33,197 nucleotides of DNA from contig DUCD01000470.1 of assembly GCA_012959985.1 (NCBI GenBank), positions 23,149 through 56,345 of the forward strand, given 5' to 3'. Positions 1 through 33,197 of this stretch are shown here, one piece after another (the stretch's first letter is position 1; every line of letters starts with the position of its first letter). Made by a program: the position numbers and the translations under genes. This DNA is from Verrucomicrobiales bacterium (GTDB lineage Bacteria > Verrucomicrobiota > Verrucomicrobiia > Limisphaerales > DUCD01). The notes beneath the pieces were generated by a model that was not told where the DNA came from, did not search any database, and saw only the letters and a program-made list of their open reading frames with translations.

Positions 1-484
1 CGGATGAAACAGAGTCCATGGCAAACCAATGCAGACTTGGGTGATCCGATGAACCGGATTGATTGACTAGTTCATCGGAATCCTTCGTCGGGTAATTCGG
101 TGTATTTTCGCCCGCCCAAAGCCATAGGTCTCCAACCACAACGTCATTAATGGTGATTTGGTTCTTGCCGTTGATGTTCAGGCTGCGGGCCGGCAACTCC
201 GGATCAAAGGCAACCGGATCAAATGTCACCTGCCAACGACCCTTCCGGTCGGCAACCGTCGCCCTGATTTGTTCAGAAAATGTCACACTGACCGCCTCAT
301 CTGGGTCAGCTTTCCCCCACACAATCAACGGTTTGTCACGCTGAACCATCATTCGCGAACCGAAAATTTCTGATAATCGGACGTCAGCCCGGATGGAAAA
401 CACCCAAAGAAACATACCCATCAAAACGTAACAATGGCTTCGAAACAGCAAAGAATTCGAAAAAATCGATCGAGAACATGGCAT
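1..484 (-). CDS. Sialate O-acetylesterase-like exported protein, N-terminal part (runs off left edge)
   Basis: An open frame begins at an ATG whose first base is 484 and reads leftward without a stop to the window edge (about 161 codons seen). The N-terminus holds a hydrophobic stretch (residues 19-32, VLMGMFLWVFSIRA) typical of a Sec signal. It is followed by VRLSEIFGSRMMVQRDKPL and, after a beta-rich jelly-roll region, INDVVVGDLWLWAGENTPN. This is the usual opening of SASA-type sialate O-acetylesterases, which remove acetyl groups from sialic acids or other decorated glycans outside the cytoplasm. In most family members the last stretch reads WLCSGQSNM, with the serine as nucleophile; here GENT stands in for GQSN, so the nucleophile appears lost. 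The active-site half of the protein lies outside the window. It is divergent from the cytochrome gene at 729. There is no strong ribosome binding site, and an in-frame internal Met at residue 22 is an alternative start. Confidence 0.75.
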   Translation of the reverse strand, partial: MPCSRSIFSNSLLFRSHCYVLMGMFLWVFSIRADVRLSEIFGSRMMVQRDKPLIVWGKADPDEAVSVTFSEQIRATVADRKGRWQVTFDPVAFDPELPARSLNINGKNQITINDVVVGDLWLWAGENTPNYPTKDSDELVNQSGSSDHPSLHWFAMDSVSS

Positions 485-546
485 TAGAAACTCAGATTAC
501 TTAAAGTAGATAACAGTTTCCAGTAGGAATACGCATCAATAATTTT

Positions 547-628
547 GGCAGGGAGGGCTGTCCCCGAACGCCGCGATTTGGCCAATGCTATCCTTGCATT
601 CGACGCACTGAGGACAGCGCTGCCTACC
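547..628. repeat. Short palindromic intergenic element with REP-like hairpin
   Basis: Arms at 547-563 (GGCAGGGAGGGCTGTCC) and 612-628 (GGACAGCGCTGCCTACC) are inverted copies matching at 14 of 17 positions. Inside the right arm lies GCACTG-agga-CAGCGC, the same hairpin type as at 23203-23218, 27160-27175 and 27202-27217. A 68-codon frame runs across it but shows no protein-like features, so the 244-base gap between the divergent genes is read as non-coding. Confidence 0.6.
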
Positions 629-728
629 TTAAAACATCTGAAAGTTCTTGAGCATGCGATTCTTTCAGTAAAAGCCCCTTCATCCTTTGATTGCCAGTTT
701 GGGGAGTCCGTGGTAAAAAATACCCTCT

Positions 729-3227
729 ATGCATTACACAAATGCGAATAAACAACGCGGCAAAACCCAACTCATCAGGCTATTTTCATTCTTGATGTTG
801 ATCCTACTCTGGGCAGCCCCTGCTCCTGCGTCTTTATTGGCTGCCGACGCTATCCCGGAGACGCCCGTTGTCCTAAACGACTCCGGGGCATCTATTTATA
901 AAGAAAAATGCGCGAATTGTCACGGTAGCGATGGCCAGGGAGTTGACGCCGAATATGACGAACCACTGTTTGGTGACCGTTCCATCAAGGCACTGACACG
1001 CCTAATCAGGCGTACGATGCCCGAAGATGAACCGGAAAACTGTGTCGGCGAAGAAGCCCACCAAGTGGCGGAATACATTTTCCACGAGTTCTATTCTATA
1101 AAAGCTCGAATGAAGAAGGGACTTAATCCTCGTATCGAACTGTCCCGATTGACGGTCCCGCAATACAGAAATGCGGTCGCCGACCTAATTGGTCACTTCA
1201 CTCCTCCTGCCGGCAAACTATCCGGGAAAAAGAAATCGGATGATAAAACTGCTTCTTCAGACTCAATCGAGGCTGGACTTCAAGCAAGGTATTTTCAGTC
1301 CAAAGGCATGAGTAAAGCGAACAAACTGCATTTGGAACGGAACGATCGCTACATTGACTTCGATTTTGGCGAAGGGAGCCCTACCGAGGCCATCACCGCC
1401 GATCAATTCTCGATCACTTGGGACGGGTCTCTCAAGGCTGAGGAAACAGGCTATTACGAGTTCCGCATCCACACTCAAAACGGTATTCGACTCTACCTTA
1501 ACAGTGAAAACACGGGCAAACGTGGTAAATTGCGGGACGACAGTTCCCTGGCAGGTCAGGCTGCCCTGATAGACGGCTGGGTCAGTTCGGGAAAAATGCG
1601 GAAGCATTCGGCAAGGGTCTTCCTGCTGGGAGGACACCGATACCCACTGCGTCTTGAATTCTTCAAGTATAAAGAAAAAACAGCCTCCATCAAGATGGAA
1701 TGGAAACGACCCCATGGAGCCTGGTCCGTCTTTGACCATCACTTTTCAAGTACAGCGCCGGCCTCAAGAACGTTTGTTGTCGAAACACCATTTCCTGCAG
1801 ATGACCGCAGTCTAGGTTATGAGCGCGGCAATGCGATTTCTCAGGAATGGCATTCGGCAACAACCCATGCAGCCCTTGCTTCCGCCGTCGAAATCATCAA
1901 CCGGCTGCCATTGCTCGCCGGATACAGAAAAGACACAACAGAAACCAAAGATCTTCTGAAAGATTTTGTCATCCGCTTTGCCACCCTTGCTTTTCGTCGC
2001 CCTCTAACACGCGATGAAGACCAAATGTATCGTGAATCTCTATTTTCAAAAGCAGCCAACCCTGAAGCGGCCGTCCGTTGGGCAGTCCTTCTCATCCTCA
2101 AATCACCGAGCTTTCTCTACACCAATCTGCCCGCCACTGAGGACACACCCAATGATTTCGTCATCGCTGCGAAACTCTCATTCGCGCTTTGGGATTCAAT
2201 CCCCGATCAAACACTGATTAACGCCGCACGCAACGGGAAGCTCACAACCTCAGAACAAATCACATCACAGGCTCACCGGATGATGAACAATCCACGAACC
2301 CGGACCAAGTTACAGCGATTCTTTAATCATTGGCTGGAACTTGAAGAACGGGACTTAGCGAAAGACAAGGACATGTTTCCCGAATATGATGAGACCACCA
2401 TCTCAGATCTTCGCTATTCTCTCAACCTGTTCCTTGAACAGACTGTCTGGAGTGAGGAATCGGATTACAGACAACTGTTACTAGCAGACCATCTGCTTCT
2501 CAATGAATCTCTACTCGATCTTTACCACCCCGATGACGAAAATTCGGAACACCCAAAATCGAAACCGGAATCAGATGCCCCACCCATTGCCGATTTCGAG
2601 CCCGTAGTGTTCTCACCTGAGCGCCGGGCAGGTGTGCTCACCCACCCCTACCTTTTGAGCGCTTTTGCCTATCACAACAATAGCTCCCCCATCCACCGCG
2701 GCGTTTTTCTAACCCGCAATATCATGGGACGTGGTCTCAGGCCACCTCCGAAGGCAGTCGCCTTCAAAAATGAAGAATTCGCACCGGATTTCACCATGCG
2801 CGAGAAGATCACCAAGCTGACCCGGGATACCACCTGCATGGCCTGTCATTCCTTTATCAATCCACTGGGTTTTGCCTTGGAGAATTTTGATGCCGTCGGA
2901 CGTTGGCGTACTCGTGACAACAACAAGCCGGTCAACAGCCTAAGCGAATACATTACCGAATCCGGAGACACTCTGGAAGTCCAGAGCGCTCGGGATATCG
3001 CCGATTTCGCGGTTTCAAATGAATCCGCTCACAAGGCATTCGTCACCCAGATGTTCCATCATTTGGTTATGCAGTCCCCTTATGCCTACGGGCCCTATTC
3101 CGTGGATCAGTTGCGAAAAAAGTTTGCGGAAAACAACTTCAACATTCAGAGTCTTGTGTCTGATATTGCTGTACTCGCAACTGGCCATCGTCAGACCGAA
3201 TTGACCCTAAGCGAATCGAAGCCATGA
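729..3227 (+). CDS. Exported diheme cytochrome with PA14 domain (DUF1587/1595/1592/1588/1585)
   Basis: The product is an 832-residue protein of the planctomycete-type cytochrome family. After a Sec signal (hydrophobic residues 17-35, likely cleavage near LLAADA) comes a cytochrome c domain with CANCH at residues 61-65. Next are a DUF1587 segment (about 135-150, [18 protein letters not shown]), a PA14 carbohydrate-binding-type domain (about 178-330), DUF1595 (about 400-440, [18 protein letters not shown]) and DUF1592 (about 455-600). DUF1588 follows, with [17 protein letters not shown] and a second heme motif CMACH at 703-707, then DUF1585 at the C-terminus. The family is thought to act in the periplasm, but its reaction is not established. 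Covalent attachment of two hemes is predicted from the CxxCH motifs. The stop overlaps the DUF1552 start by four bases (ATGA), so the two are almost certainly one operon. PA14 may tether the redox domains to a glycan; this is inference. Confidence 0.9.
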
Positions 3228-4570
3228 CACTCTCCCATTACAACCGCCGTGATTTTCTCCGTGAATTAGGCATCGGCGCTGCCGCTCTTCCTTTTCTCGC
3301 AGGACTTCCCAGCCTTAGAGCTGCAAATAGCAGCAACACGGCCGCCCTTTCCCGAAAACGACTGGTTATCATGTTCTCGCCTAACGGCACACTACCGAAA
3401 GAGTTGTGGCCAAACCAGTTCGGCGCCGACATCCCATTGGAAATCAAATCCATTCTCAGACCGCTCGACCCCTACCGCGAGCAAATGCTGCTGCTGAAGG
3501 GAGTCAATAACAAGATCCGCGGAGACGGAGACGGCCATATGCGGGGCATGTCCTGCCTCCTTACCGCAACCGAACTGAATCCAGGAAATATTCAGGGCGG
3601 TTCTGATACTCCCGCCGGATGGGCAAGTGGCCTCTCGATCGACCAGCAGATCCGCAACTTTTTTCAATCCCGTAAGGAAACCCGAACTCGGTTCGGTTCC
3701 CTGGAATTCGGTGTTGCCGTTCCCAATCGGGCCGATCCCTGGACCCGTATGTGCTACGCCGGAGATGACAAGCCGATCGCCCCGTTAGACAATCCGGGAC
3801 AAATGTTCCAAAAACTTTACGGAGGTGCCCAGGACCGGGAAAGCATCGCCGGGATTCTGGACTATGTCCGTGAAGACTTACGTCGGGCAACCAGAAAACT
3901 CAGTTCGGAAGATCGCGCTCTGCTCGAAGAGCACATGCAACTCGTCCGAAAATTGGAACAAGACATAGAGGCTGCCAGGAATCAGAACGAACTCACACAC
4001 CCTGAGCCAGAGGTTGATCCGGATATCGAACTGGTCAACGATAATACACCGGCTATCAGCCGCATGCAGATCGACCTACTGGTCAATGCTCTGGCCAACG
4101 ACATGACCCGGGTTGCCAGTCTTCAGTACATGCGTTCAGTCGGCCAAGCCCGTATGCGGTGGCTCGACGTTCAGGAAGGACATCATTCCCTTTCTCATGA
4201 ACCGGATAAAAACCTGAAAGCCTATGAGAAGCTCAAGCGTATAAATCTCTGGTTCGCCGGTGAATTGGCTTATCTTGTGAAACGACTGGCTGATACTCCA
4301 GAACCGGGAAGAGTTGGGGGTAATATGCTGGACCACACTCAGATCATCTGGGTCAACGAACTCGGCAAAGGAAACTCTCATACCTTATCCAATATTCCTT
4401 TTGTGCTGATCGGCGGTGGGGCCGGTTTCAAAACCAATCGGGCTCTCGATTTCAAGGGAGTTCCCCACAACCGACTCTGGTTGTCCCTGGCTCACGCCAT
4501 GGGAGACGAAAAACTTCAATCCTTCGGAACCGAAAAATTCTCGGTCGATGGTCCACTGGATCTGTCATGA
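3224..4570 (+). CDS. Tat-exported DUF1552 (HXXSHH family) protein
   Basis: The product has 448 residues. The N-terminus carries a twin-arginine signal ([19 protein letters not shown], residues 5-23). Family hallmarks are [14 protein letters not shown] (about 50-63), [20 protein letters not shown] (about 90-110), and the [10 protein letters not shown] segment around residues 319-328. [20 protein letters not shown] lies near the C-terminus. DUF1552 proteins are almost always encoded beside DUF1592-type cytochromes, as here, and Tat export implies that a folded, perhaps metal-bearing, partner acts in the same compartment. The signature that names the family is HxxSHH; here it reads HSLSHE (321-326), so the last histidine is a glutamate. 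Translation is coupled to the upstream cytochrome through an ATGA overlap. No biochemical function is known for the family. Confidence 0.9.
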
Positions 4571-4610
4571 CCTCCCCTTTCTTGTTTAGAAAGCATCCTT
4601 TCAAGGATGT

Positions 4611-4796
4611 CAGTGGGAGGCAGAGCGCCACTGCCATTCGGTTAAGGATTTTCCGCAGGTTTTTTAACACCGCCATCCCTGAAGCTGGCCGCGCCGAGGC
4701 CGGTAAATGAATGCCGATTTCAATGATCCGGGGTCGACGCCCCCAGCTTCAGGGGTGCCTGATTTCTTAACCGAATGGCAGTGGGGAGAGCGCCGG
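4611..4796 (+). repeat. Nested-palindrome intergenic element, copy A
   Basis: The outer arms CACTGCCATTCGGTTAAG (4629-4646) and its exact reverse complement (4766-4783) enclose inner arms CCCTGAAGCTGG (4677-4688) and CCAGCTTCAGGG (4743-4754), also exact. The segment 4716-4748 (33 bases) recurs without mismatch, inverted, at 8503-8535. The flanks CAGTGGGAGGCAGAGCGCC (4611-4629) and CAGTGGGGAGAGCGCC (4779-4794) resemble each other in direct orientation. There is no coding potential. This fills much of the 480-base gap 4571-5050. Apart from the palindrome at 4838-4932, the rest of the gap shows nothing recognisable. Confidence 0.75.
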
Positions 4797-4837
4797 CCTG
4801 TCTTCGGTTATGCCTGATCGGTCATTCACAGGAATGT

Positions 4838-4932
4838 GGCGACTCCGTCGACCGCAATCCAGACCGCTGACGCGTTTGCCTAAAGAACTCTGATGCTCCG
4901 GTAGGTTATGAAGTGCGCGCGCCGGAGTCGCC
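4838..4932. repeat. GGCGACTCCG inverted repeat
   Basis: GGCGACTCCG (4838-4847) is matched by an exact inverted copy CGGAGTCGCC (4923-4932), with 75 bases between. It lies upstream of the carboxypeptidase gene, but more than 110 bases from its start, so a direct regulatory role is not obvious. It could equally be a different dispersed repeat. Confidence 0.45.
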
Positions 4933-5050
4933 GCTTTGAATGAGGAGGAAGCCGAGGATTAACTGGACAAGAATGTTATTTTTATCCTTAACAGAATGAC
5001 CGTGAGGCGAACATTCCCGGCGAACCAATCAAACATCTCATACATGGAAT

Positions 5051-6544
5051 ATGTCATATCAGAAACTTGTTTCAGAACTAAAACGCCTTCATTACCTCAA
5101 TTCAGCACTGGATCTGCTCGGGTGGGATGAGCAGGTAAACCTCCCAAAGAAAAGTGCGGCGGCGCGCGCGTCACAATCATCTGCGCTTTCTGATTTGATT
5201 CATCGGGAATCGATTCATCCACAGGTCGACGATTGGTTGAATGCACTGGAGCAGGATCCAAATGCCCTGACCACGGAGCAACAATGCGTTGTTCAAGAGG
5301 CTAGACGGAATTTTGACCGAGCCGTCAAGCTGCCTTCCGCGTTTGTTGCCCGCCGGGCCGAACATCAGAGCCGTGCCTACCATGCCTGGGTTGAAGCCCG
5401 GAAAAATGATGACTTCGTTTCTTTTGCACCTTTTCTGAAGACGCAACTTGAGCTTGCGCGGGAGGAAGCGGGATTCTTCGGATTGGACGGCCTTCAGGCC
5501 TACGACTATCACATCGACAACCACGACCCCGGAATGACGGCCTCGGTGATCGGCACACTCTTTGACTCACTGAAATCAGAAATCGTTCCTCTGGTGAAAC
5601 AGATTCTCAGCTCAGCAGTGAAACCCAATCTCAGTATGTTCAAAGGATTTCCCATTGCACAACAGGAAGCCTTCCTCAAACGCGTGACGGCATCCCTGGG
5701 CTTCGATTATGATCGGGGGCGACTTGATGTGGCGGTCCACCCATTCTGCTCCGGGAACGGGGAAGACACTCGACTGACAACACGATATTTCGTCGACAAT
5801 CCTCTGGACTCACTTTTCAGTTCAATTCATGAAACAGGCCATGGTCTCTACGAGCAGGGACTTCCCCTCGAGCATCTGGGCACCGGATTAGGAACAGCAG
5901 CAGGCATGGGGGTTCATGAATCACAGAGCCGTATTTGGGAAAACCAGGTCGCTCGAAGCCGATCATTCTGGGATTACTGGGAGCCATTCTATCGTGAGGC
6001 CTTTCCGGAGCAGTTGTCCGGCGTAACTTCCGAGCAACTTTACCTTGCGGTCAATGGAGTTTCCCTCAATCCCATCCGGGTGGATTCAGATGAAGTGACT
6101 TACAACCTCCATATCATTCTTAGGTTCGAGTTGGAAAAGTGTCTGTTTTCCGGGGAACTGGACGTTGTGGACCTGCCAGCGTTCTGGAACGAAAAAGCCG
6201 AGAAAATCATCGGGCTTCGTCCCACCAGTGACGTAGAGGGAGTTCTTCAGGACGTGCACTGGTCCAGTGGAGCATTTGGCTACTTTCCCAGCTACTGCCT
6301 AGGCAACATGCTGGCCGCCCAGCTTTGGTACTCGGCTCTTGATGCCTTGCCCGGGATCGAAATCGATTTCAGCAATGGCGACTTCACCCGACTTTTGAGT
6401 TGGTTAAGAGAAAAGGTACATTGTGAAGGGAAACGTTGCGACCTCATGAACTTGACGAAGAAAGTTACCGGTAAAGAGCTTTCAAGTGATTCTCTCATCC
6501 GTTATCTCAAGGAACGCTATCTTCCTCTCTATCAGCAAACATAG
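5051..6544 (+). CDS. M32-family metallocarboxypeptidase (Taq carboxypeptidase type)
   Basis: The 497-residue product matches the usual family length of about 500. The zinc site HETGH is at residues 260-264, and the third ligand glutamate is in HESQSRIWEN (E290). Other family blocks are VTYNLHIILRFELEK (about 350-364) and VHWSSGAFGYFPSYCLGNML (about 400-420). No signal peptide is present, so it should be cytoplasmic. It removes C-terminal residues from peptides with broad specificity in characterised members. The ATG at 5051 gives the standard N-terminus (YQKLVSELKRLHYLNSALDL); another ATG at 5044 is out of frame. The next gene starts 14 bases downstream, so co-transcription is likely. Confidence 0.95.
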   Translation: MSYQKLVSELKRLHYLNSALDLLGWDEQVNLPKKSAAARASQSSALSDLIHRESIHPQVDDWLNALEQDPNALTTEQQCVVQEARRNFDRAVKLPSAFVARRAEHQSRAYHAWVEARKNDDFVSFAPFLKTQLELAREEAGFFGLDGLQAYDYHIDNHDPGMTASVIGTLFDSLKSEIVPLVKQILSSAVKPNLSMFKGFPIAQQEAFLKRVTASLGFDYDRGRLDVAVHPFCSGNGEDTRLTTRYFVDNPLDSLFSSIHETGHGLYEQGLPLEHLGTGLGTAAGMGVHESQSRIWENQVARSRSFWDYWEPFYREAFPEQLSGVTSEQLYLAVNGVSLNPIRVDSDEVTYNLHIILRFELEKCLFSGELDVVDLPAFWNEKAEKIIGLRPTSDVEGVLQDVHWSSGAFGYFPSYCLGNMLAAQLWYSALDALPGIEIDFSNGDFTRLLSWLREKVHCEGKRCDLMNLTKKVTGKELSSDSLIRYLKERYLPLYQQT

Positions 6545-6558
6545 GGGTAAGAATTCTA

Positions 6559-8286
6559 ATGCGTTTCCAAAGCGATTCACTTCACAGCAGCATGACTGGA
6601 CCGGAAAAAATCAACTCAGTTGAGAATGCAATTGAGGAATTGAAACAAGCAAAGGACCGATTTGCAAACGCATCGCTTTCCGCTCGAATCCAACTCCTCG
6701 GGGATTGTATAGACGGAGTAAATACCTATGCCAGAGAATGGGTGAAAGTAGCCTGCGAGGCAAAGCATATCCCATCTGGCAGCCCATTCAGAGCAGAGGA
6801 AGTCACAGGGGGTCCGATGGCAACGATTAGATTTCTTCAGCTTTTATTGATCAATTTAACCCACCATCATAGATACGGAAGCCCTCGTCTCCCTGGCCCT
6901 GTCACTCACTCTGATACCGGAGCGTTGCGCGTAAATGTAGTTCCGGACAAGAAGACCTTTGACCCCTGGCTTTTCAGAGGATTCAAGGCTGAAGTTCGAG
7001 TTAAAGAACCTGTTGATAAGGTGAATTTCCAAGAAACAGTTAGCCCGCGCGAACATTCTAAGGAAGATCTGAAAGGCAGAATTTGTCTGGTCCTCGGAGC
7101 TGGCAATGTATCAAGCATCCCTATAACCGATACCTTGTCTAAATTGTTTCTTGAACACAAATGTGTTCTTCTCAAGATGAATCCGGTCAACGAGTATCTT
7201 GGACCGATATTCTACAAGGCCTTTGCTTCATTGATCGATGAAGGTTTCTTTCAAATCATTTATGGAGACGCCGAGGTAGGAGCCAAAGCGATTCATCATG
7301 AACTAGTCGATTCAGTACACGTAACCGGATCAACTGCCTCTCATGATGCGATTGTCTGGGGGTCCGATGAAGCCGATCGAAAGAGTCGACTTCAACTCAA
7401 GCAACCCCTACTCACCAAAGAAATCACCAGTGAGTTGGGCAATGTCACCCCATGGATAGTCGTGCCCGGTCCCTATACGGCAAGGCAACTCAATTTCCAG
7501 GCCCAGAGCATTGCCGCTTCAATAGTCAATAATGCTTCCTTTAACTGCATCGCAACCAAAGTGATCTTAACACGTCGCCAATGGAACCAGAGAGAGACTT
7601 TCATGAACCAGTTGGAAAAGGAGTTGAGAAAAACACCTACGCGCCATGCCTACTACCCGGGAGCAGTGGAACGTTTCAAACGATTCTCTCCTCAGACAAC
7701 GATTTCGGATTCAGCAACAGAGTTACCATGGACATTAATTCGTAATCTCGATCCCGAATCGGCCGGTCTCTACCTACGGGAAGAATCTTTTGTTTGTGTG
7801 TGTGTCGAAGTTGCTCTTGATGCAGATTCGGATTCAGATTTTCTGAAAAAAGCGACACGGTTTGCCAACGAAGAACTCTGGGGAACCTTGGGAGCAGGCA
7901 TTACAGTTCATCCTAAGTTCAGAGCGAACACAGAAAACGAACAAGTATTCCAAGATTGTCTGGATCAACTGGAGTACGGTGTGATCGCCATCAATCACTG
8001 GGTTGGCATTGCCTTTGCCATGATGGGTGTTCCATGGGGTGGTCATCCAGGAAGTTCGATTGAAGATGTTAAAAGCGGCATCGGCTGGGTTCACAATGCC
8101 TACATGCTGAAGGACATCGAGAAAAGTATTCTTGAAGGACCGCTGACAGTGTTTCCCAAACCTATCTGGCTGCCCTCACATCAAAACCCGGAACCGATCA
8201 GCTGGCGGCTACTGGATCTTTATCACCGGCCTTGCTATTGGAACCTCTTCAAACTTCTAATGAGCGCAGTCGGAACCCGGCATTGA
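6559..8286 (+). CDS. Divergent aldehyde-dehydrogenase-superfamily protein
   Basis: The product has 575 residues, longer than a standard aldehyde dehydrogenase (about 480-500). A Rossmann-like stretch GRICLVLGAGNVSSIPITD (about 177-195) and SVHVTGSTASHDAIVWG (about 255-271) match the cofactor-binding half. ELGNVTPW supplies the general-base glutamate (E292), and NASFNCIATKVIL supplies a candidate catalytic cysteine (C330). EESFVCV corresponds to the EExFGPV block. The spacing between E292 and C330 is close to that in classical members. There is no signal peptide. The roughly 100-residue N-terminus and the long C-terminal tail (PLTVFPKPIWLPSHQNPEPI onward) are not typical. The substrate is unknown; a LuxC-like acyl reductase relationship is possible but not shown. 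It follows the M32 gene by 14 bases, with a purine-rich GGGGTAAG upstream of its ATG. Confidence 0.75.
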   Translation: MRFQSDSLHSSMTGPEKINSVENAIEELKQAKDRFANASLSARIQLLGDCIDGVNTYAREWVKVACEAKHIPSGSPFRAEEVTGGPMATIRFLQLLLINLTHHHRYGSPRLPGPVTHSDTGALRVNVVPDKKTFDPWLFRGFKAEVRVKEPVDKVNFQETVSPREHSKEDLKGRICLVLGAGNVSSIPITDTLSKLFLEHKCVLLKMNPVNEYLGPIFYKAFASLIDEGFFQIIYGDAEVGAKAIHHELVDSVHVTGSTASHDAIVWGSDEADRKSRLQLKQPLLTKEITSELGNVTPWIVVPGPYTARQLNFQAQSIAASIVNNASFNCIATKVILTRRQWNQRETFMNQLEKELRKTPTRHAYYPGAVERFKRFSPQTTISDSATELPWTLIRNLDPESAGLYLREESFVCVCVEVALDADSDSDFLKKATRFANEELWGTLGAGITVHPKFRANTENEQVFQDCLDQLEYGVIAINHWVGIAFAMMGVPWGGHPGSSIEDVKSGIGWVHNAYMLKDIEKSILEGPLTVFPKPIWLPSHQNPEPISWRLLDLYHRPCYWNLFKLLMSAVGTRH

Positions 8287-8435
8287 TCAAGCGTCTTTCG
8301 AAATGGAAATCGGAAGAAGTTTATAACATTCGCGTTATGTCGCCAACGCGCCTCCAGGGTTACTCTGCAGAACTCAGTAAATCAGACGGAAACGCAGCTT
8401 TCATATGCCAAACAGAACTCCCTGAAAAACGGGCA

Positions 8436-8600
8436 GTCAATGGGAGGACCTGCGTCACTGCCGCTAGGCTAAGGTAAAAACGAAGAAATACGTACCCCCT
8501 GTAGCTGGGGGCGTCGACCCCGGATCATTGAAATCTGCACGCATTTCTTTAATATTCCGGCCTCAGCGCGGCCAGCTTCAGATACGACGAACTTAACAAT
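8436..8600 (-). repeat. Nested-palindrome intergenic element, copy B (inverted, degenerate)
   Basis: The stretch 8495-8582 is the reverse complement of the core of copy A at 4677-4756. It includes 33 identical bases (8503-8535 against 4716-4748) and a second match over CTGAAGCTGGCCGCGC. The outer arms are degraded: GTCACTGCCGCTAGGCTAAGG (8454-8474) resembles the left arm of copy A, and the opposite arm is barely visible (CTTAACAATGG, 8592-8602). GTCAATGGGAGG (8436-8447) parallels the copy A flank. The element sits in the 417-base gap 8287-8703 between convergent genes and may serve as a transcription stop. Nothing else is recognisable in the gap. Confidence 0.7.
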
Positions 8601-8703
8601 GGAGATTTCAAATTGGCAATTCCGATCTCTCGATTCAGCCATTCTACTGAGTTCTGATTTTGTGAACTGTGACAAGTGTCTTCCAACCACCGACATATAA
8701 ATC

Positions 8704-10269
8704 CTACTCGGTGAGAGATACCAGGAAGGACGTCAACGCTCCAGCTTCCTCCACGGTAAACAAGCCGGCCATTGAAGGCATCGGGGACTGGTCTGATGTT
8801 TCTCTTTTGGTGATCTTGGTTTTGTCGATTGACAGGTTTGTTCCATCAGGGAGAGCAAGGGTTATCGTATGTTCATCTTCGAAAACAATCCTGCCAGAAA
8901 TTGTTTCATCCTGATTATAGGTGATAAGGATAGGGGCATATCCTTCGGTGATTTTAGCACTGGGTGAGACAATGGACTCAAGAATGGCTTCCGGTTGCAA
9001 CCGGGATCCGATCCCGTTAAGCTTGGGACCGATATTCCCACCATCGGGTTGATCAGCTGTGTGACAGGTGACGCATAGATATTTCGAATAAAACAGATTC
9101 CTACCGAGTTTCGCATCCTCAAATATCAAAGCATCCCTGAATGTATCCATCGGATTGAGCATGCGCTGCTCAGCATCATTATCGGGCACAATCTGCCGAA
9201 TCCAATCAGCTATGAGGGAAGCGCCTTCTTCATCCACAAGCTTCCGCCCCAAAGTCGGCATCATGACCCCCAATTCCGTCGACTGAATTCGATGCAACAA
9301 AAACGATTTTTCGGGCTTACCTGGTTCGATACTGAAACGAAGACCACGAGACCCCCGACCGGCAGCAACCGGCGGTTTGTAAACTCCAAAACGGCCGGGA
9401 TCTTCCTGGTGGTATGAAAGATCAAGCCCAGTCACATTCGCCGGACCCTCCGGATTATGGCAATGAGCACAGTTCACTTCCAACCATGCCCGTGCCCTTG
9501 ACAGAACATCACCGGTGGTAGGATCATTCCACACGGGAAACTTGGAACCTGTTTCCACATCTGATGGAACGTCATTTATTAACCCCAAATCGTCCCAATG
9601 CTTCAGTTGGTTTTTTGTGCCTTGGACAAACTCCACATCACGATTCAGGTTTTCGACCTTCATACCGATTGGCGCCATGACCTCCCGGTTGACATGACAT
9701 TGTTTGCATTGGTTCATATTCGGCGTCACAAAATTATGCGCGCGATCTGATCCATCGAAGTGTTTCCAACTAACAGGAGTTTTTCGGCCGGCAACAGCAC
9801 GACGGGCATCATCCCCTGTCTCATTCCACACATAGGGTACACCAAGCCAACCTTTGTTCTGGTGAATCAGAAGACGTGTTTCAATTTGTTTTTCTCCCTT
9901 TGAAGCATCCCGGATATCATTCAAGTAATACAATGTCTGAATCAGGACAGTCCCCACAGGAAACTTAAAAATCCCGACCTTCTGATACACCGCTTGAGTC
10001 CCCGGAGGTACATACAAATAATGACGCGACCGGGTATAATCTGCAAAGTGTGTCGAATTCAGCTCGTAAGGGAAGACACCTACATTCGGAACCTGATTCT
10101 TCAAATCTATGAACAAACCATATTCCGAAAGGAGTTTTGCAGGACGTCTCGACTCAAGATCCACGACAATCGGCAACTCGGGTTTCTTCTGAATCGACAC
10201 CGTACGATCACATCCGGCAAGAAATGGAAGACAGCCTACAATTCCAAGGAATACACTTTTGAATCTCAT
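8704..10269 (-). CDS. Triheme lipoprotein: SO2930-family diheme cytochrome fused to a C-terminal CxxCH domain
   Basis: The product has 521 residues. A lipobox (LPFLAGC, cysteine at 20) predicts a lipid-anchored envelope protein. Residues about 35-370 match the SO2930/HNE_0200 family (TIGR03806), with CKQCH at 188-192 and CAHCH at 267-271. Residues about 385-515 add a separate cytochrome domain: CVTCH at 399-403, then GPKLNGIGSRLQPEAILESI and ALPDGTNLSIDKTKI. This resembles the TIGR02603 heme domain common in Planctomycetes and Verrucomicrobia. Three covalent hemes are therefore predicted. The start codon overlaps the stop of the shorter paralogue by four bases, so it is the last gene of a three-gene operon. 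A role in envelope electron transfer is inferred from the hemes; the donor and acceptor are unknown. Confidence 0.88.
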   Translation of the reverse strand: MRFKSVFLGIVGCLPFLAGCDRTVSIQKKPELPIVVDLESRRPAKLLSEYGLFIDLKNQVPNVGVFPYELNSTHFADYTRSRHYLYVPPGTQAVYQKVGIFKFPVGTVLIQTLYYLNDIRDASKGEKQIETRLLIHQNKGWLGVPYVWNETGDDARRAVAGRKTPVSWKHFDGSDRAHNFVTPNMNQCKQCHVNREVMAPIGMKVENLNRDVEFVQGTKNQLKHWDDLGLINDVPSDVETGSKFPVWNDPTTGDVLSRARAWLEVNCAHCHNPEGPANVTGLDLSYHQEDPGRFGVYKPPVAAGRGSRGLRFSIEPGKPEKSFLLHRIQSTELGVMMPTLGRKLVDEEGASLIADWIRQIVPDNDAEQRMLNPMDTFRDALIFEDAKLGRNLFYSKYLCVTCHTADQPDGGNIGPKLNGIGSRLQPEAILESIVSPSAKITEGYAPILITYNQDETISGRIVFEDEHTITLALPDGTNLSIDKTKITKRETSDQSPMPSMAGLFTVEEAGALTSFLVSLTE

Positions 10270-11465
10270 TCTCTGGATGAGGACGATTGAAGCAGGGGAA
10301 CATCTCGATGAACATTGAATATCTTAAGAACGGCCATTCTTCTCCGATCAATCCGCTCTTGAGCCTGAGTCAAGTCGGTATATTTCATTTGAGCAATCCA
10401 TTCACGAATCAAAGCAACCCCCTCTTCATGCACCAGATTTCTCCCAACGATAGGCATCCGTATTCCGGGATCGGTTGAATTCATTCGGTGGAAAATCATG
10501 GACTCATCGGGCTTACCTGGAACAATGGCGAATCGAGTATTACCAACACCGCGCCCAGCGGCAACCGGAGCTTTGAAGATACCGAAACGAAAGGGATTAC
10601 GCTGTTCGGCGGTCAGATCCAATCCAGAGGTAAAGGCCAGGCCATTCGGACGATGACAACTGGAGCAGTTCATTTCGAGATAGACTCTGGCCCGTGTATC
10701 GAGTGCCCCGGTGGAAGGATCATTCCACACGGGTGCTTTGGGAACTTCTTTGAGGTTTTCGGTGGACAACCCGGTTAAAACACCTTTTCGCATCCAATGG
10801 ATCAGCTGGTTCTCATTGCCTTCGGGATACCGGAAAACCTTGTTCAAATGCTTTGCATGTATCGGCCCTAAGGGCTCCAAACGCTCTTTGATTTCATGAC
10901 ACTGTTTACACTGATTGCGATTAGGAATCAGGTAGGAGTGGAATTTTGGTTTATTGTCATAATGAATCCAGGAAACATTCACTTTGCCACCAACCACCAC
11001 TAAGTTGGCATCTGTTGCGGACTCATCCCAAACATATTGAGCGGTCTGCCATCCCGATTCTGCCAACATCAACAATCGCGTTTCAATCAACTGCTCGCCA
11101 AGGGAAAAATCCTGAATATCATTCAAGTAACTCGCTGTGAGAATCAGGACTGAGCCCATGGGGAACTCCATTGAATAATCCTTGTTGAGACGAATCTTCG
11201 CAGCTTCGGGCACCCACAGAAAACGGCGCAGCTTTGCATAGTCAGAGAAATGAGGTGTGTTCAAGTCATAGGGAATCACTCTTTCATTCGGAATCTGTTT
11301 CCTTCCATCCTTGAAGAAATGATACTCACTGATTCTTTTCTTTGAAACTTGCGATACATCAAGGAAGGCAGGAAACTTTTCTGGAAATGTTTCTCCCCCA
11401 AACACGATGAAGTCAAGACAGCCGAACAGCCAAAGGAGTAAAACCCATGAAACGATTCGCCTCAC
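10266..11465 (-). CDS. SO2930-family diheme c-type cytochrome
   Basis: The 399-residue product is collinear with the first 370 residues of its downstream neighbour: ISEYHFFKDGRKQIPNERV, PHFSDYAKLRRFLWVPE and VLILTASYLNDIQDFSLGEQ all have counterparts. The heme motifs are CKQCH (186-190) and CSSCH (267-271). The N-terminus has a hydrophobic signal (residues 5-22). The Cys at 16 is not in a convincing lipobox, so it may be soluble in the periplasm. Families TIGR03805 (beta-helix) and TIGR03806 (this family) usually occur side by side, which the operon reproduces. It overlaps the upstream beta-helix gene and the downstream triheme gene by four bases each. Tandem duplication followed by gain of a heme domain in one copy is the simplest history (inference). 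Confidence 0.9.
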   Translation of the reverse strand: MRRIVSWVLLLWLFGCLDFIVFGGETFPEKFPAFLDVSQVSKKRISEYHFFKDGRKQIPNERVIPYDLNTPHFSDYAKLRRFLWVPEAAKIRLNKDYSMEFPMGSVLILTASYLNDIQDFSLGEQLIETRLLMLAESGWQTAQYVWDESATDANLVVVGGKVNVSWIHYDNKPKFHSYLIPNRNQCKQCHEIKERLEPLGPIHAKHLNKVFRYPEGNENQLIHWMRKGVLTGLSTENLKEVPKAPVWNDPSTGALDTRARVYLEMNCSSCHRPNGLAFTSGLDLTAEQRNPFRFGIFKAPVAAGRGVGNTRFAIVPGKPDESMIFHRMNSTDPGIRMPIVGRNLVHEEGVALIREWIAQMKYTDLTQAQERIDRRRMAVLKIFNVHRDVPLLQSSSSRE

Positions 11466-12790
11466 GGGTTGATCCCCTGGAGACTCACAGCGGAAACAGG
11501 AGGCAAGGCACCGGCGTGTGCCACCAGATCACGTTTGGGTTGGGCATTCTCTGGATCGACCAAACTGGCAAGCCCACCCAGATTACCAAAAGTAACCGCG
11601 CCTTTCTCTTTTTGGTTATTCTGGATGTAGATTCGCGACTCTGAAGGAAGCACACCGTCGGCAAGTTTCTCAGGATTAACCACACCGTCCCACACAATAT
11701 CGGGTAAAGGAGTTCCGAGAATCATTGTCATTAACTGCGTGCTCTCGCCCAAAGGATTGGACCCGCAATCGCCTAAGCGGTTGTTGTGAATGTGGACCCC
11801 TTCCGGATAGGAATAATAATTCGGATCATTGATTTTGATACCGGTAGATAGGTAACTTACAACCATGATGTTGACAGTGCCATGATCTTTGATGTCATTG
11901 TCAAAAACCTCCACGTTGGAATTGGCCATGACCATAATACCGGTACCCGTCGGCACCGACGCCACAATATTACCTTTCGGAGCAAAATTCAGCGTATTGT
12001 TATCATATACCTGATTCTTGAACAACCGGATGTCATGTCCACGCTGCTGAGGAAGGTCCGGCAAATCAAAGACCAGAATGCCACCGGTATTCAGCGTGGC
12101 CGTATTGTTGTAAACGTCCGCGCCGTGACAATTTTCGATTTCAATCCCTGCCACGTTATATTTCGCGGTGCAGTTCCGAACAATGACATTCCTGGATTGC
12201 CCCACATAGATACCAGAATCAGATCCACCGATGGCGACACATTCTTCCACCAATACATTCTCTGAGTTGACCGGGTAGATTCCGTAAGCACCATTGGTTT
12301 CCTTCGGACCGCTCGTCCATTCGACCCGAATCTTCCGGAGGGTGATGTGATTGGCAGTATGCGATTTCAGGCCGTTGCCACTGGTGTCCTCAATAGCCAA
12401 ATCCTCAACCAGCACATAATCACTGGTTATATACAATCCTTCGGCACCGGACTCCTGATTTTTGAAGCTCAAAATCGTTTGATCCATGCCACGACCACGA
12501 AGAGTAACATGATCAACATCCAATGAAAGCCCCCCGGTAAATTCGAACAAACCCGCTTCAAGTTGAATCACGGTTCCAGGTTCAGCCAGGATTAGTTCCT
12601 CTTGAAGTTCCATTTGAACATCGGGTCCCGGAGTGATCATAACAATGTCCGTAGACGCAGTATTCGAACGGGGATAAGAAGTGTTTTCTGATTGGGAAGA
12701 TTGCGGTGCCTGACTCGATTCCTTACAGCCCACACCAATAAAAAGGACCCCAATTGTAAAAAACGTAAATGACCAATTAAAATACCTCAT
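11462..12790 (-). CDS. Parallel beta-helix repeat lipoprotein (TIGR03805-like)
   Basis: The product has 442 residues. The lipobox FIGVGC (cysteine at 22) is followed by a Ser/Thr-rich linker and then, from about residue 60, PGTVIQLEAGLFEFTGGLSL. Successive short beta-strand turns follow (VLVEDLAIEDTSGNGLK, NVIVRNCTAKYNVAGIEIEN, ADVYNNTATLNTGGILVFD, VEVFDNDIKDHGTVNIMVVS). These are PbH1-type rungs of a right-handed parallel beta-helix, as in pectate lyases and related surface carbohydrate-active proteins. No catalytic residues can be assigned. It is the first gene of the operon with the two SO2930-family cytochromes, and its stop overlaps the next start (ATGA). It may bind or cleave a polysaccharide that the cytochromes oxidise or report on; that is inference. 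Confidence 0.88.
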   Translation of the reverse strand: MRYFNWSFTFFTIGVLFIGVGCKESSQAPQSSQSENTSYPRSNTASTDIVMITPGPDVQMELQEELILAEPGTVIQLEAGLFEFTGGLSLDVDHVTLRGRGMDQTILSFKNQESGAEGLYITSDYVLVEDLAIEDTSGNGLKSHTANHITLRKIRVEWTSGPKETNGAYGIYPVNSENVLVEECVAIGGSDSGIYVGQSRNVIVRNCTAKYNVAGIEIENCHGADVYNNTATLNTGGILVFDLPDLPQQRGHDIRLFKNQVYDNNTLNFAPKGNIVASVPTGTGIMVMANSNVEVFDNDIKDHGTVNIMVVSYLSTGIKINDPNYYSYPEGVHIHNNRLGDCGSNPLGESTQLMTMILGTPLPDIVWDGVVNPEKLADGVLPSESRIYIQNNQKEKGAVTFGNLGGLASLVDPENAQPKRDLVAHAGALPPVSAVSLQGINP

Positions 12791-12834
12791 AGCGATTAGT
12801 TTCTATAAGTGGACCATGACAACTTATCTGTTAA

Positions 12835-13677
12835 CTACCCGATCTTATTCTTCAACTCGGTGAGCAGGTTGGCCGCATGACCGATCTCTGCTTTCTGCCG
12901 CTCGGGCTCTTGAGGAATCTCACGCTCAATTGTCAGTGGGCCGCTGTATCCAATTTCCTGAAGGGTTCGCAAATAGTTTTCCATACCGACATCCCCTTCC
13001 CCAAGCGGCACTTCCTGTCCCCACGTTTCTCCGGGTTTGTCAGACCATTTACCATCTTTGCAATGAATGCTCCGAACATACTTACCCACCTTCTTCAACG
13101 CATCGATCGGCTCTCCGGTTCCGTAAAGAATCATGTTGGCTGGGTCAAAGTTAATGAAGAGGTTGTCGCGATCCACATCCCTGATGAACTGAAGCAACCC
13201 CTCTGCGGATTCCTGACCGGTTTCAAGATTCAGGCTCTGATCATTAGTCTTGCAGTGATCACAAATGTCACGAGTGACACCAAGGACTTCTGCGTAGAGA
13301 GGATCACCGGTGTCGTGCGGGACAAACCCAATGTGCAATGCGACGACCTTACACTTCAACATTTTGGCGAAGTCGGCAATCTCCTTCATCTCCTGTGTTC
13401 GTGCTGAGCGCGTTTCTGGTGGGACCAGTCCAACCGTTTTTGAAACCGTCGGGATATCCGCATAGCTTTCCCCCTCAAAGCCCCCGAAAACGGCGGTCAG
13501 TTCAATCCCCAGATCAGCCAATCGAGCTAGAAACCTATCGGCATTCTCCTGGTTTCGGGTCTCTTTGGCCGGGGCATGCAACTGAATTGTTGGAATGCCC
13601 AACTCATGGGCAACTTCAAGCTTTACTCCAAGCCCCGCATCAACACTTGTAAATACACCTATCGGCCACTTATCCAT
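12835..13677 (-). CDS. Sugar phosphate isomerase/epimerase-like TIM-barrel protein
   Basis: The product has 280 residues with the xylose-isomerase-like TIM barrel (AP-endonuclease 2 family). Candidate metal ligands at the barrel's C-terminal edge are the glutamate in LNLETGQES, the aspartate in FINFDPANMI, the histidine in RSIHCKDG and the glutamate in LTIEREIP. The N-terminus (PIGVFTSVDAGLGVKLEVAH) is complete, and an AGGAG ribosome binding site lies eight bases before the ATG. There is no signal peptide, so it is cytoplasmic. Such proteins isomerise or epimerise sugars or inositol derivatives, but the substrate cannot be read from sequence. It is separated from the beta-helix gene by 44 bases and from the upstream repair gene by 128 bases. 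Confidence 0.88.
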   Translation of the reverse strand: MDKWPIGVFTSVDAGLGVKLEVAHELGIPTIQLHAPAKETRNQENADRFLARLADLGIELTAVFGGFEGESYADIPTVSKTVGLVPPETRSARTQEMKEIADFAKMLKCKVVALHIGFVPHDTGDPLYAEVLGVTRDICDHCKTNDQSLNLETGQESAEGLLQFIRDVDRDNLFINFDPANMILYGTGEPIDALKKVGKYVRSIHCKDGKWSDKPGETWGQEVPLGEGDVGMENYLRTLQEIGYSGPLTIEREIPQEPERQKAEIGHAANLLTELKNKIG

Positions 13678-13805
13678 TGTTCGTTCTCCTGTAATTAGTT
13701 CTTCTCAAAATGGTTGTCTAGCTGGAAAGATCCTGCACTTCCAGTTTGAGCAAACTATGGAACATCATGGGACCTGCGAGCAAGTAGAATCAACAAGTTG
13801 TCGTG

Positions 13806-14555
13806 TCAGACAGACCAATCGATGTACCGTCGACGTTTTTGTTTTGAGAATTTTTCTATAGCGTAACGAAGCATCGTTCTGGGCAAGGTTGCCGCATGCT
13901 CATTCAGGAAAGCTTCCTCAGTTGACAAGTCCCTCTTCCCAACCTCACGGAGCATCCACCCGACCGCCTTATGGATCAGATCTTCTTTGTCCTTGATTAG
14001 CATTGTGGAGATTCTTATTGTATCGTCGAAATCACTCTGTCGGATGAAGTGGAAAGTTGCCAGTATGGCGATTCGCCGCTCCCACAAACTCGACGACTTC
14101 ACCAAACGGTATAGCGGACGCCTACTCCTATCTTCCAAATAGGCGCCGACAATCTGTGGCGCTGACACATCAACAAGATCCCAGTTGTTGATGTGTTCGG
14201 TATTGCCGAGGTAGACATCATATATACGTCGCCTTACGGGGCCATCGCTCTTCTTGAATTGTGATACAAGTATAACCAACGCAAGTAGACGTTCTTCGTG
14301 AATATCTGAGCGCAGCAGGTTCTCGAATTCGTTTAGCGGAAGATCTCTGAATTCTTTGGCAACCTTGCGTATTACCGGGACTCGAACCCCGATGAAAACA
14401 TCCCCTTCCCCGTAGTCACCGGGGCCGGTCTTGAAAAACCGTTGTGAATGGATGGCTATTTCTGAACTCCCAAGACTCTTCAAGCGCTTATGTGCGACTT
14501 GTGCGGTCGGTTCGAAAACTTCGCCACCGTGCAATTTCGATGAAGCGTGATTCAT
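13806..14555 (-). CDS. AlkD-like DNA alkylation repair protein (HEAT-like repeats)
   Basis: The product has about 249 residues from the ATG at 14555; a TTG at 14600 would add 15 residues and reduce the gap to the upstream esterase to three bases. The family signature is clear: IGVRVPVIRKVAKEF, INNWDLVDVSAPQIVG, SSLWERRIAILATFHFIR, DLIHKAVGWMLREVGKRD and LPRTMLRYAIEKFSKQKR. AlkD-type glycosylases are all-helical HEAT-like proteins that remove N3- and N7-alkylated purines without base flipping. The tryptophan-aspartate pair in NNWDLVD and the arginine in WERRIA match the conserved site. It is cytoplasmic. Its position between a Tat-type esterase and a sugar isomerase suggests shared transcription rather than shared function. 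Confidence 0.9.
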   Translation of the reverse strand: MNHASSKLHGGEVFEPTAQVAHKRLKSLGSSEIAIHSQRFFKTGPGDYGEGDVFIGVRVPVIRKVAKEFRDLPLNEFENLLRSDIHEERLLALVILVSQFKKSDGPVRRRIYDVYLGNTEHINNWDLVDVSAPQIVGAYLEDRSRRPLYRLVKSSSLWERRIAILATFHFIRQSDFDDTIRISTMLIKDKEDLIHKAVGWMLREVGKRDLSTEEAFLNEHAATLPRTMLRYAIEKFSKQKRRRYIDWSV

Positions 14556-14603
14556 GATTTGTATATCAATGGCCCTGATCTTCTTTCCAGAAGAATCCAA
14601 TCT

Positions 14604-15842
14604 TTAAGGCTTCGAGACGGCAAGCCACTGGTCAAACCAATTAAATGCATCCGTCTGCATGGTCTGGTCGAATTTGTGTTCCCCTTTATAGAAATTGCAT
14701 CGATAGCGATCGGTGGCATTTGCTTTGGCAAACACTTCATTCAAAATGCGATCCGCCCGATGCATTTCAGGCAAGGTAAACAGTTGATCCTCTTCACTAT
14801 TCAGGACCATTGTAGGCAAAGGGGTCCGCAAACCCAGCACTTCAGGAAAATCAAGATACTTCGGTAAAATCGGAATATAAGTCATCCACGTGTGGGTATA
14901 GGATTTATGCAGCAACAGATCCCGCCAGGTAGTCATGAAACCAACACATACGGCACATAGGATACGCGAATCGAGCCCTCCTAAATAGGCTGTACGCAGG
15001 CCACCGCCCGACAAACCTCCACAACCGACTCGCGCGGCATCGACATCAGACCGGGCACAAAGCACGTCCAACGCTCTTTGGTCTTCACGTAAAAAAACGC
15101 CTGGCCAGGTAGTTCCCCCGCAGAACAGAGACTTGGCCATGGTATTTTCGTGGTGAGCCGCCCATTCGTTATAAGTGGCAATGTTTTCTGAAGTTTCCGG
15201 AGCGGCATCCGAACGATCTTCAGTTCGCATCGGTCCCCAGGTAAAACCGACCACGTCCTGGTAAAAGACACGGCGACTGCCAAAAGTAAAAACATCCGGC
15301 ACCAAAACAACGTAGCCTCTCTTGGCAATCTCATTCGCCCATGCTTTGCCTTCGTAGTATTGTTTCTGGTGCTCTGTCATTAAAGGGTGCTGCTCATCAC
15401 CCGTCCGGGTGATTTTTCGTTGGGCGAAGTATTTATTTCCACCGTGATCATGAAGAGCGAGGATTCCAGGCAACGGTTCCTGAACATTCTCAGGCTTGAG
15501 AAGCAAGGCTTGGGTCTTTCGGCCATAAGGCAACTGCCAACTCAATTCTTCCACGACCAAACCATCATAAGTATATTTTCTCCGTACCTCCACTTTTGGA
15601 TTTTGCCCGATATCAGGCGCACCCAGAAAAGCTTCCACTTGATTCAATGCGTTCTCACGCCATGCTTTCAATGGCAAGCTATCCGGACGCCGAAAAGAAA
15701 GCGCCGGCGGATCTGCGGGCAAGTCTGCTGCCCACGGGCCGTATTGACCAATGAGACTTTTGGAGGAATCGTTCAGGTTTGATGTCAGTTCCACAGGATT
15801 GTTCTTGTTGGTAAGATTAAATGGATCGGCCATCGCCCCCAC
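14604..15842 (-). CDS. Alpha/beta-hydrolase (acetyl xylan esterase/dienelactone hydrolase type), probably Tat-exported
   Basis: The product has 412 residues counted from a GTG at 15842. The nucleophile elbow is GGLSGGGLRT (S278). Acid and histidine candidates are in NSEEDQLF and KGEHKFD. LPGILALHDHGGNKYF supplies the oxyanion-side HDHGG motif. Relatives de-esterify acetylated polysaccharides, though the substrate here is not shown. The true N-terminus lies upstream: in frame before the GTG is a twin-arginine signal (SRRQFLKTSTSVLAVF), but the first good start codon (ATG at 15930, with GAGG just before it) is in another frame. It is immediately upstream of the AlkD gene and transcribed with it. 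See the separate entry for the leader. Confidence 0.82.
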   Translation of the reverse strand: MGAMADPFNLTNKNNPVELTSNLNDSSKSLIGQYGPWAADLPADPPALSFRRPDSLPLKAWRENALNQVEAFLGAPDIGQNPKVEVRRKYTYDGLVVEELSWQLPYGRKTQALLLKPENVQEPLPGILALHDHGGNKYFAQRKITRTGDEQHPLMTEHQKQYYEGKAWANEIAKRGYVVLVPDVFTFGSRRVFYQDVVGFTWGPMRTEDRSDAAPETSENIATYNEWAAHHENTMAKSLFCGGTTWPGVFLREDQRALDVLCARSDVDAARVGCGGLSGGGLRTAYLGGLDSRILCAVCVGFMTTWRDLLLHKSYTHTWMTYIPILPKYLDFPEVLGLRTPLPTMVLNSEEDQLFTLPEMHRADRILNEVFAKANATDRYRCNFYKGEHKFDQTMQTDAFNWFDQWLAVSKP

Positions 15843-15930
15843 CGGAAATACAGCCAGGACGGATGTAGACGTTTTCAGAAATTGACGACGAGAGTTGCTC
15901 GAATGACCGTTCGTTGTTTGCAGAAAGCAT
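15843..15930 (-). other. Out-of-frame Tat leader of the esterase
   Basis: From ATG at 15930 the frame gives MLSANNERSFEQLSS; the RRQFLK motif (RR codons at 15885-15890) and the esterase body lie one base away in another frame. That frame has a TGA just upstream of 15930 and no ATG or GTG before the RR motif, only CTG at 15923. One inserted or missing base between 15930 and 15890 would join start, Tat signal and enzyme. The rest of the gap (15931-16165) shows no gene. It must hold the promoter for this operon. Confidence 0.6.
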
Positions 15931-16165
15931 AGTCCTCAGCCTTAACTTGCGATGTTTAAAAACATGAAATGAACAGTCCGGATTGAATGGCAAAAGAATA
16001 ACAATGAACGATGTTTTAGGTCAACTTAACTTCCATGGAAAATAGAGGGATTATCAACGGCGAGTTCTGGATGTAACGGATCATTTTTGGGGTCAGTTCT
16101 CATTATTGACAACTGTGTATTTATCCTTTATAGCAATTTCCTTCCGCTAGAGGATCTTTGGTATA

Positions 16166-17641
16166 TTACAGCAGAATTTTTTGAATAACCCGGCCTCCGA
16201 CATCGGTTAATCGGAACTTGCGGCTGTTGTAGGTGTAAGTCAGCTTTTCATGATCTAGCCCAAGCAGATGCAGGATGGTTGCGTGAAGATCATTCACATG
16301 CACTTTGTTGACTTCTGCTTTGTGACCGATCTCGTCTGACTCCCCGTAACTTACGCCGCCTTTGATTCCGCCTCCGGCCAACCAGGTTGTGAAGCAGTGC
16401 GGATTGTGGTCCCTGCCCGGTTTTGAAGCTTTTTGGGCAACTGGCAATCGACCGAACTCACCTCCCCAGACAACCAGAGTCTCGTCGAGCAGTCCGCGGT
16501 TTTCGAGATCGGTTAACAATCCCGCTATCGGCTGGTCCGTTTCCAAGGCGAATCCTGAATGATTTCCTTTGATATCGCTGTGCCCGTCCCAGCTTTTTTG
16601 GTTTTCATTCCCGCCGGAATAGATCTGTACAAACCGAACATCCCTTTCCACCAACCGACGGGCCATCAGGCACTGTTCTGCAAAATGACGGCAAGGTTGC
16701 TGATCCATGCCGTAAAGGTTTCTGATTGACTCAGGTTCGTGTTTCAGATCCAAAGCTTCCGGAGCGGCAACCTGCATCCTAAAGGCGAGTTCAAAACTTT
16801 CAATTCGCGCATTGAGTTCGGCTTCATGTGGCTGATTTTCTAAATGCGCCCGATTCAATTTTGCCAGGAAATCGAGATTTTCACGCTGGTCCTCTGCCGT
16901 GACACCCTGCCTACGTTCCAGGTTTTGAATGGGCTGTCCATTGGGACGAAACCAGGTTCCCTGAAATGGTCCGGGAAGAAAACCCGCGCTCCAATTGGAA
17001 GCATGACCCTTGGGAAGGCCTCGACCTTTAGGATCGGACATGACGACAAATCCCGGAAGATTACGATTTCCACTGCCCAGCCCATAGGAGACCCATGATC
17101 CGAGACTCGGCAACCCCATGCGAGCTTGCCCACAATTCATCATGAATAGGGCCGGGCTGTGGTTGTTGGATTCTGTAAAGCCCGAATGGATGAATGCCAT
17201 CCTGTCCACATGACGTCCGAGGTGTGGGAAAATCTCCGAAACCATTTTCCCGCATTGCCCTCGCGGCGTGAAGTGAAAAGGTGATTTCATAATACCACCC
17301 ACCTGATTTGCAAAAAAACCGGTGAATTTATCGAAACCTTCCAAGGTATTGCCGTCATATTTTTCCAGTCGAGGTTTATAATCCCAGGTATCCACCTGAC
17401 TGGGTCCACCATTAACGAAGATCCAAATGACCCTTTTGGCAGAGGGCTGGAAATGGGCGGGTTTTGCCAACAATGGCTGTGAGCTCGCCCCTCGCCGGAA
17501 CGTGTTCGCAGGCAGTGAGACCAATCCGAATTCATCGCTTAGCAATGCAGCAAGTCCGAGTATGCCAGCCCCGCCCCCGCACCTTTTCAGCATATCCCGA
17601 CGGGTCAGGGAATGAGTGTTTACTGAGAATGGAGGATTCAT
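16166..17641 (-). CDS. Tat-exported DUF1501 protein
   Basis: The product has 491 residues. The twin-arginine signal is LTRRDMLKRCGGGAGILGL (about 12-30). DUF1501 blocks follow: KRVIWIFVNGGPSQVDTWDY (about 68-87), ALFMMNCGQARMGLPSLGSW, RDVRFVQIYSGG, LVVWGGEFGRLPVAQ and HNPHCFTTWLAGGGIKGGVS. The fold belongs with the alkaline phosphatase/sulfatase superfamily, though catalysis has not been demonstrated for this family. In Planctomycetes and Verrucomicrobia these genes sit beside DUF1549/DUF1553 genes, as here. The start overlaps the upstream DUF1553 stop by four bases (ATGA). Conserved histidines and aspartates suggest a metal site, consistent with Tat export of a folded protein. Confidence 0.92.
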   Translation of the reverse strand: MNPPFSVNTHSLTRRDMLKRCGGGAGILGLAALLSDEFGLVSLPANTFRRGASSQPLLAKPAHFQPSAKRVIWIFVNGGPSQVDTWDYKPRLEKYDGNTLEGFDKFTGFFANQVGGIMKSPFHFTPRGQCGKMVSEIFPHLGRHVDRMAFIHSGFTESNNHSPALFMMNCGQARMGLPSLGSWVSYGLGSGNRNLPGFVVMSDPKGRGLPKGHASNWSAGFLPGPFQGTWFRPNGQPIQNLERRQGVTAEDQRENLDFLAKLNRAHLENQPHEAELNARIESFELAFRMQVAAPEALDLKHEPESIRNLYGMDQQPCRHFAEQCLMARRLVERDVRFVQIYSGGNENQKSWDGHSDIKGNHSGFALETDQPIAGLLTDLENRGLLDETLVVWGGEFGRLPVAQKASKPGRDHNPHCFTTWLAGGGIKGGVSYGESDEIGHKAEVNKVHVNDLHATILHLLGLDHEKLTYTYNSRKFRLTDVGGRVIQKILL

Positions 17642-19689
17642 GGCAGATATAGAAACTCGTTTGAAGAAAGGAGGGCTCGGCAGAATTCAGTAAAAGCCGA
17701 CAACAAAGGTTGTTCTTTGTCGATTCCAGTTTCTGCTCGGCGGATAATGAAATCTGCGGATGCCTGCAATTCGATATCCACTGGCTTTCGATTCAGAATC
17801 CGGAGCCAGACAACGGTTATCGCATGGGGCAACGATTCACTATTCTCAGGGCCGTATTTTTTTGCGATGGCATCCGCACAATATTCAACGAGGGGACCAT
17901 TCATCAACGAGAGAGCCTGTGGGGCTGTAGTGGTTGATGTTCGTTTTCCGATACTACCCAGATGTTCAGGCCAATCGAAAACCTGCATCATCGGAATGAG
18001 CCCACTGCGTTTAATTGTATAATAGATACTGCGTCGCCTCATGTTTTCATTTAGTGACCCGGGGCCATACATTTGACGGTCCAATAATCCTGATACCGCA
18101 AGCATCGAGTCCCTGATGGCTTCAGCTTCCAAGCGTCGAGGTGAGAATCTCCAGTGGTGATTGTTTTCCGGATCAAGGGAATGGCCCGACGGGTTGCCGG
18201 CGTTGGAGCTCAGTCGGTAAACAGAACTCGTCATGATTAGTTTGTGAAGGCGTTTGAGTTTCCAGCCGTGATCTATCAGATCGTTCGCCAACCAATCCAG
18301 CAGATGGGGATGGGTGGGCAAGGCACCTTGGTTTCCGAAATTATTCGGAGTTGCCACAAGCCCCGTGCCAAAATGCTGTTGCCAGATTCGATTCACGATG
18401 ACGCGTGCAAGAAGCTGACCGGCTCCGTTGTTCGCGTCAGTCAACCACCGCGACAGCGCCGCCCGGCGGCCCGGAATTCGAGAATTTTCACTGATTTTCG
18501 TTACCCAATGAGATTCTTCTTTTCCATTCTGCTTAAGAGCATTCGGATACCCCGGGCTTACCGCATCTCCTTTCTGGTCAACGTCGCCGCGTTTGAGGAA
18601 ATAAACATGCGGATAGAAATGAGGATAACCTCTGCCATCGGCATGGTGTGATAGCGGTTTAACTCCATCGGAACAAATCAGCGCCGGCAGTTTCCCTTCG
18701 GCAGGTTTGCTTTTATCATGCGCAGCCAGTTTCTTATTCACGGATTCGAGCTGATCGTCATTTGCGGTTTCCACTGCTTTCATTAACTTCAGCCTTTTCG
18801 TTTCCCACTGAAGGAACGATTTTTGAAAAACATCTGAATGAACGTTTACGCGTTGTTCGCTCTTTACGGTGGTTACAAAGGCGGATGCAAGGCGGTAATA
18901 GTCCCTGCTGGTAACGGGATCGAACTTATGATCGTGGCAACGAGCGCAGCCAAAGGAAAACCCCAGAAAAGCAACTCCAATGGTTTGAACCATATCATCC
19001 AGTTCGTCGTATCTGGCCTGTTCGAATTCTGCCTCGGTCAGTTGAGTTGGGAAAACACCGGCGGCAAGAAATCCGGTTGCCGATCTTGCCAGTGGTTCAT
19101 CAGGAGCCAGTTCGTCACCGGCTATCTGCAATCGAACCATTCGATCCCAAGGCATATCCATATTGAAAGCCTGAATCAGAAAGTCTCTATAGTGATAAGC
19201 CAGCGGTCGGTCAGTGTCATGTTCGAAGCCCGAACTTTCTGCAAATCTGGCGATATCCATCCAGTATCGTGCAGATCTTTCGCCATAATGATCCGATACG
19301 AGGAGATGATCGATGAGTTCGCTCCATTTTCGGTCTGAAGCAAGGTCATCGAACATGGCTAATTCATTCCTACCGGGAGGCATACCGGTTAGATCCAAAA
19401 AAGCACGTCGAATCAGAGTGGATGAACTCGCAAAAGAGTTTTGAATGATTCCGAGCCCGTTCAGGCGCTTGAGAATAAAACGATCAAGATCATTTTTTGC
19501 ATGGATCGGGTTGTCTAGTTCCGGAGGCTGAATCGGCTTCAAAGGTTGAAATGCATAAGATCGGGATGAGCCGGTTTTTGAACTTTTGTCTTTAAACTGG
19601 TTGGCCGTAATTTCACCGGGCTCAGCGTTGAGACAACTCAGGGTCAGAACAATTCCAAAAAGGAGCACATTTAATTTCGAGAATGACAT
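17638..19689 (-). CDS. Exported DUF1549/DUF1553 protein (short form with internal CARCH motif)
   Basis: The product has 683 residues. After a Sec signal (residues 7-22, NVLLFGIVLTLSCLNA) the DUF1549 region (about 60-270) begins with DNPIHAKNDLDRFILKRL. It includes RYWMDIARFAESSGFEHD and a possible heme motif CARCH at 248-252. DUF1553 (about 400-655) is shown by RAALSRWLTDANNGAGQLLA, RIWQQHFGTGLVATPNNFGN, LIMTSSVYRLSS and RRSIYYTIKRSG, ending LLSSNEFLYLP. Many relatives have an extra N-terminal cytochrome (PSCyt1) domain and reach 750-1100 residues; this one lacks it. Its partner is the DUF1501 gene immediately downstream (ATGA overlap), and the cyanophycinase-like gene ends 18 bases upstream. 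No reaction is known for the pair. Confidence 0.92.
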   Translation of the reverse strand: MSFSKLNVLLFGIVLTLSCLNAEPGEITANQFKDKSSKTGSSRSYAFQPLKPIQPPELDNPIHAKNDLDRFILKRLNGLGIIQNSFASSSTLIRRAFLDLTGMPPGRNELAMFDDLASDRKWSELIDHLLVSDHYGERSARYWMDIARFAESSGFEHDTDRPLAYHYRDFLIQAFNMDMPWDRMVRLQIAGDELAPDEPLARSATGFLAAGVFPTQLTEAEFEQARYDELDDMVQTIGVAFLGFSFGCARCHDHKFDPVTSRDYYRLASAFVTTVKSEQRVNVHSDVFQKSFLQWETKRLKLMKAVETANDDQLESVNKKLAAHDKSKPAEGKLPALICSDGVKPLSHHADGRGYPHFYPHVYFLKRGDVDQKGDAVSPGYPNALKQNGKEESHWVTKISENSRIPGRRAALSRWLTDANNGAGQLLARVIVNRIWQQHFGTGLVATPNNFGNQGALPTHPHLLDWLANDLIDHGWKLKRLHKLIMTSSVYRLSSNAGNPSGHSLDPENNHHWRFSPRRLEAEAIRDSMLAVSGLLDRQMYGPGSLNENMRRRSIYYTIKRSGLIPMMQVFDWPEHLGSIGKRTSTTTAPQALSLMNGPLVEYCADAIAKKYGPENSESLPHAITVVWLRILNRKPVDIELQASADFIIRRAETGIDKEQPLLSAFTEFCRALLSSNEFLYLP

Positions 19690-19707
19690 TATCGAATGCT
19701 AATTGTA

Positions 19708-20544
19708 TTACCGACGTCTCGCTGAAATACGTTGTCTTTTCACCAAATCGTATTTTTGCCCCGTCGCCAACAGTTCAAATGGAGCCCCGGTGGATTTCAT
19801 TTTTTCATGATCATAAAACGCCACATAGGTTTTCCCCATAACCCGGCATTGATTCCGTTGAACAAGAATTACCGTCCCCTCATCCAGTCCTATCCCCAAC
19901 AGATGTGGATGCTTTTCAATGACTGGAATCAGATCAAACTGGCGATTTCTCCGTAACAGGTGCTGATCCACTGCTGAGTTTTTAAGGAAAGCCATTCCTT
20001 CCAGGTGATCCCCCATCATGAGCTCATTTCCTTCAGTATCACCTCTGACCAAGAAAGACCCCTGAATGGTGGCTCCAGCTGATGATCCCGCTATGACTCC
20101 TCCGCGTATCAGTAAATTCCCCAACTCCCGATGAACCCGAGTATTGAGGCAGGAGTCAACCAGACGCCATTGCCGTCCACCGGTAATCCACACGCCTCCC
20201 GCCTGTGTTAAGGAATCGTTGAATTCAAAGGATTCTGATTCAGCGCGATCACGAGTGTGGAGAACCCTCAGATTCAGCGCTCCCGCAGCTTTTAAAGGCT
20301 GCAATCCATTCCAGTCACTACCGAATTCATTCCGGGTACCAGCTGTAGGTATGATGACAATCAGGGATTCTGATCCACCGGCCAGTTCGATAAACTGTTT
20401 GTAGATCGAATCTTCAATCTGTCCACCACCTACAAGAATCAATGATCCGTTTTCAGGTCCGGTTGTTTGAGATTCGACGACAGTGCAAGGACAAAACGCA
20501 AAAGCAAGAGCAAGAATAAATGATAAAGTAAGACGTGGTTGCAT
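19708..20544 (-). CDS. Exported cyanophycinase-like serine peptidase (S51 family)
   Basis: The product has 278 residues. The N-terminal signal peptide (residues 5-22) predicts export. The catalytic elbow is GVIAGSSAGATIQG with the nucleophile at S155. The histidine lies in SAVDQHLLRRNRQFDL, and GIGLDEGTVILV carries the conserved acidic residue. GSLILVGGGQIEDSIY opens the Rossmann-like core. Cyanophycinases hydrolyse beta-linked Asp-Arg polymer (cyanophycin) to dipeptides; secreted forms allow bacteria to feed on it, but related S51 peptidases cleave ordinary Asp-X peptides. The gene is first in an apparent operon with the DUF1549/1553 and DUF1501 genes, which places it in an envelope nutrient-scavenging context. 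No cyanophycin synthetase is nearby, consistent with an exogenous substrate (inference). Confidence 0.9.
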   Translation of the reverse strand: MQPRLTLSFILALAFAFCPCTVVESQTTGPENGSLILVGGGQIEDSIYKQFIELAGGSESLIVIIPTAGTRNEFGSDWNGLQPLKAAGALNLRVLHTRDRAESESFEFNDSLTQAGGVWITGGRQWRLVDSCLNTRVHRELGNLLIRGGVIAGSSAGATIQGSFLVRGDTEGNELMMGDHLEGMAFLKNSAVDQHLLRRNRQFDLIPVIEKHPHLLGIGLDEGTVILVQRNQCRVMGKTYVAFYDHEKMKSTGAPFELLATGQKYDLVKRQRISARRR

Positions 20545-20678
20545 GATTTCGAAACTCTGACAGAAAAATTTAAATTGGGAAACCGTAATTCCGACCTATC
20601 AACACCGGACATAAACGCGATTGCCTAAATGCTTCTGCCATCGACAATTTCGACAAAATTATCCCACCAGGACGTCCC

Positions 20679-20918
20679 TTGAGCGAGCTGGACAATCAAC
20701 TCCCTCCACGCGAACGTATCCTGGGGGTGTTTTTGAGGGAAATGAAAAAGGCGATTCTGCAACTGCGCTTCTCCAGAAAGAAGGTGAATTTTTTCCTGTA
20801 CCAAACGCCACCATTTACTGGTTTGCCTGGCGATCGGCTCATGCCACTACTGAGATTCCCGCTCCTTTATAGATTGAATTATGACAAGCCCTATGAAATG
20901 ATGCCGGAAGTCCCATGA
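20679..20918 (+). CDS. Small unrecognised ORF coupled to the DUF1501 gene
   Basis: An open frame ends with a TGA that overlaps the next gene's ATG (ATGA at 20915-20918), the same junction seen between the confirmed operon pairs here. It is open from about 20589, but has no ATG before codon 23 of the version starting with TTG at 20679 (79 residues). The sequence (SELDNQLPPRERILGVFLRE to PYEMMPEVP) matches no family I recognise and has no signal or membrane segment. It could be a small real protein, the tail of a decayed gene, or chance. The rest of the 370-base gap 20545-20914 holds the start region of the divergent cyanophycinase gene and nothing else recognisable. Confidence 0.3.
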   Translation: MSELDNQLPPRERILGVFLREMKKAILQLRFSRKKVNFFLYQTPPFTGLPGDRLMPLLRFPLLYRLNYDKPYEMMPEVP

Positions 20919-22318
20919 GACGACAAGCTCATCAACATTCGGAGCCGCATGCGTTTTCATACCTGAATGCCCGAAGGCGTGACGGCTTGAATATTTTCAG
21001 CCGACGCAGTGTCCTGAAAGCGGGGCTGGCAGGAATCGCGGGCTTAACCCTTCCCGGTCTGATTCGAATTCGCAGTGAAGCGACAGGGAAAGGGGTCAGC
21101 CTACCTGGTCAAAAATCAGTCATCCTGATCTGGATGACCGGAGGTCCTTCCCAAATTGATACCTGGGACATGAAACCGGATCGCCCGTATGAAAACCGGG
21201 GACCCTTTTCGCCCATATCCACGAAGGTGCCGGGAATCCGGGTCTGTGAACATTTCCCGAAGCAGGCAGCCATGATGGACAAATTCACCTTGATCCGTTC
21301 CGTGGATTGCCGCTTCAGCAACCATGAACCGAATATGGTGATGCAGACCGCACATCCGGAGGCTGCCCCGCGCATCAATCCCAAGGGACACCTTTACCCC
21401 GCTATCGGGTCCATGGTTTCCCAGCTTCGCGGTCCTAATCATCCGTCGATGCCTCCTTATGTTGTTCTGAATATGAAGAGTCGATCTCACGTCGCCTGGG
21501 GAGGCTATGCAGGTAAACAATACGATCCCTTCGTGGCAAAGGATGTCAGCAAGCTGTTTCAAATGCCACGGGGATTGACTATGGACCGGATTCAATCCCG
21601 CCGTTCCCTTCTAAAACAAATGGATCGACTACGGTCCAACCTGGATACGCAGGGGCAAATGGAAGCGATGGATTTTTTCGAACAAAAAGCTTTTGACATG
21701 ATCGCAGGAGGACGGGCTCAATCGGCCTTCGATCTTTCAAAGGAATCTCCAAAAACGCTGGAACAGTATGGGGATCACGATTGGTGGCGACAGGCATTGC
21801 TTGCAAGACGTCTTGTTGAAAACGGAGTCAGCTTTGTCACGATCGACTTAAGCAATCACGGTGCTTCGGGAACCTGGGACACCCATGGAGACAACATTCC
21901 TCCCTATGGTGGAATCTGGAACGGACTACGCCCTCTGCTTCCGATTTTCGACCATCTGATCAGCACTCTGGTCAACGACCTCGACGAACGTGGCATGCTT
22001 GATGACACCTTGGTTATCGCCATGGGAGAATTCGGACGCACCCCGACTCTGGGAACACAAGGCAGCACTGACGGACGTAACCACTGGCCTCATGTTTCAT
22101 CCATGCTCATGGCAGGTGGAGGATTCAGACACGGCCAGGTAATTGGAGCCACATCCAAAGACGGCGGTGAAATCGCGGAACGGCCGGTATCACCGGGGGA
22201 CATTGCGGCCACAATCTATCATCACCTCGGGATTCCGTTGGATTCCACCTACCTCGATCATCAGGGTCGACCGATCTACATCATTCAGGATGGAAAGCCC
22301 ATCTCGGAAATGGTGTGA
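20915..22318 (+). CDS. Tat-exported DUF1501 protein, second copy
   Basis: The product has 467 residues. An N-terminal extension of about 28 residues precedes a twin-arginine signal (FSRRSVLKAGLAGIAGLTLP). Family blocks are KSVILIWMTGGPSQIDTWDM, RFSNHEPNMVMQTAHPEAAP, ALLARRLVENGVSFVTIDLS, TLVIAMGEFGRTPTLGTQG and HVSSMLMAGGGFRHGQVIG. It ends in the usual way with GIPLDSTYLDHQGRPIYI. It is the GEFGRTP-type DUF1501, a different subtype from the one at 16166. Unlike most relatives it has no DUF1549/1553 gene directly upstream on the same strand; the nearest lies on the opposite strand at 17638-19689. It may therefore partner with that divergent operon or be an orphan. It is followed by a convergent gene and a palindromic repeat. 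Confidence 0.92.
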   Translation: MRRQAHQHSEPHAFSYLNARRRDGLNIFSRRSVLKAGLAGIAGLTLPGLIRIRSEATGKGVSLPGQKSVILIWMTGGPSQIDTWDMKPDRPYENRGPFSPISTKVPGIRVCEHFPKQAAMMDKFTLIRSVDCRFSNHEPNMVMQTAHPEAAPRINPKGHLYPAIGSMVSQLRGPNHPSMPPYVVLNMKSRSHVAWGGYAGKQYDPFVAKDVSKLFQMPRGLTMDRIQSRRSLLKQMDRLRSNLDTQGQMEAMDFFEQKAFDMIAGGRAQSAFDLSKESPKTLEQYGDHDWWRQALLARRLVENGVSFVTIDLSNHGASGTWDTHGDNIPPYGGIWNGLRPLLPIFDHLISTLVNDLDERGMLDDTLVIAMGEFGRTPTLGTQGSTDGRNHWPHVSSMLMAGGGFRHGQVIGATSKDGGEIAERPVSPGDIAATIYHHLGIPLDSTYLDHQGRPIYIIQDGKPISEMV

Positions 22319-22384
22319 AGCCATTCGAAGAAAGCCGGAAAAGTTCGTTTATAGACTAAATAATAACCACCCGCTTCGCTAAGG

Positions 22385-22454
22385 CCACGAAGACAAGGAA
22401 GAAAAAGAATTGAGGGTTTTGTTTGTTTGAAAGTCTTCTTCGTGTCCTTCGTGG
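22385..22454. repeat. CTTCGTGTCCTTCGTGG-type palindrome between convergent genes
   Basis: CCACGAAGACAAGGAAG (22385-22401) faces CTTCTTCGTGTCCTTCGTGG (22435-22454) as an imperfect inverted repeat around a T-rich loop. It lies between the stop codons of two convergent genes. It could act as a bidirectional terminator, and the sequence resembles a repeat that recurs in intergenic DNA of many environmental bacteria (from memory). Confidence 0.55.
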
Positions 22455-22476
22455 TTTTGGTTGAAATCCTTACGAA

Positions 22477-23040
22477 CTATGCATTCGAATCTTCATTCAT
22501 GAGCATTCCGGGCAAGCCATCGATGCTCATGAGATTTTTCCCTTGCTGGTATTCTTTCACGCCTTCAGCCCCTTTCTGTTGCGCCCATTTGGAAAGAGTT
22601 TCGCGATGACCCTGAAACGAGTAGAGCGGCACTGCGTATCCACAAGAATCGCTGATTCGATGAACTTCCACGTCGATCACCGCGCGGGTTCCGGGATATT
22701 CATTAAAATTTGAAACCAGGCTCTTGAATTCTTCGGAGGATTCAAAATGCACTCGCCCCCGACCGTAAAGTCTCACAATATTTGGCACCCCCTCAAAGGC
22801 AGACATCATGATCAGGATACGGCCATTTTCGCGAAGATGAGCAATCGTTTCAATACCACTTCCGGTAAAATCAAGGTAATCAACTCGATTGGGTCCGAGA
22901 ATCCTGAAAGTATCCAAACCTTTCGGCGAAGTATTTAAATGGTGTTCAGGTGATTGCGGCGCCGTTGACACAAAAAACATTTGCTGCTTTTCTATCCAGG
23001 CCTTCAGCCCATCATCGATTTCTGTATAAAGTTTACCCAT
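22477..23040 (-). CDS. Pyridoxamine 5'-phosphate oxidase-like FMN-binding protein
   Basis: The product has 187 residues with the split-barrel fold of the PNPOx-like superfamily. Segments are KQQMFFVSTAPQSPEHHLNT, NRVDYLDFTGSGIETIAHLR, GRILIMMSAFEGVPNIVRLY and GRGRVHFESSEEF. SCGYAVPLYSFQGHRETLSK closes the conserved part. Such proteins bind FMN, or F420 in actinobacteria, and reduce or sense small molecules; this subgroup has no assigned reaction. It is cytoplasmic. The ATG at 23040 sits inside the last codons of a decayed toxin gene (stop at 23033-23035). There is no obvious ribosome binding site, and it may once have been translated through the toxin. Confidence 0.88.
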   Translation of the reverse strand: MGKLYTEIDDGLKAWIEKQQMFFVSTAPQSPEHHLNTSPKGLDTFRILGPNRVDYLDFTGSGIETIAHLRENGRILIMMSAFEGVPNIVRLYGRGRVHFESSEEFKSLVSNFNEYPGTRAVIDVEVHRISDSCGYAVPLYSFQGHRETLSKWAQQKGAEGVKEYQQGKNLMSIDGLPGMLMNEDSNA

Positions 23041-23119
23041 AGTGAGTCCACATTCGCAGCACCTTTACGACTTTCTCTTTTTCAAGCACTTGATACAGCA
23101 GACGATGCTGAATGTTTAT
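23033..23119 (-). pseudogene. Toxin remnant, C-terminal part of a YoeB/Txe-type (RelE superfamily) mRNA interferase
   Basis: Twenty-eight codons read INIQHRLLYQVLEKEK then VVKVLRMWTHYG and a stop. This matches the end of YoeB/Txe-type toxins, in which (S)RRINxxHRLVYxV...VKVLRMWTHY is the last beta-strand region. The N-terminal two thirds are gone: a TGA lies directly upstream in frame, and beyond it the frame reads the antitoxin relic. The final codons overlap the start of the flavoprotein gene. No start codon is available, so it is not expressed as a toxin. Confidence 0.7.
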
Positions 23120-23182
23120 TCAAATCGATCTCCAGTTGTCCTCAGAAATAAGAACCGCGTTTCCTCTCTTCCCCGTTATTTG
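23120..23182 (-). pseudogene. Antitoxin remnant, Phd/YefM type
   Basis: In the same frame as the toxin relic and just upstream, the sequence reads RQITGKRGNAVLISEDNWRSI followed by TGA. RGNAVLISEDxW is the most conserved segment of YefM/Phd antitoxins, in the middle of the protein just before QETLYLL. Both the DNA-binding N-terminus and the toxin-binding C-terminus are missing. A deletion apparently joined the middle of the antitoxin to the end of the toxin. The palindromic repeat at 23187 abuts it. Confidence 0.7.
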
Positions 23183-23186
23183 TCGT

Positions 23187-23226
23187 TGATTACACTGAAA
23201 ATGCGCTGGGGACAGCGCACGCTACA
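23187..23226 (+). repeat. REP-like repeat copy
   Basis: Forty bases match the reverse complement of 27152-27191 at 37 positions. The core GCGCTG-ggga-CAGCGC (23203-23218) is a perfect six-base-pair hairpin. It lies directly beside the toxin-antitoxin relic and between two minus-strand genes. Confidence 0.75.
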
Positions 23227-23262
23227 ACTTGTCTCATGCAGCGCACGCTTCATCTTGCCACT

Positions 23263-24060
23263 TCACCGTCCTCGTCCGCTTTTTTTCAAGCGCTGCTGAG
23301 GATCCCAGAACTCCATATTGACGTCGGTCCGACTACGGATGGGATCACTTGGGGGATTGATCTGTTCATCCTGACGGGCTTCGCTATGTCCGTCATTGAA
23401 GACCGCAATACCGGTTCCTTGGTGACGATTATTGTCGATGCCTTCCAGTGCATTGCCCGGGGCCATGGCGGATGTCGGCCACCAGAGGCTGCTGCTCCAA
23501 TTGCCGTTCGGCTTAGGCATTGTGTCGCCCACCGCCAAATTCATTGCCGGTTTCAAAACGGCTGATCTTTTCAACTTGGATTGTGAGGTGATATTCCAGA
23601 GAATGGTCTGTTTGCCGTAAGGAGCAAGTCCGAGAAAAAAGGCATTGTATCCATAGCCAACCTTGTGGGCATCAAATTTCCACGACCATTTAACACCCAA
23701 GTCTTCTCGACGGGATTTCAGGGAAGGGCATTTGAACAGATTGGTGACCCGGAGATTACTGATGATGGTGGTCCCCCACCAGTCGGATGGATTGTTCTGA
23801 GTTCCACGAGTAACATTGTTTCGGTGCGGTGGAAAGGTATCGTCATTGTCATCGGTGTAAAGCTGCATGAAATACCCGATCTGTCTCAGATTGTTCAGGC
23901 AGGAAATCCGCCTCCCCTTTTCTTTGGCACGCCCCAAAGACGGCAGGAGCATTCCAGCCAAAATTGCGATGATGGCAATGACAACCAGCAGTTCGATGAG
24001 AGTAAACGCACGGGTCTTCAGTAGAAGACATCTGGATAAGTTCAATGAAAAAGAGCGCAT
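23263..24060 (-). CDS. Type II secretion/pilin-like protein with H-X9-DG motif
   Basis: The product has 265 residues. A class III prepilin leader is present: [19 protein letters not shown] (about 17-35), with glutamate at position +5 and alanine, not glycine, before the expected cut. [20 protein letters not shown] follows, a stretch typical of Verrucomicrobia and Lentisphaerae. The C-terminal half has [12 protein letters not shown], fitting the H-X9-DG signature of the DUF1559-like group. Such genomes encode many such pseudopilin-like proteins, mostly as single genes without secretion machinery, and their role is unknown. Here too no assembly genes are adjacent. A perfect 8-base inverted repeat lies nine bases before the start codon. 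Confidence 0.88.
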
Positions 24061-24068
24061 GATATGGA

Positions 24069-24092
24069 AACTTGATTTTGGACGATCAAGTT
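24069..24092 (-). promoter_or_regulatory. Inverted repeat just upstream of the prepilin-like gene
   Basis: AACTTGAT (24069-24076) and ATCAAGTT (24085-24092) are exact inverted arms separated by eight bases. The near arm is nine bases from the ATG at 24060, so a transcript reaching through it could form a hairpin covering the ribosome binding region; alternatively it is an operator. No Shine-Dalgarno sequence is visible between it and the ATG. Confidence 0.4.
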
Positions 24093-24190
24093 ACTCATAT
24101 CGGGTTTATTGCGTCAATGCTTTTTGCAAAGCAACATTGCTTCACCCTCAATCTGAAAGGAGTAATTTCCAACCTCGAGAGGACGCCCTT

Positions 24191-24211
24191 TGTCACTGCC
24201 ATTCGGGCGAG
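24191..24211 (+). repeat. Isolated copy of the copy A outer-arm motif
   Basis: TGTCACTGCCATTCGGGCGAGG-like sequence shares CACTGCCATTCGG with the outer arm of the element at 4629-4646. A shorter match (GTCACTGCCAT) occurs at 30981-30991. It may be a solo end of the same repeat, in the gap between the prepilin-like and TauE genes; otherwise the gap 24061-24325 shows no gene. Confidence 0.35.
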
Positions 24212-24325
24212 GGAAAAAAGAAAGATTCCAGTTAGAGACAGGAGTATTAATTCAGTCAAATGTGTGAATTTCGAGGCCTTAACCGAGAATAAACCTCGCA
24301 ATCAAAACGGGTTTCGCGCTTTCTT

Positions 24326-25105
24326 GTGCTCGTGGATTTTGACGGATCATTAAGTTACATCATCGTTGGTTTCGGAGTATTTTTCATTGGATTTTCGAAA
24401 GCAGGGTTTGGTGGGGGCATGGGCATGTTGACCGTTCCCATCTGTGCCCTCGCTCTGGCAGATCTCGGCAAGCCACCTGTCTTTGCCGTCGGATTCCTGC
24501 TACCTCTCCTGGTTATTGGGGATGCATTGTCAGTTTACCATTACCGTAATGAATGGAAGGCTGAATTGCTGAAACCTCTATTTGGGGGAATCTTAATAGG
24601 AACTCTCATCGGAACCCAGTTAATCGGTCGGTTTCCACCACAGATTTTCAATACGATTCTGGGTATTCTCGCCGTAGTTTTCGTCTTGTTTCAAGTGATC
24701 GGAAAACTCATCACCAATCGATCCGCCGGGAGATTTGAAGGAACAGGATGGGGATTCATTTTCGGAACCGCCGCCGGCGTTACCTCCACTTTTGCCCACG
24801 GAGCCGGTCCCGTAATTGCAATCTATCTGATTCCAAAAAACCTTCCCAAGAAAGTCTTTGTCGGAACCAACGCATTCATCTTCTGCATCATCAACTGGAT
24901 AAAAGTTCCGTTCTTTTTCCTAGTGGGGGCCATCAACAAAACAACCCTTCTTTGGGGTTTATCCTTCATGGCTCTGGTCCCGATCGGAACGGTTGTCGGG
25001 ATTTGGCTCAGTGGTAAAATCCCTGAGAAACAATTCCTACGAATCATTTACCTTACCACCTTTCTAGCCGGTGTGAAACTGATCTGGAATGGCGTTTTCG
25101 GATGA
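24326..25105 (+). CDS. TauE/SafE-family sulfite/organosulfonate exporter
   Basis: The product has 259 residues from a GTG at 24326 (a second GTG lies two codons later). It is almost entirely membrane: about eight hydrophobic segments, starting YIIVGFGVFFIGFSKAGFGG. The two family half-repeats GFSKAGFGGGMGM and GTAAGVTSTFAHGAGPVIA are visible. TauE/SafE proteins are thought to export sulfite, sulfoacetate or related anions, but few have been tested. No sulfonate catabolic gene is adjacent, although the D-cysteine desulfhydrase-like gene at 31035 also handles sulfur. It is convergent with the symporter, with 76 bases between stops. Confidence 0.88.
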   Translation: MLVDFDGSLSYIIVGFGVFFIGFSKAGFGGGMGMLTVPICALALADLGKPPVFAVGFLLPLLVIGDALSVYHYRNEWKAELLKPLFGGILIGTLIGTQLIGRFPPQIFNTILGILAVVFVLFQVIGKLITNRSAGRFEGTGWGFIFGTAAGVTSTFAHGAGPVIAIYLIPKNLPKKVFVGTNAFIFCIINWIKVPFFFLVGAINKTTLLWGLSFMALVPIGTVVGIWLSGKIPEKQFLRIIYLTTFLAGVKLIWNGVFG

Positions 25106-25181
25106 ATAGGTTTTCAATGATTACTCTGAGAATCGTTACGATTGATCCATCCGGGTTAGGGCAATTAAACCAGATGTTAAA

Positions 25182-26789
25182 TCAAACCTTGGTAAGTATC
25201 GAGAAATCGGCAAAGGCCAAATAGAGAACAAGGACCGTAGCCACCAGAGAAAAACCAACAGGTTTGGCATATTTCCAAGGTGTTAAATCCACATCTCCCG
25301 AATAGGCGTGTTCCCATGGAGTGTCTCTTGGTTCAACCTTCCCGCAGATCAACATCAGGAAAACCAGAAAGGCAAATACTACCCCGAGGAAATGAAACTC
25401 GTGCATGGCATCCACAACATTTGGAAATAGGAAATAGCCGGCAGCAATGATCACGAAACCGACAATCAACGCACTATTGGCAACTTCCGCCCGGACATTT
25501 CGATTCCACATACCCATGAGCACCACTGAGAAAATCGGAATAAAATAGAGACCGTTCATTTTCTGGAGATAGCCAAAAATGCTATCCTGACCTGCGAGTA
25601 GTGGCGCGACGATCATCGAGATCACGGCGATGATAACACCGAACATTTTCCCGGATTTGATGACTTGAAGATCTGGGGCTCCAGGTTTAATCATATGCTG
25701 GTAAACTCCCAGACTGAAAAGGGTGGCCGTGCTGTTGAGGGCCGAATTGAATGAACTCAAAATAGCGCCTACCATCACCGCTGCGAAAAACCCGGCCAGA
25801 GGAGCCGGCAACACATTGCGCACGAGGGTGCCATAGGATTGATCGGCGGCTAAACCGTCAGAGGCATAAAGGTGAAAGGCGATGATTCCGGGAAACACCA
25901 GAATAATCGGCGCCAGCACCTTAAGCCAACCTGCAAACAAAACTCCTTTCTGAGCTTCGGCCAGGTTTTTTGCCCCGAAAGTTCTCTGAATAATCTGCTG
26001 GTTGGTTGTCCAATAAAACAGATTCAGTAATAACACTCCCGTAAACAGGGTCGAGAAGGGTACCGATTGATTGGAACCTCCAATCGAATTGAACTTCTCC
26101 GGATTCGCCTCTTTTAATTCGCTCCATGCAGCAAAGATTCCACCGTCATTGACAGCATAGAGTCCGAGAACTGTGATTAGAATCCCTCCGACCAGCAAAC
26201 CAATCCCATTGATCGTGTCGGATATGGCAACCGTGCGCAATCCCCCAAAAATCGCGTAAAGTGAACCTATGATCCCAATCAACCAGACGTTGACCCAGAG
26301 AATGGCGGTATTGGATTGAATTCCGGTCAGTGCCTGCAAATCAAGAATCCCGGCCAATGCCGTTGCCCCAGTGTAGAGAATAATCGGAAGTAGAATCCCG
26401 GCATAGGCAATGATGAAGATGATGGAGGTAATTGTTCTAGTGCCCGAATTAAACCGTTCTTCGAGAAACTGAGGAACGGTGGCGATTCCGCTCTTCAAGT
26501 ATTTCGGCAGATACAAGAGCGCCAAAACGACCAAAGAGGTTCCGGCAATGACCTCCCAGGCCATAACACAAATTCCATCAGTAAAGGCAGCTCCATTGAG
26601 TCCGACCAATTGTTCGGTGGAGAGATTGGTCAGCATCAGAGAACCGGCAATGAATCCCCCGGTCAAAGACCTCCCGGCAAGGAAATAGCCACTGCTGGTA
26701 TTATGCGTGTCTTTACGGGTCATCCTCCATGTCAGGAAGCCCACAAGACCGGTAAAAAAGAAAAAGGAACCAAGGGTCAGAAAGATCAT
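25182..26789 (-). CDS. Sodium:solute symporter (SSS family, SGLT-like)
   Basis: The product has 535 residues with about 13-14 predicted membrane segments. Landmarks are [20 protein letters not shown] (about 35-54), [13 protein letters not shown] (57-69), [19 protein letters not shown] (about 103-121) and [20 protein letters not shown]. The last is the conserved segment near the sodium site. It resembles SglT-type transporters that carry sugars or sugar acids with sodium. The substrate is not determined. The gene is alone in its transcription unit; its upstream region contains a 6-base inverted repeat, AGACAA/TTGTCT, 32 bases from the start. Confidence 0.93.
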
Positions 26790-26820
26790 GTCAGTTTAAA
26801 TTTTCAAATTCAGTCAGAGC

Positions 26821-26844
26821 AGACAAACCGGGAATGGCTTGTCT
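26821..26844 (-). promoter_or_regulatory. Possible operator upstream of the symporter
   Basis: AGACAA (26821-26826) and TTGTCT (26839-26844) are exact inverted half-sites spaced 12 bases apart, upstream of the symporter ATG at 26789. The layout would fit a dimeric repressor, but short arms of this kind also occur by chance and no regulator gene is nearby. Confidence 0.25.
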
Positions 26845-27105
26845 CCGGATAGTGAAAGAGAAACCATATTAGGTAGCCTGCATCTTTGTCAGTAATTTTT
26901 TCATCCCAACGAATCCACCTTGAGAAAGATCCAATCAGTGTTGTAAGTTCAGCAGTTCAAGGTATTTTGATAAAAGGGGAATATTTGGAATCATGTCATA
27001 GCTTGCCCTATACAGCGGAGCCTCTGGATCAGTGCGACAAAACCACCGAAAAGGTCCGATAGTTCCTGGAAACAGGAAACAGACTTGCCCCTGCCCTAGA
27101 CAGCC

Positions 27106-27257
27106 GGGTGTGATTAAAAGTGCGAGGATCGGGCAAAATTGCACTTTGTGCTGTAGTGTGCGCTGTCCCCAGCGCATTTCCAGTGAAATCAGCGCTACTT
27201 TCGGCTGAGGACAGCCGACGCTACAGCAAATCACTCCCCGTACTTTTAATCGCACCC
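27106..27257. repeat. Miniature element with terminal inverted repeats and two REP-like hairpins
   Basis: Terminal arms GGGTGTGATTAAAAGTGCG (27106-27124) and CGTACTTTTAATCGCACCC (27239-27257) pair at 17 of 19 positions. Between them are two perfect hairpins: GCGCTG-tccc-CAGCGC (27160-27175) and CGGCTG-agga-CAGCCG (27202-27217). Positions 27152-27191 recur inverted at 23187-23226. The element lies in the 525-base gap 26790-27314; the remainder holds a small hairpin TTCCTG-gaaa-CAGGAA (27063-27078) and no recognisable gene. Confidence 0.7.
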
Positions 27258-27314
27258 TGGACATCCTGTAGGAAAAAAATCGACTTGCACAGAGCAAACC
27301 GTTTCAATGGCGGT

Positions 27315-28232
27315 ATGCAAAGGCTTCTGAATCTACTCGTTACATTGCCTACGTTAATTGCGTGCTTCACATTGCTATGCCGCGGTGGCGAATCCATAGG
27401 AATCATCGATCTTTGGCCTGACGGTGCTCCCGGTGAAACGGAAGAGTTTGGCAAAGAAAAGGATGTCACCAAACCGACGGATCGATTGATTTCCGACCGG
27501 TCTATCATCAAGCTTGCCAATGTGACCCGTCCAACCATTACTATCTACGCTCCACCGAAAGATAAGAACACAGGAACCGCTGTGGTGGTGTGTCCAGGTG
27601 GCGGTTACCACATCCTGGCCTTGGATCTGGAAGGAACAGAAGTTTGTGAATGGCTGAATTCAATTGGCATCACCGGCATTCTATTGAAATACAGAGTGCC
27701 GAAAAGAAAGGGTCTGGAAAAGCACACTGCTCCGCTCCAAGATGCTCAAAGGGCAATAGGTATTGTCCGACACAACGCCGCCAAGTGGAACATTAATCCC
27801 CAGCGGATCGGCATCCTTGGTTTTTCTGCAGGCGGTCATCTTTCTGCGGCAGTAAGCCTTAATCACAAGGTGCGCACCTATCCTTTGGTTGACGATGCCG
27901 ATCAGATCAGTTGCAGACCTGATTTTACATTTCTTCTCTATCCCGGTTACCTGACGGTCAAGGACGAAGGGGATGCCATCGCTCCCGATTTAAAGATCAC
28001 CGAAAACTGCCCACCGACTTTCCTGATGATGGCTCAGGATGATCCTGTCCGAGTCGAGAATGTGCTCTATTATGCTCTGGCATTGAGAAAGAACAAAGTG
28101 CCTTTTTCCCTGCACATCTATCCAGACGGAGGCCATGGATACGGCCTGCGTCCTTCCAAACATCTGGTGACCACCTGGCCCGACCGAGCAGCTGCTTGGA
28201 TGAGAAGCCTCGAATTGATCCCAACCGAGTAA
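27315..28232 (+). CDS. Exported alpha/beta-hydrolase (BD-FAE/acetylesterase type)
   Basis: The product has 305 residues from the ATG at 27315, which gives a clean Sec signal (MQRLLNLLVTLPTLIACFTL). The frame is open 195 bases further upstream, but that extension is read from the repeat at 27106-27257 and is not protein-like. The oxyanion motif is VVVCPGGGYHILALD, the nucleophile elbow is GILGFSAGGHLS (S171), and the acid and histidine lie in AQDDPVRVEN and DGGHGYGL. Relatives are secreted acetyl xylan or feruloyl esterases. IIDLWPDGAPGETEEFGKEK opens the mature protein, as in many planctomycete and verrucomicrobial homologues. The FAD gene starts 11 bases after its stop. Confidence 0.9.
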   Translation: MQRLLNLLVTLPTLIACFTLLCRGGESIGIIDLWPDGAPGETEEFGKEKDVTKPTDRLISDRSIIKLANVTRPTITIYAPPKDKNTGTAVVVCPGGGYHILALDLEGTEVCEWLNSIGITGILLKYRVPKRKGLEKHTAPLQDAQRAIGIVRHNAAKWNINPQRIGILGFSAGGHLSAAVSLNHKVRTYPLVDDADQISCRPDFTFLLYPGYLTVKDEGDAIAPDLKITENCPPTFLMMAQDDPVRVENVLYYALALRKNKVPFSLHIYPDGGHGYGLRPSKHLVTTWPDRAAAWMRSLELIPTE

Positions 28233-28243
28233 CCAAACGTTCG

Positions 28244-29812
28244 ATGGAAGAAGTTGATGTCATTCTATCTTTGGAGAAATCCGAAAACGAACAGGCATGG
28301 CGTCGCGCTGCGGCTGACAAGCTGGGAATCCATGCAGAGAGGATCGGTGAAATCAGACTGTGCAAACATTCGATCGATGCCAGACAACGACAAATCAAAG
28401 TTCAACTGCGGCTGAAAGTCTCCATCGATGGAAACTTACCTGAGGAATCGATCCCGGACCTGAATTTCCCCGGCTTGGGTAGCGGATCTCAATCGGTACT
28501 GATTATCGGTTGCGGTCCGGCGGGGATGTTTGCAGCTTTGCGCTGTCTCGAACTCGGCAAGAAACCGATCATTCTGGAGAGAGGGAAAGATGTATCAACG
28601 AGAAGATTCGACCTGGCTCCGCTCCTTCGCAAAGGAATCGTCGATGAAAACTCTAATTACTGTTTCGGTGAAGGCGGAGCCGGCACCTTTTCCGATGGAA
28701 AGCTTTATACCCGCGCCAAAAAGCGCGGCTCTGTCGCCAAAGTCTATCAAGTTCTTGTCTCTCACGGGGCTCCCAAAAGGATTCTGATAGACGCTCACCC
28801 TCACATCGGTTCGAATCTGCTGCCCAATGTGGTCAAGGCGATGAGGAACACTATCCTTGCCGCCGGAGGTGAAGTGCATTTCGGGACTCGAGTGACCGAT
28901 CTCCTGATCAATGAAGGCCGCATCTTCGGGGTCTCGACTTCCAGTGGAAATGAATTCAAGGCCGAAGCCGTGATTCTGGCAACGGGCCACTCTGCCCGGG
29001 ATATGTACCAGATATTGAGACAGCGGCAGGTCCTGTTGGAACAAAAGTCTTTTGCGATGGGAGTTCGTATCGAACATCCTCAATCCCTGATTGATCGTTT
29101 ACAATATCACCTCAAGATAGACCAACCCCGGCCTGAATTATTGCCTGCGGCAAGCTATCGACTGGCAACCGAAATCGACGAACGCGGGGTCCATTCCTTC
29201 TGCATGTGCCCAGGTGGCTTCATTGTGCCGGCGGCCACAGCGAATGATGAAATAGTCATCAACGGCATGAGTCTGGCTCGCCGTGATTCACCCTTTGCCA
29301 ACAGCGGGTTGGTGGTCACAGTGAATCCAGAGGACACCCTCCCCTACCAGCGTGAGCATGGGCAACTGGCAGGGCTCGCCTTTCAGAGATTCCTTGAAAC
29401 CAGCGCCAAAGCGGCTGGAGAAGGAGGACAGACCGCACCCGCTCAACGCGTCATTGATTTTCTGAAATCCAAGGAATCATCCAGACTGCCGGCAACAAGT
29501 TATTTCCCGGGCATCATCCCAGCCAGGCTGGATATGCTGATGCCGAAATGGATGGTCAAGCCGATGCAAGCCGGATTGAAATATTTCGAATACAAACTCA
29601 AAGGCTACACATCCCAAGATGCGATCCTTGTTGGTTTCGAAACCCGGACCAGCTCACCGGTCCGGATTCCTCGTGATGACCGAACACTCCAGCACCCGGA
29701 AATCAAAGGGCTCTACCCTTGCGGGGAAGGAGCCGGCTATGCCGGCGGTATTGTCAGTGCCGCCCTGGACGGAATCCGTTGTGCTGAAGCATCTACGTCC
29801 GTTTCGGATTAA
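28244..29812 (+). CDS. NAD(P)/FAD-dependent dehydrogenase
   Basis: The product has about 522 residues from the ATG at 28244; a TTG at 28196 would overlap the upstream esterase and is less likely. The N-terminal domain ends in a KHSIDARQRQIKVQLRLKV segment. Then comes the FAD-binding VLIIGCGPAGMFAALRCLEL (about 85-105), CFGEGGAGTFSDGKLYTR (about 142-159), VILATGHSARDMY (about 245-257) and a C-terminal GLYPCGEGAGYAGGIVSAAL. This is a widespread family of uncharacterised FAD-dependent dehydrogenases; the substrate is unknown. There is no signal peptide, so it acts in the cytoplasm. It is co-directional with the esterase and convergent with the DUF1080 gene, whose stop lies 10 bases away. Confidence 0.9.
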   Translation: MEEVDVILSLEKSENEQAWRRAAADKLGIHAERIGEIRLCKHSIDARQRQIKVQLRLKVSIDGNLPEESIPDLNFPGLGSGSQSVLIIGCGPAGMFAALRCLELGKKPIILERGKDVSTRRFDLAPLLRKGIVDENSNYCFGEGGAGTFSDGKLYTRAKKRGSVAKVYQVLVSHGAPKRILIDAHPHIGSNLLPNVVKAMRNTILAAGGEVHFGTRVTDLLINEGRIFGVSTSSGNEFKAEAVILATGHSARDMYQILRQRQVLLEQKSFAMGVRIEHPQSLIDRLQYHLKIDQPRPELLPAASYRLATEIDERGVHSFCMCPGGFIVPAATANDEIVINGMSLARRDSPFANSGLVVTVNPEDTLPYQREHGQLAGLAFQRFLETSAKAAGEGGQTAPAQRVIDFLKSKESSRLPATSYFPGIIPARLDMLMPKWMVKPMQAGLKYFEYKLKGYTSQDAILVGFETRTSSPVRIPRDDRTLQHPEIKGLYPCGEGAGYAGGIVSAALDGIRCAEASTSVSD

Positions 29813-29822
29813 TCATAAAAAA

Positions 29823-30788
29823 CTACATTTCGAGAATCCAAATGTTTTGATAGAAAACGGGGTTTCCATGCCCTTGCAATTGGATCGGCCCTGGAGTCGG
29901 CCCTTCGGGCTTGCCGCCGCCCGTCTTTGCTGTAATTTCCCGCCGATCATGAATGACGACCCCGTTGTGCCGAACCGTGATAATCGCATTGTGGTTTTTA
30001 TTACCTGAATCATCGAATCGGGCTGCTTTAAAATCAATGTCATAGGTCTGCCAAGTCAATGGCGGGAAGCACATGTTCACAGCAGGAGCTGCCTGGGTAT
30101 AAAGACCTCCGCATTCATTGTATTTCCCCTCGAGGCCAAAGCTGTCCAGCACTTGTACTTCATATCGATCCTGTATATAAACTCCACTTTTGCCGCGTCC
30201 CTGCCCCCGACCCTTGGGCTTGAAAGGCGTCTTGAACTCGAGATGTAATCTGAAGTCCTTGAAAAGCTGGCTGGTTTTGGTACCCGCAGCCAATAAATTT
30301 CGAGCATCAAGATGTCCTTTAACCCAGGCATCTGCATTTGAACCATCCATAAGAATGATCGCTCCTGTGGGTGGTTTTACACCCATAGTCGGACTCGTGC
30401 GCACCAATTTATTCATGGTGTAAACATCACCTTGATCGCTATTCGTCGTAATCACCCCCTTCTTCAGGCTGTGACTCCATCCATCCCGATAACCGGAAAA
30501 CTGGATGGATCCCCCTTCTCTTTTCCCCTCCGCCGCATTCCTGGAAGACTGGTCCCACCCCGCACCTGGCAAACCTCCGGGGTAAAGTACCAGGCGAAAT
30601 TGATTGTCGCCCAATGCAATTACCTGTGCCCCTCCCCAATCATTAACATATTCACCTTGATCCTGATAATCTGCCCCCCCTTCAGAGGGTGTCAAAAAAA
30701 CCGGCACATCCTTTTTTTTTGCTGCCCCAAAGCATAGAACGGTTGAAAGACATAATGTTAGAATGGGTTGAAAGGTGATATGTTTCAT
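29823..30788 (-). CDS. Exported DUF1080 (3-keto-disaccharide hydrolase-like) protein
   Basis: The product has 321 residues. It has a short Sec signal (residues 6-22) ending CFGAA/KKKD. An N-terminal module (GEYVNDWGGAQVIALGDNQF, about 46-65) is followed by the DUF1080 jelly roll. That contains GAIILMDGSNADAWVKGHLD, FKDFRLHLEFKTPFKP, GKSGVYIQDRYEVQVLDSFG, CGGLYTQAAPAVNMCFPPLT and WQTYDIDFKAARFDD. DUF1080 domains bind or cleave oxidised (3-keto) sugars in characterised relatives. In this group they are often exported and linked to polysaccharide use. The KKK codons are part of a run of nine A (T9 on the plus strand at about 30712-30720), and two other homopolymers lie within 50 bases. Confidence 0.9.
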   Translation of the reverse strand: MKHITFQPILTLCLSTVLCFGAAKKKDVPVFLTPSEGGADYQDQGEYVNDWGGAQVIALGDNQFRLVLYPGGLPGAGWDQSSRNAAEGKREGGSIQFSGYRDGWSHSLKKGVITTNSDQGDVYTMNKLVRTSPTMGVKPPTGAIILMDGSNADAWVKGHLDARNLLAAGTKTSQLFKDFRLHLEFKTPFKPKGRGQGRGKSGVYIQDRYEVQVLDSFGLEGKYNECGGLYTQAAPAVNMCFPPLTWQTYDIDFKAARFDDSGNKNHNAIITVRHNGVVIHDRREITAKTGGGKPEGPTPGPIQLQGHGNPVFYQNIWILEM

Positions 30789-31034
30789 AAGATTGATAGA
30801 TTGTTGATGTTTTCAGCGAAATGTAAGTTTGAGTCGATGTTGGATGTTCTATTATCGCTACAGGATTCCAAAAACAGGACTCAAACGCAACAAGATTCAG
30901 TGTTCAGTAAATTCAGCCATCACGTTTTGTTCCCGTGTCGAGTAGGTCTTTGGAGGCATACAATCCGTTGAAGAGTGAGTGTCACTGCCATCAGTCCAAT
31001 CTGGTTTTCGTAAGCGCACGCAACAACTGGAACC

Positions 31035-32039
31035 TCAGTCAGAAAACAATTGTGTGTTTGCGAAAAGAGCCGGAGCGCCGCCGGTATGAACGAACAGGAC
31101 AATCTGATCTGAACGGAATTCCCCTTTCCGAATAAGGTCGATCAAGCCGGTCATTGCTTTCCCGGTATAAACGGGATCCAGAAGAATGGATTCCAGACGG
31201 GCGACTAAGCGAACGGCTTCGATCATTTCTGGAGTCGGTAAGGAATATCCCTCTCCAAAATAATCTCCATTACATATTGCTGATCCGGACGCTTCCCCGT
31301 GATCCGATCCAAGTAGCAATTGAACTTCCCACACCAGTTGATTGACTTTTGACTCCTGCGATTTCCCCGGGCGGCTGACCGTGATACCAATTACTGAGAC
31401 ATCAGATTTCGAAATCCTGAATCCGGCTTCCAATCCCGCCTGGGTTCCGCCGCTTCCACTCGGACAAATCACATGATCAAAGTTAAGATTCATACTCGCC
31501 GATTGGGTTAGGATTTCATTTGCACAGGCAACATAACCCAAGGTCCCGAGAGCATTGGATCCACCAACGGGAATGGAATAAACCTTGCAGCCCCGGGCTG
31601 AGGCTTCCATCGAAAAATCACCCATTGCCGCCATAAGGTCGGTATCGGAGGAAACCGTCTTGATGATTTCCACTCCAAGAAGTTCGTCAATAAACCGATT
31701 TCCGTTGGTATGATGAGCCTCTATTCCCGAAACGACTTCCTGGAGCACCAGTCGACATTTCAATCCCTCCAGAGCAGCCGCGGCAGCCGTCAATCGACAG
31801 TGATTTGATTGCAGGGCACCGCAGGTAATCAAGGTATCGGCTCCCTGTTGAATTGCATCTCCAACCAGGAATTCCAATTTTCGAGTCTTATTGCCACCGC
31901 CTGCCAACCCAAGCAGATCATCCCGTTTAATATAGATTTCCGGACCACCCAGGAAACGACTTAGCCGTTCCAGTTTTTGAATAGGCGTCGCGTGGACTGA
32001 ATAAAAACGACGTGAAAACTGACTGAAATCAATATTCAT
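31035..32039 (-). CDS. D-cysteine desulfhydrase/ACC deaminase-family PLP enzyme
   Basis: The product has 334 residues, the family's normal length. The PLP lysine is K51 in GLAGGGNKTRKLEFL. The substrate-binding motif is CGALQSNHCRLTAAAAA (about 74-90), and the phosphate loop is CPSGSGGTQAGLEAG. YSIPVGGSNALGTLGYV and ILLDPVYTGKAMTGLIDLIR match D-cysteine desulfhydrases, which split D-cysteine to pyruvate, ammonia and sulfide. ACC deaminases share most of these motifs, so the exact substrate is uncertain. It is cytoplasmic. The pafA-like gene ends 51 bases upstream, in the same direction. Confidence 0.9.
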   Translation of the reverse strand: MNIDFSQFSRRFYSVHATPIQKLERLSRFLGGPEIYIKRDDLLGLAGGGNKTRKLEFLVGDAIQQGADTLITCGALQSNHCRLTAAAAALEGLKCRLVLQEVVSGIEAHHTNGNRFIDELLGVEIIKTVSSDTDLMAAMGDFSMEASARGCKVYSIPVGGSNALGTLGYVACANEILTQSASMNLNFDHVICPSGSGGTQAGLEAGFRISKSDVSVIGITVSRPGKSQESKVNQLVWEVQLLLGSDHGEASGSAICNGDYFGEGYSLPTPEMIEAVRLVARLESILLDPVYTGKAMTGLIDLIRKGEFRSDQIVLFVHTGGAPALFANTQLFSD

Positions 32040-32090
32040 TTATAAACATTCACCCGCCGTGAAATTCCCAGATCCAATGTCAGAACTCCC

Positions 32091-33197
32091 TCATCGGAAA
32101 ATCTGATGAATCACTTTCCCCGAACTTCCGGGAGGCACAGCCGAATTCAGTATACCTGCAACGGTTGGGGCAATATCATTCATAATAACGGGAATCCGAT
32201 AATTACCTGGACGGATGGATTTCCCATAGAACAACAAGGGAATGTGAATGTCGTAACGGTAACCCGTTTCATGACCTGTTCCCTGATCCAGAGTGTCGTC
32301 ATAACCACCCAGGATATAATAAGGCTCATTGGCGATCATAAGTTCTCCACTCCGTTTTGGATGAAATTGATGACTGAATTTCAATCCTGTAGAATCATTA
32401 AACAAACTATTAGCGAGTATTTCCGACCGGGTGTACGCCCGGCGAATTCCTTTAATGCTTTTCAATGCTTCGGCAGCGGTTTTTTCCACCTCTTCGTTAG
32501 ATAGATTCTTAGAGGTGATTGCCTCTAGGTTCAAATACAAGTTCGGTTTATTGAAAGCGGTGATCCAATCTGCTTCCCCAAATTGTTTATCCAAGGAATG
32601 GTCAACCGTTGATTTCAACAAATCACCGGAAGCATGATTGCTTCCTGTTTTGGGGTCGATACGTCCCGCAGAAACACCGTGTTCTGCCAAGTATTCGGGA
32701 ATCGCAGTCGAACCATGATCCGCAGTCAATACAATGGCTACTTTGGACAACCCGACTTTTTTATTCAGGTAGGAAAAGAGTTCTTCAAGGATTCGATCCA
32801 AACGCAGAATCTGATCCTGCATTTCCTGGCTGAAGGCTCCATACAAGTGTCCAATTTTATCTGTTGAAGAAAACCCGATGATCAAAATATCTGTAAACTC
32901 ATCTCGGCCCAAACCCTCATTATCAATCACCTCCCGGGCAAACTGGGAAAGCATAGAATCACCAAAGGGGGTATTCGAAAATGCTTCAAAAAATGCCTGG
33001 CCCGGCTTTTCAAGTTTTCCGTTGATGGGATGAGGAAAAGTTCGTCCTAATCCACGGTAGTCTGATTCATGTGGATAATCATCCTTTCGTGATAAATGGT
33101 ATTGACGTTCCGGTAGGAGTCGATCCCACTCGGCGCCAAAAAAGGAGTGAGGAATGCGTCGGTTATTGAAGTCCTTCACCCAACCCGGGAGTTGCTT
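32091..33197 (-). CDS. PafA-like alkaline phosphatase family protein, C-terminal part (runs off right edge)
   Basis: The frame continues to the window edge (KQLPGWVKDFNNRR at the right end), so the gene is incomplete; about 368 codons are seen. The visible part carries PHSFFGAEWDRLLPE and three metal-site blocks. FSSTDKIGHLYGAFSQEMQD gives Asp and His, LTADHGSTAIPEYLAE gives an Asp-His pair, and GTGHETGYRYDIHIPLLFYG gives the last His. These match PafA-type phosphate-irrepressible alkaline phosphatases, which release phosphate from monoesters in the periplasm. The threonine nucleophile and the signal peptide would lie outside the window. A GTG at 33179 is not the real start, since homology continues upstream of it. 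Confidence 0.88.
   Translation of the reverse strand, partial: KQLPGWVKDFNNRRIPHSFFGAEWDRLLPERQYHLSRKDDYPHESDYRGLGRTFPHPINGKLEKPGQAFFEAFSNTPFGDSMLSQFAREVIDNEGLGRDEFTDILIIGFSSTDKIGHLYGAFSQEMQDQILRLDRILEELFSYLNKKVGLSKVAIVLTADHGSTAIPEYLAEHGVSAGRIDPKTGSNHASGDLLKSTVDHSLDKQFGEADWITAFNKPNLYLNLEAITSKNLSNEEVEKTAAEALKSIKGIRRAYTRSEILANSLFNDSTGLKFSHQFHPKRSGELMIANEPYYILGGYDDTLDQGTGHETGYRYDIHIPLLFYGKSIRPGNYRIPVIMNDIAPTVAGILNSAVPPGSSGKVIHQIFR

Follow-up and report, generated by a model that had tools for sequence, protein, structure and literature searches.

What does a beta-helix lipoprotein do together with two different diheme cytochromes, one of which has a third heme domain? The genes for such a set overlap one another in a Verrucomicrobiales contig, of which a stretch of 33,197 nt, here called the window, was analyzed. 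The underlying pair of a TIGR03805 helix and a TIGR03806 (SO2930-type) cytochrome is widespread in bacteria and ranges over alpha- and gammaproteobacteria including SAR86, Acidobacteriota, Planctomycetota, and Hydrogenedentota, yet it has no function in the literature searched, which held no functional study and no activity for either family.

Organization of the cassette and divergence of the two cytochromes

The cassette is encoded on the minus strand and reads from 12790 to 8704 in the order helix, copy A, copy B. The first gene (11462..12790, minus strand, 442 aa) encodes the beta-helix lipoprotein, which matched the whole TIGR03805 profile (1-314 of 314) with 411 bits (cut-off 141.5) and is 68% identical to the helix of locus L197. 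Copy A (10266..11465, minus strand, 399 aa, GTG start) is a diheme cytochrome with two CxxCH motifs and 355 bits to TIGR03806 (cut-off 313.3). Copy B (8704..10269, minus strand, 521 aa) has three CxxCH motifs. Its core scored 350 bits with the same profile and cut-off and contains the canonical heme motifs NQCKQCH and NCAHCH, and in its C-terminal region (8707..9150, minus strand) residues 385-499, with the motif LCVTCH, matched TIGR02603 with 78.5 bits (cut-off 68.15). As profile scores, these family matches are far beyond chance. A 4-base stop/start overlap, GTGA, joins helix and A (11462..11465, minus strand), and another, ATGA, joins A and B (10266..10269, minus strand); both were read from the sequence. 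The first-pass annotation, which had described three genes coupled by 4-base overlaps and encoding a beta-helix, a diheme cytochrome, and a paralogue extended by a TIGR02603 domain, was therefore right in its coordinates and domain calls, all of which lie above the NCBIfam curated cut-offs.

A TIM-barrel gene (12835-13677) located 44 bases upstream of the helix gene was rejected as an operon member because no relative was found near any other helix locus. An Rfam search gave no match, and promoter and terminator scans stayed at chance level. Further upstream of the cassette, the region 16166-22318 contains two DUF1501 genes and one PSCyt2/PSD1 gene, which are typical of Planctomycetes and Verrucomicrobia.

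Two of the three products had been thought to carry lipoboxes. The motifs LFIGVGC of the helix and PFLAGC of copy B fit the PROSITE-type pattern, and copy A has a weak lipobox-like LWLFGC with a loose fit. In the other two-copy loci a lipobox is present in 7 of 7 helices, 6 of 6 B copies, and 0 of 7 A copies. As none of the seven orthologues of copy A has a lipobox, two lipoproteins is indeed the better reading.

The two copies share 43% identity. Each has all the residues that are invariant across 54 SO2930 sequences, among them Met337 and both CxxCH motifs, and so both should be working cytochromes. Six A copies (window, L046, L047, L188, L191, and L197) have a serine within the second heme motif, which is otherwise always C-x-His-C-H; in the window, NCSSCH replaces NC[AGS]HCH. 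The A copies of L048 and L186 retain the histidine. All A copies have an arginine in place of Met336, and B copies are marked by Trp262 and Lys/Arg157. Judged from these residues, A and B are not interchangeable.

The C-terminal domain of copy B matches the C-terminal domain of Kustd1711, a diheme cytochrome of Kuenenia (PDB 7zs0, profile E 3.2e-15; Foldseek match to 7zs1, E 3.5e-5), and is by this homology predicted to bind a third heme and to contain an Hfq-like "nose" insertion. The His/Met hemes of Kustd1711 have potentials near +350 mV with calcium, which is bound close by, and the protein has an Hfq-like nose domain (PMC11791136). Structure matches to Hfq reflect this nose and do not point to RNA binding. 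With a solved electron-transfer cytochrome as the match of the third domain, the electron relay suggested on first reading is plausible.

Rarity and history of the two-copy form

A contig scan, for which an alignment of two sequences was used as query (a single-protein query found none), yielded 80 named helix loci, and in 78 of them an SO2930 gene follows the helix gene. One SO2930 copy is present in 76 of these 78 loci and two copies in L046 and L048; the sequence of L047 stops just past copy A, and the copy number is not readable there. Targeted searches of 68 Hydrogenedentota genomes and of 170 genomes from the order of L046 added the two-copy loci L186, L187, L188, L191 (incomplete), and L197, the last of which has three SO2930 copies. 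Including the window, this makes eight two-copy loci, and the unit thus occurs in at least three phyla: Hydrogenedentota, Planctomycetota, and that of the window. At the outset, the duplicated and extended form had been called unusual; two copies in just 2 of 78 named loci agree with this, and a two-copy arrangement in most loci, which would have spoken against it, was not observed. The cassette is rare but not unique, and it is a rare version of an already known, unexplained gene pair.

A maximum likelihood tree was calculated from 51 SO2930 domains, without inference of the root. The B copies all fall into a single clade (100/97), as do the A copies into a second one (95/94). In the helix tree, the two-copy loci group together (100/97) next to single-copy helices from Hydrogenedentota. 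Because the two-copy loci form one clade in the helix, A, and B trees each, one old duplication that was inherited as a cassette is indicated. The two-copy form probably originated in the Hydrogenedentota. The simplest history would be a duplication in or near this phylum, a subsequent spread of the three-gene unit to the Planctomycetota and the window's lineage, and the gain of a third heme by B in the branch of the window, L046, and L197 (98/96). As the tree has no inferred root, this direction is only presumed.

The third heme on B is common to these three two-copy loci, with TIGR02603 scores of 109 and 112 bits in L046 and L197. In the loci L198, L199, and L208 of a different lineage, a single SO2930 copy carries TIGR02603. 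These copies are far from the B clade in the tree, and the fusion probably happened at least two times. The claim that one cytochrome copy had gained a third heme domain is true for B, but the extension is not found in this genome alone, as L046, L197, and the three single-copy loci have it as well.

TIGR03805 was absent from all other genomes among 388 sampled from the window's phylum, and TIGR03806 over its cut-off was absent from all other genomes among 245 of the window's order. The cassette is therefore foreign to these relatives, most simply by horizontal transfer. Its GC content of 0.47-0.48, compared with 0.51 in the immediate neighbors, is a weak sign of foreignness only. Relatives of the PSD1 gene near the cassette occur in 63 further genomes of the order, and thus the contig looks like the host's own, with some room for mis-binning in this metagenome-like assembly of 524 contigs. 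No relatives were found on viral contigs. TIGR03806-like domains occur in 122 of the 245 genomes of the order, all below the cut-off except the window's and mostly as parts of much larger proteins (800-2000 aa). Four further strong domains of this kind are present in the genome to which the window belongs.

A putative periplasmic redox unit and its alternatives

In 27 loci from Planctomycetales, including the named loci L054 and L103, helix and SO2930 are encoded in one open reading frame. These fusions imply that the two act as partners; the association is well supported, and the helix-cytochrome pairing noted at first is borne out. The model of a fused protein forms one body (pTM 0.79, mean pLDDT 79), which is compatible with a fixed helix-SO2930 interface but is not proof of it. 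The SO2930 part was modeled with good confidence (pLDDT 80-98 in most blocks of residues 1-330 of the model); no solved relative of the whole domain was found. The motifs YGxYPV, DAGIYVGQS, VAGIEIEN, and GGILVF are conserved along the helix. A loop at W158-G167 (WTSGPKETNG; 12290..12319, minus strand) contains a tryptophan, W158, that is present in 48 of 48 aligned SO2930-partnered helices, and this loop is a candidate docking or active loop.

Four Hydrogenedentota genomes encode a helix of the TIGR03805 family whose fusion partner is a diheme domain of the MauG/MbnH type rather than SO2930 (L204:3609-6059, L205:3883-6267, L206:6911-9220, and L207:5860-8172). The domain scored 185 bits with PF03150, and 238 and 231 bits with TIGR03791 and TIGR04039, both below their cut-offs. 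The Trp loop is absent from these helices. In the window, the cytochromes gave no CCP_MauG match that would indicate a MauG-type enzyme in the cassette. Other arrangements were also seen. A second helix gene directly follows the MauG-type fusion in L205, and tandem helix genes occur at L200:4380-7530, L201:3725-6302, and L080:10007-12437, with no SO2930 gene within the stretch covered for L200 and L201. On a Pseudoalteromonas plasmid, a protein of 2157 aa with a starch-binding annotation (L045:2622-9095) has an SO2930-like domain, which scored 238 bits with the local profile, and another two CxxCH motifs.

The neighboring genes differ between lineages. In Gammaproteobacteria, a PQQ dehydrogenase gene is found near about 8 helix loci, and in Planctomycetales most helix-SO2930 genes are immediately preceded by an aldehyde dehydrogenase (ALDH)-like gene. 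A gene of this family is also present in the window (6559..8286, plus strand), tail-to-tail with the cassette at a distance of 417 bases. Its product matched Aldedh with 44.6 bits and has the Cys and Glu catalytic motifs (FNC, residues 328-330; ELGN, residues 292-295), which by sequence place it in the aldehyde dehydrogenase superfamily. The gene is foreign to the window's order: a search of 115 further genomes from it gave no relative at E 1e-40. In Planctomycetales, an ALDH relative is present in 33 of 35 helix genomes versus 35 of 135 others (Fisher p 6e-14, with kinship ignored). In the tree, the window's ALDH groups with copies lying away from helix genes, so that co-function is only suggestive, and the gene may belong to the system as a fourth component. 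A strict partnership was rejected because ALDH was absent from 68 Hydrogenedentota genomes, in a search that had no positive control but used a query that matched elsewhere. In L212, a single open frame of 1178 aa extends from ALDH through helix to SO2930.

Based on the observed gene content, co-inheritance, divergence of A and B, helix-SO2930 fusions, and homology of the third domain, we tentatively propose, with a probability of about 45%, that the cassette codes for a single periplasmic redox unit of oxidoreductase type. The helix lipoprotein would be a membrane-anchored scaffold facing the substrate, onto which the SO2930 cytochromes dock. After the duplication, A (soluble, with an altered second heme site) and B (a lipoprotein with canonical sites) would have taken different positions in the electron chain, and in the window's branch B would have gained a Kustd1711-type heme domain as the exit, passing electrons to a high-potential acceptor such as a periplasmic cytochrome c or a terminal oxidase. 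We infer a physical complex of the three proteins, the order A to B to third heme, and an outward flow of electrons. The reaction would be the oxidation of a substrate, for which the neighboring genes make an alcohol or aldehyde the best guess.

Several other roles have to be weighed against this proposal. Methylamine dehydrogenase is the substrate of MauG, and MbnP is that of MbnH. By analogy, SO2930 might oxidize a residue of the helix or help to build its metal site, after which the helix would work alone. The fusion of the same helix family to MauG/MbnH-type domains in four Hydrogenedentota genomes, a MauG-type gene that in Ruegeria precedes the helix gene by two positions, and the invariant Trp together with a remote similarity to the copper protein NosD (37 bits to TIGR04247, below its cut-off of 300) point in this direction. 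However, MauG-fused helices lack the Trp loop, contrary to the prediction from a shared Trp modification, the invariant Met after the second CxxCH of SO2930 is typical of an electron carrier, and the third heme on B is left unexplained, so that we regard such a modification as unlikely. It would be a quite speculative step further to see in the TIGR03805 helix a dedicated partner of unrelated diheme enzymes, mostly SO2930 and elsewhere of the MauG/MbnH type, with an oxidized or metal-bearing site that they make or use, and in the pair a new class of periplasmic oxidoreductases. The first-pass annotation had favored a carbohydrate-binding or -cleaving helix, which would be of the epimerase, lyase, or hydrolase type with an accessory redox relay. 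The fused-protein model is a right-handed helix like alginate epimerase AlgE4, polygalacturonases, and phage tailspikes, and a weak profile match to alginate lyase was obtained. But the matches to AlgE4 and polygalacturonases are what any right-handed beta-helix gives, and a comparison with viral proteins returned generic beta-helices only. No carbohydrate-enzyme family (PL, GH28, epimerases) was over cut-off in Pfam or NCBIfam, with only the generic Beta_helix and NosD in Pfam, and profile matches to solved helices were marginal and confined to the first turns (7dmk, E 0.005). Carbohydrate-utilization genes are not prominent among the clustered neighbors, and lyases, epimerases, and hydrolases require no electron carrier. 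This function has no support apart from the fold and is quite doubtful.

The direction of electron flow might also be reversed, the unit reducing an external acceptor or detoxifying an oxidant at the outer membrane. A network paper places S. oneidensis SO_2930 and SO_2931 in its outer-membrane/extracellular column (PMC4837345), which agrees with electron entry, but no porin or large multiheme conduit lies beside the cassette, and the likeness of the third domain to a high-potential carrier fits the transfer of electrons to an oxidase; we think entry quite improbable. Least of all do we expect a neutral duplication with redundant A and B. The family-invariant residues are kept in both copies, as redundancy would allow, but both copies have been kept across three phyla with a constant order, a constant lipobox split, and copy-specific residues. 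Concrete and cheap tests of the role of the pair are offered by the fusions, the copy-specific change of a heme site, the Trp loop that varies with the partner, and the third heme, for which a well-studied homologue exists.

Comparison with known systems

The window resembles the TIGR03805/TIGR03806 pair of S. oneidensis (SO_2930/SO_2931) in that both families are over their cut-offs, and in gene order, short spacing or overlap, and export signals. It differs from this pair in that SO2930 is present in two diverged copies, the second of which carries a TIGR02603 heme domain. The Hydrogenedentota fusions L204 to L207 join the same helix family to a diheme c-type protein, but this is of a different family, and the helix is without the Trp loop. 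Kustd1711 shares with window B the C-terminal cytochrome domain with the Hfq-like nose, but in Kustd1711 this type of domain is present twice and SO2930 is missing. The two-copy loci of Hydrogenedentota (L048, L186, L187, L188, and L191) have orthologous A and B copies and the lipobox on B, whereas their B copies are without a third heme and the A copies of L048 and L186 have the CxHCH histidine. L046 (Planctomycetaceae S139_18) and L197 (genome G770 of the same order) differ from the window in a further third SO2930 copy in L197 and in identities of about 66-68% for the helix and lower for the cytochromes, but both have the same helix-A-B order and the third heme on B, and they contain the nearest relatives of the window's helix and copy B.
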